A DNA stretch of 64,000 bases. It comes from Blautia sp. GTDB taxonomy: Bacteria; Bacillota; Clostridia; Lachnospirales; Lachnospiraceae. Shown here in pieces: positions 1-64,000 of this stretch; positions within the stretch are counted from its first letter, which is position 1, and every line of letters starts with the position of its first letter. A program made the translations under genes and the position numbers. The notes under the pieces were generated by a model, which was not told the origin of the DNA, did no database searches, and saw only the letters and a program-made list of their open reading frames with translations. The stretch lies in contig JAMPHB010000001.1 of the NCBI GenBank assembly GCA_023663685.1, positions 421,120 to 485,119 of the forward strand. Reading direction: 5' to 3'.

Positions 1-1
1 C

Positions 2-85
2 TCCTGGATGCTGGATAATATGAGCGGCTTTATGACGAGGCTGTGGGAGAATTTCAGCTATTATCTGAGTCTGGGAATAGGGTAG
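2..85 (+). CDS. fliQ: Flagellar export protein FliQ, C-terminal fragment
   Basis: The first 27 codons in frame 2 read S-W-M-L-D-N-M and onward to a TAG stop. This matches the conserved end of FliQ, a small two-helix membrane subunit of the flagellar type III export gate; the rest of the gene lies before the window. It ends three bases before fliR, the usual fliQ-fliR order. The fragment is short, so the identification leans on context. Confidence 0.8.
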   Translation, partial: SWMLDNMSGFMTRLWENFSYYLSLGIG

Positions 86-88
86 GCT

Positions 89-868
89 ATGGTAAACTAT
101 GTGTTCAATCTGAACAATTTTGAATACTGGCTGCTGATTCTGGTGCGGCTTGTTTCGTTTATATCTATCGCCCCCTTCTTCGGACATTCCGGAGTGCCGA
201 ATCGGACGAAGGCCGGTTTTGCAGTCTTTGTCTCGTTCATTATTTACAATGTGGCCCAGAGACCGGAGCTTGACTATGAAAGCGTGGTCGGTTACGGGGT
301 GGTGGTGCTCAGTGAGGGAATTACGGGCTTGCTGTTGGGCTTGGCGGCGAATATCTGTAATTCTATTATTTTGTTTGCAGGCAGCGTGATTGATATGGAT
401 ATCGGTCTGTCCATGGCGACGGAGTTTAATCCTGACATGGGAAGCGAGACGACAATCACAGGTAATCTCTACTACTATCTGGTGCTCCTGCTGCTTATGA
501 CATCGAATCTGCAGGGATATCTGATTCGTGCCATCAACGATTCCTTCACGGTGATTCCGATTGGGAATTCGAGTTTTAACTGGGATCATCTGATGAACTC
601 GATGGTGCAGTATATGGGAGATTTGTTTGTGTTAGGCTTTCGTATTTTTCTCCCGTTTTTTGCATGTATTATGATCTTAAACTGTGTGCTCGGCATCATG
701 GCGAAGGTAGCCCCGCAGATGAATATGTTTGCGGTGGGTATGCAGCTAAAGATTCTGGTAGGTTATGCGGTGCTGTTTTTGACAATTTTCCTTCTGCCGA
801 ATGTGGCAGATATGATTTTATCTGAGATAAAGACGATGGTGGTGCGTTTTGCTGAGGGAATGTATTGA
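89..868 (+). CDS. fliR: Flagellar biosynthesis protein FliR
   Basis: This is a 259-residue multi-spanning membrane protein, the normal FliR length. FliR joins FliP and FliQ to form the export gate through which rod, hook and filament subunits leave the cell. The N-terminus has the typical first helix followed by F-F-G-H-S-G-V-P-N-R-T-K-A-G, and strongly hydrophobic segments follow to the C-terminus. The ATG is preceded by a G-rich GGGTAGG formed by the end of fliQ. The last 20 bases overlap the proposed flhB start, which suggests coupled translation. Confidence 0.95.
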   Translation: MVNYVFNLNNFEYWLLILVRLVSFISIAPFFGHSGVPNRTKAGFAVFVSFIIYNVAQRPELDYESVVGYGVVVLSEGITGLLLGLAANICNSIILFAGSVIDMDIGLSMATEFNPDMGSETTITGNLYYYLVLLLLMTSNLQGYLIRAINDSFTVIPIGNSSFNWDHLMNSMVQYMGDLFVLGFRIFLPFFACIMILNCVLGIMAKVAPQMNMFAVGMQLKILVGYAVLFLTIFLLPNVADMILSEIKTMVVRFAEGMY

Positions 869-2009
869 GGAAAACCGAATAGAAGATACATTTTCCCCGA
901 AAATATATCTGAATCTGCAGTTTTTCGCGAAGGACGGGGAGGGCGGGGAGAAGACTGAGCCCGCGACCGCCAAGAAGCTAAAGGATGCGAGAGAGGAGGG
1001 AAAGGTTGCCAAGAGCAAGGAGTTAGATTCCGCCTTTTCCCTGATTGTACTGTTTCTCTGTCTGAGGATTTTTATTTCTTATGTGAGCGGAAATCTTTTG
1101 AACCTGTTTTCCTTTGTCTATGGGAACATGGCGGATTTCGTGCTTATTAATGAGAGTAACCTGAACTCCCATGCGGTGTCCTCCGTGCTTTTTGAGGCGA
1201 TTATCCAGTGGATGCTCACGGTGCTTCCGTTTTTCGCCTTCGGCGTGGTAGTGGCGTTTCTCGTGAGTATTGTGCAGGTGGGGTGGAAGGTTTCGGCAAA
1301 GCCCATGCAGCCGAAGCTTTCCAAGTTTAACCCGATCAACGGCTTTAAGCGGATTTTTTCCAAGGATACGCTCTTTGAGCTGGTGAAGTCGATTTTGAAG
1401 GTGGCGATTATCATTTACATCGCCTATACCTCGATACGGGACGATGCCAACCGGCTTTTCATTCTCTATGAGCTGAGCGTGCGTCAGGCGGTGGCTCTTG
1501 TGGGTTCGATCATTCTCGATGTGGGTCTGAAGATCAGCCTTGTCTATCTGGTGATCGGCATTGCGGATTACACCTACCAGAAATGGAAATTCAACGACGA
1601 GATGAAAATGACCAAGCAGGAAGTAAAGGATGAGTTTAAGAACACTGAGGGAGATCCCCAGATCAAGGGTCGTCAGAGACGGAAGATGCAGGAGGTGTCC
1701 CAGCGGCGTATGATGCAGGATGTGCCCAAGGCGGACGTGGTCATTACCAACCCGACGCACTTTGCGGTCGCCCTAAAATATGACGATTCGCGCAGCGCCC
1801 CCTATGTGCTGGCGAAGGGCGCGGATTATCTGGCATTAAAGATTAAGGAAGAGGCAAAGGAGAACGGCGTTGAGGTCGTGGAGAACAAGCCGCTGGCGCG
1901 GATGCTCTATCACAATGTGGATCTCGGGGCGGAGATTCCGCCGGAGCTCTACGAGGCGGTAGCGGGAATCTTAGCGGCGATATACCGCAAAAAGGGGAAG
2001 TCAGCGTAG
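849..2009 (+). CDS. flhB: Flagellar export switch protein FlhB
   Basis: FlhB is the membrane component of the flagellar secretion apparatus that switches export from hook to filament proteins. The basic N-terminal region (G-G-E-K-T-E-P-A-T-A-K-K), four membrane helices and the cytoplasmic domain are in order. The self-cleavage motif N-P-T-H is at about residues 301-304, followed by F-A-V-A-L-K-Y. The start is uncertain because the frame has no ATG near its beginning. TTG at 849 gives 386 residues, but family members usually begin close to the Y-L-N-L-Q-F-F-A-K segment about 20 codons later, where only ATA or CTG codons are available. The function is secure. Confidence 0.92.
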   Translation: MLRECIEENRIEDTFSPKIYLNLQFFAKDGEGGEKTEPATAKKLKDAREEGKVAKSKELDSAFSLIVLFLCLRIFISYVSGNLLNLFSFVYGNMADFVLINESNLNSHAVSSVLFEAIIQWMLTVLPFFAFGVVVAFLVSIVQVGWKVSAKPMQPKLSKFNPINGFKRIFSKDTLFELVKSILKVAIIIYIAYTSIRDDANRLFILYELSVRQAVALVGSIILDVGLKISLVYLVIGIADYTYQKWKFNDEMKMTKQEVKDEFKNTEGDPQIKGRQRRKMQEVSQRRMMQDVPKADVVITNPTHFAVALKYDDSRSAPYVLAKGADYLALKIKEEAKENGVEVVENKPLARMLYHNVDLGAEIPPELYEAVAGILAAIYRKKGKSA

Positions 2010-2053
2010 AAAATACTCTTAAGTAAGGCTTTACAGTGAAAGGAGGTGTGGGC

Positions 2054-4090
2054 ATGATCAAAAAAGCGGATATTGGAGTCGGCCTGTATTTATTGGCGGC
2101 AGTTATCTTTTTTATTGTACCGATTCGATCCCTCCTGCTGGATGTCATGCTTGCCATCAATATTTCCATTGCACTCATTATTTTGTTTAATTCGCTGTTC
2201 GTGCAGGAGGTACTTGACATGTCCTTCTTCCCGACGCTGCTTTTGTTTACAACGATTTTTCGTATTTCCTTAAACGTATCCTCCACCCGTCTGATTCTTC
2301 TGACGGGTGATCCGGGAAATGTCGTAACGACCTTCGGCAATTTCGTGGGCGGCGGCGACATGGTAGTCGGCACGATTGTATTTATCGTGCTGGTGCTGAT
2401 TCAGTTTATTGTCATTAACAAGGGTTCCGAGCGGGTGTCCGAGGTTACGGCGCGTTTTACCCTGGATGCGATGCCCGGTAAGCAGATGGCAATCGATGCG
2501 GACTTAAATACCGGCGCGATCACCGATGAGGAGGCCAAGCAGCGAAGGGAAAAGATTCAGAAGGAGTCCAGCTTCTTTGGTTCCATGGACGGTGCTACCA
2601 AGTATGTGAAGGGAGATGCGACCGCCGGTCTGATCATCACCTTTATCAACCTGATCGGTGGAACGGTGATGGGTGTGATGAATCAGGGGATGGAGTTTAA
2701 TGACGCGATTTTGCAGTTCGGACTTCTGACCATCGGTGACGGTCTGGTGTCCCAGATTCCCTCGCTTCTGATTTCTTTGTCCACAGGTATTCTGGTGACG
2801 AAGGGCTCAAACGAGGCGGATTTTTCCGGTGTGCTCACAAGGCAGCTCTTTGGCATTCCCAAGGTGCTCTATATCGTCGGAGTGGTTATGATTTTTCTCG
2901 GGGCGGTAACGCCTCTGAATGTGGTTTTGTTTATCGGACTTGGTCTGGCTTTTCTCCTTGCAGGGCGCAGTATTGCGACCGGAATCGGAGAGGAGCATAT
3001 CGAGGAGGAGGTTCAGCAGCAGGAGACCGAGGCGGAGGAAATCCGCAAGCCGGAAAATGTGGTATCCCTTTTGCAGGTGGATCCCATCGAGCTGGAATTC
3101 GGTTATGGTATTATTCCGCTGGCAGATGTGAATCAGGGCGGAGATCTTTTAGACCGCGTGGTTATGATTCGAAGACAGATTGCGCTGGAGCTGGGAACTG
3201 TGGTTCCAATCATTCGTCTGCGGGACAATATCCAGCTCAACCCGAACCAGTACATTATTAAAATCAAAGGGATTCAGGTTACGGAGGGAGAGATTCTCTT
3301 TGACCACTATATGGCGATGAATCCCGGTTATGTGGAGGAGGAGATTACGGGTATCCCGACCTTCGAGCCATCCTTCCATCTGCCTGCAATCTGGATTACG
3401 GAGGCGCAGAGGGAGCGGGCGGAGAGCCTTGGCTATACGGTGGTGGACGCGCCCTCAATCATTGCGACCCATCTGACGGAGGTAATCCGAAGCCACATTG
3501 CGGAGCTGCTGACCAGACAGGATGTACAGCATCTGGTGGACAATTTAAAGGAGTCCAACCCGGTGCTTGTGGAGGAGCTTACGCCGAAGCTGCTTGGGCT
3601 TGGTGAGGTACAGAAGGTGCTGCAGAATCTCCTCAATGAGGGAATCTCGATTCGCGACCTGCTCACCATTTTCGAGACGCTGGCGGATCATGCACAGACC
3701 ACGAGAGATACCGATGTGCTGACCGAGTATGTGAGACAGAGCTTAAAGCGGGCCATTTCGAACCAGCTGTTTCCGCCGAATGAGGTTACCAGTGTGATTA
3801 CGGTAGACCCGAAGGTGGAGCAGGAGATTATGTCCTCGGTGAAGCAAACAGAGCAGGGAGCTTATCTGACCTTAGACCCGGACAAGACGAAAGCAATTAT
3901 GACCTCTCTGGAGGAGGAAGTGCAGAAGCTCGAGAGCATTGGAAAGCCTGCGATGGTAGTGACCTCGCCGATTGTCCGCATGTATTTCAAGAGACTGACA
4001 GAGGATTATTTCAAGGATCTTACGGTAGTGTCCTACAATGAGGTGGAGGCCGATGTAGAGCTGCAGTCCGTAGGAATGGTGATGATATAA
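2054..4090 (+). CDS. flhA: Flagellar export gate protein FlhA
   Basis: FlhA is the ring-forming export gate subunit that couples proton flow to substrate export and docks chaperone-substrate complexes. The 678-residue product has about eight N-terminal membrane helices up to roughly residue 310, a FHIPEP-type loop (A-R-F-T-L-D-A-M-P-G-K-Q-M-A-I-D-A-D) near residues 140-160, and a long cytoplasmic domain. The frame is open from a GTG at 2036, but an AGGAGGTG box at 2041-2048 sits five bases before ATG 2054, so 2054 is chosen. The stop is directly followed by flhF. Confidence 0.96.
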   Translation: MIKKADIGVGLYLLAAVIFFIVPIRSLLLDVMLAINISIALIILFNSLFVQEVLDMSFFPTLLLFTTIFRISLNVSSTRLILLTGDPGNVVTTFGNFVGGGDMVVGTIVFIVLVLIQFIVINKGSERVSEVTARFTLDAMPGKQMAIDADLNTGAITDEEAKQRREKIQKESSFFGSMDGATKYVKGDATAGLIITFINLIGGTVMGVMNQGMEFNDAILQFGLLTIGDGLVSQIPSLLISLSTGILVTKGSNEADFSGVLTRQLFGIPKVLYIVGVVMIFLGAVTPLNVVLFIGLGLAFLLAGRSIATGIGEEHIEEEVQQQETEAEEIRKPENVVSLLQVDPIELEFGYGIIPLADVNQGGDLLDRVVMIRRQIALELGTVVPIIRLRDNIQLNPNQYIIKIKGIQVTEGEILFDHYMAMNPGYVEEEITGIPTFEPSFHLPAIWITEAQRERAESLGYTVVDAPSIIATHLTEVIRSHIAELLTRQDVQHLVDNLKESNPVLVEELTPKLLGLGEVQKVLQNLLNEGISIRDLLTIFETLADHAQTTRDTDVLTEYVRQSLKRAISNQLFPPNEVTSVITVDPKVEQEIMSSVKQTEQGAYLTLDPDKTKAIMTSLEEEVQKLESIGKPAMVVTSPIVRMYFKRLTEDYFKDLTVVSYNEVEADVELQSVGMVMI

Positions 4091-5332
4091 ATGAATGTAA
4101 ACAAATTTAGAGGAAAAACAGAAGAGGAAGCAATTGCAGCCGCAAGAGAGGCATATGGCGAGGATGCAGTGATTATGTACACCAAGGAGGTCAAACCCAA
4201 GGGTTTGCTTGCTGTGTTTAAAAAATCTTCCTACGAGGTGACAGCGGCTATGAAGGAAAAGGAGAATTCCACGAGTACCCTGCGTGCATTCAATACCATG
4301 GGGACGCATGACAGCATCAATCTGGCGGCGGACGAGAAAATTGATTTTACGGAGGAGCTTTCCGCCATGCCAAAGCCGCCCGTGCAGAAAAAGTTTTCCT
4401 TTCAGCCGGAGGCAGAGCCAAAGAGTGTGCAGGAGAAAGAGGAATTTGACGAGCGGCTGGATCTCCTCTCCGAGCGTCTGCAGGAAAAACTGGAGGCCGG
4501 AGCGGAGGAGCGGAAGGCCAAATCCCCCTCCTCCGAGGAGCTCAACTTTGTGCGAATCCTCTATAATACGCTGATTTCCAACGAGGTCAATGAGATCTAT
4601 GTCAATCAGGTGCTGCAGGAGGTGGAGCGCTTTATCCGCCCCGGCAACAGTGTGGATATTATTCTCTCTAATGTCTACCAGAAGCTGATTTTGAAGCTTG
4701 GCCAGCCCAAAACCATCGAGATTGGCAAAAAAAAGCCCAAGGTAGTTTTTTTTATCGGGCCTACCGGTGTGGGTAAGACTACAACAATAGCAAAGATTGC
4801 ATCTAAGTACAAAGTGGATTACAATAAGAGCGTGGCATTCATCACGGCGGATACTTACCGGATCGCGGCGTCGGAGCAGCTTCAGGTCTACGCCAACATT
4901 CTGGAGGCGCCGATGGAGATTGTATACTCCGCGCAGGAGATGAATGAGAAGCTGGAGGGCTTTGGCGCGCCGGACGTGGTGTTTGTGGATACCGCGGGCT
5001 TCTCCCACAAGAATGTACAGCAGAGAGAGGACATGAAGGAGCTGCTGCGCGGGCTGGATAAGAAGTACGCGAAGGAGGTCTATCTGGTTTTGAGTGCGAC
5101 CACCAAGTACAGGGATCTGCTGGATATTGTGGACACCTACCGGGAGATTACGGATTTCAAGCTGATTTTCACGAAGCTGGACGAGACGACAACCTACGGA
5201 AACATCCTGAATATCAAGCTCTATGCGAGGGCTGACCTGTCCTATGCGACCACGGGGCAGAATGTGCCGGACGATATTGAGATTTTTGATACACAAAAGA
5301 TCGTAAAACAGCTGTTGGGAGGAAATAAATAA
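4091..5332 (+). CDS. flhF: SRP-type GTPase FlhF
   Basis: FlhF is a signal-recognition-particle-like GTPase that sets flagellar number and position, working with FlhG. The product has 413 residues. The first 200 form the variable basic/acidic B domain, and the NG GTPase domain follows. Visible motifs are G-P-T-G-V-G-K-T-T-T (G1, about residue 223), D-T-Y-R-I-A-A-S-E-Q-L, D-T-A-G-F (G3) and T-K-L-D-E-T (G4, about residue 360). The ATG abuts the flhA stop, and the gene overlaps flhG by one base in TAATG, so translation is probably coupled. Confidence 0.95.
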   Translation: MNVNKFRGKTEEEAIAAAREAYGEDAVIMYTKEVKPKGLLAVFKKSSYEVTAAMKEKENSTSTLRAFNTMGTHDSINLAADEKIDFTEELSAMPKPPVQKKFSFQPEAEPKSVQEKEEFDERLDLLSERLQEKLEAGAEERKAKSPSSEELNFVRILYNTLISNEVNEIYVNQVLQEVERFIRPGNSVDIILSNVYQKLILKLGQPKTIEIGKKKPKVVFFIGPTGVGKTTTIAKIASKYKVDYNKSVAFITADTYRIAASEQLQVYANILEAPMEIVYSAQEMNEKLEGFGAPDVVFVDTAGFSHKNVQQREDMKELLRGLDKKYAKEVYLVLSATTKYRDLLDIVDTYREITDFKLIFTKLDETTTYGNILNIKLYARADLSYATTGQNVPDDIEIFDTQKIVKQLLGGNK

Positions 5333-6210
5333 TGGATCAGGCGCAACAGCTTCGGGATGTTGTCAGGAAGCGAAACCAGAATAATCAAAATACAGCCCGG
5401 GTAGTGACTGTCACGAGTGGAAAGGGAGGCGTTGGAAAGTCGAATGTCGCGGTGAATCTTGCGGTGCAGCTGAAGATGGCGGGCAAACGGGTGCTTATTT
5501 TTGACGCGGATATCGGTCTGGCAAATGTTGAGATTATGTTTGGCACGATGCCCGAATATAATTTATCTGACGTGATTTATCGTGGGAAATCCATTCGCGA
5601 GGTGATTACGAACGGTCCGATGGATATAGGCTTTATTTCCGGAGGTTCCGGCATTATCGGGATGAATCATCTGAGCTTAGAGCAGATCATGCTCGTGGTT
5701 CAAAAGCTTGAGGAGTTGAATGATCTCGCGGATTTTATTATCATTGACACGGGCGCGGGAATCTCGGATCAGGTCATGGAATTTGTCGTGGCAAGTCCCG
5801 AGATCATACTGGTGTCCACGCCGGATCCCAGCTCTTTAACCGATGCGTATTCCCTGCTCAAGGCCTTGTACCGCAATTCCGGCTTTGACGCCGACGCCAC
5901 AACAATCCATGTGATCTCCAACAAGGTCATATCGGCGGAGGAGGGGCAGAGTGTTTATGACAAGTTAAGTTCTGTTGTGGCGCAGTTTTTACATGGAACT
6001 TTGAATTATCTTGGCATGGTTCCGCAGGACGCGGCGCTGGAGCGGCTGGTGCGCCAGCAGAAGACCGTTTCCCTGCAGGAGCCCAATGCCAGGTCGGCCA
6101 AGGCCTTTGAGGTTCTCGCCAGAAATCTTCTGAACGGAACCCATGAGCAGGTGACAATGCGCTGGGGAATTACCCAGATGTTTTCAAATTTTCTCACGAA
6201 CCGGAAATAG
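5332..6210 (+). CDS. flhG: MinD-like ATPase FlhG (YlxH)
   Basis: FlhG is a membrane-associating ParA/MinD ATPase that activates the FlhF GTPase and limits flagellar number. The deviant Walker A G-K-G-G-V-G-K-S lies at about residues 30-37, followed by the MinD-type F-D-A-D-I-G-L-A-N and I-I-D-T-G-A-G. The basic, glutamine-rich N-terminus before the P-loop resembles the FlhF-activating helix of the family. The length of 292 residues is normal. Confidence 0.94.
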   Translation: MDQAQQLRDVVRKRNQNNQNTARVVTVTSGKGGVGKSNVAVNLAVQLKMAGKRVLIFDADIGLANVEIMFGTMPEYNLSDVIYRGKSIREVITNGPMDIGFISGGSGIIGMNHLSLEQIMLVVQKLEELNDLADFIIIDTGAGISDQVMEFVVASPEIILVSTPDPSSLTDAYSLLKALYRNSGFDADATTIHVISNKVISAEEGQSVYDKLSSVVAQFLHGTLNYLGMVPQDAALERLVRQQKTVSLQEPNARSAKAFEVLARNLLNGTHEQVTMRWGITQMFSNFLTNRK

Positions 6211-6222
6211 GAGAGCGAATGT

Positions 6223-6966
6223 ATGGTACTTTCAGATGTAATTCAACTGGGAAATCGAATAGACGTAAAGCTGCTTAGGGCAAAGCAGGCGGAGGACAAC
6301 GGCGGGGAGAAGGCCGTTATCTATCAGAGCAGTGTTTCGGATATGCTTTCGGATATGGAGGCAGAGATTACGATGCCCATGCAGGGCGGAAGGATGGTGC
6401 TCTTTCAGATAGGGGCTGTCTGCGATCTGGTATTCTATACAAAGCGGGGGATGTACCATGGGATCGCTACCGTAAAGGGACGCTACAAGAAGGGGAATTT
6501 GTACTTTCTCTCCGTCCAGCTGAAGGAGCTTCCGCAGAAATTCCAGAGGCGGGAGTATTTCCGCATCGATTTTCTGGCGGAGATACAGTATTATCTGATC
6601 ACGGAGAAGACCGCACGGCTGGAGACTACGAACCAGCTTCTGGCGGCTATTCGGGAGCCGGAGAATATGGCCTCCATGCGGATGGGGACGCTGCAGGATA
6701 TCAGCGGAGGCGGCGCGAAATTCCTCTCGGGAGAGATATATGAGAAGGGGAGTTTTCTGCTTTTGCTGGTTCATTTAAACAGCGCATGGCTGGACGAAAC
6801 CTTTTATCTGGTATGCAGGGTTGTGGAGAGCAGCAGGCATCCAACCTTAGAGGATAAGTTCAGCAACCGTGTCCAGTTCATCTACAAGGATCTGCGGGAC
6901 AGGGAAAAGATTGTTCGTTTTGTGTTTGAGGAAGAGCGCAGAATGCGCAAAAAGGAAATCGGGTGA
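6223..6966 (+). CDS. PilZ-domain c-di-GMP binding flagellar brake protein (YcgR-like)
   Basis: The product has 247 residues: an N-terminal YcgR-type beta domain and a C-terminal PilZ domain. The two c-di-GMP contacts are visible, an R-x3-R motif (R-R-E-Y-F-R, about residue 108) and D-x-S-x-x-G (D-I-S-G-G-G, about residue 158). Such proteins slow or steer the motor when c-di-GMP is high. Its place between flhG and cheB in the flagellar operon supports this. Bacillus subtilis has no gene at this position. The gene ends four bases before cheB. Confidence 0.9.
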   Translation: MVLSDVIQLGNRIDVKLLRAKQAEDNGGEKAVIYQSSVSDMLSDMEAEITMPMQGGRMVLFQIGAVCDLVFYTKRGMYHGIATVKGRYKKGNLYFLSVQLKELPQKFQRREYFRIDFLAEIQYYLITEKTARLETTNQLLAAIREPENMASMRMGTLQDISGGGAKFLSGEIYEKGSFLLLLVHLNSAWLDETFYLVCRVVESSRHPTLEDKFSNRVQFIYKDLRDREKIVRFVFEEERRMRKKEIG

Positions 6967-6970
6967 GTAT

Positions 6971-8020
6971 ATGAAGAAAAACATTTTGGTTGTTGATGAT
7001 TCTGCACTCCTGAGAAGGGTTATTTGTGATATAATTAACTCAGATAACAATTTTCAAGCAACAGATTACTGCAGAGACGGTCTTGAGGCCTATGAGAGGC
7101 TCAGGAAGACAACCTACGATGGTGTTGTTCTGGATGTCAACATGCCGAGGATGGACGGTCTGCAATTGCTCGAGCAGCTCAAAAAGGATGGAATCAGGGC
7201 GACCGTTGTGATGGTCAGCACCCTGACAGTGAGGGATGCAGAGGTGACCATTCGGGCGATGGAGCTGGGAGCGGTTGATTTTGTGACCAAGCCCGGCAAC
7301 ATTATCGAAGCCAAGGGTGAGGATTTTAAGCGGCGTCTGCTCTCCGTGCTTACGGCGGTGCTGTCATCCAGGAGTTATGCGCGTACACCGAAGCGGCCGG
7401 AGCCAAAACAGGCGCCCACGAGGCTTAAGGCGACCGGAAAGAATAAGCTGGTTGCGCTTGCCTGCTCCACGGGAGGGCCGAAGGCGCTGCAGAGTGTGAT
7501 TCCATTTCTGCCCAGGAACCTGAATGCTCCGATGGTTCTCGTACAGCATATGCCGGTGGGATTTACAAAGTCCATGGCAGACCGGCTGGACGAGATCAGC
7601 GAGATCGCGGTGAAGGAGGCCGAGGAGGGAGATGTGCTCGAGAAAGGGCATGTGTATATCGCTCCCGGCGGAAAGCACATGGGCGTGGCGAAATGCCCGG
7701 GCGGCGTTCACAAGATTGCACTGAATGATATGCCTGCAATCGGCGGCTTAAAGCCTTGTGCCAATATCACCTACGATTCTCTTTCCGGCACGGGCTACGA
7801 TGAGATCATCTGCGTGGTGCTCACCGGGATGGGTGCGGATGGGACGAACGGGATTCTTTCCCTGGCCCAGCACAAGCCGGTTCATGTGATTGCACAGAAC
7901 GCGCAGACCTGCGTGGTTTATGGGATGCCGAGGGCGATTGCGGAGACCGGGATTGTGGATGAGGTCGTATCTCTGGATGATGTTGCGAAAACGATCACGA
8001 AGAATGTGGGGGTAATGTAG
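6971..8020 (+). CDS. cheB: Chemotaxis protein-glutamate methylesterase CheB
   Basis: CheB removes methyl groups from receptors and deamidates them during adaptation. The N-terminal receiver has an acidic pair (D9, D10) and the phosphoacceptor D55 in V-V-L-D-V-N-M-P. The C-terminal esterase shows the serine (A-C-S-T-G-G-P-K-A), histidine (V-Q-H-M-P-V-G-F-T) and aspartate (L-T-G-M-G-A-D-G) of the catalytic triad. ATG 6971 gives 349 residues, the normal size; an upstream in-frame extension lies inside the preceding gene and is rejected. Confidence 0.96.
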   Translation: MKKNILVVDDSALLRRVICDIINSDNNFQATDYCRDGLEAYERLRKTTYDGVVLDVNMPRMDGLQLLEQLKKDGIRATVVMVSTLTVRDAEVTIRAMELGAVDFVTKPGNIIEAKGEDFKRRLLSVLTAVLSSRSYARTPKRPEPKQAPTRLKATGKNKLVALACSTGGPKALQSVIPFLPRNLNAPMVLVQHMPVGFTKSMADRLDEISEIAVKEAEEGDVLEKGHVYIAPGGKHMGVAKCPGGVHKIALNDMPAIGGLKPCANITYDSLSGTGYDEIICVVLTGMGADGTNGILSLAQHKPVHVIAQNAQTCVVYGMPRAIAETGIVDEVVSLDDVAKTITKNVGVM

Positions 8021-8021
8021 C

Positions 8022-10112
8022 ATGGATGTTAGCCAGTATCTTGAAATTTTTATTGATGAAAGCGCAGAGCACTTACAGACCTTAAGCGACTGCATTATGA
8101 CGCTGGAGAATGAGCCGGACAATAAGGACACGATCAACGAGGTCTTTCGCGCGGCCCACTCCCTAAAGGGTATGGCGGGAACCATGGGATTTAAGCGGAT
8201 GCAGCATCTGACCCATGACATGGAAAATGTGTTTCAGGAGGTCAGGAGCGACAAGCTGTCCGTAGACAGCCCGATGATTGATTTGCTGTTCAAGTGTCTC
8301 GATGCGATCGAGGGCTATCTTGACAACATCAAGGCGAGCTCCGACGAGGGCACCGAAGATAACGAGATGATCATCAAGGAGCTGAACGATGCGATCGCCA
8401 AGGCGAACGGCGAGAGCGGCGGCGAAAGCGCTGCCCCGAAGGAGAATGCGCCTGCCGGAGAGAAGAAGGCGTCAGAGAGCGTCGGGAAGAAGTATCTCGA
8501 AATCGAGCTGAGCGACAGCGAGCGCAGGCTTGTAATGGATACGAAAGAGGGAGGTCAGCACATTTACGGGATGACCATTCAGATCCAGAAGGAGTGCCTG
8601 CTTAAGGCGGCGAGAGCCTTTCTGGTATTCCGGGCGGTGGAGGAGTTCGGGCAGATTCTGGTGTACCGGCCGAGCTCGCAGGATATTGAGGACGAGAAAT
8701 TTGACCTTGATTTCAGCTTTTATATCGCATCGACGGAGAGCTACGACAAGCTGTATGCGGCGGCCAATCATGTCTCGGAGATTGAGCATGTATTCGGCGA
8801 GGAGCTGACAGAGTTTTCCGCTCCTGCGGAGGCGGAGCAGGCGCAGACGACACAGCCTGCAGCGGCGCCCAAGAAGACAGCTGCAGCCAAGGCGGCGGAG
8901 AATAAGACGCAGGCGCAGGCACAGCCCCAGAAGAAGTCGGGCGGAAAGCCTGCGACAAACCGTACAGTCCGGGTGGATATTGAGAAGCTGGATGCACTGA
9001 TGAACCAGGTATCCGAGCTGATCATCGCAAAGAACAGTCTGGTTTCCATCAGCTCTACAGAGGGCGGAAGTTTTGGCAGCCAGAGCTTCCACGAGCAGAT
9101 TGAATATCTGGAGCGCATTACGACCAATCTCCATGAGTCTGTGATGAAGGTTCGAATGGTGCCCATCGAGAGCGTTGTCAACAAGTTCCCGCGTATGATC
9201 CGCGACCTGTCAAGAACGCTGAATAAGAAGATGGAGCTGGTAATGACCGGTGAGGACACCGAGCTTGACCGTACCGTGGTGGATCAGATTGGGGATCCGC
9301 TGCAGCATTTGCTCCGCAATTCCGCAGACCATGGTCTTGAGGATTCGGCTCTCCGTGCACAGCGCGGTAAGCCGGAGACGGGAACCATCTTCCTGAACGC
9401 TTATCAGGAGGGAAATAATGTCATCATTCAGGTAGGCGATGACGGTAACGGAATTGATGTGGAGGCCGTGAGGGCCAAGGCTGTGGAGCGCGGCGCTGTT
9501 ACGGCGGAGCAGGCGGAGTCGATGAGCCAGAAGGAAGTCATCAATCTGCTGTTCCTTCCGAGCTTTTCCATGGCGAAAAAGATTACGGATATCAGCGGCC
9601 GGGGCGTTGGACTGGATGTAGTGAAATCCGGCATTGAGCAGCTGGGCGGCGATGTGGAGGTAAAGACGTCTCTCGGCGAGGGCACGACCTTTACGGTTCG
9701 TCTGCCGCTGACGCTTGCGATTATCCAGGCTCTCATGGTAGAGGTTCGCGATGAGAAATATGCGATTGCCCTTGGTTCGATTGCGAACATTGAGAATATA
9801 CCAATTACGGATATCAAATATGTGCAGGCCAAGGAGGTCATTCACTTAAGAGGCAGCGTCATTCCGCTGGTACGGCTGGATAAGGTGCTGGATATCGAGG
9901 ACCGGGAGGAGGAGCCGGAGAACCTTACCGTCGTGATTGTCAAGAGAGGAGACTCTCAGGTGGGTCTTGTGGTGGATAACCTTATGGGACAGCAGGAAAT
10001 AGTTATCAAGTCGTTAGGAAAATACATAAACGGCAACAAGCTCATCAGCGGGGCGACGATTCTCGGCGATGGCGAGGTGGCACTGATTCTGGATGCCAAC
10101 ACGTTGATGTAA
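8022..10112 (+). CDS. cheA: Chemotaxis histidine kinase CheA
   Basis: CheA is the receptor-coupled kinase that phosphorylates CheY and CheB. The 696-residue protein has a P1 phosphotransfer domain with H46 in A-A-H-S-L-K-G, a P2 response-regulator-binding domain (about residues 155-265), an Ala/Gln-rich linker, a P3 dimerisation helix pair, and a P4 ATPase domain. P4 shows the N box (L-R-N-S-A-D-H-G-L), G1 (G-D-D-G-N-G-I-D) and G2 (G-R-G-V-G-L-D-V-V). A CheW-like P5 domain ends the protein. It starts one base after cheB. Confidence 0.97.
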   Translation: MDVSQYLEIFIDESAEHLQTLSDCIMTLENEPDNKDTINEVFRAAHSLKGMAGTMGFKRMQHLTHDMENVFQEVRSDKLSVDSPMIDLLFKCLDAIEGYLDNIKASSDEGTEDNEMIIKELNDAIAKANGESGGESAAPKENAPAGEKKASESVGKKYLEIELSDSERRLVMDTKEGGQHIYGMTIQIQKECLLKAARAFLVFRAVEEFGQILVYRPSSQDIEDEKFDLDFSFYIASTESYDKLYAAANHVSEIEHVFGEELTEFSAPAEAEQAQTTQPAAAPKKTAAAKAAENKTQAQAQPQKKSGGKPATNRTVRVDIEKLDALMNQVSELIIAKNSLVSISSTEGGSFGSQSFHEQIEYLERITTNLHESVMKVRMVPIESVVNKFPRMIRDLSRTLNKKMELVMTGEDTELDRTVVDQIGDPLQHLLRNSADHGLEDSALRAQRGKPETGTIFLNAYQEGNNVIIQVGDDGNGIDVEAVRAKAVERGAVTAEQAESMSQKEVINLLFLPSFSMAKKITDISGRGVGLDVVKSGIEQLGGDVEVKTSLGEGTTFTVRLPLTLAIIQALMVEVRDEKYAIALGSIANIENIPITDIKYVQAKEVIHLRGSVIPLVRLDKVLDIEDREEEPENLTVVIVKRGDSQVGLVVDNLMGQQEIVIKSLGKYINGNKLISGATILGDGEVALILDANTLM

Positions 10113-10125
10113 CGGGGGTGAAGAC

Positions 10126-10596
10126 ATGGCGGATTTTATGTTAGATACAACAGTTGAGAAAGAGAAGAAGCAGTACATAGTTGTACAGATCGGCAGCGAG
10201 AAGTACGGCATCGATATCGGCTACATCGACAATATCGTGCGGATGCAGAAAATCACAAGAGTGCCGAAGGCGCAGGTGTATTTTCCGGGAATCATTAACC
10301 TCCGCGGCGAGGTGGTTCCGGTTATGAGCATTCGGATTAAGATGGGGCTGGAAAAGGATGTGTTCACGAACACAACAAGAATTATTATCCTGAAAATCAA
10401 GGATCGGGGAATGCTCGGTGTAATTGTGGATGCTGTCTGCGAGGTAGTTACGCTCTCAGGCGAGGAGATTGAACCCTATGATTCCCACAGCAGCCACGGC
10501 AAGGAGGCTTTTATCAGCGGTGTCGGAAAGAAGGGGGACCAGCTGATCTCGCTCCTGGAGCTGAGTGCGATTATTGAAGAAAAGGATAATGGATAG
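10126..10596 (+). CDS. cheW: Chemotaxis coupling protein CheW
   Basis: CheW bridges chemoreceptors and CheA in the polar array. The 156-residue product is one CheW fold; the typical segment V-Y-F-P-G-I-I-N-L-R-G-E-V-V-P-V is clear. The ATG follows a good GGGGGTG box. Its end overlaps possible upstream starts of cheC. Confidence 0.95.
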   Translation: MADFMLDTTVEKEKKQYIVVQIGSEKYGIDIGYIDNIVRMQKITRVPKAQVYFPGIINLRGEVVPVMSIRIKMGLEKDVFTNTTRIIILKIKDRGMLGVIVDAVCEVVTLSGEEIEPYDSHSSHGKEAFISGVGKKGDQLISLLELSAIIEEKDNG

Positions 10597-10606
10597 CGAG
10601 GTGCCT

Positions 10607-11227
10607 ATGGGCGAATTTTCAATGGATAATATTAACGAAATCTATATCGACGTCCTGCGGGAGATCGGTAATGTTGGCGCGGGAAATGCAACGACTTCCC
10701 TCGCCAGTATGCTCAATGAGACGATACAGATGAATGTGCCGAAGGTTGAGCTTATGGATGTGGCGAAGCTGAATACGGCAATCTGTCCGGAAGAAGAAAT
10801 CATAGTGGGAATCTTTTTGGAGGTGACCCATGACATCTCCGGCAGCATGATGTTTTTGATGAAAATGGATTCCGCGCATTATCTGGTCAACCGGCTGATG
10901 GGAAAACCGGAGGACAATATGGAGCCCTTTGATGAGATGGATCTGTCTGCCATGAAGGAGATTGGCAATATTATTGCGGCTTCTTACCTGACGGCACTTG
11001 CGGGTCTCACCAATTTAACGATTGCGCCCTCTATCCCCTATATTGCGGTGGATATGGCAGGCGCGATTTTGTCTGTTCCCGCGATTCAGTTTGGACAGTA
11101 CGGCAACAATGCGCTGCTGATTGAGACTGAGTTCGGGGACGAAGTAATGATCGGAGGATACTTTATTTTAATGCCGGAGGAGGATTCCTATGGAAAAATT
11201 CTGACCTCCCTCGGAATTCAAATTTAG
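10607..11227 (+). CDS. cheC: CheY-P phosphatase CheC
   Basis: CheC dephosphorylates CheY-P and pairs with CheD in adaptation. The two phosphatase-type repeats are present: E-I-G-N-V-G-A-G-N-A near the N-terminus and E-I-G-N-I-I-A-A-S-Y in the second half, each with the Glu and Asn used for catalysis. ATG 10607, behind GCGAGGTG, gives 206 residues, the family length. ATG 10589 (overlapping cheW) and ATG 10622 are alternatives in the same frame. Confidence 0.93.
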   Translation: MGEFSMDNINEIYIDVLREIGNVGAGNATTSLASMLNETIQMNVPKVELMDVAKLNTAICPEEEIIVGIFLEVTHDISGSMMFLMKMDSAHYLVNRLMGKPEDNMEPFDEMDLSAMKEIGNIIAASYLTALAGLTNLTIAPSIPYIAVDMAGAILSVPAIQFGQYGNNALLIETEFGDEVMIGGYFILMPEEDSYGKILTSLGIQI

Positions 11228-11241
11228 GAGATGAACTGACA

Positions 11242-11727
11242 TTGGGAAACGTAATCAAGGTGGGAATGGCAGATTTAAAGGTCGCTCGTTCACCGGATAT
11301 ACTGACGACGCTAGGGCTCGGCTCCTGTATCGGGCTGACGCTGTACGATCCGGTAACCAAGGTCGGAGGACTGGTACATTATATGCTGCCGGACAGCACC
11401 AAGCTAAAGAACAATGAAAATATAGCAAAATTCGGAGATACGGGTATTAGGGAGCTTCTGCGGCAGGTGCAGAGGATTGGAGGAGACCCGAGACGCCTTG
11501 TGGCCAAGATTGCCGGTGGAGCCTGCATGTTTGAGATGAGCGGAAGCTCTGCCATGGGTAATGTCGGGAAGCGCAATGCGGAAGCGGCGAAGATTATCCT
11601 GCGTCAGCTTAAAATTCCGCTGGTCGCAGAGGATACCGGATTGAATTACGGGCGTACCGTGGAGCTGAACTGTATGAATGGAGAGTATCTGATTAAAGCG
11701 GTGGGCAAATTTTCAAAGGTGATATAA
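11242..11727 (+). CDS. cheD: Chemoreceptor glutamine deamidase CheD
   Basis: CheD deamidates receptor glutamines and, bound to CheC, feeds CheY-P level back on the receptors. The 161-residue product shows the catalytic Cys in G-L-G-S-C-I-G and the His in G-G-L-V-H-Y-M-L-P. The start is a TTG at 11242, which gives the usual N-terminus (V-I-K-V-G-M-A-D); an AGGAG box lies about 11 bases upstream. ATG 11266 is a less likely alternative. Confidence 0.94.
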   Translation: MGNVIKVGMADLKVARSPDILTTLGLGSCIGLTLYDPVTKVGGLVHYMLPDSTKLKNNENIAKFGDTGIRELLRQVQRIGGDPRRLVAKIAGGACMFEMSGSSAMGNVGKRNAEAAKIILRQLKIPLVAEDTGLNYGRTVELNCMNGEYLIKAVGKFSKVI

Positions 11728-11731
11728 AGGA

Positions 11732-12055
11732 ATGAAAACGAGAAAGACAAATTTGCTGCCGGCACTTATTATGCTTACGGCGGGAGCCATTGATTGCGTG
11801 GTATCCATAATCGAGCATTTGTCGATGCTGGAGTTTACCAGGCGGCTGTTGATCGTGCTGGTGATTTTTTACATACTGGGCAGTGTGGTAAAGCTGATTG
11901 TGGATATCAATTTTCCGCAGATGCAGGATGTGCCGACAGCAGAGGAGGAAGCTCCGTCTACAGAGGAGGACGTTACAGAGTCCGTGACCGCGAAGGAAGC
12001 CGGGGAGGCGGAAGAGGCATTGGAAAATATCGATGCGCAAAATGAGAGCGAGTAA
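11732..12055 (+). CDS. Small membrane protein of the chemotaxis operon, unknown
   Basis: The 107-residue product has two hydrophobic segments (about residues 8-28 and 38-60) and a cytoplasmic-type tail very rich in Glu, Ala and Thr. I do not recognise a named family. It starts four bases after cheD with an AAAGGA box and is followed by sigma-28, so it is co-transcribed with the motility genes. No catalytic motif is visible. Confidence 0.75.
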   Translation: MKTRKTNLLPALIMLTAGAIDCVVSIIEHLSMLEFTRRLLIVLVIFYILGSVVKLIVDINFPQMQDVPTAEEEAPSTEEDVTESVTAKEAGEAEEALENIDAQNESE

Positions 12056-12072
12056 CCAAGAAGGCGGGTTGA

Positions 12073-12837
12073 ATGAAGACTGTTGACAAGGAAAAGCTCT
12101 GGGACGAGTATCGCAAGAGACCGTCGAAGGAGCTTCGGGAACAATTGATTATTGAGTACTCCCAGCTGGTGAAGCTGGTTGCCGGAAGACTGAGCATGTA
12201 TCTCGGGCACAATGTAGAATATGAGGATCTGGTGAGTTATGGAATCTTTGGACTGATCGATGCCATAGACAAATTCGACCTTACCAAAAATGTCAAGTTC
12301 GAGACCTATGCAAGTCTTAGGATTCGTGGGGCGATTCTGGATCAGATCCGCAAAATGGACTGGATTCCGAGAACAGTGCGGCAGCGGCAGCGCAAGATGG
12401 ATGAGGCGATCAAGGCGATTGAGATGCGCACCGGGCACACCGCGACAGACGAGGAGCTGGCGGCAGAGCTGGGACTTTCGAGCGACGAGCTTTGTGACTG
12501 GCAGTCGCAGATGCAGGTGACCAATGTGGTTTCCCTGAATGAGTTTGAGGAAAACGGCCCGGAGCCAGCGATGGATACCAGCAACAAATCCCATTTTGCA
12601 CAGCCGGAGGAGGTTGTCGAGGAGGCGGAGCTCAAGGATATGCTTCTCGCCTCGCTGGAGCTTTTGACAGAGAAGGAGCGGAGAGTAATCGAGCTCTATT
12701 ACTACGAGGAGATGACCTTAAAAGAGATCAGTATGATCCTTGAGGTGTCGGAGTCGAGAGTGTCCCAGCTTCATACCAAGGCGCTTGTAAAAATGCGTAA
12801 GAAGATGGGCGTATATATGAATATTCTTGTGGATTGA
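12073..12837 (+). CDS. fliA: RNA polymerase sigma factor for flagellar operon (sigma-28, FliA/SigD)
   Basis: This factor directs RNA polymerase to late flagellar and chemotaxis promoters. The 254-residue product has region 2 (Y-E-D-L-V-S-Y-G-I-F-G-L-I-D-A-I-D-K-F-D and R-I-R-G-A-I-L-D), region 3, and a region 4 helix-turn-helix (T-L-K-E-I-S-M-I-L-E-V-S-E-S-R-V-S-Q). The position after cheD matches sigD in Bacillus subtilis. No clear sigma-28 promoter (TAAA-N15-CCGAT) was found upstream of the chemoreceptor genes in this window. Confidence 0.96.
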   Translation: MKTVDKEKLWDEYRKRPSKELREQLIIEYSQLVKLVAGRLSMYLGHNVEYEDLVSYGIFGLIDAIDKFDLTKNVKFETYASLRIRGAILDQIRKMDWIPRTVRQRQRKMDEAIKAIEMRTGHTATDEELAAELGLSSDELCDWQSQMQVTNVVSLNEFEENGPEPAMDTSNKSHFAQPEEVVEEAELKDMLLASLELLTEKERRVIELYYYEEMTLKEISMILEVSESRVSQLHTKALVKMRKKMGVYMNILVD

Positions 12838-12848
12838 GGGGTGGGCTT

Positions 12849-13175
12849 ATGGCAATTACACCGATTAATAATGCGATGATCCAGAGGACAGTGGATGTTA
12901 ATCTTGTAAAGCATCAGGAGGATGTGAAGCCGGTTGTGGATCAGCAGAACATTCAGATTAAGGTGGAACAGCGGGAGGATATACTTAATCATCAGGTGAT
13001 TGAGCCCGGGAACAGCGATAAGGCAAAAAATGACGCGGATGCGAAGGACGAGGGGAGAGGCCGTTTGTATTCCGGGAAGGCTTCCCGCAAGCGGGGCAAG
13101 GAGAAAGAGAGCTCCCCGCAGAGTGACCGGGTCATTAAAAAACAGAATTTTAACAGCTTTGATATGAAAATTTGA
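12849..13175 (+). CDS. Small hydrophilic protein after sigma-28, unknown
   Basis: The 108-residue product has no membrane segment. The C-terminal half is basic and Ser/Lys/Arg-rich and ends in K-K-Q-N-F-N-S-F-D-M-K-I. ATG 12849 is chosen because AGGGGTGG lies just upstream; the longer frame begins inside the fliA stop region. It overlaps the open frame of the next gene. I recognise no family. Co-transcription with motility genes is the only functional hint. Confidence 0.7.
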   Translation: MAITPINNAMIQRTVDVNLVKHQEDVKPVVDQQNIQIKVEQREDILNHQVIEPGNSDKAKNDADAKDEGRGRLYSGKASRKRGKEKESSPQSDRVIKKQNFNSFDMKI

Positions 13176-13183
13176 GGGATGGC

Positions 13184-13882
13184 ATGACTGCTTTAGAAGT
13201 GATTCTGATTCTTGTGGGGGTTGCTTTTATTTTGGTCAGCTTTTTTGTTGAGGAAAAGCTGTCCAGAAAGGATATCGACCGCATCGCAAGTCTGAGCGAA
13301 GAGGAATTAAAGATAATTGTAGAAAGACAGCTTCGGAACGCTGCAGACCAGGTAGAGGATTCGATTGCGGAGACGATTGCAGAGACCTCGGAGATTACAA
13401 AGCGCGCCATGGAAAAAGAGACCAATGAAAAAATCATGGCGATCAATGAATACTCTGACACAGTAATCGAGTCCATGAACAAGACGCACAGCGAGATATT
13501 GTTTCTGTACAATATGCTAAACGACAAGCATGTGGAGCTGACGACACTGGCAGAGCAGCTGCAGGATTTTTCGAGGCAGATGCGAAGCACTGAGCATCAG
13601 ATGCTTGACAATATGGCGGAGGCGGCAAAGGAGCTGGAGTACACTGTGCAGAAGGCTCCGGCGCTTGCCGTGGAGGATCTGGGCGTTCCCGAGCCCGTGG
13701 ACTTCACAGAGCCGCAGGCGGAGCCAGCTATGACAGAGGCGCAGGAGAGAGCCAACCACAACAGCCGGATACTTGCTTTGCACAAGGAGGGCGTTGCGGA
13801 CGTAGAGATTGCCAGACAGCTGGGACTCGGGCTGGGAGAGGTGCGTCTGGTAATCGGATTGTATAGGGGGAGCGGCAGATGA
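13184..13882 (+). CDS. SwrB-like membrane-anchored coiled-coil protein
   Basis: The 232-residue product has one N-terminal membrane helix (about residues 3-20), a long charged helical stretch likely to form a coiled coil, and a C-terminal helix-turn-helix-like segment (L-H-K-E-G-V-A-D-V-E-I-A-R-Q-L-G). This layout, together with its place between sigma-28 and rpsB, matches SwrB of Bacillus subtilis, which promotes flagellar basal-body maturation. The similarity is in layout and position rather than clear residue identity, so the name is tentative. ATG 13184 follows GAGGG. The gene overlaps the next by four bases. Confidence 0.65.
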   Translation: MTALEVILILVGVAFILVSFFVEEKLSRKDIDRIASLSEEELKIIVERQLRNAADQVEDSIAETIAETSEITKRAMEKETNEKIMAINEYSDTVIESMNKTHSEILFLYNMLNDKHVELTTLAEQLQDFSRQMRSTEHQMLDNMAEAAKELEYTVQKAPALAVEDLGVPEPVDFTEPQAEPAMTEAQERANHNSRILALHKEGVADVEIARQLGLGLGEVRLVIGLYRGSGR

Positions 13883-14583
13883 GATTCAAATTTTATCTGA
13901 GAGGCTGCGGTCTGGGAATGATTTTGGCGGCAATCGTGCTTGCGGTTGGCTTTCATAAGGAAAACAGCGGCAGAATGTCCGATGATGAAGTCATACAGCG
14001 GGCCTTAGAGCTTGGCATGGTTATGCAGGAGGATGAAAATCCCACCGAAAAGGAGCCGGAGACACCGCAGGACACACAGACTCTGGCGGCTCTTCCGACA
14101 GAGAGTGAAAAAAGCGGGGCGGCGAACCCTGCAGCTGCCGCGACGGAAGCCGGGAGTGAGGATACAGAGGATTCCGGCAGGAAGAATACCGGCAAAAAAG
14201 ATACCGATACAAAAGATACGGACAAAGAAGACACAGATAAAAAGAACACGGACAAAAAGGATACCGGTACGAAAGATACGGATAAGAAGAATACAGACGA
14301 CAAGGATGCAGATAAGAAGAATACGGACAAAAAGGATGGCAGTGAGGAGAACTCCGAGCCGGATGAGCCCAGGACTGTCACGATTGAAGTCAAGCGGGGG
14401 GATGTGTGCCGCGTCATTGCGGAAAAGCTCTATGAAGAGGGCGTGGTGGCGGACGCGGAGGAGTTCCGTATCTATATGAAGGATCACGGGTATGCAAGTC
14501 TGATTCAGGTCGGTACATTTACCTTCACGACAGATATGGATTATAAGGAGATTGCCGAGATTCTTACCAATAGAGAGAAATAA
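13879..14583 (+). CDS. Membrane-anchored protein with repeat linker and MltG/YceG-type N-terminal domain
   Basis: The 234-residue product has an N-terminal membrane helix, a long low-complexity linker with eleven pentapeptide repeats (consensus D-K-K-[DN]-T), and a C-terminal domain of about 70 residues. That domain reads V-x-I-E-V-K-R-G-D-V and continues I-A-E-K-L-Y-E-E-G-V, then G-T-F-T-F-T and Y-K-E-I-A-E-I-L. The pattern resembles the LysM-like region that precedes the catalytic domain of endolytic transglycosylase MltG, but no catalytic domain follows. It may be an extracytoplasmic cell-wall-binding protein of the motility operon. It is the last gene before the terminator. Confidence 0.65.
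   Translation: MRFKFYLRGCGLGMILAAIVLAVGFHKENSGRMSDDEVIQRALELGMVMQEDENPTEKEPETPQDTQTLAALPTESEKSGAANPAAAATEAGSEDTEDSGRKNTGKKDTDTKDTDKEDTDKKNTDKKDTGTKDTDKKNTDDKDADKKNTDKKDGSEENSEPDEPRTVTIEVKRGDVCRVIAEKLYEEGVVADAEEFRIYMKDHGYASLIQVGTFTFTTDMDYKEIAEILTNREK
14176..14340 (+). repeat. Eleven tandem 15-base units coding a pentapeptide repeat
   Basis: Eleven in-frame 15-base units encode G-R-K-N-T, G-K-K-D-T, D-T-K-D-T and similar, ending D-K-K-D-G. The units differ at third positions and some codons, so they are not a fresh slippage product. They form the linker between the membrane anchor and the C-terminal domain. Confidence 0.9.
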
Positions 14584-14587
14584 ATGC

Positions 14588-14616
14588 TTGCAAAAGAGCC
14601 TTTGGTGTGATATAAT
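14588..14616 (+). promoter_or_regulatory. rpsB-tsf promoter
   Basis: A TTGCAA -35 box (14588-14593), a 17-bp spacer and a consensus TATAAT -10 box (14611-14616) with an upstream TG (extended -10) are present. It drives rpsB-tsf apart from the motility operon. Confidence 0.8.
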
Positions 14617-14629
14617 TCCAAAGGCTTTA
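14597..14629 (+). terminator. Terminator of the fla/che operon
   Basis: A perfect 9-bp stem, AGCCTTTGG (14597-14605) and CCAAAGGCT (14618-14626), has a 12-base loop and is followed by TTTAATTATT. It begins 14 bases after the last motility gene. The loop contains the -10 box of the next promoter. Confidence 0.7.
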
Positions 14630-14640
14630 ATTATTAAACA

Positions 14641-14704
14641 CATACAGAATGGCTCGGGTGCCGGATTTACGCGGTTCGGTGGAGAGCAAATACTGTTCTG
14701 TATG
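14641..14704 (+). promoter_or_regulatory. Candidate rpsB mRNA leader structure
   Basis: CATACAGAA (14641-14649) and TTCTGTATG (14696-14704) form a perfect 9-bp stem enclosing a GC-rich 46-base region that can fold further. It lies between the promoter and the ribosome binding site of rpsB, where autoregulatory S2 leaders are expected. Structure and function are inferred from the inverted repeat only. Confidence 0.5.
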
Positions 14705-14731
14705 GAAGTATGAACCGATGGAGGTAAGAAC

Positions 14732-15478
14732 ATGAGCGTAATTTCAATGAAACAGCTACTGGAGGCAGGTGTTCATTTTGGACACCAGACAAGAAGATGG
14801 AACCCGAAAATGGCTCCATACATCTACACAGAGCGCAACGGCATCTATATTATTGATTTGCAGAAGTCCGTTGGCAAGGTGGACGAGGCTTATGACGCAG
14901 TCTCTGACATTGCGGCGCAGGGCGGAACCATTTTGTTTGTAGGTACGAAGAAGCAGGCGCAGGACGCGATCCGGACAGAGGCGGAGCGCTGCGGCATGTA
15001 TTATGTGAATGAGAGATGGCTGGGCGGTATGCTCACGAATTTCCGCACGATCCAGAGCCGGATTGAGCGTTTGAAGGAGATCGAGAACATGGCCGTGGAC
15101 GGCACCTTTGATGTTCTCCCGAAGAAGGAGGTCATTGCACTCAAAAAGGAGCTGGAGAAGCTGGAGAAGAACCTTGGCGGTATCAAGGAGATGAAGAGAA
15201 TTCCCGACGCCATCTTTGTAGTAGATCCGAAGAAGGAGAGAATTTGTATTCAGGAGGCTCATGCACTGGGCATCACACTGATCGGTATCGCAGATACCAA
15301 CTGTGACCCGGATGAGCTTGACTATGTGATTCCCGGCAATGACGATGCAATCCGTGCGGTCAAGCTGATCGTCTCTAAGATGGCGGACGCTGTCATTGAG
15401 GCAAAGCAGGGCGTGGAGAGCGTTGTGCCGGCTGAGGCGGAGAGTGAAGAGTCACAGGACGGCTCAGAGGAAGAATAA
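14732..15478 (+). CDS. rpsB: 30S ribosomal protein S2
   Basis: S2 is a late-assembling small-subunit protein. The 248-residue product starts [25 protein letters not shown], the family signature. A short acidic tail ([12 protein letters not shown]) extends the C-terminus. The ribosome binding site GGAGGT is well spaced. It is followed by tsf, as in most bacteria. Confidence 0.98.
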
Positions 15479-15520
15479 TTTTTGTGTGAACTCGGATAGA
15501 AGAATTTGGAGGAAAATAAA

Positions 15521-16453
15521 ATGGCAATTACTGCTGCTATGGTAAAGGAGCTGCGCGAGATGACCGGCGCAGGCATGATGGATTGTAAGAAGGCGCTGAA
15601 CGAGACAGACGGCAATATGGACGAGGCTGTTGAGTTTCTGAGAAAGAACGGACAGGCGAAGGCAGAAAAGAAGGCGAGCCGTATTGCGGCAGAGGGATTA
15701 TGTACGGTAGCTGTGAAGGATAATACGGCGGCGGTCGTAGAGGTCAACTCTGAGACGGATTTTGTGGCAAAGAATGAGACATTCTGTGAGTTTGTAACAG
15801 CGGTTGCAAATCAGGTTCTCGCCTCGGATGCGGCGGATCTGGATGCCCTCATGGCAGAAAAGTGGACTGAGGATAACAGCAAGACCGTTCAGGACGCCCT
15901 GACAGATAAGATTGCGGTCATTGGCGAGAACTTAAAGATTCGCCGTTTTGAGAAGGTTACCGCAGAGAACGGCTGTGTAACATCCTATATTCATGGCGGC
16001 GGACGGATCGCGGTGATCGTTGAGGCGGACACCACGGTTGTCAATGATGTGGTTAAGGAGGCTATGACGAATCTTGCGATGCAGATTGCGGCGCTGAATC
16101 CGAAGTATGTAAGCCGTGCAGAGGTCAGCGAGGAGTATATCGCACATGAGAAGGAGATTCTGCGCGCACAGATTATGAATGATCCCAAGGAATCCCAGAA
16201 GCCGGAGAAGGTGATCATCGGCATGATCGAGGGTCGTGTCAGCAAGGAGCTGAAGGAGATCTGTCTGGTAGACCAGGTATATGTCAAGGCTGAGGATGGA
16301 AAGCAGACCGTCGGCAAATATTTGGAGCAGATATCCAGGGAAGCAGGCGCGCCGGTAGCTGTGAAGCGTTTTGTGCGCTTTGAGACCGGAGAGGGACTGG
16401 AGAAGAAGCAGGAGGACTTTGCCGCAGAAGTCGCTGCCCAGATGAATGCATAA
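15521..16453 (+). CDS. tsf: Translation elongation factor Ts
   Basis: EF-Ts exchanges GDP for GTP on EF-Tu. The 310-residue product opens with a UBA-like domain (V-K-E-L-R-E-M-T-G-A-G-M-M-D-C-K-K-A-L) and has the core signature near residue 75 (N-S-E-T-D-F-V-A-K-N). ATG 15521 follows TTGGAGG; the longer frame from 15506 would include the binding site itself and is rejected. Confidence 0.98.
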   Translation: MAITAAMVKELREMTGAGMMDCKKALNETDGNMDEAVEFLRKNGQAKAEKKASRIAAEGLCTVAVKDNTAAVVEVNSETDFVAKNETFCEFVTAVANQVLASDAADLDALMAEKWTEDNSKTVQDALTDKIAVIGENLKIRRFEKVTAENGCVTSYIHGGGRIAVIVEADTTVVNDVVKEAMTNLAMQIAALNPKYVSRAEVSEEYIAHEKEILRAQIMNDPKESQKPEKVIIGMIEGRVSKELKEICLVDQVYVKAEDGKQTVGKYLEQISREAGAPVAVKRFVRFETGEGLEKKQEDFAAEVAAQMNA

Positions 16454-16475
16454 AAATATATTCCTTTAAGCCATG

Positions 16476-16508
16476 GGACGGGAAGAAAAATTTTCCCGTC
16501 CTCTTTTT
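16476..16508 (+). terminator. Rho-independent terminator of rpsB-tsf
   Basis: GGACGGGAA (16476-16484) pairs perfectly with TTCCCGTCC (16493-16501) around an 8-base loop and is followed by CTCTTTTT. It starts 23 bases after tsf. Confidence 0.92.
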
Positions 16509-16512
16509 GCTC

Positions 16513-16540
16513 TTTACATTGCAAGAAAATATGGTAAAAT
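16513..16540 (+). promoter_or_regulatory. Promoter for the deacetylase-like gene
   Basis: TTTACA (16513-16518), a 16-bp spacer and TAAAAT (16535-16540) preceded by TG at the extended -10 position. It lies directly after the tsf terminator and 31 bases before the next start codon. Confidence 0.65.
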
Positions 16541-16571
16541 AGAAAAGGATATTTCCCGTTGGAGGAAAAGT

Positions 16572-17528
16572 ATGAGTACGAACGATGCAGCAGCGTTGGA
16601 ACAGCAGAGAGCGAGAAGAAAGAGGATCAACCGGATTAAGACCGGGATTATTCTGACCATCTCGATCTGGATACTTGTTTCATTACTTGCGATCATTCTT
16701 CTGACTGTTCAGGTAGTGCAGTTGAACCGGAGGCTGAATAAGCTGGAGGACACTGTCAACAGACCCGGGGAGTCAGTGAATGTGCCGGATACGCAGCCGG
16801 CGGTTGAGGAGTCGGAGAATTCTGAATCGGAGCCCCTCTCCTATGAGAATATTGTAACCGGGATTGATACGCCGGACAACATGGCGGCCGAGGGGGACGA
16901 GCATCTGGTTTACCTGACCTTTGATGGCAGCCCCAATGTGAATACGGACGAGGTACTGGATGTTTTGAAGGAGCGCGGCGTCAAGGCTACATTTTTTGTG
17001 GTGGGTGACGAGTCCGGAGAGATGGATGACGTGTACAAGCGGATTGTCGAGGAAGGGCATACGCTTGGTATGCACTCCTTTTCGAACCAGTACAGTACGA
17101 TCTATGCCTCTACAGATGCCTTTTTTGACGACTATAAAAGGCTGGCGGATTATCTGGAGACAGTGACTGGCGTGCAGTGCAAATATTACCGCTTTCCCGG
17201 GGGAAGCAGCAATGAAATCAGCAATGTCAATATGGCGGAATTTGTCCACATATTAAATGAAAATGATGTGGTATACTATGACTGGAACGTATCTGCCGGA
17301 GATGCTGCCGCGGAATATTCCGTGGAGGATGTGATCTCCAATGTGACGAACGGAGTGTCCAGATATAAGACCTCGGTGGTGCTTTTGCACGACGGGGAGA
17401 ACAAGTCAACAACGGTGGAGGCTCTGGGAGACCTCATTGATGCATTACAGGATATGGATGCTGAGATTCTGCCGATTGATGAAGATACAAAGGTGATTCA
17501 ATATATCAAAGCGGATAGTGTTGAATAG
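16572..17528 (+). CDS. Membrane-anchored polysaccharide deacetylase-like protein with altered active site
   Basis: The 318-residue product has a basic N-terminus, one membrane helix (about residues 24-48), a spacer and an extracytoplasmic NodB domain (about residues 110-310). The fold is clear from Y-L-T-F-D, V-K-A-T-F-F-V-V-G, G-H-T-L-G-M-H-S, R-F-P-G-G-S-S-N and V-L-L-H-D. Family enzymes deacetylate chitin-like or peptidoglycan sugars using a TFDDG and H-[ST]-x-x-H metal site. Here these read T-F-D-G-S (D118, G119) and H168-S-F-S-N172, so one Asp and one His metal ligand are missing. Catalysis may be lost or changed. ATG 16572 follows GGAGG. Confidence 0.82.
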   Translation: MSTNDAAALEQQRARRKRINRIKTGIILTISIWILVSLLAIILLTVQVVQLNRRLNKLEDTVNRPGESVNVPDTQPAVEESENSESEPLSYENIVTGIDTPDNMAAEGDEHLVYLTFDGSPNVNTDEVLDVLKERGVKATFFVVGDESGEMDDVYKRIVEEGHTLGMHSFSNQYSTIYASTDAFFDDYKRLADYLETVTGVQCKYYRFPGGSSNEISNVNMAEFVHILNENDVVYYDWNVSAGDAAAEYSVEDVISNVTNGVSRYKTSVVLLHDGENKSTTVEALGDLIDALQDMDAEILPIDEDTKVIQYIKADSVE

Positions 17529-17548
17529 AATTGCATGGAGGAAACAGG

Positions 17549-18391
17549 ATGGGATTATTTAAGGATTTTAAAGAAGATTTTTCGCAGGCGGTGAATGAGA
17601 TGATGCCCGGCGCGGATATTCCGCAGGAGGAAGTGAAGGATGATGCGCTGGTCGTGGATACCTTAAGCGAAGATGTGGATGTGCGTTCTGAGCTCTCGAA
17701 GCTGGACGGTCTTCTGGAGGAGGTGCAGGGCATCTCCAAGCCAATCGAGCAGGAGCTTCCGCCGTTAGAGCCGGCGCCTAAGCAGGCTTCCAGACCGGGT
17801 AGAAAGCAGGCTGCACCAGCGCCAAAACAAGCAAGTACAGTACAGGAGGAAAACATAACAATGAGTGACGCAGTAAAAGAGATAGCAAACACAGCAAGCA
17901 CGGCAGGGGCTGCACCGGTAAATGCAGCTTCCGGCGAGGTAGTCGATGAGACGACGGTGATTACGGCAAGCACAGTTTTGACAGGCGATCTTACCACCGC
18001 AGGTTCCTTTGATATTCAGGGAACGATCAACGGCAATGTGACCTGCAATGGCAAGATGTCCGTGACCGGAACGATCAACGGCAACAGTGCGGCCAGCGAA
18101 TTCTTTGCAGATGTTGCGAAGATTGAGGGCGAGGTCATCAGCTCCGGGACGGTGAAGATTGGCGCAGGTTCTGTGATCATCGGCAATATTTCCGCCTCCT
18201 CCGCAGTGATTGCGGGAGCGGTCAAGGGAGATATCGACGTGCAGGGGCCGGTTGTGGTGGATACATCGGCGGTTATCATGGGCAATATCAAGTCCCGCTC
18301 TGTACAGATCAATAACGGCGCCGTGATCGAGGGCTTCTGCTCCCAGTGCTATGCGGACATTGATGTGCAGGGACTTTTTGACGGCAAGTAA
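17549..18391 (+). CDS. Bactofilin family (polymer-forming cytoskeletal) protein
   Basis: Bactofilins self-assemble into membrane-associated filaments that position cell-wall enzymes. The 280-residue product has an N-terminal region (about residues 1-130) with an acidic and then Pro/Lys/Gln-rich stretch. A right-handed beta-helix domain follows (about 135-275) with repeated hydrophobic-Gly patterns such as T-I-N-G-N-V, G-N-I-S-A-S-S and G-N-I-K-S-R-S-V. ATG 17549 follows GGAGG. A second strong start at 17861 could yield the beta-helix domain alone. It lies between a cell-wall-type gene and pyrH. Confidence 0.85.
   Translation: MGLFKDFKEDFSQAVNEMMPGADIPQEEVKDDALVVDTLSEDVDVRSELSKLDGLLEEVQGISKPIEQELPPLEPAPKQASRPGRKQAAPAPKQASTVQEENITMSDAVKEIANTASTAGAAPVNAASGEVVDETTVITASTVLTGDLTTAGSFDIQGTINGNVTCNGKMSVTGTINGNSAASEFFADVAKIEGEVISSGTVKIGAGSVIIGNISASSAVIAGAVKGDIDVQGPVVVDTSAVIMGNIKSRSVQINNGAVIEGFCSQCYADIDVQGLFDGK
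17844..17863 (+). promoter_or_regulatory. Possible internal ribosome binding site and start in the bactofilin gene
   Basis: A full AGGAGG (17844-17849) lies 11 bases before an in-frame ATG (17861) at codon 105. Translation from here would give about 176 residues, starting M-S-D-A-V-K-E-I-A and containing the whole bactofilin domain. Confidence 0.45.
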
Positions 18392-18433
18392 TTTCATAGG
18401 TGAAGGTATCAGTAAGACATAGGGGGGAGCCGG

Positions 18434-19135
18434 ATGAGCAGACGAATTTTGTTGAAACTAAGCGGTGAAGCTTTGGCGGGAGAAAAGCATCAGGGCTTTG
18501 ATGAGCCGACGGTTACACTCGTCGCCAGGCAGGTAAAGAAGCTGGTGGACTCCGGAGTGCAGGTGGGAATTGTCATTGGGGGAGGCAATTTCTGGAGGGG
18601 AAGAACCAGCGAGACCATTGACCGGACAAAGGCGGATCAGATCGGAATGCTCGCCACGGTGATGAACTGTATCTATGTGTCTGAGATTTTCCGTTCTGTG
18701 GGGATGCGGACATCTGTGCTCACGCCTTTTGAGTGCGGCAATATGACGAAGCTGTTTTCCAAGGACAGGGCGAACAAGTATTTTGCCCATGATATGGTGG
18801 TCTTCTTTGCGGGAGGCACGGGGCATCCGTATTTTTCCACGGATACGGCGACGGTGCTTCGCGCGGTGGAGATTGAGGCAGAGGGTATCTATCTCGCAAA
18901 GGCCATTGACGGAGTGTACGACAGTGACCCGAAGGTGAATCCGAATGCCGTAAAGTATGATGAGGTGTCAATCCATGAGGTGATTGAAAAGCAGCTCATG
19001 GTGGTAGATCTGACGGCTTCTGTTCTTTGTATGGAGAATAGGATGCCGATGTATGTATTTGGACTGAACGAGAGCGACAGTATTGTGAATGCCGTAGGCG
19101 GAAATTTCAGCGGAACGAAGGTTACGGTAGAGTGA
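18434..19135 (+). CDS. pyrH: UMP kinase
   Basis: This kinase phosphorylates UMP to UDP for pyrimidine nucleotide synthesis. The 233-residue product shows L-K-L-S-G-E-A-L, V-I-G-G-G-N-F-W-R-G and T-G-H-P-Y-F-S-T-D-T of the bacterial family. The ribosome binding site is GGGGGGAG. It is followed by frr, the conserved pyrH-frr pair. Confidence 0.97.
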   Translation: MSRRILLKLSGEALAGEKHQGFDEPTVTLVARQVKKLVDSGVQVGIVIGGGNFWRGRTSETIDRTKADQIGMLATVMNCIYVSEIFRSVGMRTSVLTPFECGNMTKLFSKDRANKYFAHDMVVFFAGGTGHPYFSTDTATVLRAVEIEAEGIYLAKAIDGVYDSDPKVNPNAVKYDEVSIHEVIEKQLMVVDLTASVLCMENRMPMYVFGLNESDSIVNAVGGNFSGTKVTVE

Positions 19136-19148
19136 TGGGAGGGTGTTT

Positions 19149-19703
19149 ATGGATAAGAGATTAGAGAGCTTTGAGAGTAAGATGGGAAAGAGCCTGGCCA
19201 ATCTGGAGGAGGAGTACGCAGGTATCCGTGCAGGGCGCGCAAATCCTCATCTGCTCGACAAGCTGCGTGTAGATTATTACGGTACGCCGTCCCCGATTCA
19301 GAGCGTTGCCAACGTCAGTGTTCCAGAGCCGAGAATGATTCAGATTCAGCCGTGGGAGGCTTCCATGGTGAAGGAGATTGAGAAGGTCATTATGGCTTCG
19401 GATCTTGGAATCAATCCGACGAACGACGGCAAGCTGATTCGGCTGGTATTCCCGGAGCTTACGGAGGAGCGCCGTAAGGAGCTGGCGAAGGATATCAAGA
19501 AGAAGGGGGAAAATGCGAAGGTGGCGATTCGCAATATCCGCAGGGATGCGATGGAGCATTTCAAGAAGCTCGGCAAGAGTGAGGATATTTCCGAGGACGA
19601 GATCAGGGATCTCGAGGACGGTATCCAGAAGCTGACGGATCAGTATGTGGGGAAGATTGACAAGGCTGTAGAGGAGAAATCCAAAGAAATCCTCACGGTT
19701 TAA
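19149..19703 (+). CDS. frr: Ribosome recycling factor
   Basis: RRF splits post-termination ribosomes together with EF-G. The 184-residue product shows the typical R-A-G-R-A-N-P-H-L-L-D and the C-terminal helices K-I-D-K-A-V-E-E-K-S-K-E-I-L. ATG 19149 is placed by GGGAGGGTG; the GTG six bases earlier is less likely. Confidence 0.97.
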   Translation: MDKRLESFESKMGKSLANLEEEYAGIRAGRANPHLLDKLRVDYYGTPSPIQSVANVSVPEPRMIQIQPWEASMVKEIEKVIMASDLGINPTNDGKLIRLVFPELTEERRKELAKDIKKKGENAKVAIRNIRRDAMEHFKKLGKSEDISEDEIRDLEDGIQKLTDQYVGKIDKAVEEKSKEILTV

Positions 19704-19717
19704 TGTGTGTGACACAT

Positions 19718-19747
19718 AAGGGGCATTGCCTAGGGCATGTCCCTTTT
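19718..19747 (+). terminator. Probable terminator after frr
   Basis: AAGGGGCAT (19718-19726) pairs with ATGTCCCTT (19737-19745) with one G-U pair. A second GCC/GGC stem in the loop extends the hairpin with one bulged base. Only four Ts follow, so it may be partial and let some transcription into uppS. Confidence 0.55.
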
Positions 19748-19809
19748 CCAGTTGTGTCCGTAAGTTTATGATTTTTTAAGAATCTGTTCAGGCAATGAAG
19801 GGGTTGTAC

Positions 19810-20526
19810 ATGAATATACCGAAGCATGTAGCCATTATTTTGGATGGCAATGGCCGTTGGGCAAAAAGCAAGGGTATGCCGCGCAATTACGGGCATACCA
19901 TGGGGGCAAAAAATGTAGAGACGGTCTGTCAGGCGGCGTCTGCCCTCGGCATACAATACCTGACGCTCTACGCCTTTTCCACGGAGAACTGGAACCGTCC
20001 TGCGGGCGAGGTGGAGGCGCTGATGAAGCTTTTGGAGAGCTATCTGAAGAACTGTATAAAAACTGCGGAGAAGAACCATATGCGGGTGCGCGTGATCGGA
20101 GAGCCGGGGCGTCTTTCTGAGGATTTTCAGAAGAAAATCCGAGCGCTGGAGGAGGCCTCTGCGGCAAATACGGGGCTGAATCTGACCATCGCCATCAACT
20201 ACGGGAGCCGGGATGAGATGCTTCGCGCCATGCGCCGTATGGCGGAGGACTGTGTGGAGGGAAAGCTGGCTGTTTCGGACATTGACGAGGCGCGTTTTGC
20301 CTCTTATCTGGATACGAGGGAGCTGCCGGATCCGGATCTGCTGATCCGCACCAGCGGGGAGCAGCGGCTGTCCAACTATCTGCTGTGGCAGCTTGCCTAC
20401 AGTGAATTCTATTTTACCGATGTGCCCTGGCCGGACTTCCACAGAAAGGAGCTGGAGGCGGCCATCGAGGCGTACAATCAAAGAGACCGGAGATTTGGCG
20501 GCCTCACGAATGAGGCGGAGGCGTAA
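19810..20526 (+). CDS. uppS: Undecaprenyl diphosphate synthase (isoprenyl transferase)
   Basis: UppS adds eight isoprene units in cis to farnesyl diphosphate to make the lipid carrier for cell-wall sugars. The 238-residue product has the catalytic D-G-N-G-R-W-A and the signature L-I-R-T-S-G-E-Q-R-L-S-N-Y-L-L-W-Q. ATG 19810 follows AAGGGG; ATG 19795 lacks a good site. It opens a run of lipid and isoprenoid genes. Confidence 0.96.
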   Translation: MNIPKHVAIILDGNGRWAKSKGMPRNYGHTMGAKNVETVCQAASALGIQYLTLYAFSTENWNRPAGEVEALMKLLESYLKNCIKTAEKNHMRVRVIGEPGRLSEDFQKKIRALEEASAANTGLNLTIAINYGSRDEMLRAMRRMAEDCVEGKLAVSDIDEARFASYLDTRELPDPDLLIRTSGEQRLSNYLLWQLAYSEFYFTDVPWPDFHRKELEAAIEAYNQRDRRFGGLTNEAEA

Positions 20527-20527
20527 A

Positions 20528-21328
20528 ATGTTTAAGACGAGATTATTGAGCGGGATTGTGCTGGTAGTGCTTGCGCTGGTTTTGATTATTTCCGGCGGCA
20601 GGATTTTGCTTTTTTCTACCCTTGTGATCTCCTGCATCGGCATGTATGAGCTCTACCGGGTATTTGAGATGGAAAAAAGCATACTGGCGAAGCTGGGGTA
20701 TCTGGCGGCAATTGTGTATTATGCGAATCTGGAATGGGGATTTTTGCCCGATACGATGCTTCTTATCATGGCATTTTTGATTCTTCTCATGTTTGTGTTT
20801 GTGTTTGCTTATCCGAAGTATTCCAGCAGGGAGATGCTGGAGAGCTTTTTTGGAGTGTTTTATGTGGCAGTTATGCTGTCCTATGTCTATCAGCTCCGTA
20901 TGCTGCCCGGAGGCCTGTATCTGGCATTTCTGGTATTTTTGTGCTCCTGGGGCTGCGACACCTGCGCCTACTGTGTGGGGGTGCTGATTGGAAAGCATAA
21001 GATGTCGCCGAAGCTCTCTCCCAAAAAATCCGTGGAGGGCGCGGTGGGCGGCGTTGTGGGCGCGGCACTTTTGACGGCTCTCTACGCTTATGTGTTCAGG
21101 GAGCAGATGAATCTGACGGCGGCGACTGTCTGGATTCTGGCGGCGATTGCGGCAGTGGCGGCGGCAATCTCCATGGTGGGGGATTTGACAGCCTCCGCCA
21201 TCAAGCGGAATTTTGACGTCAAGGATTATGGACATCTGATTCCGGGGCATGGAGGAATATTAGACCGTTTTGACAGTATGATTATAACAGCGCCAATTCT
21301 TTTTTACCTCGCAAAGTATTTGATTTAG
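20528..21328 (+). CDS. cdsA: Phosphatidate cytidylyltransferase
   Basis: CdsA makes CDP-diacylglycerol, the precursor of anionic phospholipids, in the membrane. The 266-residue product has many hydrophobic segments and the C-terminal signature S-M-V-G-D-L-x-x-S-A-I-K-R, followed by K-D-Y-G-H-L-I-P-G-H-G-G-I-L-D-R-F-D-S. ATG 20528 begins one base after the uppS stop. Confidence 0.96.
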   Translation: MFKTRLLSGIVLVVLALVLIISGGRILLFSTLVISCIGMYELYRVFEMEKSILAKLGYLAAIVYYANLEWGFLPDTMLLIMAFLILLMFVFVFAYPKYSSREMLESFFGVFYVAVMLSYVYQLRMLPGGLYLAFLVFLCSWGCDTCAYCVGVLIGKHKMSPKLSPKKSVEGAVGGVVGAALLTALYAYVFREQMNLTAATVWILAAIAAVAAAISMVGDLTASAIKRNFDVKDYGHLIPGHGGILDRFDSMIITAPILFYLAKYLI

Positions 21329-21348
21329 GATCGTCCACGGGAGGATAT

Positions 21349-22497
21349 ATGGAACGAAGAAAAATCGCTATTTTGGGCTCCACAGGCTCCATAGGCACAC
21401 AGACGCTTGCCGTGGTGAAGGAACACGGGGATCTTGATGTGGCTGCGCTGGCCTGCGGCGGCAATATTGCGCTTTTAGAGGAGCAGATGCGCGCCTTTTC
21501 TCCGAGGCTTGTGAGCGTATGGGAGGAGAAGGATGCGGCGGAGCTTCGGGTTCGCACGGCAGATCTGGGGATTCCGGTGTGCTCCGGCATGGAAGGACTT
21601 TTGGAGGTGGCGTGTATAGAGGAGTCGGAGCTTTTGGTGACAGCCATTGTCGGGATGCTGGGGCTTCGGCCGACGATTGCGGCGATTGAGGCGGGGAAGG
21701 ACATTGCGCTGGCGAACAAGGAGACACTTGTGACGGCCGGGCATCTGATTATGCCGCTGGCGGCTGCCCACGGGGTGTCGATTCTTCCGGTGGACAGCGA
21801 GCACAGCGCCATTTTTCAGTCCCTGCAGGGAAATCAGGATAATCCCATTCAGAGGATACTTCTCACAGCCTCGGGAGGGCCGTTTCGGGGAAAGAGCAAA
21901 AAGGAGCTTGCATCAGTGCAGGTAAAGGACGCGCTGCGGCATCCGAGCTGGAGCATGGGCAAAAAGATTACGGTCGACTCTTCGACACTGGTAAACAAGG
22001 GGCTTGAGGTGATGGAGGCGCGGTGGCTGTTTGATGTGGCGCGCGACCGGATTGAGGTGGTGGTACATCCCCAGAGTGTGATCCACTCGGCAGTGGAGTA
22101 TGCGGATGGGGCGGTGATCGCCCAGCTCGGCACGCCCGATATGCGTCTGCCGATCCAGTATGCCCTTTATTATCCAAAGAGAAGACCGCTAAGCGGGCAG
22201 AGGCTGGATCTCTTTGCACTGGGAAGCCTGACCTTCGAGAGGCCGGATACCGACACCTTCCGGGGGCTGGCGCTGGCCTATGACGCCATGGAGAGGGGCG
22301 GAAATGTGCCCACCATCTACAATGCGGCCAACGAGCGGGCAGTGCAGCTCTTTTTGGAGGAAAAAATCCCCTATCCTGCAATCACGGAGATGATTGAGGA
22401 GGCAATGGCATGCGCCACATTTCGCAGAGAGCCGGACGTGGAGGAGATACTGGCGACAGAGCAGGAGGTCTATGAGTTCATAGAAGGCAGGTGGTAA
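21349..22497 (+). CDS. dxr: 1-deoxy-D-xylulose 5-phosphate reductoisomerase
   Basis: Dxr converts DXP to MEP with NADPH, the committed step of the MEP isoprenoid pathway. The 382-residue product has the nucleotide-binding G-S-T-G-S-I-G near its start, the metal/substrate loop D-S-E-H-S-A-I-F-Q and N-K-G-L-E-V-M-E-A. With uppS and ispG nearby, the cluster supplies the isoprenoid lipid carrier. Confidence 0.97.
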   Translation: MERRKIAILGSTGSIGTQTLAVVKEHGDLDVAALACGGNIALLEEQMRAFSPRLVSVWEEKDAAELRVRTADLGIPVCSGMEGLLEVACIEESELLVTAIVGMLGLRPTIAAIEAGKDIALANKETLVTAGHLIMPLAAAHGVSILPVDSEHSAIFQSLQGNQDNPIQRILLTASGGPFRGKSKKELASVQVKDALRHPSWSMGKKITVDSSTLVNKGLEVMEARWLFDVARDRIEVVVHPQSVIHSAVEYADGAVIAQLGTPDMRLPIQYALYYPKRRPLSGQRLDLFALGSLTFERPDTDTFRGLALAYDAMERGGNVPTIYNAANERAVQLFLEEKIPYPAITEMIEEAMACATFRREPDVEEILATEQEVYEFIEGRW

Positions 22498-22498
22498 A

Positions 22499-23545
22499 GT
22501 GAGAATAGTGAGTTTTATTATTGCTTTTTTGATTTTCAGCGTCATTGTAATATTCCATGAGCTGGGACATTTTTTGCTGGCGAAGGCCAACGGAATCCGC
22601 GTGAACGAGTTTTGTCTGGGGCTTGGCCCCACGGTTTTTGGTGTGCAGAAGGGGGAGACGAAATATTCCATCAAGCTCCTTCCCTTCGGCGGCGCCTGCA
22701 TGATGGAGGGAGAGGACGAGGAGTCGGAGGACGACAGAGCCTTTGGGAAAAAGTCGGTCTGGGCGAGAATGAGCGTGGTTTTTGCCGGCCCCTTCTTTAA
22801 TTTTATTATGGCCTTTGTCTTTGCTTTTATCATTCTCTGCTGTGAGGGCTACGACAGACCGGTGCTCTCCGGCGTGATTGACGGCTTTGCGGCGGACGAG
22901 GCAGAGATGCAGGCCGGGGATGAGATTGTGAAGATCAACAATATGTCCATTCATTTTTACCGGGAGATCAGCGCCTACTCGCTGTTTCACGCGGGGGAGA
23001 CGGCGGAGATCACCTATCTGCGAAACGGAGAGAAGCAGACGACGACGCTGACACCTAAGTACGACGAGGAATCCGGCCGCTATCTCTATGGCTTTACCTA
23101 CAGCGCCGCCCGGGAGAAATGCAGTGTCTGGGAGAGCTTTAAGAACAGTTTTTATGAAATCCGTTACTGGATTTATACGACGCTGTCGAGCCTTAAAATG
23201 CTTGTGACCGGAAATGCTTCCTTCAATGATATGAGCGGGCCGGTGGGAATCGTAAAAAATATCGGGGACACCTACACAGAGTCGGTGACGACAGATGGCT
23301 ATTATTATGCCATACTCAATATGTTAAACTGGGCGATTCTTTTGTCGGCGAACCTCGGGGTTATGAATCTTCTTCCTTTTCCGGCTCTGGACGGAGGCCG
23401 GCTTGTGTTTCTTATTGTGGAGGCTGTTCGAAGGAAGCGTCTGGATCCCAACAAGGAGGGCTTTGTCAACCTGATTGGGCTTGGGCTTTTGTTTCTTCTC
23501 ATGTTTGTGGTCATGTTTAACGATATTCGGAAGCTGTTTATTTAG
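22499..23545 (+). CDS. rseP: Site-2 intramembrane metalloprotease RseP/RasP
   Basis: The protease cuts anti-sigma factors and signal-peptide remnants inside the membrane. H-E-L-G-H is at residues 20-24 in the first helix, a PDZ domain lies in the middle (about residues 130-200), and the second zinc site N-L-L-P-F-P-A-L-D-G-G is in the C-terminal half. The start is a GTG one base after the dxr stop, behind AGGTGG. The 348-residue length is normal. Confidence 0.95.
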   Translation: MRIVSFIIAFLIFSVIVIFHELGHFLLAKANGIRVNEFCLGLGPTVFGVQKGETKYSIKLLPFGGACMMEGEDEESEDDRAFGKKSVWARMSVVFAGPFFNFIMAFVFAFIILCCEGYDRPVLSGVIDGFAADEAEMQAGDEIVKINNMSIHFYREISAYSLFHAGETAEITYLRNGEKQTTTLTPKYDEESGRYLYGFTYSAAREKCSVWESFKNSFYEIRYWIYTTLSSLKMLVTGNASFNDMSGPVGIVKNIGDTYTESVTTDGYYYAILNMLNWAILLSANLGVMNLLPFPALDGGRLVFLIVEAVRRKRLDPNKEGFVNLIGLGLLFLLMFVVMFNDIRKLFI

Positions 23546-23572
23546 ATTTACAATGCAGAACAGGGGGCGCTT

Positions 23573-24628
23573 ATGGGGCGTTATAAGACGAAAGAGGTAA
23601 AGATTGGAACCTGTGTGATTGGAGGGAATCACCCGATTGCCATTCAGTCCATGACGAACACGCCCACGGAGGACGTGGAGGCGACGGTGGCGCAGATTAA
23701 CGGGCTTGCGGCGGCGGGATGCGAGATTATCCGCTGTGCAGTGCCCACCATGGAGGCGGCCGCCGCCCTGACAGAAATCAAAAAGCAGATTGCGGTTCCG
23801 CTGGTGGCGGATATTCATTTTGACTACCGGCTGGCGATTGCCGCCATTGAGCACGGCGCGGATAAGATTCGCATCAATCCGGGGAATATCGGAAGCACAG
23901 GGCGGGTGCAGGCCGTGGTTGAGGCTGCGCGCGAGCGGAATGTGCCAATCCGCGTGGGCGTCAACAGCGGTTCTCTGGAGAAGGAGCTTGTGGAAAAATA
24001 CCACGGGGTCACGGCGGAGGGGCTTGTGGAGAGTGCGATGGATAAGGTGCGTCTGATCGAGGATATGGGCTATGACAATCTCGTGATCAGCATCAAGTCC
24101 TCCGATGTGATGATGTGCGTGGCGGCACACGAGCAGATTGCGAAGCTGACCGACCATCCGCTCCATGTGGGAATCACGGAGGCGGGCACGATTCTAAGAG
24201 GCAGCATCAAGTCGGCAATCGGCATTGGGCTGATCCTGCATCAGGGAATTGGCGATACAATCCGGGTATCCCTCACGAACGATCCCATAGAAGAGGTTCG
24301 GGCGGCAAAGCTCATTCTGCGCACGCTGGGGCTTTTAACCGGCGGCATTGAGGTCGTGTCCTGCCCGACCTGCGGGCGGACGAAGATAGATTTAATCGGT
24401 CTTGCCAATCAGGTAGAGGCCATGGTTGCAGAATTTCCGCTGGATATCCGGGTGGCGGTCATGGGCTGTGTCGTGAACGGCCCCGGGGAAGCAAAGGAGG
24501 CGGATATCGGAATCGCGGGCGGCATAGGCGAGGGTCTTATCATAAAACACGGGGAAGTGGTGAAGAAGGTGCCGGAGGCCGAGCTGCTTCCTGCACTGCG
24601 TTATGAGCTGGAGCATTGGGGTGAATAG
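23573..24628 (+). CDS. ispG: 4-hydroxy-3-methylbut-2-enyl diphosphate synthase
   Basis: IspG (GcpE) is the 4Fe-4S enzyme that converts MEcPP to HMBPP late in the MEP pathway. The 351-residue product has the N-terminal A-I-Q-S-M-T-N-T, the cluster ligands C-P-T-C-G-R and, further on, G-C-V-V-N-G-P-G-E. AGGGGGCG precedes the ATG. Confidence 0.97.
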   Translation: MGRYKTKEVKIGTCVIGGNHPIAIQSMTNTPTEDVEATVAQINGLAAAGCEIIRCAVPTMEAAAALTEIKKQIAVPLVADIHFDYRLAIAAIEHGADKIRINPGNIGSTGRVQAVVEAARERNVPIRVGVNSGSLEKELVEKYHGVTAEGLVESAMDKVRLIEDMGYDNLVISIKSSDVMMCVAAHEQIAKLTDHPLHVGITEAGTILRGSIKSAIGIGLILHQGIGDTIRVSLTNDPIEEVRAAKLILRTLGLLTGGIEVVSCPTCGRTKIDLIGLANQVEAMVAEFPLDIRVAVMGCVVNGPGEAKEADIGIAGGIGEGLIIKHGEVVKKVPEAELLPALRYELEHWGE

Positions 24629-24630
24629 AG

Positions 24631-27600
24631 ATGGCAAAGCCGTTTAGGGAGGCGTTTCCGACTCTTCGCATCGATGGGGAGCTGGGGAGCCTTTTGGAGA
24701 CAACTGAGGTGACAAAAATCAGCGCGAATCGTGAGCACACGCAGATTCGCGTTTATTTGCATGGAACGAGGCTGATCAAAAAGCGCAGGATCTGGGATCT
24801 GGAGGAGGCAATCCGCAGCCAGATCTTTGACAGGCAGGATATCCGGGTGCGGGTGATCGAGAGCTTTGCCCTCTCCCAGCAATATACCATTCAGACGCTG
24901 ATGGACGTCTACTTTGACAGTATCTTAGAGGAACTGAACGCATACAGTGTGCTGGAATACAATCTGCTGCGCACGGCCGCTATGGAGTTCGACGGGCCGG
25001 GGCACATGACACTGACCCTGGACGAGACGATCATTGCAAGAGACCGGAGCGGGGAGATCGTGGAGTTTTTGGAGAAGGTAGTCTGCGAGCGCTGTGGTAT
25101 GGATCTGGTGATACAGACGAAATACAAAAAGCCCGAGGAGAGTAAGCACAGAAAAAATGCAAAGCTGCAGCTGGAGCAGGAGGTACATAACATTTCAAAG
25201 CGCGCAGGAATGGAGCTGCGCGCAGAAAACGCTGCGCAGGAATCGACAGAAAATTATGGCGGAGCACAAGATATTGTGGTGAAAAGTACTAAAAGTACTA
25301 GGAATCGTGCAGATGAAAATTATGCAAAATTGCCAAAGAATGAAGGAAATATTGCAGAAAAAAAGCCCTCCTATGAGAAAAAGGGAGAATTTCACCGCAG
25401 ATTCGACAGGGAGAACAGTAAAAAATCCATGAATCCCGATGTGATTTATGGCAGGGACTTCGAGGAGGAGCTGACAGAGATTGAGAAGATCGATGCACCC
25501 ATCGGTGAGGTGGCGGTGCGGGGGAAGATCCTCTCGGTGGACAAGCGGGAGATCCGCAATGAAAAGACCATTGTGATCGTGACCCTGACAGACTTTACGG
25601 ACTCCATCGTGTTTAAGCTCTTTGCAAAAAACGATGAGGTGGAGGAGCTCCTTGGAAACCTTGCGAAGGGACGCTTTGTCAAGGTGAAGGGAATGGCGGT
25701 CATTGACAAATTCGACGGGGAGCTGACAATCGGTTCAGTAGTAGGAATCAAAAAGACCGGGGATTTCACGACGCTTCGGATGGACAACAGTGCCGAGAAG
25801 CGGGTGGAGCTGCACTGCCACACGAAGATGAGCGATATGGACGGCGTGTCGGACGTGAAGGATATCGTAAAGAGGGCTGTAAAATGGGGGCATAAGGCCA
25901 TTGCCATCACGGATCACGGGGATGTGCAGGCATTTCCGGATGCTGCCCACGCGCTGGATGGCAGCGAGGATTTCAAGGTCATCTATGGGGTGGAGGCATA
26001 TCTGGTAGACGACTTAAAGGGCATTGTGACGGACAGCAAAAACCAGTCTCTGGACGCGGATTATGTGGTGTTTGATCTGGAGACGACGGGCTTTAGCCCC
26101 GAGACGAACCGGATTATTGAAATCGGTGCGGTGAAGGTGCAAAAAGGGAAAATCACGGAGAAATTTTCTACCTTCGTCAATCCGGGGACGCCGATTCCCT
26201 TCCGTATTGAGCAGCTCACGGGTATCAGTGACTCCATGGTCATAGATGCTCCGGCCATCGAGGCAGCCCTGCCGGAATTTATGGCCTTTTGCGAGGGCTG
26301 TGTGATGGTGGCGCACAATGCGGATTTTGATATGAGCTTTATCAAAAAGAACTGTCTGCGGCAGAATATACCCTGCAGACCCACGATAGTAGATACAGTG
26401 GGGCTCGCGCGGGTGCTTTTGCACAATCTGAACCGCTTTAAGCTTGATACGGTGGCACGGGCATTAAACATCTCTCTGGAAAACCACCACAGGGCCGTGG
26501 ACGACGCCGGTTGTACGGCGGAGATATTTGTAAAATTTATTGCGATGCTGAGGGAGAGGGGCATCGAAGCACTGGAAGCGGTGAATGAGCTGCAGAGTGA
26601 CTCCATGGACTATGTGCAGAAGGCGAAAACCTACCATGCGATTATTCTGGCGGCCTGCGATCAGGGAAGGACGAATTTATACCGCTTAGTATCCCTTGCC
26701 CATCTGAAGTATTATCACAAGAGGCCAAGGATACCCAAGAGTGAGTTTTTAAAGTACCGGGACGGGCTTTTGATCGGCTCGGCCTGCGAGGCGGGGGAGG
26801 TTTTTCAGGCAATTTTTAACGACCGGCCAGAGGAGGAGATTTCCCGGCTGGTGGATTTCTATGATTATCTGGAAATCCAGCCCCTCGGCAACAACGCCTT
26901 TCTGATCAGGGACGAGGACTGCTGGGTAAAGTCCGAGGAGGATTTAAAGGAAATCAACAAAAAAATCGTGCGGCTGGGTGAACAGTTTAAAAAGCCGGTG
27001 GTGGCCACCTGCGACGTGCATTTTCTCGACCCGGAGGACGAAATCTACCGCAGGATTATCATGGCGGGCTGGGGCTACAATGATTCCGACGATCAGGCAC
27101 CGCTGTATTTACGCACGACGGAGGAGATGCTTGCGGAGTTTTCCTATCTGGGAAGCGCAAAGGCGGAGGAGGTTGTGATTACGAATCCGAACCGGATTGC
27201 CGATATGTGTGAGAAAATTTCCCCGGTACGGCCGGACAAATGTCCGCCCATCATTGAGAACTCCGATCAGATGCTGCGGGATATCTGCTACAGCAAGGCG
27301 CATAAAATGTACGGGGATCCCCTGCCGCCCATCGTGCAGGAGAGGCTGGACAGAGAGCTGAATTCCATCATTAGTAACGGCTATGCCGTGATGTACATTA
27401 TTGCCCAGAAGCTGGTGTGGAAGTCCAACGAGGACGGTTATCTGGTGGGTTCCCGGGGCTCGGTCGGAAGCTCCTTTGTCGCGACCATGTCCGGTATTAC
27501 AGAGGTGAACCCCCTGCGTCCCCATTATCTGTGTACGCACTGCAAGTACAGCGATTTTGACTCGGAGCTGGTATTATCCTTCGCGGGCAGGGGCGGCTGT

Positions 27601-29157
27601 GACATGCCGGACAGGCGCTGTCCCAAATGCGGAAAAGCGCTGTCCAAGGAGGGCTTTGACATTCCTTTTGAGACTTTTTTAGGCTTCAAGGGCAACAAGG
27701 AGCCGGATATTGATTTGAATTTTTCCGGGGAGTACCAGAGCAAGGCGCACAAATATACCGAGGTAATTTTCGGGGAGGGGCAGACCTATAAGGCTGGTAC
27801 CATCGGCACGCTGGCGGACAAGACAGCTTACGGCTATGTGAAGAATTACTACGAGGAGCGGGGACAGCACAAGAGAAACTGTGAGATTGACCGGATTGTG
27901 CAGGGCTGTGTGGGCGTGAGGCGCACCACGGGACAGCATCCGGGGGGAATCGTGGTGCTGCCAATGGGAGAGCAGATTTATACCTTCACGCCGATTCAGC
28001 ATCCGGCCAATGATATGACGGTGGATATCGTCACTACCCATTTTGACTACCACAGCATCGACCACAATCTCCTGAAGCTTGACATACTCGGGCACGACGA
28101 TCCGACAATGATAAGAATGCTGCAGGATCTGACCGGGGTAGATCCGACGACGATTCCGCTGGACGATCCGGCGGTCATGTCCCTGTTCCAGAATACCAGC
28201 GCGCTGGGAATCGAGCCGGAGGATATCGGCGGCTGTCCCCTGGGTGCACTGGGTATCCCGGAGTTTGGCACGGATTTTGCCATGGGGATGCTCATAGACA
28301 CAAAGCCTAAGGAGTTTTCCGATTTGATTCGGATCGCCGGGCTTTCCCATGGAACGGACGTGTGGCTGGGAAATGCGCAGGAGCTCATCAAAAGCGGGCA
28401 GGCCACAATCTCCACGGCCATCTGCACGAGAGACGATATTATGACCTACCTGATCGGCATGGGCATGGATTCGGAGGAGTCCTTCAAGATCATGGAGGCG
28501 GTGCGGAAGGGCACAGTGGCGAAAAAAAAGTGCGATAAGTGGGAGGAGTGGAAAAAGGACATGACAGAGCACAATGTGCCGGACTGGTACATCTGGTCAT
28601 GCGAAAAAATCCAGTACATGTTCCCGAAGGCGCACGCGGCCGCCTATGTGATGATGGCATGGCGCATCGCCTACTGCAAGGTGTTCTATCCGCTGGCCTA
28701 CTACGCCGCTTATTTTTCCATCCGCGCCACGGGCTTTTCCTATGAGCTGATGTGTCTGGGGAGGGAGAAGCTGGAGAGTTATCTTAAGGATTACAGGAAC
28801 AGGAAGGATTCTCTTTCCAAGCGCGAGCAGGATACCTACAAGGATATGCGGATTGTGCAGGAGATGTACGCGAGGGGCTTTACCTTTTGGCCCATCGACA
28901 TTTACAGATCTGCCCCCCAGCGTTTTCAGATTGTGGAGGGGAAGCTGCTGCCGTCCTTAAATACCATCGAGGGTCTGGGGGATAATGCGGCGGTCGCCAT
29001 TGCAGAGGCGGCGAAAAACGGCCCCTTTTTGTCCAAAGATGATTTCAGGGAGCGGACGAAGGTGTCAAAGACGGTGATCGAGCTGATGGGAGATCTCGGT
29101 TTGTTCGGAGATATCCCGGAGTCCAACCAGCTGTCCCTATTCGATTTTGGTGCATAA
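24631..29157 (+). CDS. polC: DNA polymerase III alpha subunit, PolC type
   Basis: PolC is the replicative polymerase of Firmicutes, with built-in proofreading. The 1508-residue protein has an N-terminal domain and a low-complexity linker (about residues 170-270). An OB-fold follows, then a PHP domain (E-L-H-C-H-T-K-M-S, I-T-D-H-G-D) split by the 3'-5' exonuclease (F-D-L-E-T-T-G, A-H-N-A-D-F-D). The polymerase core has a Cys4 zinc site (C-T-H-C ... C-P-K-C) and G-S-R-G-S-V-G-S-S. It follows ispG by two bases. Bacillus has rimP-nusA directly after it; here other genes follow. Confidence 0.97.
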   Translation: MAKPFREAFPTLRIDGELGSLLETTEVTKISANREHTQIRVYLHGTRLIKKRRIWDLEEAIRSQIFDRQDIRVRVIESFALSQQYTIQTLMDVYFDSILEELNAYSVLEYNLLRTAAMEFDGPGHMTLTLDETIIARDRSGEIVEFLEKVVCERCGMDLVIQTKYKKPEESKHRKNAKLQLEQEVHNISKRAGMELRAENAAQESTENYGGAQDIVVKSTKSTRNRADENYAKLPKNEGNIAEKKPSYEKKGEFHRRFDRENSKKSMNPDVIYGRDFEEELTEIEKIDAPIGEVAVRGKILSVDKREIRNEKTIVIVTLTDFTDSIVFKLFAKNDEVEELLGNLAKGRFVKVKGMAVIDKFDGELTIGSVVGIKKTGDFTTLRMDNSAEKRVELHCHTKMSDMDGVSDVKDIVKRAVKWGHKAIAITDHGDVQAFPDAAHALDGSEDFKVIYGVEAYLVDDLKGIVTDSKNQSLDADYVVFDLETTGFSPETNRIIEIGAVKVQKGKITEKFSTFVNPGTPIPFRIEQLTGISDSMVIDAPAIEAALPEFMAFCEGCVMVAHNADFDMSFIKKNCLRQNIPCRPTIVDTVGLARVLLHNLNRFKLDTVARALNISLENHHRAVDDAGCTAEIFVKFIAMLRERGIEALEAVNELQSDSMDYVQKAKTYHAIILAACDQGRTNLYRLVSLAHLKYYHKRPRIPKSEFLKYRDGLLIGSACEAGEVFQAIFNDRPEEEISRLVDFYDYLEIQPLGNNAFLIRDEDCWVKSEEDLKEINKKIVRLGEQFKKPVVATCDVHFLDPEDEIYRRIIMAGWGYNDSDDQAPLYLRTTEEMLAEFSYLGSAKAEEVVITNPNRIADMCEKISPVRPDKCPPIIENSDQMLRDICYSKAHKMYGDPLPPIVQERLDRELNSIISNGYAVMYIIAQKLVWKSNEDGYLVGSRGSVGSSFVATMSGITEVNPLRPHYLCTHCKYSDFDSELVLSFAGRGGCDMPDRRCPKCGKALSKEGFDIPFETFLGFKGNKEPDIDLNFSGEYQSKAHKYTEVIFGEGQTYKAGTIGTLADKTAYGYVKNYYEERGQHKRNCEIDRIVQGCVGVRRTTGQHPGGIVVLPMGEQIYTFTPIQHPANDMTVDIVTTHFDYHSIDHNLLKLDILGHDDPTMIRMLQDLTGVDPTTIPLDDPAVMSLFQNTSALGIEPEDIGGCPLGALGIPEFGTDFAMGMLIDTKPKEFSDLIRIAGLSHGTDVWLGNAQELIKSGQATISTAICTRDDIMTYLIGMGMDSEESFKIMEAVRKGTVAKKKCDKWEEWKKDMTEHNVPDWYIWSCEKIQYMFPKAHAAAYVMMAWRIAYCKVFYPLAYYAAYFSIRATGFSYELMCLGREKLESYLKDYRNRKDSLSKREQDTYKDMRIVQEMYARGFTFWPIDIYRSAPQRFQIVEGKLLPSLNTIEGLGDNAAVAIAEAAKNGPFLSKDDFRERTKVSKTVIELMGDLGLFGDIPESNQLSLFDFGA

Positions 29158-29162
29158 AATTG

Positions 29163-29191
29163 TTGACATTTTGCATAAAAACCTTTAAAAT
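29163..29191 (+). promoter_or_regulatory. Promoter of the hydrogenase-like chemoreceptor gene
   Basis: A consensus TTGACA (29163-29168), a 17-bp spacer and TAAAAT (29186-29191) lie in an AT-rich gap after polC. It looks like a normal vegetative promoter, not a sigma-28 one. Confidence 0.8.
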
Positions 29192-29245
29192 TTTGTTTAA
29201 AATATACAATATTATACATTTTTAGAGAAAGGATTCTGGGGGAAG

Positions 29246-31174
29246 ATGAGTATAATCAATGTAGATGTGGAGAAATGTGTCGGCTGTAATGCCTGTGTCC
29301 GTGCCTGCCCGGCGGCGGAGGCCAATGTCGCGCAGCTGGATGAGGACGGGCAGCTGCGGATCAGCATCGACGATGACAAGTGCATCAAGTGCGGAGCCTG
29401 CATACGGGCATGCTCTCACGGAGCCAGAAGCTATCAGGATGATCTGGAGGAGTTTTTGCAGGCCTTAAAGTCGGGGGAGGAGGTTGCAATGATTGCCGCG
29501 CCGTCCATCAAAATCGCCTTTGACGGCAACTGGCGGCACGCGCTCCAGTGGCTCAGGGATCACGGCGTGAAGAAGATTTATGATGTGGGCTATGGCGCGG
29601 ATATCTGTACATGGGCGCATCTGCGCTATCTGCAGGCGCATCCGGGGAGCAAGGTGATCTCCCAGCCTTGCGCGGCGGTTGTCAACTATGTGCAGCGGCA
29701 CAAGCCGGAGCTGATTCCCCGCATGTCGCCGGTGCAGAGCCCGATGATGTGTCTGGCGATTTACATACGGAAGTACCTGGGCTTTAAAGGAAAAATTGCG
29801 GCTATCTCTCCCTGCATTGCCAAGAGCGACGAGTTTCGTGAGACGGGAGTGATCGACTACAACGTCACCATGGAGAGGCTTGAGAAATATTTTCAGGAGG
29901 AGAATGTAGTCCTGCCGAAGGTCAAGATATACAGCGAGTTCGAGTTTGACGAGTATCAGGGTCTGGAGGGGGCGATTTACCCGAAGCCGGGCGGGCTCAT
30001 GCAGAACCTTCTGATTCACGAGCCGAATCTGGAGGTCATTACCTCCGAGGGCACGGAGAAGCTCTACGACGATCTGGATGTGTATCTCGAGCAGGACGAG
30101 CGGTATCTGCCCGATGTGTTTGACGTCCTTAACTGTGAGAACGGCTGTAACGGCGGCCCGGCGGTGGGCGTCAACTATCAGCGCTTTGAGATGAATTCCA
30201 TCATGCACGACGTGCAGGTGTATGCGCATCAGATCCGGGAGAAAAATAAGACGAAAAAGGGAGCGGACAAACAGTTTGCCCAGTTTGACGCGGAGCTTAG
30301 GATGGAGGATTTCCTGCGGAGCTACAAGTCCATGAAGACGCAGGGAGTCAGTGTGTCTGAGAAGGAAATCGAGCAGGCATTTGCTGACCTTGGAAAACAC
30401 ACAGAGACAGAGAGGCATTTCGACTGTCATGCCTGCGGCTACAAGTCCTGCCGGGAGATGGCGATCGCGCTTGCCAAGGGGCTCAACGAGAAGGAGAACT
30501 GTCACCAGTATATGCTGGAGCAGATTCGGAAAGAGCGCCAGAAGGTGGCGGAGGTCAACGAGCAGGTGTCCGGCATGAACCATGAGCTCATGGAGGTATT
30601 TGCAGAGCTGGCGGAGAATATCACGGCGGTGCAGAAGGAGACGGATTTCATTCAGCAGACCGGCGCGCGTAATGCCAATGAGATGAAAAATGTCGTGGAG
30701 CACATGAATGAGCTGAACCATCTGAACCAGAAGATCACGGAGTCCATGACAGATATCAACAGCAGTGTGGCAAAGTACAATGTGATGACCAAAGATGTGG
30801 AGAAGATTGCGGGAGATATCAATCTGCTCTCGCTGAATGCTTCCATTGAGGCGGCAAGAGCCGGTGACGCCGGACGGGGATTTGCAGTGGTAGCCTCCAA
30901 TATCCGCGACCTCTCGGAGAGCTCCAAGCGCTCAGTGGGAAGCGCGAGGGAGAACGATGAGGGAATCCACACCGCAATCTCCGACGTCAATGTGGTGGTG
31001 GAACGGTTCGATTCCACGATCAAGGAGCTTCTGGAAGCAATTGATGCGACCATTGAGGGGACGAACCGCACCTCGGAGAACGGGGACAATATCCGCGCCT
31101 CCATGGAAAAGGTATCCCAGATGACAGAGCGGGTACAGCACGTTCTTGAGGAGACGAGCCGTATCCTGGATTAG
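29246..31174 (+). CDS. Soluble [FeFe]-hydrogenase-like sensor fused to a chemoreceptor signalling domain
   Basis: This 642-residue protein has no membrane segment. In order it has two 4Fe-4S sites (C11, C14, C17, C21 and C46, C49, C52, C56), an iron-hydrogenase large-subunit domain with four H-cluster-type cysteines (C142, C190, C297, C301), a further C-x2-C-x4-C-x16-C iron-sulfur motif (C394-C419), and a methyl-accepting chemotaxis signalling domain. The signalling tip is recognisable as [14 protein letters not shown]. In catalytic hydrogenases a proton-transfer Cys precedes the first H-cluster ligand; here that residue is Pro141. This suggests a sensor of H2 or redox state feeding CheA/CheW, rather than an enzyme. 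The signal is inferred. Confidence 0.85.
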
Positions 31175-31177
31175 CAG

Positions 31178-32206
31178 TCAGTCCTCTGTAATCACGCCCG
31201 GGTGGAAGGAATAGACTTCCCCCGGGTTTGCTGTTGGCGTATAAAAGGTCTCCCCGGAACGAAAGTCCGTGAAGTAGATATAGTAGGAGGTGACGTGGAT
31301 ATTGGAGTAATTGCCAACCCTTATCTCCCTGAAATCCGTCCCGTCATTTTTGACCATGCAAAGAGCTGAGGAATCCTCCGAATAACGCTGGTAATAGATA
31401 TAGCTGCCGTATACATTGTAGAGATCAATGCTGTCGGTGGTTAAGGTGTTTGGATTGCCAAACTGGATATTCGTGTGAACCAGTGCATTGTTCTTGTTCA
31501 CGTCCAGATAGTAGACATTGTTGTCGCTGGTGACAATGGGCTTGTAGCAGTTGCAGTCGTAAATCATGCGGGAGCGGTCTGTGGCGGTGTCATATTCGTA
31601 GAGGCAGCCGTCAGTGCTCATGCCGTTGTAATAGAAATACTGACCCAGCGTGCTGCAGGTAAACACATACTGGGAGCTGATCTCTTTTTTATCCTTTCCA
31701 TCAATCCCAATCTTATAAAGTCTGGTTGCTGTCTCGCTGTCGTAGTGGAGATAGTAGATGTAGTTGCCCGCCAGCGAGGCGTAGATGCAGGGGTCAGGGT
31801 CTAAAACCGTCACTCTGCCGCCCGTGCGTGAAATCCTGCACAGACTGTTGTTGTTAAAGGTGAAGATGGCCATGGGGCCGGTCGTCTCCAGATCCTTGTT
31901 GCGGCGGACATAATAGACATAATGGCTGTCCGCATTGATAAACATTGCCTTATCGTCGCAGAGCTTTTTCAGGTTGTCGCCGTTTAAATCCATGGAGTAG
32001 AGCCGGTTATTGTCGTCCGGGTTTGCAAAAAATACAGTGCCGCTGCTCTCACAGAACAGTCCGCCGTTGTAAAGGTTTCCGGCGCTGTTGCCATTTACAT
32101 AGCTCTCGTTGTACTGGAAGCGGCTGTCCATATATTTCCAGATGCCGCCGGCGATGGCGGCAATGGCGATAAGGGCGCATAATGTGATAATCAAAAATTT
32201 TTTCAT
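31178..32206 (-). CDS. DUF5050-like secreted or membrane-anchored beta-propeller protein
   Basis: The 342-residue product has an N-terminal membrane anchor or signal (K-K-F-L-I-I-T-L-C-A-L-I-A-I-A-A) and then repeated blades of the form Y-Y-x-N/D with G-x-x, rich in Tyr, Asp and Asn (for example Y-I-Y-Y-L-H-Y-D and Y-F-Y-Y-N-G-M). This is typical of the DUF5050/TolB-type propellers common in Clostridia. Ligand and role are unknown. It converges on the chemoreceptor gene with only three bases between the stops. Confidence 0.65.
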   Translation of the reverse strand: MKKFLIITLCALIAIAAIAGGIWKYMDSRFQYNESYVNGNSAGNLYNGGLFCESSGTVFFANPDDNNRLYSMDLNGDNLKKLCDDKAMFINADSHYVYYVRRNKDLETTGPMAIFTFNNNSLCRISRTGGRVTVLDPDPCIYASLAGNYIYYLHYDSETATRLYKIGIDGKDKKEISSQYVFTCSTLGQYFYYNGMSTDGCLYEYDTATDRSRMIYDCNCYKPIVTSDNNVYYLDVNKNNALVHTNIQFGNPNTLTTDSIDLYNVYGSYIYYQRYSEDSSALCMVKNDGTDFREIRVGNYSNIHVTSYYIYFTDFRSGETFYTPTANPGEVYSFHPGVITED

Positions 32207-32260
32207 AGATAATCTCCTGTCATAAACTGGTAATAAATCAATGGCTCCTTCATAGAAAAA

Positions 32261-32289
32261 AGTATATATTTTGACAAGTAATTTTGCAA
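32261..32289 (-). promoter_or_regulatory. Promoter of the DUF5050-like gene
   Basis: On the minus strand there is TTGCAA (plus 32284-32289), a 17-bp spacer and TATACT (plus 32261-32266). It is about 55 bases before the start codon. Confidence 0.7.
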
Positions 32290-32297
32290 GGCATACT

Positions 32298-32325
32298 TGC
32301 CTTTTTGGGACAATTGTACTAAAAT
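32298..32325 (+). promoter_or_regulatory. Candidate pheA promoter
   Basis: TTGCCT (32298-32303), a 16-bp spacer and TAAAAT (32320-32325). A perfect TTGACA at 32271 has no good -10 at the right distance. A short hairpin, AAGGCA/TGCCTT (32288-32303) followed by five Ts, overlaps the -35 region; its role is unclear. Confidence 0.4.
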
Positions 32326-32362
32326 TTTGAGTTAGAAAAACACCAGCGGAGAGGAGCAGGAC

Positions 32363-33493
32363 ATGAGGGATTTGATGGAGCTGCGCCAGGAGATTGACAA
32401 GCTCGATGGCGGGATCGTGGAGTTGTATGAGAAGCGGATGCTTCTTGCCGCGGAGGTGGCGGAATATAAGATTTCTACAGGAAAGCCGGTGTTCGACCGG
32501 GCGAGAGAGCGTGCAAAGCTGGAGGCTTTAGAGGCTGTGGCGAAGGACAGCTTTATGCGGCACGGGCTCAGGGAGCTGTTCGAGCAGATCATGTCCACGA
32601 GCCGCAAGAAGCAGTACCAGCTTTTGACCGAACATGGGATCACAGAGACGCAGGATTTTACGGAGGTGGACAAGCTGGATTTTTCCGGTGCGCGCATCGT
32701 GTTTCAGGGTGTGGAGGGAGCTTACAGCCAGCAGGCCATGAAAGCTTTTTTCGGCGAGGACTGTAACGGCCGCCAGGTGGAGACATGGAAGGACGCCATG
32801 GAGGCGATTAAGAGCGGGGAGGCGGATTATGCGGTGCTTCCCATCGAGAATTCCTCTGCGGGGATCGTCTCGGAGAATTATGATCTTCTCGTGGCATATG
32901 ACAACTATATCGTGGGAGAACAGATTATTAAAATCGACCATGCGCTTCTGGCGCTGCCGGAGGCGGAGCTTAAGGATATCACCTGCGTCTATTCCCATCC
33001 GCAGGGGCTTATGCAGTGCGGCGCATATCTGGAGAAGCACCGGGAATTTGAGAAAATCAGTCTGAAAAACACGGCGGAGTCCGCCAAAAAAGTAAAAGAT
33101 GAGGGGCAAAAACATCAGGCCGCCATCGCCAGCTCCCTCACGGCGGGAATCTACGGCCTTAAGGTCTTAGAGCGGGGAATCTCCAACAATCCGGACAATT
33201 CCACACGCTTTATTATCGTCACGGGGAAAAAGGTCTATGAAAAATCGAGCGGACGAATCAGCATCTGCTTTGAGGTTCCGCACGAGAGCGGTTCCCTGTA
33301 TCACATGCTCTCACATTTTATTTATAACGGACTGAACATGACAAACATTCAGTCCCGCCCGATTCCCGGGCGCAACTGGGAATACCGTTTCTTTATTGAC
33401 TTTGAGGGGCGTTTTACAGACACGGCGGTGGTGAACGCCCTGCGGGGTCTGAGGGAAGAAACGATTGCACTGAAAATACTGGGTACATATTGA
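32363..33493 (+). CDS. pheA: Bifunctional chorismate mutase/prephenate dehydratase (P-protein)
   Basis: The enzyme turns chorismate into prephenate and then phenylpyruvate for phenylalanine synthesis. The 376-residue protein has an AroQ-type mutase (about residues 1-85: L-R-Q-E-I-D-K-L-D ... A-E-Y-K), a dehydratase domain (about 110-290) with the N-S-T-R-F-I-I-V segment, and a C-terminal ACT domain. The ACT domain holds the Phe-binding-type motifs G-S-L-Y-H-M-L and I-Q-S-R-P, so feedback inhibition by Phe is likely. A GAGAGGAG box precedes the ATG. Confidence 0.95.
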   Translation: MRDLMELRQEIDKLDGGIVELYEKRMLLAAEVAEYKISTGKPVFDRARERAKLEALEAVAKDSFMRHGLRELFEQIMSTSRKKQYQLLTEHGITETQDFTEVDKLDFSGARIVFQGVEGAYSQQAMKAFFGEDCNGRQVETWKDAMEAIKSGEADYAVLPIENSSAGIVSENYDLLVAYDNYIVGEQIIKIDHALLALPEAELKDITCVYSHPQGLMQCGAYLEKHREFEKISLKNTAESAKKVKDEGQKHQAAIASSLTAGIYGLKVLERGISNNPDNSTRFIIVTGKKVYEKSSGRISICFEVPHESGSLYHMLSHFIYNGLNMTNIQSRPIPGRNWEYRFFIDFEGRFTDTAVVNALRGLREETIALKILGTY

Positions 33494-33525
33494 CTGGTCT
33501 TTAGCCGGGCACGGGAGGAGGATCT

Positions 33526-35064
33526 ATGGCAATTCATTCTTATGCGGCAATTTATATCGGAACCTATGACATCAGCTTAAAGGTGTTCGAGTATTTTGAC
33601 AGGAAGAGACTCCATGAGGTGGATCATATCCGTTTCCGTCTGGATCTGGGGCGGGACGCCTTCGCAAACGGGAGTATCGGAAGCGAGCTTGTGGAGTCGC
33701 TGTGTGATAAGCTTGCAGAATTCAAGCGGATCATGGAGGGCTACCGGGTGGAGTATTACGAGGTGTTTGCATCGGAGGTTCTGCGCGGCGTCACGAATGA
33801 ACTGTTTGTCTTAAACCAGATACTTTTGCGAACCGGATTTAATGTGCGGGTTTTAAGCAATTCCGAGCATCGCTTTATCAGCTATGAGGCAGTGGCGGGG
33901 CGGGAGGCGTTTGAGCGCATGATTGCCACGCGGGCCGCAGTTGTGGATGTGGGAGGCGCCAGCTTACAGATTACCATATTCAAAGAGGGAAGGCTCATTA
34001 CGACCCAGCACATTGAGGCGGGAACCATGAAGCTGCGGAGCCTTCTCGGGGACAGGGGACATTCCTTAAAGCTCTATGAGACGCAGATTGAGGAGTACAT
34101 GAACAAAAAGCTTGAGGGCTTCCGTGCCATGTACATGAATGAAGATGTGGACTATGTGGTGCTCATCAGCGATTACGGGACAGAGCTGATCCGGAAGATT
34201 GAAAAAAACGGTCAGGACGACAAGCTGGTGAAGTTGGAGAAGTTCATAAAGTTCATTGACAAGCTGCAGAAGAATACACTGGAGGAGATTACGAGCGAGC
34301 TGAATCTGCCGAATGAGAGAGAGCCCCTGATCGTTCCCTCAATCACCCTGTTCAAGACGCTGGTGGAGAATCTTTCACCCAAGGAGGTGTGGGTGCCGGG
34401 CTACGGCATTCAGGACGGCATGGCATACGATTATGCTTACCGGAATAAGCTTCTTAAGAGCACCCACGATTTTGAGTCGGATGTGATCTCCGGGGCAAAG
34501 TTTCTCTCGGAGCACTACAGCAGCTACAGTCCCCACATCGACGCGCTGCGCAGGCTGTCTACCCAGATCTTTGACACCTTAAAGAAGGTGCACAGTATGG
34601 GCAAGCGCCAGAGGCTGCTTTTAGAGGTCGCGACCATCCTCCACGACTGTGGCAAGTATGTATCCATGACGGGGAGCGCCATGAGCGCCTACCAGATCAT
34701 TATGTCCTCGGAGCTCATAGGCCTGACGCATTTGGAGCGTGAGATTGTGGCTATGACGGTGCTCTACAACACCAAGCCGCTGGACGATTATGAGGAGCTT
34801 TCCGACAGGCTTGATGTGGAGAGCTATCTGATTGTCGCCAAGCTGTCTGCGATCCTTCGGGTGGCGAATGCGCTGGATCAGAGCCACAAACAGAAGTTTA
34901 AGAATATCCGCATTGTGGTCAAGGGGCGGCTGTTGGTGTTTACGGTGGAGGCCTTTGAGGATATCTCACTGGAGCAGGCGCTTTTCGACGCAAAGACGGC
35001 ATACTTTGAGGATGTATTCAGCATGAAGCCGGTGCTGAAACAGAAGAGAGTGTATTCTGTGTAA
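33526..35064 (+). CDS. Divergent Ppx/GppA-family phosphatase with C-terminal HD domain
   Basis: The 512-residue product combines an actin-fold Ppx/GppA region (about residues 1-300) with an HD region (A-T-I-L-H-D-C-G-K-Y ...). Family members degrade polyphosphate or pppGpp. The phosphate-binding motifs depart from consensus: D-I-G-[ST]-N-S is Y-I-G-T-Y-D (residues 10-15), and D-I-G-G-G-S-T-E is D-V-G-G-A-S-L-Q. Activity is therefore uncertain, although the gene sits directly before ppk as an expected polyphosphate partner. Confidence 0.82.
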   Translation: MAIHSYAAIYIGTYDISLKVFEYFDRKRLHEVDHIRFRLDLGRDAFANGSIGSELVESLCDKLAEFKRIMEGYRVEYYEVFASEVLRGVTNELFVLNQILLRTGFNVRVLSNSEHRFISYEAVAGREAFERMIATRAAVVDVGGASLQITIFKEGRLITTQHIEAGTMKLRSLLGDRGHSLKLYETQIEEYMNKKLEGFRAMYMNEDVDYVVLISDYGTELIRKIEKNGQDDKLVKLEKFIKFIDKLQKNTLEEITSELNLPNEREPLIVPSITLFKTLVENLSPKEVWVPGYGIQDGMAYDYAYRNKLLKSTHDFESDVISGAKFLSEHYSSYSPHIDALRRLSTQIFDTLKKVHSMGKRQRLLLEVATILHDCGKYVSMTGSAMSAYQIIMSSELIGLTHLEREIVAMTVLYNTKPLDDYEELSDRLDVESYLIVAKLSAILRVANALDQSHKQKFKNIRIVVKGRLLVFTVEAFEDISLEQALFDAKTAYFEDVFSMKPVLKQKRVYSV

Positions 35065-35085
35065 GAGGAGTGTGGGAGGTTATTT

Positions 35086-37206
35086 ATGGAAGGAAAAACA
35101 GATTTTACAAATCCGAAATACTATGAGAACCGGGAATTGAGCTGGATCAAATTTGATGAGCGGGTGCTCTCCGAGGCGAGGGATAAGACGATCCCGCTGC
35201 TGGAGAGGCTTAAATTTGTCAGCATCACCTCCTCCAATCTGGACGAATTTTTTATGGTGCGGGTGGCCTCCTTAAAGGATATGGTACATGCCAGCTATAA
35301 AAAGCGGGACATTGCGGGCATGACGGCCACAGAACAGCTTTCCGCCATCAACAAGGCTACGAGGGAGCTTGTGAATACCCAGTACAGCACCTATATGCGC
35401 TCCCTGATCCCGCTTCTGGCAAGGGAGGGAATCCACATTCTGGACGCCCACGAGGAGCTGACGAAGGAGCAGGGAGAATTCGTGGACCGCTATTTCAGGG
35501 AGAGCGTGTATCCGGTGCTCACGCCGATGGCGGTAGATGCATCCCGGCCTTTCCCGCTGATACGCAATAAGACGCTGAATATCGCGGCTCTTTTAGGAGG
35601 CAGGCACGGCGACGGAGAGCAGGTATTTGCCACAGTGCAGGTGCCAGGTGTGCTTCCACGGCTCGTACAGATTCCGGGGGAGGAGGGCGTCACCTTTATT
35701 CTGCTGGAGGAGATCATTGAGCGGAATATCGGCGTGCTGTTTTCCAACCGCAAGGTGCTCTGCGCCCATCCGTACCGGGTGATGCGCAATGCGGATCTGA
35801 CGATTGACGAGGACGAGGCCTCAGATCTTCTCAAGGAGATCCAAAATAAGCTTAAGATGCGCCAGTGGGGAGAGGTGATCCGGCTGGAGATCGAGGATAA
35901 GGCAGACAAGAAGCTCCTTAAGTTTTTGAAGTCAGAGCTCAAGGTGGCGGAGGAGGATATCTTCCGTATCGCGGGTCCCATAGATTTAACCTTCCTGATG
36001 AAGGTCTGCGGAATGGAGGGATATGACCATCTGCGCTATAAGCCATACAGCCCCCAGCGTGTACCGGAGCTTGCGCCGGGAAGCAATATTTTTGACGTAA
36101 TCAGGGAGCAGGATATCTTCCTGCATCATCCCTATGAGACTTTTGATCCGGTCGTGGATTTTATCCGTCAGGCGGCGCGCGACCCGGAGGTGCTGGCCAT
36201 CAAGCAGACGCTTTACCGGGTCAGCGGCAACTCGCCGATTATATCCAGCCTCGCGCAGGCGGCCGAGAACGGCAAGCAGGTGACGGTGCTGGTGGAATTA
36301 AAGGCGCGGTTTGACGAGGAGCACAATATCGTCTGGGCGAAAAAGCTGGAACAGGCGGGCTGCCATGTGATATACGGTCTGGTGGGCTTAAAAACCCACA
36401 GTAAGATTGCGCTGGTGGTGCGCAGGGAGGAGGATGGCATCCGCCGCTACGTCCATCTGGGTACCGGCAATTACAATGATTCTACGGCAAAGCTCTATAC
36501 AGACTGTGGAATTTTTACCTGCAAGGAGTCCATCGGCGAGGATGCGACGGCAGTGTTCAATATGCTCTCCGGCTATTCGGAGCCCTTATCATGGAATGAG
36601 CTGATTCTTGCCCCCTACTGGCTCAGGGACAAATTCCTCCGCCTGATTGAGAGGGAGAAGAAGCACGCAAAGGCCGGAAGAGAGGGGAAAATCACGGCGA
36701 AGATGAACTCCCTCTGCGATCCGGGTATCATCGCGGCTCTCTACGAGGCCTCCGCGGCAGGGGTTAAGATTGATCTGATTGTCCGGGGCATCTGCTGTCT
36801 CAAGGTGGGGATTCCGGGGATCAGCGAGAATATCACGGTACGCTCGATTGTCGGCAATTTTTTGGAGCACAGCCGCATTTTCTACTTCTGGAATGACGGG
36901 GATACGGAGTTGTATATGGGTAGTGCGGACTGGATGCAGAGGAATCTTGACCGGCGGGTGGAGATTATCTTCCCGGTGCTGGAGGAGGAGCTAAAGCAAA
37001 AGGCGCTGCACATCTTAGAGGTGGAGCTTAACGACAATGTAAAGGCGCGCCTTTTGGGTGCGGATGGTACATACGCCAAGCCTGACCGCAGGGGAAAAGC
37101 CGCGGTTCATTCGCAGGAGCAGTTCTGCAGGGAGGCAGAGGCTGCGGTGGTGGACGGTCCTGTTTCCGGAGAACGGATTTTTATTCCTGCAGAGCCCGCG
37201 GAGTAG
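35086..37206 (+). CDS. ppk: Polyphosphate kinase (PPK1)
   Basis: PPK1 makes polyphosphate reversibly from ATP. The 706-residue protein starts with the N domain (N-R-E-L-S-W-I-K-F-D-E-R-V-L) and the S-S-N-L-D-E-F-F-M-V-R-V segment. The first catalytic domain holds the phosphorylated His in K-T-H-S-K-I-A-L-V-V-R-R, and G-T-G-N-Y-N follows. Length and motifs are normal. It follows the ppx-like gene by 21 bases, probably as one operon. Confidence 0.97.
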   Translation: MEGKTDFTNPKYYENRELSWIKFDERVLSEARDKTIPLLERLKFVSITSSNLDEFFMVRVASLKDMVHASYKKRDIAGMTATEQLSAINKATRELVNTQYSTYMRSLIPLLAREGIHILDAHEELTKEQGEFVDRYFRESVYPVLTPMAVDASRPFPLIRNKTLNIAALLGGRHGDGEQVFATVQVPGVLPRLVQIPGEEGVTFILLEEIIERNIGVLFSNRKVLCAHPYRVMRNADLTIDEDEASDLLKEIQNKLKMRQWGEVIRLEIEDKADKKLLKFLKSELKVAEEDIFRIAGPIDLTFLMKVCGMEGYDHLRYKPYSPQRVPELAPGSNIFDVIREQDIFLHHPYETFDPVVDFIRQAARDPEVLAIKQTLYRVSGNSPIISSLAQAAENGKQVTVLVELKARFDEEHNIVWAKKLEQAGCHVIYGLVGLKTHSKIALVVRREEDGIRRYVHLGTGNYNDSTAKLYTDCGIFTCKESIGEDATAVFNMLSGYSEPLSWNELILAPYWLRDKFLRLIEREKKHAKAGREGKITAKMNSLCDPGIIAALYEASAAGVKIDLIVRGICCLKVGIPGISENITVRSIVGNFLEHSRIFYFWNDGDTELYMGSADWMQRNLDRRVEIIFPVLEEELKQKALHILEVELNDNVKARLLGADGTYAKPDRRGKAAVHSQEQFCREAEAAVVDGPVSGERIFIPAEPAE

Positions 37207-37237
37207 AAATAAAATTGATTTCCGTGATATATTTTTG

Positions 37238-37266
37238 TTGACACGGCGCAAAAAGTGTGTTAAAGT
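37238..37266 (+). promoter_or_regulatory. infC-rpmI-rplT promoter
   Basis: TTGACA (37238-37243), an exact 17-bp spacer and TAAAGT (37261-37266), 31 bases after ppk. Confidence 0.82.
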
Positions 37267-37292
37267 AACAGAGTTGTTAGAAACAAGTAGAG

Positions 37293-37399
37293 TATCCACT
37301 CTCACCTAAGCGCAATCGGGCGACTTAGCGTTCATATTTTTAACATGCTTTTTGTGTTGAAGATTTGTAGTGGATAGTCTGCCTATCCACTATTTTTTT
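37293..37399 (+). promoter_or_regulatory. infC leader with L20-type transcription attenuator
   Basis: The terminator arm TAGTGGATAG (37368-37377) pairs with CTATCCACTA (37383-37392), followed by seven Ts (37393-37399). An earlier TATCCACT (37293-37300) can pair with the same AGTGGATA and would form an antiterminator. A second hairpin, CTAAG-CGC/GCG-A-CTTAG (about 37306-37328), sits between. This matches the Bacillus infC leader, where ribosomal protein L20 favours termination; the ligand here is inferred from the operon. Confidence 0.82.
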
Positions 37400-37413
37400 G
37401 GAGGTATAAGACC

Positions 37414-37920
37414 ATTAGCGAATTAATGATTAATGAACAAATCAGAGACAAGGAAGTTCGATTGATCGGATCTGACGGCGAGCAGCTGGGTATCGTCTCC
37501 GCGCGTGAGGCGCAGAAGATTGCAGATGAGGCTGGCCTGGATCTGGTGAAGATTGCTCCGAATGCCAAGCCGCCGGTGTGTAAGGTGATTGATTATGGCA
37601 AGTTCCGTTACGAGCAGGCGCGCAAGGAGAAGGATGCAAAGAAAAAGCAAAAAATTGTTGAACTGAAGGAGATTCGTTTATCGCCGAATATTGACACGAA
37701 TGATTTGAACACCAAGATGAACGCTGCAAAGAAGTTTCTCTCTAAGGGAAACAAGGTCAAGATCACACTTCGCTTCCGCGGGCGTGAGATGGCGCACATG
37801 AACCAGAGCAGGCACATTTTGGACGATATCGCTTTAAGTCTCTCCGATGTTGCAGTAGTGGAGAAGGCACCGAAGGTCGAGGGAAGAAGCATCGGCATGG
37901 TGCTGGCAGAGAAAAAATAA
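37414..37920 (+). CDS. infC: Translation initiation factor IF-3, with AUU start
   Basis: IF-3 keeps ribosomal subunits apart and proofreads start codons. The 168-residue product continues [15 protein letters not shown] and ends with the C-terminal domain (F-R-G-R-E-M-A-H). ATT at 37414 is chosen as start because GGAGGT (37400-37405) is eight bases upstream. The in-frame ATG at 37426 is 20 bases away and would trim conserved N-terminal residues. An AUU start is the known autoregulatory feature of infC. Confidence 0.93.
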
Positions 37921-37942
37921 CTATATTAAGGAGGAATACACA

Positions 37943-38140
37943 ATGCCAAAAATGAAGACAAAGAGGTCTGCCGAAAAACGTTTTAAGGTTACAGGAACCG
38001 GAAAGCTCAAGAGGAATAAGGCCTACAAAAGACATATTCTGACCAAAAAGACGAGAAAGACCAAGAGAAACCTGCGCAAGCCTGCAATCGTTGATGCGAC
38101 GAATGTTAAGAACATGAAGAAGATTTTACCTTATATGTAA
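37943..38140 (+). CDS. rpmI: 50S ribosomal protein L35
   Basis: The 65-residue basic protein reads [20 protein letters not shown] and matches L35. An AAGGAGG box precedes it. It is the middle gene of infC-rpmI-rplT. Confidence 0.98.
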
Positions 38141-38187
38141 TATTCGTCAAAAGGATTACATGAATATGTTGAAGGAGGAATAGAAGA

Positions 38188-38544
38188 ATGGCAAGAGTAA
38201 AGGGCGGCATGAACGCCAGAAAAAAACATAACAGAGTCTTAAAGCTGGCAAAGGGCTACAGAGGAGCCCGTTCCAAGCAGTATCGTGTAGCAAAGCAGTC
38301 GGTGATGAGAGCGCTGGCGAGCTCCTATGCGGGCCGCAAGCAGAGAAAGAGACAGTTCCGTCAGCTCTGGATTGCAAGAATCAATGCGGCAGCGCGCATG
38401 AACGGTCTTTCCTACAGCCAGTTCATGTATGGACTCAAGCTGGCAGGCGCAGATTTAAACCGCAAGGTGCTTGCAGATATGGCCGTTACGGATGCCGAGG
38501 GCTTTGCAAAGCTCGTGGAGCTTGCAAAGAGCAAGGTTGCGTAG
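38188..38544 (+). CDS. rplT: 50S ribosomal protein L20
   Basis: The 118-residue basic protein starts [14 protein letters not shown] and matches L20, which initiates large-subunit assembly and probably binds the infC leader to repress its own operon. A strong GAAGGAGG box precedes the ATG. Confidence 0.98.
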
Positions 38545-38563
38545 TACAGGCTTTCAATAAAAG

Positions 38564-38603
38564 AACCGTCGTCCCGGAGCTTTGATTCGGGAGGGCGGTT
38601 TTT
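38564..38603 (+). terminator. Terminator of the infC operon
   Basis: AACCGTCGTCCCG (38564-38576) pairs with CGGGAGGGCGGTT (38588-38600) with a single mismatch, and five Ts follow in total. Confidence 0.9.
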
Positions 38604-38634
38604 ATGTATGCAAAAACAGATGGAAAGCGAAAGA

Positions 38635-39468
38635 CTAGCGCTTCTTGTGCGCGGCGCGGTACTCCTTTGGAGAGACGCCCTTCTTTTTGTGGAAGGTCTT
38701 GGAGAAGTAAAGACCATTATCAAAGCCGACAGAGTTCGCGATGGCAGTAATGGACAGATCGGAGCGGTCTAAGAGATCGCAGGCCTGCTTCATGCGAAAA
38801 TCTGTCAGGTACTCCTTCGGGGACTGTTGCATCACCGCCTGAAAGGAGCGGAAGAGGTGGCTTCTGCTAAGCCCCACATAGGATGCGATATCCTCCACGG
38901 TGATGGGGTAAGAGTAGTTGGCGCTGATGTACTCGATGCCCTTTAACACATAGCTGCTGGCAGTATTGTCGGACTCCTTTTTGTGGGAGCTCTGTATGAA
39001 AAGGGCAAGCGTCGTGTAGAGCCGTCCCGTCATTTCCACTGCGTGCCGGAATTCATTGCCTCTGGCGTCATAGATATGTAAGAGCTGCCGCTTAATCTCC
39101 TCGCCGTTTTCAACGCCGAGGATGCAGGGATTCTTGTGGGTAAAGTCCGTAGCCCGCAGAATCATCGCAGCGTCGCTGCCCGTGAAGCCCACCCAGGCAT
39201 ACTCCCAGGGCTCCTCCTCGTCAGCACTGTAGATGACCTCAGTGTTGGGATATACAAGAAAGGCATCTCCGGCGCGCAGCTTATAGGCCGTCTCCCCAAC
39301 CTGATAGGTTCCCTTTCCAGAGATAATGTAGTGGATCAGATAGTGATCCCGGACGCCCGGCCCCCACTGGTGGTCTGCATCGCAGCGCTCACAGCCCACA
39401 TTGTAAACAGAGAGAGAGACAAGCTCTTTTTCCTTTGCCTTGTATGAGTTCTTATATTTATCGTTCAT
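38635..39468 (-). CDS. AraC-family transcription regulator
   Basis: The 277-residue protein has an N-terminal cupin-type sensor domain (H-Y-L-I-H-Y-I-I-S-G-K-G ... L-R-A-G-D-A-F-L-V-Y-P) and two C-terminal helix-turn-helices (V-E-D-I-A-S-Y-V-G-L-S-R-S-H-L; I-A-N-S-V-G-F-D-N-G-L-Y-F-S-K-T-F). Such regulators usually activate carbohydrate genes. The start at 39468 has GGAAGGA upstream; a longer frame to 39585 would run into the promoter region. It is divergent from galE, but whether it controls galE cannot be told. Confidence 0.9.
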   Translation of the reverse strand: MNDKYKNSYKAKEKELVSLSVYNVGCERCDADHQWGPGVRDHYLIHYIISGKGTYQVGETAYKLRAGDAFLVYPNTEVIYSADEEEPWEYAWVGFTGSDAAMILRATDFTHKNPCILGVENGEEIKRQLLHIYDARGNEFRHAVEMTGRLYTTLALFIQSSHKKESDNTASSYVLKGIEYISANYSYPITVEDIASYVGLSRSHLFRSFQAVMQQSPKEYLTDFRMKQACDLLDRSDLSITAIANSVGFDNGLYFSKTFHKKKGVSPKEYRAAHKKR

Positions 39469-39521
39469 AGTTGTCCTTCCGCAATTCCCGCATGATGCCG
39501 ACGATAAATGTTCCGCATGAT

Positions 39522-39527
39522 AGTATA
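39522..39527 (-). promoter_or_regulatory. Extended -10 of the AraC-family gene
   Basis: On the minus strand TATACT is preceded by TG at the extended -10 position; the -35 region is poor. It lies about 55 bases before the start codon. Confidence 0.45.
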
Positions 39528-39556
39528 GCACAACTCCCCCTGCTTTTCTACAGCAT

Positions 39557-39587
39557 TTATGTTGCATGGAAAGCAGGTGCAACATAA
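39557..39587. promoter_or_regulatory. Perfect 10-bp inverted repeat, candidate operator
   Basis: TTATGTTGCA (39557-39566) and TGCAACATAA (39578-39587) are exact inverted copies with an 11-bp spacer, so the half-site centres are 21 bp apart, two helical turns. It sits between the divergent AraC-family and galE promoters. Confidence 0.65.
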
Positions 39588-39613
39588 TTACATATTTTTA
39601 ACACATTTTATTC

Positions 39614-39642
39614 TATACAAATGGGGGAAAATAGACTAGAAT
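39614..39642 (+). promoter_or_regulatory. Candidate galE promoter
   Basis: TATACA (39614-39619), a 17-bp spacer and TAGAAT (39637-39642). The weak -35 would fit a promoter that needs an activator. Confidence 0.45.
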
Positions 39643-39689
39643 AGGATTTAGAAACAGTCGACAGGCAGTAAAGAAAAGGAGAAGAGACT

Positions 39690-40706
39690 ATGGCAATTTT
39701 AGTTACTGGCGGCGCGGGATACATCGGAAGCCACACATGTGTGGAGCTTTTGGAAGCAGGTTATGAGGTCGTGGTGCTCGACAATCTGTCCAACGCATCC
39801 GAGAAGTCCTTAGAGCGTGTAGAGGCGTTGACCGGAAAAAAGACGGTCTTTTACAAGGGGGATATTCTGGATAGAGATATCCTGAATAAGATTTTTGCAG
39901 AGCAGAGCATTGAGAGCTGTATTCACTTTGCAGGCTTAAAGGCTGTGGGCGAGTCCGTGGCGAAGCCATGGGAGTATTACAATAACAATATCGCGGGGAC
40001 GCTGACGCTGGTGGACGTTATGCGGCAGAACGGCTGTAAGAACATCATTTTTTCTTCCTCCGCGACGGTGTACGGCGATCCGGCGCAGATTCCGATTACA
40101 GAGGAGTGCCCGAAGGGACAGTGCACGAATCCCTATGGCTGGACAAAGTCCATGCTGGAGCAGATTCTGATGGATATCCAGAAAGCGGACAACGAGTGGA
40201 ATGTGATTCTGCTGCGCTACTTTAACCCCATCGGCGCCCACAAGAGCGGCACAATGGGAGAGAATCCCAACGGCATCCCGAACAATCTCATGCCCTACAT
40301 CACGCAGGTGGCTGTAGGGAAGCTCGCGGAGCTCGGCGTGTTCGGCGACGATTACGATACGCCCGATGGAACAGGTGTGCGGGATTATATCCATGTGGTA
40401 GACCTTGCGGTGGGGCATGTGAAAGCTTTAAAGAAGATTGAGGAGAAGGCTGGGCTGTGCATCTACAATCTGGGTACTGGGCATGGCTACAGTGTGCTGG
40501 ATATCGTGAAGAATTTTGAGGAGGCCAACGATATCAGGATTCCTTATACAATCAAGGCGCGCAGACCCGGCGATATCGCAACCTGCTATTGCGATCCCTC
40601 GAAGGCGGAGCGTGAGCTGGGCTGGAAGGCGCAGTACGGGATTCGCGAGATGTGCGCGGATTCATGGAGATGGCAGAAGAATAATCCCAACGGATACGGG
40701 GAATAG
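39690..40706 (+). CDS. galE: UDP-glucose 4-epimerase
   Basis: GalE interconverts UDP-glucose and UDP-galactose for the Leloir pathway and surface polysaccharide. The 338-residue product has the NAD-binding [10 protein letters not shown] at its N-terminus, S-S-S-A-T-V-Y-G and the catalytic Y-G-W-T-K (Y-x3-K). AAGGAGAAG precedes the ATG. It stands alone, without other gal genes, and converges with the following gene. Confidence 0.97.
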
Positions 40707-40708
40707 GC

Positions 40709-41266
40709 CTATTCGGCCAGGTATTCCGCCGTTGTCATAAGGGAGACCTGAAGGGGCGACAGACCGGACAGTGTGAGTTCGGCTGCCGCCTCTTTTTCGC
40801 GGTCGAGGCCGGAAACGCCGTCGGTCAGGTAGACCACATAGCTGCCTGCGTCCATCAGGGCAAAAACCGTGGAGAGTACACAGCACTCCGCCACCACGCC
40901 GGTGACGATCACGCGGGAGGCTTTTTGGGCGGCGGCGGCAACCTCAGGGATCGCCAGCGAGGAGTATACGCTCTTGGTATAGAGGGGATATTTCTGTAAG
41001 GGAGCCGCAAGCTGCGGCACCATCTCGTTGGCCCAGCGGTCATGGTTGATCTGTTCGTATTTTTGGTTGTAGTCCGCCCACACCCCGGTGGGCTGCTCTG
41101 TGGCAAGGAAGCGGGTGAAGATTACTTCCGCGCATTTGCCGGATGCAATAATCCGGTTTATGCGCTCCGCCACGCCCCCGGTGTCGAGGCAGGCCCAGTG
41201 CTGTCCACTGGTATATATATTCTGCATGTCGATGACAAGAAGCAGGTCACGGCTGTCTGATTTCAT
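40709..41266 (-). CDS. Isochorismatase-family cysteine hydrolase
   Basis: The 185-residue single-domain protein has the Asp (L-L-V-I-D-M-Q), Lys (Y-T-K-S-V-Y-S-S) and Cys (V-V-A-E-C-C-V-L-S-T) expected of the family, so it is probably active on a small amide or ester such as nicotinamide. The true substrate cannot be read from the sequence. A strong AAAAGGAGGA site precedes the ATG. Its stop is two bases from the galE stop. Confidence 0.85.
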   Translation of the reverse strand: MKSDSRDLLLVIDMQNIYTSGQHWACLDTGGVAERINRIIASGKCAEVIFTRFLATEQPTGVWADYNQKYEQINHDRWANEMVPQLAAPLQKYPLYTKSVYSSLAIPEVAAAAQKASRVIVTGVVAECCVLSTVFALMDAGSYVVYLTDGVSGLDREKEAAAELTLSGLSPLQVSLMTTAEYLAE

Positions 41267-41282
41267 GGATTCCTCCTTTTAG

Positions 41283-41320
41283 CAGAAAAGCTGTCCTGCA
41301 AATGCATGACAGCTTTTCTG
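41283..41320 (-). terminator. Bidirectional-looking hairpin between tRNA-Glu and the hydrolase gene
   Basis: CAGAAAAGCTGTC (41283-41295) and GACAGCTTTTCTG (41308-41320) are a perfect 13-bp inverted repeat, with A4 and T4 blocks flanking the GCTGTC core on both strands. It lies downstream of the minus-strand tRNA and just upstream of the ribosome binding site of the hydrolase. Confidence 0.6.
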
Positions 41321-41347
41321 TGGGTTGGGCTGTTATAAAACAGTCAG

Positions 41348-41419
41348 CAGTTCGTACGGGAATCGAACCCGTGTTTCCGCCGTGAGAGGGCGGCGTCTTA
41401 ACCCCTTGACCAACGAACC
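41348..41419 (-). tRNA. tRNA-Glu (anticodon CTC)
   Basis: A 72-base cloverleaf without encoded CCA. The acceptor stem is GGTTCGT/ACGAACT, the anticodon stem CCGCC/GGCGG encloses the loop CTCTCAC (anticodon CTC), and the T arm is CGGGTTCGATTCCCG. It is identical to the plus-strand copy at 57794-57865. Confidence 0.95.
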
Positions 41420-41426
41420 GTTTGTT

Positions 41427-41455
41427 ATATTAGCATAAAAGGGGATAAATTGCAA
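41427..41455 (-). promoter_or_regulatory. Promoter of the minus-strand tRNA-Glu
   Basis: On the minus strand there is TTGCAA (plus 41450-41455), a 17-bp spacer and TAATAT (plus 41427-41432), eight bases before the tRNA. Confidence 0.75.
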
Positions 41456-41505
41456 GTGCTTTTTATAATTTTTTAATTTTATATAAAATTCAGCAGTTTT
41501 ATACA

Positions 41506-41776
41506 GAAATCCATGTTGCAGGGGGCGGACGGCAGGGCGTGTCAGTCGCCACGCTATCGGTTCTGTCAAATGGATTTTCTACATGTTCTGGGAATGCTAT
41601 ATTGTTTGACGCGACCACCCGCAATTCGCCATCGTGGCTCAGTGCGGGCTTTACGGGACATCCGTGTCCCGCAATCGCTGGTTACTGTATAGAACATAAG
41701 AAAATCCAATTTTCCGCCACAAAGATAGCGTGGCGACTGACACGCCCTGCCGTCCGCCCCCTGCAACATGGATTTC
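41506..41776. mobile_element. 271-bp element with perfect 53-bp terminal inverted repeats (MITE-like)
   Basis: The left arm (41506-41558) and right arm (41724-41776) are exact reverse complements over 53 bases and GC-rich. The interior continues as an imperfect inverted repeat (a TTGGATTTTCT-type match on both sides) and has a small hairpin, CGGGACA/TGTCCCG (41654-41671). No transposase gene and no clear target-site duplication are seen. It fills most of the gene-free stretch between the tRNA and the response regulator; reading frames inside it are not genes. Confidence 0.75.
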
Positions 41777-41783
41777 CGTTATT

Positions 41784-41813
41784 TACATTTTGGATACATT
41801 TGTGTGGTAATAT
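41784..41813 (+). promoter_or_regulatory. Two-component operon promoter with 11-bp direct repeat
   Basis: TACATTT at 41784-41790 and again at 41795-41801 form a direct repeat with an 11-bp period. They are followed by GTGG and a TAATAT -10 box (41808-41813) with TG at the extended position. The same layout occurs before the lipoprotein gene at 45464. The repeats sit where a -35 box would be, as expected for an OmpR-type activator site. Confidence 0.6.
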
Positions 41814-41835
41814 AAATAAAATAGGAGGGATTCGC

Positions 41836-42492
41836 ATGATTCACATACTGGTTGTGGAGGATGAACGTCCGATTTCGGATTTGATCCGGCTCAATATGGT
41901 GAAGGCAGGCTACGCCTGCACCTGCGTGTACGATGGGATGGCGGCGGCGGACATTCTGGAGGAGGAGAACTTTGATTTGATTCTCCTTGACGTTATGCTG
42001 CCGAAGCTGGACGGCTTTTCTCTGATGGAGTATGTCAGGGAACTTGGAATTCCCGTGATTTTTCTGACCGCGCGGGCGGGCATGGAGGACAAGATGCGGG
42101 GACTTACCTCCGGGGCGGAGGATTATATTGTCAAGCCCTTCGAGCTTGTAGAGCTTTTGGCGAGGGTGCGCATCGTGCTGCGGCGTTACCACAAGCTTGA
42201 ACAGATCCTGGAGTTTCAGGATATTCAGGTGGACACGGTGGGGCAGACGGTCACGAAGGGCGAAGAGGCCGTGGAGCTGACGCCGAAGGAGTTTGCACTG
42301 TTTTTGCTTTTGTTAAGGAACCGCAATATCACGCTTTTTCGTGAGAGAATCTATGAGGAGATCTGGGGGAGCGAGTATCCTCTGGAGTCCCGGACGCTCG
42401 ATCTGCACATTCAAAGGCTCAGAAAAAAGCTGGGACTTACGGACACACTGAAAACAGTTTTTAAAATGGGATATCGACTAGAGGACAAATAG
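41836..42492 (+). CDS. OmpR-family response regulator
   Basis: The 218-residue product has a receiver domain (V-V-E-D-E ... L-I-L-L-D-V-M-L-P ... F-L-T-A-R-A ... V-K-P-F) and a winged-helix DNA-binding domain (L-T-P-K-E-F-A-L-F ... R-T-L-D-L-H-I-Q-R-L-R-K-K). ATG 41836 follows AGGAGGG. An upstream open frame runs back into the inverted-repeat element and is not coding. It ends two bases before the kinase gene. Confidence 0.95.
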   Translation: MIHILVVEDERPISDLIRLNMVKAGYACTCVYDGMAAADILEEENFDLILLDVMLPKLDGFSLMEYVRELGIPVIFLTARAGMEDKMRGLTSGAEDYIVKPFELVELLARVRIVLRRYHKLEQILEFQDIQVDTVGQTVTKGEEAVELTPKEFALFLLLLRNRNITLFRERIYEEIWGSEYPLESRTLDLHIQRLRKKLGLTDTLKTVFKMGYRLEDK

Positions 42493-42494
42493 AA

Positions 42495-43943
42495 ATGAAA
42501 TTTCGTTATAAGGTAATGCTGGTAAATATGCTGCTGCTGTCGGCCTGCCTTGGGCTTGCGGGATATCTGATGATCCGCAAAAATTATGAGCTGGCGCAAA
42601 GGGAAAAGCTGCAGAACGCTGTATTGCAGAATAATCTGGTACAGTCGATGGTGGAGTATGAGCTTTTGCAGGAAATCAACAGCGGGAAAACAGATTTTGC
42701 GCAGAGCCTTCCAAGGATCGGCGCGCAGGTGGCTGCCGGTATGCGAAGCTTTCAGATTTCCCTTTTTATCCGCTACGGGGACAGCGATATTTATCAGAGC
42801 AAAGAGGCGCAGGAAGAAGCTCCGGCGGCGCTCTACGAGAATCCAAACGGAGAGCAGAAAAGGTATATTATTTCAAGGGAAGGGGAGAGCCTTCGCATCT
42901 ATGTGGCCGCCTACAGCATGGTGGATGGAGAATTTTTGTGCATGATCACGGGCTGCGATGCCACCGAAATCTACGCGATGCTGCGGGAGGAGATTTTGTA
43001 TTTTCGTTTTCTGCTGATGGGGATACTTCTGACAGCCGCCTTTGTCCTCTATTTTTTGTGCCGCTATCTGACAGGTCCGCTGGAGAAGCTGGATAAGGGA
43101 ACAGAAGCTGTGATGAGGAAGGATTATACCACAAGGGTGGAGGTTTGTTCGCAGGATGAGGTGGGACAGCTTGCTGAAAAATTCAACCGCATGTCATGCG
43201 CTGTGGGTGAGCATGTGCAGAGGCTGCAGGAGATGCTTAAGCAGAGAGACCAGTTCGTGGCGGATTTTACCCATGAGCTCAAGACGCCCATGACTGCAAT
43301 CATCGGTTATGCCGATACGATGCGCTCGATGGAGCTGCCGAGGAAGGAGCAGCTTCTGGCGTTAAATTACATTTTTTCCGAGGGGCGCAGGCTGGAGGCT
43401 CTGTCGCAAAAGCTCTTTGATCTTTTGTACCTGCGGCAGAGTGAGATGGAGTTTTCTTTTGTTTCGGTGCAGGAGCTGCTGCAGGAGGCGGCAGATATTA
43501 TGAATCCGGCATTGGGAAAAAAAGGACAGAGCCTGCGGATTCTGGCGGATTCCGGCCGTCTGTATGGGGAAAAGGAGCTGTTGGTCAGCGCAGTCTGCAA
43601 TCTAATTGACAATGCAGGGAAGGCATCCGGGGAGGGGGAGAGCATCCGGATTCTGGGGCAGGCGAAGGAGCAGGGCTACGAGCTGGTGGTGGAGGATCAT
43701 GGAATCGGCATGAGTGAAGAGGACTGTGGGAAAATCTGTGATGAATTCTATATGGTGGATAAGTCCAGAGCGCGAAGCGAGGGAGGAGCGGGACTTGGAA
43801 TGTCTCTGGTCGCCCGGATTCTGGAGCACCACGGCGCAAAGCTGGACATTGAGAGCAGGCTGGGACAGGGGACGCGTATGCGGATCTTTTTCCCGGAGAA
43901 GGAAGTGAAAGAGGAGGGAGGAGAAGACAGTGCGGACATATAA
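42495..43943 (+). CDS. Sensor histidine kinase
   Basis: The 482-residue membrane kinase has a first helix near residues 7-25, an extracytoplasmic sensor of about 130 residues, a second helix (about 165-190), a HAMP domain, a HisKA domain with the phosphorylated His in F-T-H-E-L-K-T-P and an ATPase domain (N-L-I-D-N-A; D-H-G-I-G-M; G-G-A-G-L-G-M-S-L-V). The signal is unknown. It is paired with the regulator before it and with the export genes after it. Confidence 0.94.
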   Translation: MKFRYKVMLVNMLLLSACLGLAGYLMIRKNYELAQREKLQNAVLQNNLVQSMVEYELLQEINSGKTDFAQSLPRIGAQVAAGMRSFQISLFIRYGDSDIYQSKEAQEEAPAALYENPNGEQKRYIISREGESLRIYVAAYSMVDGEFLCMITGCDATEIYAMLREEILYFRFLLMGILLTAAFVLYFLCRYLTGPLEKLDKGTEAVMRKDYTTRVEVCSQDEVGQLAEKFNRMSCAVGEHVQRLQEMLKQRDQFVADFTHELKTPMTAIIGYADTMRSMELPRKEQLLALNYIFSEGRRLEALSQKLFDLLYLRQSEMEFSFVSVQELLQEAADIMNPALGKKGQSLRILADSGRLYGEKELLVSAVCNLIDNAGKASGEGESIRILGQAKEQGYELVVEDHGIGMSEEDCGKICDEFYMVDKSRARSEGGAGLGMSLVARILEHHGAKLDIESRLGQGTRMRIFFPEKEVKEEGGEDSADI

Positions 43944-44895
43944 ATTAACTGTGCTTACAGGCATTCTGGCGATTGCAATAAGCGGCTGCGGACGGCAGGA
44001 GGCGGTCAGTTTACATGTGGAGAAGAAGGCCTATGAGCGTATGGCATACGACACAGCCGTGGTGCAGACCGGGGATTTAAATCCCACGCTTTCACTGACG
44101 CTTCGGGGGGACGCCTACGACATTATCCGCTACGATTCCAAAACCCCGGATCTGATCTTAAAGAAGGTACATGTGGCGGTGGGGGATAGCGTCAAAAAGG
44201 GGGATAAGCTGGTCACCTTTGACTCGGAGGGAATTTCCGGGCGTATGCAGGAGTATCAGGAGAGTATCGAGGAGAATCAGCTTCTTATCGACCATTACAG
44301 CCGCCTTATGAACATTGATTCCGGGAATGATTACAGGGAGGATATCGCAAATCTGCAGGAGGATGTGCGGGTGGCACAGCTTTATGTGGAGGAGCTTTCC
44401 GGACAGCTTGAGAGCCTGCAGCTTGTCGCAGGCGCAGACGGAACAATCACGGACATGAGCGACAGCCTGCAAAACGGCGTGTATGTAGCGGGGAGCGCGT
44501 GGATTGAGGAGACCAGCGGCTCGGGAACTTTCCGGACAGAGACCCCCGGGGACTATACATTTACCCGGGGGGAGGTATATCAGGCGAAAGAGGGCGCTCT
44601 CATCTATGAGCTTAAGGTAAAGAAGGTGACAAAAAAGCAGGTGCTGTTCGTTCCCGTGGGAGAAAAAAAGCTGTCCCTGCCCGCCCTGACGCTTGAGATT
44701 GCGCTTCCACCGCTCAAAAATGTTGTGTATGTAGACGCAGGCTGTCTGCATGAGGCGGAGTCCGGCCGCCATTTTGTCTATGTGCTGAGTGAGCCGGGAT
44801 ACCGGAGGGCAGTGTATGTCACGCCGGGGACGAGGGTAGATAATTTTGTAGTCATTGAGGATGGGCTGCAGGGCGGCGAGGAGGTATGTCTGTGA
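43930..44895 (+). CDS. Membrane-fusion (HlyD/MacA-like) lipoprotein of the ABC exporter
   Basis: The 321-residue product has a lipobox (I-A-I-S-G-C), a first biotinyl-lipoyl-like half (V-H-V-A-V-G-D-S-V-K-K-G-D-K-L), a helical hairpin and a second lipoyl half (A-D-G-T-I-T-D), then beta-barrel parts. Adaptors of this kind couple FtsX-type ABC permeases to substrate export. The start is a GTG behind GGAGGAG and overlaps the kinase by 14 bases. Confidence 0.8.
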   Translation: MRTYKLTVLTGILAIAISGCGRQEAVSLHVEKKAYERMAYDTAVVQTGDLNPTLSLTLRGDAYDIIRYDSKTPDLILKKVHVAVGDSVKKGDKLVTFDSEGISGRMQEYQESIEENQLLIDHYSRLMNIDSGNDYREDIANLQEDVRVAQLYVEELSGQLESLQLVAGADGTITDMSDSLQNGVYVAGSAWIEETSGSGTFRTETPGDYTFTRGEVYQAKEGALIYELKVKKVTKKQVLFVPVGEKKLSLPALTLEIALPPLKNVVYVDAGCLHEAESGRHFVYVLSEPGYRRAVYVTPGTRVDNFVVIEDGLQGGEEVCL

Positions 44896-45401
44896 AGCAG
44901 GGAAGAATGCTGTTTTTCTATATTCTGCTGGCGCTTACACTTCTTGCGGGCATATTTCTGCCAGGGAAGATGAACACCGCCCGCATGTATGCGGATACAA
45001 ATCAGGTTCTGCGTGTGCCGGAGCAGTATCTGCCATCGGGCTCTGTCATGGCAAGGAGCGCATCGGAGAATCTGACGAAGGAGGAGAGGCTGCGCCTGAT
45101 CCGGGGGGAGTGGGACAGTGTGACCACAAGGGCGGAGGACTTTGAGATGCTCTGGAGCGCCAGCGAGGCTGTGACGGCGGCAAGGCAGGAGCTAAAGAGG
45201 CTGTACGACAAAGGGGAGTATCCCGTCGATCTGTCAGGCTATGGGAACTGGTATACATGGACGGCGGTTCCCTACAAGGCGGTGGATACCACCTTTGGCA
45301 CCTACAGCGCCTACTACTGGGTGATTACTTTTGAGAAGTATGACGGCACGGACGCCAGAGAAATCTGTATTCTGGAGAACGGAAATATATTTGAAAAATA
45401 G
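44892..45401 (+). CDS. Membrane-anchored small protein of the export cluster, unknown
   Basis: The 169-residue product has an N-terminal membrane helix (F-F-Y-I-L-L-A-L-T-L-L-A-G-I-F) and a soluble extracytoplasmic part with many aromatic residues (Y-G-N-W-Y-T-W-T-A-V-P-Y). No family is recognised. AGGAGGT (44879-44885) is six bases before GTG 44892 and touches ATG 44886, so the GTG is preferred; it overlaps the previous stop in GTGA. Confidence 0.7.
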   Translation: MKQGRMLFFYILLALTLLAGIFLPGKMNTARMYADTNQVLRVPEQYLPSGSVMARSASENLTKEERLRLIRGEWDSVTTRAEDFEMLWSASEAVTAARQELKRLYDKGEYPVDLSGYGNWYTWTAVPYKAVDTTFGTYSAYYWVITFEKYDGTDAREICILENGNIFEK

Positions 45402-45406
45402 GCGGA

Positions 45407-45436
45407 TACATTTTGTTTACATGCCCGTGGTAAAGT
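45407..45436 (+). promoter_or_regulatory. Exporter operon promoter sharing the 11-bp direct repeat
   Basis: TACATTT (45407-45413) and TACAT (45418-45422), an 11-bp period, followed by GTGG and TAAAGT (45431-45436) with TG at the extended -10 position. Aligned without gaps to 41782-41813, 22 of 32 bases match, and the distance from repeat to -10 box is the same. Confidence 0.6.
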
Positions 45437-45463
45437 GAAAAAAACGACAGGGAGGGATTTACC

Positions 45464-46855
45464 ATGAAAAGAAAACAAATATCTGTACTGTATCTTGTGG
45501 CGGCGCTTGCGGTGGGCATCACGGGCTGCGGCAGGGAGAAGGTTGTGGATTATACCGGAATCGACAGTGAGGCGGAGCCTGTGCAGGGGACGCAAAAGGA
45601 TGGGGCGTATGAGGAGGCTGCGGATGACTTCGCACAGCTGCGGGATGCAGAGGCATGGGAGGAAGTGGTTACCGGGACGATTGCCGGGGAACGGGCAGAG
45701 GAAAAACTGCATGTGGCGGTCAAAGCCCCGGAAACAAAGTATGCGGTGGTGATGGAGGGACAGCTTTTGGAGTTTTCGCCAGAGACAAAGGAGAGGATGG
45801 CAAATGCAGTTCTGACAGATGCAGAGATTTATTATAATGATCTGGAAAAGCTGTCGAAAAAAACCCTGCAGAACATGGAAGAGCATTATCTTGCTGTTGT
45901 CAGGGAGCTATACGGGGAGCAGGGGGAACATGAGGAGGGAAGCTGGGAGTATCAGCTGATTCAGGAGAGCATCGACAGCTATGAGGAGGAGATAGAAGAA
46001 TGCAAAAGGCTTATGAAGACCGCTCCCGAAAACCCCGTGCCGGTCGAGGATTTTAGCGCGGACAATTACACCGCCGCCAGTCATGGGATCAGCTATGATA
46101 TGTCGTTCATTACAGTGGAGGACTCGGATCCGGTGGAGAGTTATTTTTACAGGGCGAACAGATTTAGTCTGAGTATGGGTGATGACAGAAGCGTTGGGCC
46201 GGAGAAACTGAAAGATTATGCGTTTTTAGTGCGGGATGCAGGAAATGGGGAGGAGGACAATACCTGCAGGCTGACAAGGGAGGAAGCCGTCAGCCAGGCG
46301 GAGCGCATACTCACGGAGATGGGGCTTGCGGAGCTAAAGGTGACGGGTGTGGCGCCGCTGGTATGGTATGGCTGTGACGAGACGGGAACGAAACTGGACA
46401 GCCAGGTGTATGGCTACTCGATGCAGATTGCGGTAGCCGGGCCGGACGGGGCAAGACTGTATGACAGCAGTAATTCCTACATGTTCCAGTATCTGGCAGA
46501 GGGAGAGATGGAGATTGCGGACGAGGGCATTTTAAGTATGGAAATTGATAATCCGGTGATTTTTACCAAGCTGACAGACAAGGTAAAGCTGCTTTCCCTT
46601 GAAAATATAAAAGAGGCTGTCCGCACGGAGCTGGCAGAGAATATGGATGCTTATGCGGAGGGCGGTGAGGTGAACTGGTATTATGGCACGCTGGAGCTTG
46701 GCTATCTCTGGCTGAAGGAGCCGGGGAATGAGGAGCATAAGGGCAGCCTTCTTCCCGTCTGGAGCTTAAAGCAGAACAGCCAGAATCCGGCATCCTATGT
46801 GTATGTAAATGCCATCGACGGGAGCATCATTCCATGGGAGAACCTGATTCTGTAG
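45464..46855 (+). CDS. Lipoprotein of the export cluster, possibly DUF6034-like
   Basis: The 463-residue product has a lipobox (V-G-I-T-G-C) followed by a long acidic soluble region. There are no membrane helices beyond the signal. The C-terminal part (L-P-V-W-S-L-K ... Y-V-N-A-I-D-G-S-I-I) resembles extracytoplasmic regulators and lipoproteins of Lachnospiraceae that I associate loosely with DUF6034. It has its own promoter and leads the exporter genes. It may sense substrate or bind it for the transporter; this is inference. Confidence 0.65.
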   Translation: MKRKQISVLYLVAALAVGITGCGREKVVDYTGIDSEAEPVQGTQKDGAYEEAADDFAQLRDAEAWEEVVTGTIAGERAEEKLHVAVKAPETKYAVVMEGQLLEFSPETKERMANAVLTDAEIYYNDLEKLSKKTLQNMEEHYLAVVRELYGEQGEHEEGSWEYQLIQESIDSYEEEIEECKRLMKTAPENPVPVEDFSADNYTAASHGISYDMSFITVEDSDPVESYFYRANRFSLSMGDDRSVGPEKLKDYAFLVRDAGNGEEDNTCRLTREEAVSQAERILTEMGLAELKVTGVAPLVWYGCDETGTKLDSQVYGYSMQIAVAGPDGARLYDSSNSYMFQYLAEGEMEIADEGILSMEIDNPVIFTKLTDKVKLLSLENIKEAVRTELAENMDAYAEGGEVNWYYGTLELGYLWLKEPGNEEHKGSLLPVWSLKQNSQNPASYVYVNAIDGSIIPWENLIL

Positions 46856-46868
46856 AGGTGGGCAGTCA

Positions 46869-48977
46869 ATGAATGGAAAAATAAAAAGCGTGTGTCTTGT
46901 GTTGATTCTTCTTTTGAATGGCTGCGGAGCCGTACAGGAGGAGCAGCCTCCCCAGCTCCTTGCGCCGGTGACGGGCAGCGCGTACCGTCCGGTGGAGAGA
47001 AAGGATATAGGGGACGTCGAGGTACTTTTTGCTGCGGCGGTTCCGAAGGATTACTGTCACTATTTTGAGGCTCCGGCGACCCTGCAGGAAATCTGCGTCG
47101 GCGTGGGGGATATGGTAGAAAAGGGAGATGTGCTGGCTTACGGGAATGCGGAGGCGGCAAAGGAGGAGCTGTCCCTGCTGGGGGAGCAGCTTGCTTACGA
47201 GAACGAGGGCTTTCGCATCCGGGAGGCGCAGGCAAAGCTCCGGATCAGACAGATAAAGACAGCAGACGGTGGGGACGAGGGTCAAATGCTGTCCCGGCAG
47301 GAGGAGGAAAATCTGCGCTACGACAGGAGCCTGCATAGCTACCGCGTCGAAAAAATAAAGGCGGGAATGGAGGCGCAAAAGCAGCTGATTGCGGATTCTG
47401 TTCTTAAGGCAGAGCACGGCGGGCTGGTCACTTATGTGAAAAGCCCTGGAGACGGACTTACGGCGGCAGGCAATGAGAATATTGTGGTGGTGTCGGATAT
47501 GAAAAAGCTTCATCTGGAGTGTGACATGGCTGTGGACGAGTACAAATACAGGGATTACGCCCGAAAATACATGCTGTTTGACGGGCAGCAGGTGAGCGTT
47601 GAGGAGATGGATTACTCCTCCGGTGAGCTGGTGCTGGCAGAAATCTTCGGGAAGTATCCGAGGCTTGCCTTTTCCTGCCCCGAGGGGCAGACCCTAACGC
47701 CCGGTGTGAGCTATCCCCTTTATTTTGTGAGGGAGGATGTGCAGAATGTCTCCGTGGTCGCAAAGGACTCGCTCTATTCGGATGCGGACGGAGCCTATGT
47801 GTATGTGAAAAATGAAGCCGGAGAGCGTGAGAGGAGGAATATCACAACCGGGGCATCGGACAGCTCTTATACAGAGGTGGTTTCCGGGCTTATGGAAGGA
47901 GAGTGGGTATTCTATGAGTCCGGGGAGGCGATACCGGAAAATTACAGTGAATACAGGGTAGAGAGGAAGGATTTTGAGCTGACAAACCACGCGCTAAGCT
48001 ATGAGACGGTGAGCACTATGGCGTTTCCGGTGACCAGCAGGGGAGGGGGAACAATCGCAGAGCTTTGTGTAGAGGAGGGGCAGAGCGTGGAGCAAAATGA
48101 TCCGCTGTATGTGCTGGACGCCGGCGTGGGACGTGCCGCCGTTGCGGAGGCGCAGGCGGCCATTGAGAGGGAAAACCGCGCTTACAAAAAGCAGGTGAAG
48201 GAGTATGACCGGCAGGAGGCCGAACTGTCGGAGGATAACGCTTTTGAAGAGGAGATGCTTGCCTTAGACCGGAGACTTGCGAAGCTTATGCATGAGGAAA
48301 GTTTAAGGAGGCTTGCGGAGACTTACGATCAGCTGCAGGCCGAGGGGGGAAGCAGCGGAAAATGTACGGTGTACGCCGGGGTGGACGGAACGGTGACGGC
48401 TCTTAGAAAGAAGGAGGGGGATGCCCTTATGGAGGGAGAGCTGGTCATGGAGCTTGCCATAGGAGAGGGCAGGCTTGTGCGCCTGACGCTCATCCCGACA
48501 GGGGATACGTCTGTTCCGGTGGAGAAGTCCATGGCAGGTGTAGGCCAGACAGTGACGCTCGCAAAGTCCGGGGAAGATATCACCGGCGTCTGTGTGGGGC
48601 AGCTGGCAGGCAGTGCCGCAGGACAAAGGGTCTACGCCTTTACAGATAAATCGGGAGCCCATCTGACCTACAACGCAGCGTCGAAGCAGGTTTACAATGG
48701 ATTTTATGTGCAGCTGGACGATGCCGCGGATTACAACGGGCTTCCGTCAGGCAGCAGTTTTACATATCCGTATCTTGCGATGCATGTAGTAACAGTTCCT
48801 TCCCGGCTGGTGAAAACACAGACAGACTCTCTCAGCGGGGAGAAGCAGACATATGTGTGGCGGCTGGTGGACAGTGTGCCGGTCAAGCAGTATGTGCAGG
48901 CGGATGAGGAGCTTTCGGGGACGAGGACAGTGATTCTTTCGGGACTTTCAGAATCGGATGTGCTGGCAGTGGAATAG
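46869..48977 (+). CDS. Double membrane-fusion lipoprotein (two adaptor modules in one chain)
   Basis: The 702-residue product has a lipobox (L-L-L-N-G-C) and then two adaptor-like modules. The first (about residues 45-365) has a lipoyl half (I-C-V-G-V-G-D-M-V-E-K-G-D-V-L), a coiled helix pair and its second half (H-G-G-L-V-T-Y-V). The second (about 370-702) repeats the pattern: I-A-E-L-C-V-E-E-G-Q-S-V-E-Q-N-D-P-L, a helical hairpin and G-V-D-G-T-V-T-A-L. A normal adaptor has one module and 300-400 residues, so this is a tandem fusion. It sits between the lipoprotein and the permease. Confidence 0.75.
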   Translation: MNGKIKSVCLVLILLLNGCGAVQEEQPPQLLAPVTGSAYRPVERKDIGDVEVLFAAAVPKDYCHYFEAPATLQEICVGVGDMVEKGDVLAYGNAEAAKEELSLLGEQLAYENEGFRIREAQAKLRIRQIKTADGGDEGQMLSRQEEENLRYDRSLHSYRVEKIKAGMEAQKQLIADSVLKAEHGGLVTYVKSPGDGLTAAGNENIVVVSDMKKLHLECDMAVDEYKYRDYARKYMLFDGQQVSVEEMDYSSGELVLAEIFGKYPRLAFSCPEGQTLTPGVSYPLYFVREDVQNVSVVAKDSLYSDADGAYVYVKNEAGERERRNITTGASDSSYTEVVSGLMEGEWVFYESGEAIPENYSEYRVERKDFELTNHALSYETVSTMAFPVTSRGGGTIAELCVEEGQSVEQNDPLYVLDAGVGRAAVAEAQAAIERENRAYKKQVKEYDRQEAELSEDNAFEEEMLALDRRLAKLMHEESLRRLAETYDQLQAEGGSSGKCTVYAGVDGTVTALRKKEGDALMEGELVMELAIGEGRLVRLTLIPTGDTSVPVEKSMAGVGQTVTLAKSGEDITGVCVGQLAGSAAGQRVYAFTDKSGAHLTYNAASKQVYNGFYVQLDDAADYNGLPSGSSFTYPYLAMHVVTVPSRLVKTQTDSLSGEKQTYVWRLVDSVPVKQYVQADEELSGTRTVILSGLSESDVLAVE

Positions 48978-48988
48978 GAGAGTTCGTA

Positions 48989-51739
48989 ATGTTTGCAATT
49001 GTATGGCAGAAAATCAGGGGGCAGAAGGGGTTGCATCTGTGCCTTCTCATCGGTATGACGCTGTTTGCAGCGCTTTGGGGCAGCTATCCCATGCTGATCC
49101 GCATTGCGGGAGACCGGCTGCTTCAAAAGGCGTTCGCGGATGCAAAGGAGGATTCCGTCAGCTTTCCGGCGGTGCTTCATAAGAGCGGTAAATGGGAGGC
49201 GGACTCTGCCGGGGAGGTATTGGAGCGTCTCTATGCCTATGGGGAAAAATGGGGGGAATATGTGGACGCAGATGCGGCGGCAGTACAGACAGTGCTTACG
49301 CTGGACGGCGGGAGGACAGAGACCAGCCTTGGCGGGAGAAATTATTACCTGAATTTTGCGGTGCTGGCAGATGCAAAGGACAGACTTTTGACACTGGAGG
49401 AGGAGGACGAATGGGAGTATTTGCCCTGCATGGCCAGCGAAGCCCTGATGGATGCTTACGGCCTTACCGTGGGGGAGCTTATCCGTTTTCCTGACATTGT
49501 CAATGACGGGGGAGAAACGCTTACCTTTACGGTCACTGGAATCTGCAGGGAGGCGGATATCACAGAACCATACTGGAACCTGACCTTAGAAGAGCTAAAA
49601 AAGCAGCTGGTCATATCTGTGGATACGGCGGATATTCTGCTGCGCGACTGGGGGATATCCGGTGTTTCCTATGAGTTTTTTGAGATGCTGGACTACCGGC
49701 AGATAACAAGCGGCAAGGCAGCTGTTTATCTCTCTTATCTTCAGCAGTTTGCAAATGCGGATGCAGGATTTTCCACAAACCTGATCAGGCTGCTGCAGGC
49801 TTATGAGAAGGATATGGCGACCGTGCGGCGCATTCTTGCGGCGCTGACAATACCGGCTTTTGTGCTGCTGCTTTTATTTTTGTCCATGGTGTCATCACAG
49901 ATTATCCGTTCCGAGGAGGGGGAAATTGCGGTGCTTAGGAGCCGGGGAGCCGGGGCATGGCAGGTTATGCGTCTGTATTTCATGCGGGCGCTGGCACTCG
50001 CAGTACCTGCGGAGCTTTTGGGAACCGGGCTGTCCTGCCTGCTGTCCGCTGCCATGGGAAATCCATCCTTTTCCATGGATATGGCGGCAATGGGACTGGC
50101 CGCCTGCCTGATTGCGGTGCTGTTCGTGACGGCGTCTGTATGGCGTCTGGCAAAGACCACCGTGGTGAAGCAAAGGGCGGCGGCAGGCATTGCCAAAAAG
50201 CCTCTGTGGCTCAAGGGCTGTCTGGACGGAATTCTTGTGCTGCTGTCGGTCTATCTTTTGTATAATTTCCGAAGACAGCAGGAGGCACTGGCGCTGCAGC
50301 TTGCTAGGAAGGAGCCGGTGGATCCGATGCTTTTGCTGGGCAGTTCGCTCTTTATTTTCGGACTCGGGCTTTTGGCAGTTCGTCTGTGCGGTCTTCTGGT
50401 GCGCTTTGTAGATTTTCTCGGAAAAAAACGGTGGTCTGCGGTGGCATATGCCGCTTTTTTGCAGGTGCGGCGCACATGGTATAAGCAGGCAGCCGTTGGA
50501 ATTTTTCTGATTATCACGATTTCTGCGGCCATTTACGATGCAAGTCTGGCGCGAACTGTCAACCAGAACCGAAGGAGCCGCATCAGCTACGAGACGGGGT
50601 GCGACCTGCGCTGTGCAGAGAGCTTTCCATTGCGAAAATCCTATTCCGGCACGGAGGGAGTGCTTCACTGGAGGTACGAGGAACCGGACTACGGCCGCTA
50701 TCAGGAGCTGGTGGAGAGCGGGAGCGCCTGCATCACCCGGGTGATTTTGGATGAGTCGGCAAAAATCTCTGCCGGGGGCAAAAGCTTAGACGCCGTGAGC
50801 TTTTATGGGATTCACACGAAGGAATTCGGGGAGACGGCAAGGCTTGTCCAGCTTCCCGGGGAAGAACACTGGTACCATGCGCTAAACGCGCTGGCACAGA
50901 ACCGCTATGGCATACTTTTATCCTCCAACGCCGCCGAGGCGCTTGGGGTAAAGACCGGGGATAGCATCAGCTGTCTGCGCATGACGCCGGTGGAGGGCAT
51001 GGAGGATGTGCCTCTGGGACAGACCACGGGGGAAGTATGTGGGATCGTAGACAATTTTCCGGGTTATAGGCGCTATACCTATATAGAGAACGCCGAGGGA
51101 GAGCTTGTGGAGCAGGAGCATTATCTGGTTGTGATGAACTATGCAACGGTGGTGAACGTGTTCGGTCTGACTCCCTACGAGGTGTGGATGCGCATCTCTG
51201 ACGGCGGGCAGGATGTGGTGTCTGCGTTTCTTAGGGAAAACGGGCAGGATGCAAAGTTTACCTCGCTGGAGGAGGCGCAGCAGGAGAGTGAAAATCAGGC
51301 GCTGGTGCAGATTACAAATACCCTGCTGGTTTTCAGCCTTTTTATTTCCATCGTGATATGCGCGCTGGGATTTTTTATCTACTGGAGCATGTCCATGCGG
51401 CAGAGGGAGATGCTTTTTGGCATCTATCGGGCAATGGGAGTGAGGCGGGGGGAAATCTGGCGGATGCTCTTTATCGAGCAGTTTTTTAGCTCATTTCTTG
51501 CGATGCTCTCGGGGATTGCTGTCGGCGTGCTGGCCTCCCGGCTGTTCGTGCCGGTCGTTTCGCTGGTGTATCTGCCCGGCAGACACAATCTGCCCATCCG
51601 CTGGCAGACAGATGTTTCTGATTTCTTCTATCTTGCGGTGCTTTTGGCCGCGCTGATGCTTGCGGTTGCCGGAATGCTCATGTACATGGTCTCAAGGCTG
51701 AAAATTGCGCAGGCTCTGCGCCTGGGGGAGGACGGATAA
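48989..51739 (+). CDS. Large FtsX-type ABC transporter permease
   Basis: The 916-residue membrane protein has one helix at the N-terminus, a first FtsX-type helix bundle (about residues 285-400, with S-E-E-G-E-I-A-V-L-R-S-R-G-A), helices near 410-520, and a long extracytoplasmic region. A C-terminal FtsX bundle follows (about 770-905, with R-Q-R-E-M-L-F-G-I-Y-R-A-M-G-V). Ten or so helices with two FtsX parts match permeases of the MacB/LolE-like export family in Gram-positives. It overlaps the ATPase start by one base. Confidence 0.88.
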   Translation: MFAIVWQKIRGQKGLHLCLLIGMTLFAALWGSYPMLIRIAGDRLLQKAFADAKEDSVSFPAVLHKSGKWEADSAGEVLERLYAYGEKWGEYVDADAAAVQTVLTLDGGRTETSLGGRNYYLNFAVLADAKDRLLTLEEEDEWEYLPCMASEALMDAYGLTVGELIRFPDIVNDGGETLTFTVTGICREADITEPYWNLTLEELKKQLVISVDTADILLRDWGISGVSYEFFEMLDYRQITSGKAAVYLSYLQQFANADAGFSTNLIRLLQAYEKDMATVRRILAALTIPAFVLLLLFLSMVSSQIIRSEEGEIAVLRSRGAGAWQVMRLYFMRALALAVPAELLGTGLSCLLSAAMGNPSFSMDMAAMGLAACLIAVLFVTASVWRLAKTTVVKQRAAAGIAKKPLWLKGCLDGILVLLSVYLLYNFRRQQEALALQLARKEPVDPMLLLGSSLFIFGLGLLAVRLCGLLVRFVDFLGKKRWSAVAYAAFLQVRRTWYKQAAVGIFLIITISAAIYDASLARTVNQNRRSRISYETGCDLRCAESFPLRKSYSGTEGVLHWRYEEPDYGRYQELVESGSACITRVILDESAKISAGGKSLDAVSFYGIHTKEFGETARLVQLPGEEHWYHALNALAQNRYGILLSSNAAEALGVKTGDSISCLRMTPVEGMEDVPLGQTTGEVCGIVDNFPGYRRYTYIENAEGELVEQEHYLVVMNYATVVNVFGLTPYEVWMRISDGGQDVVSAFLRENGQDAKFTSLEEAQQESENQALVQITNTLLVFSLFISIVICALGFFIYWSMSMRQREMLFGIYRAMGVRRGEIWRMLFIEQFFSSFLAMLSGIAVGVLASRLFVPVVSLVYLPGRHNLPIRWQTDVSDFFYLAVLLAALMLAVAGMLMYMVSRLKIAQALRLGEDG

Positions 51740-52401
51740 TGAAAACAGTTTTATGTGCGGAAAATATATGCCGTTCCTTTGGAAAGCAGACCGTGCTTAA
51801 GGGCGTGTCCCTTACAATCATGGAGCAGTCGCTTGTGATTTTAAAGGGACGCAGCGGCTCCGGCAAAACCACGCTTTTGAATATTTTGGGAGGGCTTGAT
51901 ATGCCCTCTGGCGGAAGCGTCACGTTTCTGGGGGAGGAGCTTGGAAAAATGAGCGATACAAAACGGGATGCGCTGCGGAAGAAAAGGATGGGCTTTGTGT
52001 TCCAGTCAGTGGCTTTAGTTCCGGTTATGAGTGCATACGAGAATGTGGAGTTTGCCCTGCGGCTTGCCGGATATACGGGGAACAGGAGGGCGCGGATTTT
52101 TGAGCTCATGGAGCGGGTAGGACTCGCCGGACGCCTGAACCATATGGCATTGGAGCTCTCCGGCGGGGAGCAGCAGCGGGTGGCAATCGCGAGGGCAATT
52201 GCCCACCACCCTGCGGTATTGTTTGCGGACGAGCCGACCGGGGCGCTGGATACTGCCTCGGGGCTTGCGGTCATGGAGCTGTTTCGGGAGCTGGTAGAAA
52301 AGGAGGGCGCGACAATTGTAATGACTACCCATGACAGTAATCTCATGGAGCTTGCCGATGTGACGTATGAAATGGCAGATGGAGGGAGATTGTATGATTG
52401 A
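51739..52401 (+). CDS. ABC transporter ATP-binding protein (first)
   Basis: The 220-residue ATPase has Walker A G-R-S-G-S-G-K-T-T, the signature L-S-G-G-E-Q-Q-R-V-A-I-A-R, Walker B V-L-F-A-D-E-P-T-G-A-L-D and the switch His (M-T-T-H-D). This is the MacB/LolD-type subfamily that energises FtsX permeases. It starts in the stop codon of the permease and overlaps the second ATPase by eight bases. Confidence 0.93.
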   Translation: MKTVLCAENICRSFGKQTVLKGVSLTIMEQSLVILKGRSGSGKTTLLNILGGLDMPSGGSVTFLGEELGKMSDTKRDALRKKRMGFVFQSVALVPVMSAYENVEFALRLAGYTGNRRARIFELMERVGLAGRLNHMALELSGGEQQRVAIARAIAHHPAVLFADEPTGALDTASGLAVMELFRELVEKEGATIVMTTHDSNLMELADVTYEMADGGRLYD

Positions 52402-53257
52402 GTGTGAGGGTCTGGTAAAAATCTATTCTGCGGGAGATCGCAGGGTCATGGCATTAGAAGGACTGGATTTAAAAGTGGAAGAGGGTGAGATGATGGCGGT
52501 GATTGGGAAATCCGGCAGCGGCAAAAGCACCCTCTTAAATATTATTGGAGGGCTGGAGAGTCCGACAGCCGGGCGCTTTTGCTTTCTGGGCAGAGAGCTT
52601 TCCTCCTTAAAGCAGGAGGAGCTGGAAGAGTACCGGAGACATACCGTGGGCTTTGTGTGGCAGAAGAGTGTACGGAATCTTTTCTACTATATGACGGCAC
52701 TGGAAAACGTGGAGGCTCCCATGTGCTTTGGGCGATGCCCGAAAGCGAAGAGACGAAAGCGGGCGAAGGAGCTTCTTGCGCTGGTAGGCATGGAACGCTA
52801 TGCAAACCGCTATCCCCGGGAGCTGTCCGGGGGAGAACAGCAACGGGTGGCAATCGCGGTGTCTCTTGCGAACGAGCCGAAGCTGCTCCTTGCCGACGAA
52901 CCGACCGGGGCAGTGGATACAAGAACCGCGGAGACGATTATGGAGCTGTTTCGCGGGCTGAACCAAACGCTTGGTCTTACCATATTGATCGTAACCCACG
53001 ATATGTCGCTGGCAAGGCAGGTGGACAGGATTGTGCAGATTGCCGATGGAAAGGTGAGTACGGAGCAGCTCAGGAGAGGAAGGGCGGGTTTTACGGACGG
53101 AGGACACGAGGAGTATGTGGTCATGGACCGGGCGCACAGACTCCAGCTGCGCCCGGAGCTTCTCGCCGCGGCGGGGATTTATAACAGCCGGGTGAAGGTG
53201 TCTGTCAACGGGCAAAAAATTATCATCAGCCACGGGGAGGCGGATGGAGTTCAGTAG
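52394..53257 (+). CDS. ABC transporter ATP-binding protein (second, with C-terminal extension)
   Basis: The 287-residue ATPase has Walker A G-K-S-G-S-G-K-S-T, the signature L-S-G-G-E-Q-Q-R-V-A-I-A and Walker B L-L-L-A-D-E-P-T-G-A-V-D. About 60 residues follow the ATPase core (A-H-R-L-Q-L-R-P-E-L-L-A-A-A-G and V-K-V-S-V-N-G-Q-K-I-I-I). With the first ATPase it may form a heterodimer on the single large permease. ATG 52394 follows GGAGGGAG; an earlier in-frame ATG at 52367 lacks a site. Confidence 0.9.
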   Translation: MIECEGLVKIYSAGDRRVMALEGLDLKVEEGEMMAVIGKSGSGKSTLLNIIGGLESPTAGRFCFLGRELSSLKQEELEEYRRHTVGFVWQKSVRNLFYYMTALENVEAPMCFGRCPKAKRRKRAKELLALVGMERYANRYPRELSGGEQQRVAIAVSLANEPKLLLADEPTGAVDTRTAETIMELFRGLNQTLGLTILIVTHDMSLARQVDRIVQIADGKVSTEQLRRGRAGFTDGGHEEYVVMDRAHRLQLRPELLAAAGIYNSRVKVSVNGQKIIISHGEADGVQ

Positions 53258-53271
53258 CACCTGCGGGACGG

Positions 53272-53300
53272 TTGAAGTTTCCGGCGGGATATGGTATAGT
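53272..53300 (+). promoter_or_regulatory. Promoter of the phosphoribosyltransferase/DprA-like pair
   Basis: TTGAAG (53272-53277), a 17-bp spacer and TATAGT (53295-53300) with TG at the extended -10 position. It separates this pair from the exporter operon. Confidence 0.65.
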
Positions 53301-53372
53301 AGTTGCAGGAATGTATGTTTGCGCCCGCGCCGGGAGCGGCGGGGCGCGGCATGGGAAAGGAGCGGGCAGGGC

Positions 53373-53915
53373 ATGGTATTTGTGAACCGGGAGTTTGACG
53401 CAGCGAGCGGGATTATAGTATGCGGGTATTACAGGCCTTACGGGAAGTGGAGGAGCGACCCGGAGACGGCAGACGCGCCGTATGACCTTTACAGCGGGAA
53501 GATTCTGGATTTGAAGGAAGGGAAAAGCGGCGCGGTAGATTATTTTTACTCGCTTCTGGATGATGAGATATGCCCCGGCGTGGCGGTTGCGATCGTGCCG
53601 TCACATTCCCCGGAAAACAAGGGCGGCGGGCTGAAGGCTCTGGCAAAGAAGCTGGCCGCGCATGACCGGATTGACATGACGGAATGCCTAGTCCGGACGA
53701 AGGAGATTGAAAAGCTGGCGCACGGCGGGAGCCGGGATAAAAGCATCCATCTGGATTCGATTGCCGTGAACCCCGACGTGCCGGTTGCGGACGAGGTGGT
53801 TCTGGTGGTGGATGACGTGACGACTTCCGGCAATTCGCTTTACGCCTGCAGGGACATCCTGCTGGCGCATGGGGCAAAAAGGGTTGCCCTGCTCGCGCTC
53901 GGGAAGACAACGTAG
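53373..53915 (+). CDS. Type I phosphoribosyltransferase-domain protein
   Basis: The 180-residue product contains the PRPP-binding loop V-V-D-D-V-T-T-S-G-N-S at about residues 145-155. The N-terminal part shows V-A-I-V-P-S-H-S-P-E-N-K-G-G-G, as in ComF-like proteins, but lacks the zinc-finger region of true ComF. The start at 53373 is the best-placed ATG, with GGAG upstream; an earlier in-frame start is possible. It precedes a DprA-like gene, so the two probably act together in a DNA- or nucleotide-related process. Confidence 0.75.
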   Translation: MVFVNREFDAASGIIVCGYYRPYGKWRSDPETADAPYDLYSGKILDLKEGKSGAVDYFYSLLDDEICPGVAVAIVPSHSPENKGGGLKALAKKLAAHDRIDMTECLVRTKEIEKLAHGGSRDKSIHLDSIAVNPDVPVADEVVLVVDDVTTSGNSLYACRDILLAHGAKRVALLALGKTT

Positions 53916-53958
53916 GGGCGTAATCTGGCATTGAAAAAGCGGCAAGGAGCGTGGCGGT

Positions 53959-54669
53959 ATGGATATAGCTGTGGCGGGTTTGGAGAAATACCCGATCAAA
54001 AAGTATGACGCGCGGGAGCTGTACGGTGGGCAGGCTGCGGTGAAGGGCGCGCCGGATTACCTTTATTACCGGGGGGACATTTCCCTCTTAAAAAACGATG
54101 TCGTGGCTGTCATCGGCTCCAGGGAGATTTCCGAGTGGGGGAAGGCGGTCACGAAAAATATTTCAAGGGCATTGTGCAGGCGCGGGAAGACGGTCTTGAA
54201 CGGCCTCGCGCTCGGCTGTGACGCGGTGGCGTTGAAGGAGGCGCTGGACTGCGGCGGCAGGGCGGTCGCGGTCATGCCCTGCGGCCTGGACGAGATATAC
54301 CCGAAGACGAACCGGAAACTGGCGGAGGAGCTTCTGGAAAAGGGGGGATGCCTTGTCAGCGAGTACCCGGCCGGCATCCATCCGAGGAAGGAGAGTTTTG
54401 TGGCGCGGGACCGGCTGCAGGCTTTGTTCTCCGGCCTTGTGATCGTGGTGGAGTCCCGGCAGGGCAGCGGGACGTGGCATACGGTGGAGTACGCGAGGAG
54501 ATACCAGAAGATGGTCGCTTGTTACATTGGGAAGGACACGAAGGAGGACGACGGGAACGGAATCCTGGTGCGGGACAACAAGGCATACGCATTGAAGGAC
54601 AATGCGGGCATGGACTATATCTTAGAGATGTCGCAGAGCCGTTATGAGCAGATGTCGTTCCCGGTTTAG
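53959..54669 (+). CDS. DprA-like Rossmann (SLOG) protein, short form
   Basis: The 236-residue product has the DprA core: V-A-V-I-G-S-R-E-I-S, N-G-L-A-L-G-C-D-A-V-A, G-L-D-E-I-Y-P-K-T-N and V-S-E-Y-P-A-G. A S-G-T-W-H-T-V-E-Y-A segment follows where DprA has S-G-S-x-x-T-A-x-x-A. DprA loads RecA on incoming single-stranded DNA during transformation. This version lacks the N-terminal SAM-like and C-terminal winged-helix regions of typical DprA. With a phosphoribosyltransferase next door, a nucleotide-sensing or defence role is as likely as competence. Confidence 0.75.
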   Translation: MDIAVAGLEKYPIKKYDARELYGGQAAVKGAPDYLYYRGDISLLKNDVVAVIGSREISEWGKAVTKNISRALCRRGKTVLNGLALGCDAVALKEALDCGGRAVAVMPCGLDEIYPKTNRKLAEELLEKGGCLVSEYPAGIHPRKESFVARDRLQALFSGLVIVVESRQGSGTWHTVEYARRYQKMVACYIGKDTKEDDGNGILVRDNKAYALKDNAGMDYILEMSQSRYEQMSFPV

Positions 54670-54738
54670 CGCGCCGCAGGGATTTTGTGAAAGACGCTGA
54701 TAGGATAAAGGCGTAACAGAATAACGGTAATTGTAGGA

Positions 54739-54786
54739 AAGCAATGGATTTGTAGGAAACAGGCTTACAGATTCATTGCTTTTTTT
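54739..54786 (+). terminator. Terminator after the DprA-like gene
   Basis: AAGCAATGGATTTGTAGG (from 54739) pairs, with a few G-U pairs, with CTTACAGATTCATTGCTT (to 54781). A T run to 54786 follows. Confidence 0.85.
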
Positions 54787-54997
54787 GCGTGAGGGCAGCC
54801 ATAAACAAGGCCTGTCTTTTTATATGCGCGGGGGCGCATCAGGAAATTTTATGAATCAAGGGAAAACAGTCTGAAATACTTATATTAGGTAATTTAAAAT
54901 AATTAAAATTAAAAACTAAATAAAATATATTGATTTTTAGGTAAAAATAGAGTAAAGTTAGCTTATCGAATAAAAAATGTAAAAAGGGGGAGAGCTT
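54787..54997 (+). promoter_or_regulatory. AT-rich promoter region of the binding-protein/chemoreceptor operon
   Basis: The last 211 bases of a 328-base gene-free gap. It contains TTGATT (54930-54935), a 17-bp spacer and TAAAGT (54953-54958) in a very AT-rich tract (about 54880-54980). No sigma-28 type sequence was found. Nothing else is recognised; the first part of the gap holds the terminator above. Confidence 0.6.
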
Positions 54998-56026
54998 ATG
55001 CGAAAGAGAATTTTAGGTACCATACTCACAGCTGCGCTGCTGTTTACGGGCTGCGGAAGCGGCACGACACCGGAGATTATTATGCCGGATGCGCCTATGG
55101 AGGCAGCTGTCACTGACGGTGCAGGCTCATCGGAGGGAGACCGTGCAGACTCCGGTGCGGCGGACATAGAGGAGAGCATGGATACCTCCGGGGAGTACAC
55201 GGTCTATTTAATCACAATGGATATGACGGACAGCTACTGGCAGTCAATTGACTCCGGCTGTCAGAAGGCCGCCGGGGAAATCGGGGGAATCACCTATAAG
55301 TGGATTGGACCGGATTCCCACGACGATGCGCTGCAGAGTGCCTGCATCGATCAGGCAGTGAGCGATGGAGCCGATGCCATTTTGATTGCCGCAAACAGTG
55401 CGGAGGGCGTGAACCAGAGCCTCGCGAAGGCTGCGGAGGCGGGCTGTAAGATCGTCTATGTGGATAGTGCGGCCTCTTACGATTGTGTGACCGCTCTTGC
55501 CACAGACAACGAGGCGGCCGGGGCAACGGCGGCGAATGCCATGATGGGGGAGCTGCAGGCAAGGGGGATTGCAGAGGGCACCATTGGCGTGTTTGGTGTG
55601 ACAGCGGATACCGCCTCCTGCGTGGCGAGAGAGACGGGCTTTCGCAGTGCCTTTGAGGGCAGCGGCTACACACTGGCGGATACTGTGTTCATGCAGGACG
55701 ATGCAGGAAATGTAAAGGGCGCGGTGGCGGACGGCTTAGCCTCCGGGTATGTGGGCTTTTTTGGGACAAACGAAGGGACGACCCTGGCGACCGGAGAGGC
55801 GGCAAAGGAGGCGGGAAGCGATGTACTGGTGGTGGGCTTTGATACCTCGGATGCAGTCCTCTCGCTGGTTTCGGAGGGCGTGATTTTTGCCACCATGCAG
55901 CAAAACCCCGAAGCTATGGGGTACGACGGTGTAAGGATTGCGGTTCAGGCGCTTGAGGGGGTCTACACGGACACAAACCAAAAGACGGACACAGGCGTTA
56001 CAGTCATCACAAGAGATGTCATGTAG
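54998..56026 (+). CDS. Sugar-type (periplasmic binding protein class I) solute-binding lipoprotein
   Basis: The 342-residue product has a lipobox (L-L-F-T-G-C), an acidic spacer and a ribose/galactose-binding-type domain (M-D-M-T-D-S-Y-W-Q-S-I-D-S-G; A-I-L-I-A-A-N-S; T-D-N-E-A-A-G; V-G-F-D-T-S-D-A; M-Q-Q-N-P-E-A-M-G-Y). No permease or ATPase of a sugar importer is near. The next gene, 12 bases on, is a chemoreceptor, so it probably presents a ligand for chemotaxis. The ligand could be a sugar or an AI-2-like signal; this is not resolved. Confidence 0.87.
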   Translation: MRKRILGTILTAALLFTGCGSGTTPEIIMPDAPMEAAVTDGAGSSEGDRADSGAADIEESMDTSGEYTVYLITMDMTDSYWQSIDSGCQKAAGEIGGITYKWIGPDSHDDALQSACIDQAVSDGADAILIAANSAEGVNQSLAKAAEAGCKIVYVDSAASYDCVTALATDNEAAGATAANAMMGELQARGIAEGTIGVFGVTADTASCVARETGFRSAFEGSGYTLADTVFMQDDAGNVKGAVADGLASGYVGFFGTNEGTTLATGEAAKEAGSDVLVVGFDTSDAVLSLVSEGVIFATMQQNPEAMGYDGVRIAVQALEGVYTDTNQKTDTGVTVITRDVM

Positions 56027-56038
56027 GGAGGGAAGACC

Positions 56039-57742
56039 ATGAAATTTAGAGAGAAGATGCTTGCCCTCTACTGTATCCCCCTGCTGCTTTTCGGTGTGGT
56101 GACAATAGTGATCGGACTCGTGCAGTTTGAAAACGGTATGTACCGGGAGACGAAGAACAGCCTAAAGTCCAATGCCTTTGCCGCGCTGACTTTGTACAAT
56201 AATCAGGGGTATGGGGACTATGCGAGAAAGGACGACGGGCATGTATGGAGGGGCATGAATTTTGACGTGTCAGCGGAAACCGGGGCAGTGGAGGAGCTAA
56301 AGGCGCAGACCGGTGTGGACATTACCTTTTTTTATCAGGATACGGCGGTTATGACCTCAATCACCGACGAGGGGGGAAGACGCTGGATCGGTATGCAGGC
56401 GGGAGATAATATTAAAACCTATACGCTGGCGCAGGGAGCCCAGCTCTGGTATAGGAATATTGAGATTGACAACAAAATGTGCCATGCCTATTTAATTCCC
56501 ATCACCCAGCCGGGCGACGGCAGGGTCATCGGGGCTATGATGGCATCTGTGTCCACGGATGAGATGGACGGGATTATGCAGAAATACATATGGATCAGCA
56601 TTGCGGTATGTGCGCTGATGCTTCTTGCCGTGGGCGCCTTTGTAATCTGGTATATCGGCGGCATGACAAGAGTGCTTCACGATGTGCGCCGGGTGCTCTT
56701 TAAGGTGGCGAACGGGGATTTGTCGGACGAGCGCCTGACAGCGATGCGCCAGAGACGGGATGAGTTCGGGGATCTGGTGACCTGTACCGAGCAGCTTCGA
56801 AAGAAAATCCACCATATCCTGAATGATATTCAAGACGGGACAGTCCGTCTGAGCGGCGCAATCGCGCATTTGAATCAGACCTCGGACAATACGATAAACT
56901 CCGCGCAGGCAATGAACCGGAGTGTCGGAGATATTCGCCAGACCGCGAGTAGCCAGAGGGACGGCACGATTTTGGCGTCGGACGATATGGGGCAGACCAA
57001 ACGCGCAATTGACGAGATGCTGCAGCAGATCGGGGATATCAATCATGTGTCGTTTGTCATGGCGGAGCTTGCGGGGAAAAGCTGTGAGATTTTGGGACAG
57101 CTCGAGGAAAGCAGCAGAGACGCCCAATTGCTTGTGGAGGATATCCGCACCCAGACGGAGCAGACCAATGATTCCGTCCAGAAGATCAAGAGTGTTACGG
57201 AGTATATCACCAATATTTCCGACGAGACAAACCTTCTGGCCCTAAATGCCAGCATAGAAGCGGCAAGGGCTGGAGAAGCGGGCAAGGGCTTTGCCGTGGT
57301 GGCTGAGCAGATTCGAAAACTTGCGGAGCAGTCCAACAGCTCTGCCGCACAGATCGACTTAAGCATCCAGTCTCTTGTGAGCCAGACGGAGCAGAATATG
57401 GCATCTATGGGATCTGTGGAGAGCGCACTGAGGAATCAGGAGGAAAAGGTGTCCCAGACGAGGGAGATTTTTGACAGCTTAAACGAGAATATTCTTCTTG
57501 TCACCGACAAAGAGCGGGGAATGCAGAAAAATGTGGACTCCATCAATGTGGCGAAGGACAGTGTCTCCCGGATTATTTCGGAGCTTGCGGAATCTGCCGA
57601 ATCCAATGTGGCCGTCTCTGACCACGCGGCTTCCGAGACAGAGCAGATGATGCAGGAGATTCAGGGTATGACCAGCCTGACGACGGATCTGCGGGCTCTT
57701 GCGGACAATCTGCAGAATAATCTGCAGGATTTTCTTGGCTGA
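56039..57742 (+). CDS. Methyl-accepting chemotaxis protein
   Basis: The 567-residue receptor has a first helix (about residues 10-30), an extracytoplasmic sCache-like sensor ([11 protein letters not shown] ... G-A-M-M-A-S-V-S), a second helix (about 182-208), a HAMP domain and a signalling domain with the tip [16 protein letters not shown]. It is co-transcribed with the binding protein, so indirect sensing through that lipoprotein is likely. Confidence 0.94.
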
Positions 57743-57757
57743 ATTTGTAAAAAATGC

Positions 57758-57786
57758 TTGCAATCTGGTTTTGCTTATGATAACAT
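57758..57786 (+). promoter_or_regulatory. Promoter of the plus-strand tRNA-Glu
   Basis: TTGCAA (57758-57763), a 17-bp spacer and TAACAT (57781-57786), seven bases before the tRNA. It resembles the promoter of the other tRNA-Glu copy, including the flanking C-TTGCAAT. Confidence 0.7.
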
Positions 57787-57793
57787 AATAAGC

Positions 57794-57865
57794 GGTTCGT
57801 TGGTCAAGGGGTTAAGACGCCGCCCTCTCACGGCGGAAACACGGGTTCGATTCCCGTACGAACTG
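57794..57865 (+). tRNA. tRNA-Glu (anticodon CTC), second copy
   Basis: A 72-base tRNA with anticodon loop CTCTCAC (anticodon CTC) and no encoded CCA. It is identical to the minus-strand copy at 41348-41419, and one more base matches on each side. Confidence 0.95.
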
Positions 57866-57868
57866 CGC

Positions 57869-57897
57869 AAGGACTTCCATTCACTGGAAGTCCTTTA
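57869..57897 (+). terminator. Terminator after tRNA-Glu
   Basis: AAGGACTTCCA (57869-57879) and TGGAAGTCCTT (57885-57895) form a perfect 11-bp stem with a 5-base loop and a short T tail. Confidence 0.75.
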
Positions 57898-57906
57898 TGC
57901 TATAAT
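57898..57906 (+). promoter_or_regulatory. Extended -10 promoter of the Panacea cassette
   Basis: TGCTATAAT: TG at the extended position and a consensus -10 (57901-57906), directly after the tRNA terminator. No good -35 is seen, because that region is the terminator stem. Confidence 0.6.
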
Positions 57907-57936
57907 AGTGGCAATAAAATGAAAGGAGGAAATGGT

Positions 57937-58434
57937 ATGATTCGCGGTATGGATGTGGCGTTATATTTCCTTAGTTTGGATAAAAACCATGAACTTTTTA
58001 ATAAAACTCTCCGCACTCAGAACGGAAGAAAATTTTATGAGGGAAATGCTAGATTAAACAAATATATGCATCTGGCACAGAATATCTATATTGCAAAATA
58101 CGAAAAAACTTTGATGGATTCTGTGTTTTATGCATATGATAATGGGGCTGTTAATCCCGAAGTTCAGGAAAACTATTCTGTTTTGCTAAATCGACGGGGG
58201 CAGGAAGTTGTATTGGAGGAAAGTGAAAAGTCCTTTCTGGATGCCATTTATAAAGCCTTTTATAATGCCACTTTAGATGAACTTATTGAATTATCACACG
58301 AGGATTCAGAATGGATTGATAAATACAGATATTATCAAAAAGAAAAGCAAAAGATGGATTCAATGGCTCGTAAAGAGGAATACGCCGAGCAGTATGCGGA
58401 TATGATAAAGATTTTAGAGAGGATGGGAGCATGA
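57937..58434 (+). CDS. Panacea (SocA/DUF4065-like) domain protein, probable antitoxin
   Basis: The 165-residue product starts M-I-R-G-M-D-V-A-L-Y-F-L and has the family pattern L-N-K-Y-M-H-L-A-Q, A-Y-D-N-G-A-V-N-P-E-V-Q-E-N-Y and L-D-E-L-I-E-L-S-H-E-D-S-E-W. Panacea proteins neutralise many unrelated toxins. AAAGGAGG precedes ATG 57937 by seven bases. The gene overlaps the next by four bases (ATGA). Codons are AT-richer than in neighbouring genes, and it lies just behind a tRNA, so recent transfer is likely. Confidence 0.75.
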   Translation: MIRGMDVALYFLSLDKNHELFNKTLRTQNGRKFYEGNARLNKYMHLAQNIYIAKYEKTLMDSVFYAYDNGAVNPEVQENYSVLLNRRGQEVVLEESEKSFLDAIYKAFYNATLDELIELSHEDSEWIDKYRYYQKEKQKMDSMARKEEYAEQYADMIKILERMGA

Positions 58435-58688
58435 GTGATTTGGAAATAGGACAAGTGCTCTCATTAAGAATCCGTTTTAATAATGAAGGAGTAATATCCA
58501 CTACCTGCCATCCTTATCTGATAGTAGACATTGACACGGAATTTAATACAGTTGAGATTGCACAGTTGGATTCGCTCGCTGGTAAAGAATTTAAAGCGGC
58601 AATGAGAAGCAATAAGGTAATCTACTGTGATAACCCTCAGGAGACGGTAATTGATAAGGATAGTTATATACAATGGATAACACGCTGA
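58431..58688 (+). CDS. Small protein of the Panacea cassette, candidate toxin
   Basis: The 85-residue product reads I-G-Q-V-L-S-L-R-I-R-F early on, H-P-Y-L-I-V-D-I, I-A-Q-L-D-S-L and ends E-T-V-I-D-K-D-S-Y-I-Q-W. The layout of short beta strands faintly recalls PemK/MazF-type SH3-like folds, but I cannot confirm a family. It is translationally coupled to the Panacea gene and overlaps the next gene by 16 bases. Confidence 0.6.
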   Translation: MSDLEIGQVLSLRIRFNNEGVISTTCHPYLIVDIDTEFNTVEIAQLDSLAGKEFKAAMRSNKVIYCDNPQETVIDKDSYIQWITR

Positions 58689-58858
58689 AAATTGAGATGT
58701 ACGAGGAATTGAAAAAATACAGAAGGCAGAAGGATAAACTCAGCTTTAACAAATTAGACGATGTTTTGCAGGCATATTGGAAATATCATCAAAAATATGA
58801 AATTGATGAGAATAAACAAGTTTACATGACAAAAGAGGAGTTGAATAGTTTACAGTAG
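58673..58858 (+). CDS. Small charged helical protein of the Panacea cassette, unknown
   Basis: The 61-residue product is rich in Lys, Glu and Tyr and probably all-helical (Y-E-E-L-K-K-Y-R-R-Q-K-D-K). No family is recognised. It overlaps the gene before it, and its ribosome binding site is weak (GGATAG), so expression may depend on coupling. Confidence 0.5.
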   Translation: MDNTLKIEMYEELKKYRRQKDKLSFNKLDDVLQAYWKYHQKYEIDENKQVYMTKEELNSLQ

Positions 58859-58899
58859 GATAAAATTTTTTGTCGCAAATTTTTGGTCGAAAGAAAAGC

Positions 58900-58928
58900 T
58901 TGCAAAAAAAGGAAAAAGATGTTATTAT
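58900..58928 (+). promoter_or_regulatory. rimP-nusA-infB operon promoter
   Basis: TTGCAA (58900-58905), a 17-bp spacer and TATTAT (58923-58928) with TG at the extended -10 position. Confidence 0.65.
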
Positions 58929-58953
58929 ACTATCTGTAACATAGAAATCAGGC

Positions 58954-58980
58954 TTGAGAGAGGACAGTGTCCTCTCTCAA
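58954..58980 (+). promoter_or_regulatory. Perfect 12-bp hairpin in the rimP leader
   Basis: TTGAGAGAGGAC (58954-58965) and GTCCTCTCTCAA (58969-58980) are exact inverted copies around the loop AGT. No T run follows, so it is not an ordinary terminator. It lies between the promoter and the rimP start, at or near the 5' end of the transcript. Confidence 0.7.
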
Positions 58981-59013
58981 TTCACGTTTTATGAAAGAAA
59001 TGAGGTGACAGCT

Positions 59014-59472
59014 TTGTCAAATGGCTATGCAGCAAAGATGGAGGCGCTGATTACTCCGATTTTAGACCGCATGGATTTTGAGCTTGTGGATGCAGAGTAT
59101 GTAAAGGAGGGCGGAACCTACTATCTTCGGGCATACATCGACAAGGAGGGCGGCATCACCGTGAACGACTGTGAGGCGGTGGCGCGGGAGATGAACGATA
59201 TTCTGGATGTAGAGGATTTTATACCGGATTCCTATGTGTTCGAGGTGAGCTCCCCGGGACTTGGACGTCCGTTAAAGAAGGAGAAGGATTACCTTCGGAA
59301 CATGGATAAAGAGGTCGAGATTCGAACTTACAGGCCCATCGGGGGTTCGAAGGAGTTTTGCGGCATTTTAAAGGCCTACGACAAGGAGAGTGTGACCATT
59401 GCGGACGATGGCAGGGAAAGAAAGTTCGCAAGGTCAGAGATCGCACTTATCCGGCAGGCAGTGCACTTTTAA
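59014..59472 (+). CDS. rimP: Ribosome maturation factor RimP
   Basis: RimP helps 30S subunit maturation. The 152-residue product has the family segments D-A-E-Y-V-K-E-G-G-x-Y-Y-L-R-A-Y-I-D-K-E-G-G-I and Y-V-F-E-V-S-S-P-G-L-G-R-P-L-K. The start is TTG 59014, six bases after GAGGTG; the longer frame begins inside the leader hairpin. It leads the conserved rimP-nusA-rnpM-ylxQ-infB operon. Confidence 0.94.
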   Translation: MSNGYAAKMEALITPILDRMDFELVDAEYVKEGGTYYLRAYIDKEGGITVNDCEAVAREMNDILDVEDFIPDSYVFEVSSPGLGRPLKKEKDYLRNMDKEVEIRTYRPIGGSKEFCGILKAYDKESVTIADDGRERKFARSEIALIRQAVHF

Positions 59473-59520
59473 AAATAGATAAGCTTACGATAACAAAATA
59501 AATTTTAGGAGGAGAAAAAA

Positions 59521-60801
59521 ATGAACAATGAGTTATTAGAAGCGCTCACGATACTGGAACAAGAGAAAAATATAAGCAAGGAGACCCTGCTGGAGGCTAT
59601 TGAGAATTCTCTTGTCACCGCCTGCAAGAATCATTTTGGCAAGGCGGACAATGTAAAAGTTGTCATTGATCCCGACACCTGCGAATATCATTGTTTTCAA
59701 GAAAAAATTGTGGTGGAGGAAGTGGAGGATCCGATCGAGCAGATTTCCCTGCCGAACGCGCAGATGATCGACACAAAGTATGAGCTGGGAGACACTGTGC
59801 AGGTGGAAGTGAAGTCCAGGGAGTTCGGGCGCATCGCCACCATGAATGCGAAAAATGTCATTCTGCAGAAGATCCGCGAGGAGGAGCGCAAGGTCATCTA
59901 CGATGAGTACAACAGCAAGGAGAAGGAGGTCGTGACCGGCGTTGTACAGCGCTATGTGGGACGCAATATCAGCGTCAATCTCGGCAAGGCAGACGCGCTT
60001 CTGACAGAAAGCGAGCAGATTAAAAGTGAGCATTTCAAGCCGACCGACCGAATCAAGGTGTACATTTTAGAGGTGAAAGCTACCTCCAAAGGGCCGAAGA
60101 TTTTAGTGTCCAGGACGCATCCGGAGCTGGTGAAGCGCCTCTTTGAGTCCGAGGTGACCGAGGTGCGGGAGGGCATCGTGGAGATCAAGGGAATCTCCAG
60201 GGAGGCCGGAAGCCGCACAAAGATCGCGGTGTGGTCGAACGACCCGGATGTGGATCCGGTGGGAGCCTGCGTCGGCATGAACGGAGCGAGAGTCAATGCC
60301 ATTGTAGACGAGCTGGGAGGAGAGAAGATTGATATTGTGATCTGGGATGAGAACCCCGCAATTTTGATTCAGAATTCCCTGAGTCCGGCAAAGGTGATCT
60401 CTGTAATCGCGGATGCGGATGAGAAATCCGCAAAAGTAGTAGTTCCCGACTATCAGCTTTCACTTGCCATCGGCAAGGAGGGACAGAATGCAAGACTTGC
60501 GGCAAGACTGACCGGATTTAAAATTGACATCAAGAGTGAGACGCAGGCGAGAGAGGCCGGAGATTTCCTCGACTATGAGAATGAGTATGAGGACGAGGAA
60601 GATAGCTATTACGAGGATGGCTACGAGGAAGGCGAGTATTCCGGCGAGTATGAGGAAGGCGGCTACACCGGAGACGGGGAGAGCGAATATGCCGAAGACG
60701 GCTACACCGAAGGCGCGGAAAGCGAATATGCCGAAGACGGGGAGTATCATGCAGTGGATGTGCCGGAAGATATAGAGACAGAGGAGAGCTATGAAGAGTA
60801 A
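59521..60801 (+). CDS. nusA: Transcription termination/antitermination factor NusA
   Basis: NusA modulates RNA polymerase pausing and termination. The 426-residue protein has the N-terminal polymerase-binding domain, an S1 domain (about residues 135-200) and two KH domains (about 200-345; V-G-M-N-G-A-R-V, I-G-K-E-G-Q-N-A-R-L-A-A). A long acidic, Tyr/Gly-rich tail of about 80 residues replaces the domains found at this end in proteobacteria. AGGAGG precedes the ATG. It overlaps rnpM by 11 bases. Confidence 0.96.
   Translation: MNNELLEALTILEQEKNISKETLLEAIENSLVTACKNHFGKADNVKVVIDPDTCEYHCFQEKIVVEEVEDPIEQISLPNAQMIDTKYELGDTVQVEVKSREFGRIATMNAKNVILQKIREEERKVIYDEYNSKEKEVVTGVVQRYVGRNISVNLGKADALLTESEQIKSEHFKPTDRIKVYILEVKATSKGPKILVSRTHPELVKRLFESEVTEVREGIVEIKGISREAGSRTKIAVWSNDPDVDPVGACVGMNGARVNAIVDELGGEKIDIVIWDENPAILIQNSLSPAKVISVIADADEKSAKVVVPDYQLSLAIGKEGQNARLAARLTGFKIDIKSETQAREAGDFLDYENEYEDEEDSYYEDGYEEGEYSGEYEEGGYTGDGESEYAEDGYTEGAESEYAEDGEYHAVDVPEDIETEESYEE
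60661..60738 (+). repeat. Two 39-base direct repeats in the nusA tail
   Basis: Two adjacent 39-base units encode G-Y-T-G-D-G-E-S-E-Y-A-E-D and G-Y-T-E-G-A-E-S-E-Y-A-E-D. They extend the acidic C-terminal tail, and their close similarity points to recent duplication. Confidence 0.85.
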
Positions 60802-61060
60802 GCGTATTCCGATGCGCCAGTGCGTGGGCTGCAGGGAGATGAAGGCAAAAAAAGAGCTGATCCGCGTGGTGCGCACCGACGAGGCCATTCTTTTAGATGC
60901 TACCGGCAAAAAGAACGGCAGGGGAGCGTATATCTGCCTTAACCCGGAATGTCTGCGACTGGCCAAAAAATCAAAAGGGCTGGAGCGTTCACTTGCAGCG
61001 GAGCTTCCTGCAGAGGTGTACGAAGAGCTGGAAAAGGAGTTGAGTGAGATTGCAACGTGA
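60791..61060 (+). CDS. rnpM: RNase P modulator RnpM (YlxR)
   Basis: The 89-residue product shows P-M-R-Q-C-V-G-C-R-E, R-V-V-R and N-G-R-G-A-Y-I-C, the YlxR signature. YlxR binds RNase P RNA and lowers its activity in Bacillus. It starts inside the end of nusA behind GAGGAG and overlaps the next gene by 17 bases. Confidence 0.93.
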   Translation: MKSKRIPMRQCVGCREMKAKKELIRVVRTDEAILLDATGKKNGRGAYICLNPECLRLAKKSKGLERSLAAELPAEVYEELEKELSEIAT

Positions 61061-61361
61061 CAGAGTGTTATCCATGCTCGGAATTGCCGCAAAATCCGGA
61101 AACGTAGTGAGCGGAGAATTTTCCACGGAGAAAGCAGTAAAATCCGGCAGAGCGTATCTTGTGATTGTTTCGGAGGAGGCGTCCGACAACACAAAAAAAC
61201 ATTTTAAGGATATGACGGATTTTTACCATGTGCCTATGTATTGCTACGGGGACAAAGCAAATCTTGGCAGATGCATCGGCAAAGAGTTCCGGGCAAGTCT
61301 CGCAGTCACTGACGAGAATCTGGCACGGGCAGTGGAAAAGAAATTACTAAAAACTGAATAA
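61044..61361 (+). CDS. ylxQ: L7Ae-family ribosomal/K-turn binding protein YlxQ
   Basis: The 105-residue product matches the L7Ae/L30e fold ([34 protein letters not shown]). It is the usual K-turn-binding protein of this operon. The start is GTG 61044 behind AAGGAG; TTG 61050 is an alternative. Confidence 0.88.
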
Positions 61362-61377
61362 CGGAGGTAATATATAT

Positions 61378-64000
61378 ATGGCAAAAATGAGAGTGCATGA
61401 ACTCGCAAAAGAATTAGAAATAAAATCACAGGAAATCATAGATCTGCTGGAATCCACAGAGCACGCAGTGAAGAGTGCGTCCAGCAATGTGGAGGACGCC
61501 GCCCAGAAGATGGTGCGCGAACATTTTGGAAAAGGGGCAAAACAGGCTTCCCCCGGCAAAGAGCAGGCTTCTAAGGAGCAGCCGGCAGGGCAGGCGCAGC
61601 AGCAGCCCAAGAAAGAGACAGACCCCAAAAAGGAGGGCGGCGAGAAGGAGGCAGCTCCCAGGGAGCAGGCAAAGAAGGCTCCCGGGGCAAAGGAGGCTGC
61701 AAAAAAGGATGCCGCGCAAAAGGGCGAGCAGGAGAGAAGGGGCAGCGGGAAAAAAGAATCCGCTTCGCAGAAGGATTTGTCTTCCAAAAAGGAAGGGGAA
61801 AAGCCCGGCAGCAAGGATCGTCCGAAGAAGAAATCCAGCATCACGGCAGTGTTTAACGCCCAGTACAGCAAGCAGTCCCGTAAGCAGGGGCAGGGAAATG
61901 GCCGTAGGGGCGACAGAGGAAACGGTAAGGGCGGCCGCCCGGAGGCGGCGCACAGCATCATCCGTCCGCGTCCCGTGGGTGAGCGCGCCCTGCGTCCAAT
62001 CAGTGAGCGCACGGCGAACAACGAGGACGAATTTATGACGGCAGGCCGTCCGGCAAACGAGAGACCGGCAGGCGAGAAGAGAAACGGTGAGCGGGCAAAC
62101 GGCGAGAAGAGAAACGGCGGCGAGCGGGCAAACGGTGAGAAGAGAAACGGCGGTGAGCGGGCAAACGGTGAGAGACAGCGCTTTGGCAATGACAGACGCT
62201 CACAGGGAGACAGGAACCGTTCACAGAACGACAGAAGCGACCGCAGTAATGACCGAAACGACCGCAATGCGGGGAGGAATCAGGGCAGAAACCGCTCTGA
62301 CAAGGAAATGAACCGCTTTGGCAAGGATTCCCAGACCGGCTCTGAGGATATCCGGGGAAAGGAGAGCCGCGAGCGCGGAAACGACCGGAAAACCGGAAAT
62401 AAGCGCCAGCAGGATCACGATAAGCTGGGCAAGAGGCAGGAGAATTATGTCAATCTGGAGAAGAACGGAGGCAGAAAGAAGCCACAGCAGCCCCAGAAGC
62501 CGAAGGAAGATGAGAATACCATCAAGACCATCACCCTTCCCGAGAAGCTGACAATCCGGGAGCTTGCAGACGCTATGAAGGTGCAGCCCTCCGCAATCGT
62601 GAAGAAGCTGTTTTTAAAGGGACAGATGGTGACGGTAAATCAGGAGGTGGATTTTGAGTCCGCGGAGGAGATTGCCCTGGAGTTCAATTTTATTTGTGAG
62701 CCGGAGGAAAAGGTCGATGTGATTGCCGAGCTCTTAAAGGAGGAGGAAGAGAACGAGAAGGACATGGTTCCGCGTCCTCCTGTGGTTTGTGTCATGGGAC
62801 ACGTCGATCACGGCAAGACCTCCCTTCTGGATGCCATCCGCTCCACAAGAGTCACCGACCGGGAGGCGGGAGGAATCACCCAGCATATCGGTGCTTCGGT
62901 GGTGTCCATCAACGGACAGAATATCACATTTCTGGATACACCGGGACATGAAGCTTTCACGGCTATGCGTATGCGGGGCGCGAATTCGACAGATATTGCA
63001 ATTTTAGTCGTAGCGGCGGACGACGGCGTGATGCCCCAGACCATTGAGGCTATCAACCACGCCAAGGCAGCCGGGGTAGAGATTATTGTTGCAGTCAATA
63101 AGATTGACAAACCGAGCGCAAATATAGAAAAAGTAAAGCAGGAACTGTCCGAGTATGAGCTGATACCGGAGGACTGGGGCGGAAGCACAATTTTTTGTCC
63201 GGTTTCTGCGCATACTAAGGAGGGTATCGACAACCTGCTGGAAATGATTCTTTTGACAGCGGAGGTACTGGAGCTTAAAGCGAACCCGAACCGGAATGCA
63301 AGAGGCCTTGTCATCGAGGCACAGCTCGACAAGGGCAGGGGCGCAGTTGCCACAGTTCTGGTGCAGAAGGGAACCCTTCATGTCGGAGATTCCATCGCCT
63401 GCGGAAGCAGCTACGGAAAGGTAAGAGCCATGGTGGACGACAAGGGACGCCGGGGAAAGACGGCGATTCCCTCTACGCCGGTGGAGATTTTAGGTCTCAA
63501 CAATGTTCCTGCGGCGGGAGAGACTTTTGTGGTATGTGATTCCGACAAGGAGGCCAAGGCCTTTGCGGACACCTATATTTCCGAAGAGAAGAACCGTCTG
63601 CTGGAGGACACGAAGGCGAGAATGTCCTTAGATGATCTGTTCTCCCAGATCCAGTCCGGCAACATGAAGGAGCTGGATATCATCGTGAAGGCAGATGTGC
63701 AGGGCTCGGTGGAGGCGGTGAAGCAGTCTCTGGTGAAGCTGTCCAACGAGGAGGTCGTGGTAAAGGTGATCCACGGCGGTGTTGGCGCAATCAACGAGTC
63801 CGACGTTATTCTGGCATCCGCCTCCAACGCGATCATCATCGGCTTTAATGTCCGCCCGGATCCGATTGCAAAGGTGACGGCGGACAACGAGGGTGTGGAT
63901 ATCCGGCTGTATAAGGTGATCTACAACGCGATTGAGGATGTCGAAGCGGCCATGAAGGGTATGCTGGATCCGATTTTCGAGGAAAAGGTCATCGGCCATG
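61378..64000 (+). CDS. infB: Translation initiation factor IF-2, 3' end outside the window
   Basis: IF-2 is the GTPase that brings initiator tRNA to the ribosome. The open frame runs from ATG 61378 (GGAGGT upstream) to the window end. It has the N-terminal IF2-N helix ([10 protein letters not shown]), a long Lys/Glu/Arg/Asn-rich linker with repeats (to about residue 380), a second IF2-N segment, the G domain (G-H-V-D-H-G-K-T-S at about 472, D-T-P-G-H-E, N-K-I-D, S-A-H) and domain II onward. About 874 codons are seen; only the C-terminal part is missing. Confidence 0.97.
62075..62175 (+). repeat. Tandem repeats of 30-33 bases in the infB linker
   Basis: Three near-identical units encode [11 protein letters not shown] (the first lacks one Gly). 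They are followed by further short Arg/Asn/Asp-rich repeats to about 62300. They lie in the flexible linker before the G domain. Confidence 0.85.

Follow-up and report, generated by a model that had tools for sequence, protein, structure and literature searches.

Architecture of the receptor gene

The window, by which we mean the whole 64,000-nucleotide stretch of Blautia DNA analysed here, comes from a genome assembly (G000) of 31 contigs that is 82% complete. It carries on its forward strand an open reading frame with an ATG start that encodes a protein of 642 amino acids and is present as a single copy in this genome. The gene and its features are as follows.

29163..29191, +, sigma-70-like promoter TTGACA-17-TAAAAT, 5' of the receptor gene (11 of 12 consensus matches; weak)
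29246..31174, +, whole gene, H-domain chemoreceptor, 642 aa (open reading frame and Pfam matches)
29255..29428, +, two N-terminal [4Fe-4S] motifs, C11/14/17/21 and C46/49/52/56, residues 4-61 (Pfam; all eight Cys invariant in alignments)
29480..30160, +, H-domain (PF02906), residues 79-305 (Pfam)
29666..29671, +, P141-C142, proline at the position of CpI C299 (proton relay) and first H-cluster ligand (alignment)
29813..29824, +, C190 to K193, second H-cluster ligand and lysine at the CN-ligand position (CpI K358) (alignment)
30134..30148, +, C297 and C301, third and fourth H-cluster ligands (alignment)
30425..30502, +, C-terminal Fe-S motif Cx2Cx4Cx16C (C394, C397, C402, C419) (Pfam, alignment)
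30503..31168, +, helical hairpin, residues 420-641, beginning immediately past C419 (AlphaFold2 model)
30806..30913, +, signalling hairpin tip, residues 521-556 (Pfam, tip comparison)

A methyl-accepting chemotaxis module (Pfam MCPsignal, residues 495-639, 1.2e-21) is fused in the same chain to a hydrogenase H-domain (Fe_hyd_lg_C, residues 79-305, 9.1e-27), and both matches are far beyond chance. Fer4-type domains span residues about 4-61, and the FeS domain PF04060 matches residues 392-419 (6.6e-6). Together with the invariance of the cysteines, these matches confirm the preliminary description, which had placed three iron-sulfur motifs, an H-domain and a chemoreceptor tip in one chain; its soluble protein likewise agrees with our finding no membrane helix in the receptor, where the top 19-residue mean hydropathy is 1.03. 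In the AlphaFold2 model (mean pLDDT 86.3) the predicted fold of residues 1-363 matches solved [FeFe]-hydrogenases by structural comparison. Chemoreceptor structures do not figure among the matches listed, from which nothing follows as one domain can fill the list.

The searched region holds two sigma-70-like sites against 1.6 expected, so the upstream promoter match is weak, and no sigma-28-type promoter pattern occurs in the window. No conserved gene neighbourhood emerged when 90 loci were searched by tblastn: polC, a DUF5050 gene and the next genes were found only at the window locus.

Metal ligands and class assignment

In the alignment with group A/B hydrogenases, C142, C190, C297 and C301 fall on the four H-cluster ligands and P141 sits at the CpI C299 position, as had been read from the gene beforehand. 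The four cysteines are invariant in alignments of 18 and 32 sequences, and so are C11/14/17/21, C46/49/52/56 and C394-x2-C397-x4-C402-x16-C419; the relatives in the 32-row alignment are 34-68% identical and keep every ligand position. K193 aligns with CpI K358, the lysine of the CN-ligand site. In a separate set of group A-like proteins (L096, L098, L101 and similar) TSCSP replaces TSCCP, which makes one H-cluster ligand a serine.

The receptor fits a kind already named in print. A passage of the 2016 HydDB paper lists group C2 as 'chemotactic (putative)', with a role given as undetermined and perhaps lying in H2 sensing via methyl-accepting chemotaxis proteins (PMC5037454), and the concept is therefore not novel. 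Of the features of this group, the receptor has an H-domain with four cysteines, two N-terminal [4Fe-4S] motifs, the Cx2Cx4Cx16C motif and a fused MCPsignal module, and it is on these features that the placement rests. Two features of methyl-accepting chemotaxis proteins are present too, a hairpin with a conserved tip and CheA and CheW in the same genome. The likeness to group C2 is that an H-domain sensor goes with a methyl-accepting chemotaxis module and is proposed to sense H2; HydDB defines a sequence class, whereas here the link is a fusion, the tip and the association with CheA have been checked, and maturases are often missing. In the part of a Clostridium acetogen study that deals with hits discarded by validation checks, C2 is one of the two main subgroups (PMC9431212).

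A catalytic group A or B hydrogenase is excluded by P141 and by NCBIfam scores far below the curated cut-offs (144.8 against 450 for B1; 103.3 against 405.95 for A). Among sensory sequences, ~43% have alanine at position 299, against 17% with cysteine and ~10% with proline, by the figures in a passage of PMC10055695. Membership of group D (TamHydS type) is also excluded, since a chemoreceptor hairpin follows the C-terminal cluster where group D has no output domain. The Cx2Cx4Cx16C spacing itself is given as the same in groups C and D in a section of PMC8163306. Two N-terminal clusters, this motif and the lack of C299 are shared with TmHydS (Thermotoga maritima, group C) and TamHydS (Thermoanaerobacter mathranii, group D), and M353 and M497 are replaced in the receptor by S and L, as that section gives for TamHydS (PMC8163306). 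The output differs, being a PAS domain in TmHydS, none in TamHydS and a chemoreceptor hairpin here, as compared by published description.

Among better known systems, the soluble TlpD and the membrane-bound Aer are energy-taxis receptors with zinc-binding or FAD sensor domains and no H-domain. They resemble the receptor in reporting internal energy or redox state to CheA and differ from it in the sensor. Regulatory [NiFe]-hydrogenases with the HoxJ kinase are a case of a hydrogenase turned H2 sensor; in contrast to the receptor, their metal site is unrelated and their kinase is a subunit of its own.

Distribution and phylogeny

Receptor matches at E <= 1e-30 occur in 96 of 299 family genomes. 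A genome counted as a carrier if a single match extended from the H-domain part at least as far as query residue 590, which left 57 of the 299; the 39 dropped genomes hold kinase or other fusions, HydS-type proteins or fragments (in G029, for example, the match is confined to a 248-residue piece that includes the C-terminal part).

A quick tree built from 83 H-domain sequences, with SH-aLRT support only, long branches, and TmHydS and TamHydS outside the sample, sets apart group A, group B, PAS-bearing HydS relatives and a clade of 63 members that includes the receptor and stands on a long branch (SH-aLRT 100). A phylogeny against the sensory [FeFe] groups had been proposed as a check. In this tree the receptor falls in the 63-member clade, apart from groups A and B, and the PAS-bearing HydS relatives lie outside, across the long branch. 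Within the clade it groups, with SH-aLRT 100, in a set of 12 rows from its own family, of which those named are Lachnospiraceae.

The same sensor has several partners in the 63-member clade: chemoreceptor hairpins, histidine kinases (L032, L035, L036, L037, L038, L039 and L192), GGDEF-EAL domains (L040 936-4394, L041 768-3353, L046 352-2970 and L051 975-3545) and tipless coiled coils. In Ruminococcus flavefaciens and its kin the full sensor is followed by a coiled coil of ~150 residues from which the tip has been lost. Such tipless relatives (L170 4947-6695 and other Ruminococcus loci) are mostly in genomes without CheA. The loci L033 (G108) and L124 each carry a tandem pair of receptors from different subfamilies.

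Maturases and the H-cluster

The H-domain had been predicted to bind an H-cluster. HydE, HydF and HydG were scored as present over curated cut-offs in the 57 carriers, and were found in 30, 31 and 26 of them, respectively. All three occur in 26 carriers, some in 6 and none in 25, and 19 of the last are at least 94% complete. HydF is no more associated with the receptor than with its absence (31/57 carriers against 128/242 other genomes, p 0.88), and two carriers that are 100% (G233) and 99% (G255) complete have none of the three maturases and no other PF02906 match. The 82%-complete source genome is itself one of the 25 without a maturase over the cut-off. Its only other H-domain gene encodes a group B1 hydrogenase, 56% identical to the counterpart in G292 of the same genus, and no HydE, HydF or HydG was found among frames of at least 110 aa in the 18 kb around it. 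In G292 (99% complete), which gave no receptor match, group B, HydF, HydG and HydE genes form an operon in this order; given this operon and the incompleteness of the source assembly, the absence of maturases from the latter is unproved.

These observations speak for a receptor that senses redox state by iron-sulfur clusters only, in which the H-domain would hold a [4Fe-4S] cluster without the [2Fe] subcluster and would report ferredoxin or redox state, or O2 or NO damage, to CheA with no part for H2. Eukaryotic Nar1/NARF relatives provide a precedent, being H-domain-like with a [4Fe-4S] cluster but no [2Fe] subcluster. Against this reading, which we consider rather unlikely, stand the gene order in relatives and the state of the pocket. 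In G151, HydE, HydG, HydF and the receptor gene follow one another in this order on one strand, with a gap of 16 nt between HydF and the receptor, which is the only H-domain protein found in this 72%-complete genome. The receptor stop in a Fibrobacterota MAG (L186) is followed at the very next base by the start of a HydG frame (796.7 bits, cut-off 312.15); the frame after it has a weak Cache-domain match, under the cut-off. HydF lies upstream on the same strand at L182, with other genes intervening. In G116 the next upstream gene, 287 nt away, encodes a group B hydrogenase, and no maturase exceeds the cut-off.

The pocket was compared at 25 positions between 15 receptors whose genomes hold the full maturase set and 14 whose genomes lack all three, leaving out two fragments (L029, L049) and the divergent receptor of G101 (L050). 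The metal ligands and K193 are identical in the two sets, and the only differences are M/L at 167, a single S-to-T change at 188, and Y/F at 245. Two receptors from genomes with some of the maturases agree at the compared positions. L050 has tyrosine at the proline position and keeps the four cysteines and the lysine. All four GGDEF-EAL fusions have another residue (R, R, I, M) in place of the CN-site lysine, which indicates that the pocket can decay when it is not needed. One of the four, L046, is also without some of the cysteines.

The lack of maturases is not peculiar to the receptor, since near-complete genomes across the family hold H-domain proteins in 228 of 245 cases and HydF in 128 of 245, and some of these proteins are canonical group A6 or B hydrogenases. 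G242 (20 contigs, 94% complete), for instance, has none of the three maturases and encodes a group A6 hydrogenase over the curated cut-off (L100, 796-2565). Lack of HydEFG may therefore not mean lack of an H-cluster, and to rule out the cluster on this ground would be too strong, given the conserved ligands. A literature search on HydEFG loss in Lachnospiraceae found no publication naming that family.

The predicted H-cluster is thus supported, by operon linkage to maturases, in some relatives only, and stays putative for the receptor itself. The surprise is that an intact pocket is decoupled from the maturases, so that an H-cluster in the receptor is a testable proposition and no safe inference. 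It is a serious possibility, falling somewhat short of probable, that these Lachnospiraceae build the H-cluster by a new route or keep the pocket for another job, the latter giving an H2-independent, hydrogenase-derived iron-sulfur taxis receptor. The frequent absence of maturases and the single copy in the source genome might also suggest a relic with no present function. This we regard as highly improbable, and conservation already disfavours it: the frame is open, all ligand positions are retained across relatives of 34-68% identity, and full-length matches occur in 57 of the 299 family genomes.

Association with CheA and the chemotaxis system

A cluster of chemotaxis genes lies in the window, and its CheA, CheB and CheW are candidate partners of the receptor.

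6869..8020, +, CheB, candidate partner
8022..10112, +, CheA, candidate partner
10126..10596, +, CheW, candidate partner
10565..11227, +, CheC
11242..11727, +, CheD

CheA was found in 56 of the 57 carriers against 8 of 17 non-carriers (Fisher p 2e-6), the latter being drawn from 20 listed genomes without a match, from which three at 60-67% completeness were omitted, with 183 more unlisted. The sole carrier without CheA is G174, which is 76% complete. Two of three genomes with other fusions had CheA in the same search. The co-localisation with CheA that had been suggested as a check is thus seen in the window, and across the kind the receptor and CheA tend to occur in the same genomes.

The relation between tip and CheA was followed in 50 of 80 fetched named relatives, from 49 genomes, half of which have a tip by a first pattern. 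With a second pattern, 24 have the tip, all in genomes with CheA, and 26 do not, 6 of these in genomes with CheA (Fisher p 5e-9); one of the six, L196, has a tip by the first, looser pattern. The state of the tip changes about twice on the tree, and an independent-pairs test (2 pairs, p 1) has no power, so the link forms a consistent picture without independent replication. At L148 (279-2369), CheA and receptor genes stand some 2.6 kb apart on opposite strands.

The source genome encodes 24 chemoreceptors over the Pfam cut-off, of which a tip pattern finds 23 including the receptor, together with two CheA and five CheW-domain matches. The receptor tip (residues 521-556), presumably the contact with CheA and CheW, reads DIN where 20 of the 22 other chemoreceptors found by this pattern have xTN. 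Its C-terminal arm is 104 residues long, against 153-159 in 18 of the 22 and 84, 136, 167 and 276 in the remaining four. Strict methylation motifs of the CheR/CheB type were not found in the receptor and occur in 19 of 25 other receptor copies, some of them counted twice through overlapping loci. With an odd tip, a shorter arm and no strict methylation motif, the receptor may stay outside the main array and form one of its own, and it may not show the common mode of adaptation.

A second chemosensory cluster lies just past the end of the window (L083; G000:C11, about 489-500 kb), with CheA, CheB, CheR, CheW, a membrane receptor and an HD-domain response regulator; a hybrid kinase in this cluster was named by eye. 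The receptor might serve signalling other than motility, through this second CheA set or a separate cytoplasmic array, and the unusual tip and an arm shorter than in most receptors of the genome would suit such a role. Two CheA matches also occur in 6 of the 11 closest other carriers (L004-L014), but the other 5 have a single match and the second set is therefore not required by the kind. We think this role unlikely.

Proposed function and significance

The reading that we prefer, and judge on balance to be probable, is that the protein is a HydDB group C2 chemoreceptor which works in the cytoplasm and conveys H2 or redox state to CheA. The N-terminal module, with two [4Fe-4S] clusters and an H-domain that may carry an H-cluster as the maturase operons of relatives suggest, would exchange electrons with ferredoxin or H2. 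The state of the H-domain would then alter the Fe-S domain (C394-C419) at the base of the two-arm hairpin, the tip of which would set CheA activity through CheW, and swimming or signalling would follow the level of H2 or the redox level. The analysis shows the architecture, the conserved ligands, the predicted fold, the Fe-S motif running straight into the helix, the CheA/CheW set of the genome and the association of the kind with CheA, whereas the cofactor, the stimulus, the sign of the signal and taxis as its outcome are inferred. What is new here is the association of carriers with CheA, the linkage to maturase operons in relatives, the maturase-less carriers with an intact pocket and the loss of the tip in Ruminococcus relatives.

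Movement toward H2 itself is reported for a methanogen. The receptor class offers a single-chain candidate that could be assayed in vitro with CheA. Our literature search found no tested H2 chemoreceptor and no test of the group C2 kind; one paper that it found contains the phrase 'taxis toward hydrogen' (PMC6864099). Receptors and maturases do not match up across genomes, which raises the question of whether an intact H-domain pocket always signifies an H-cluster, and the answer bears on hydrogenase counts in gut and rumen metagenomes.
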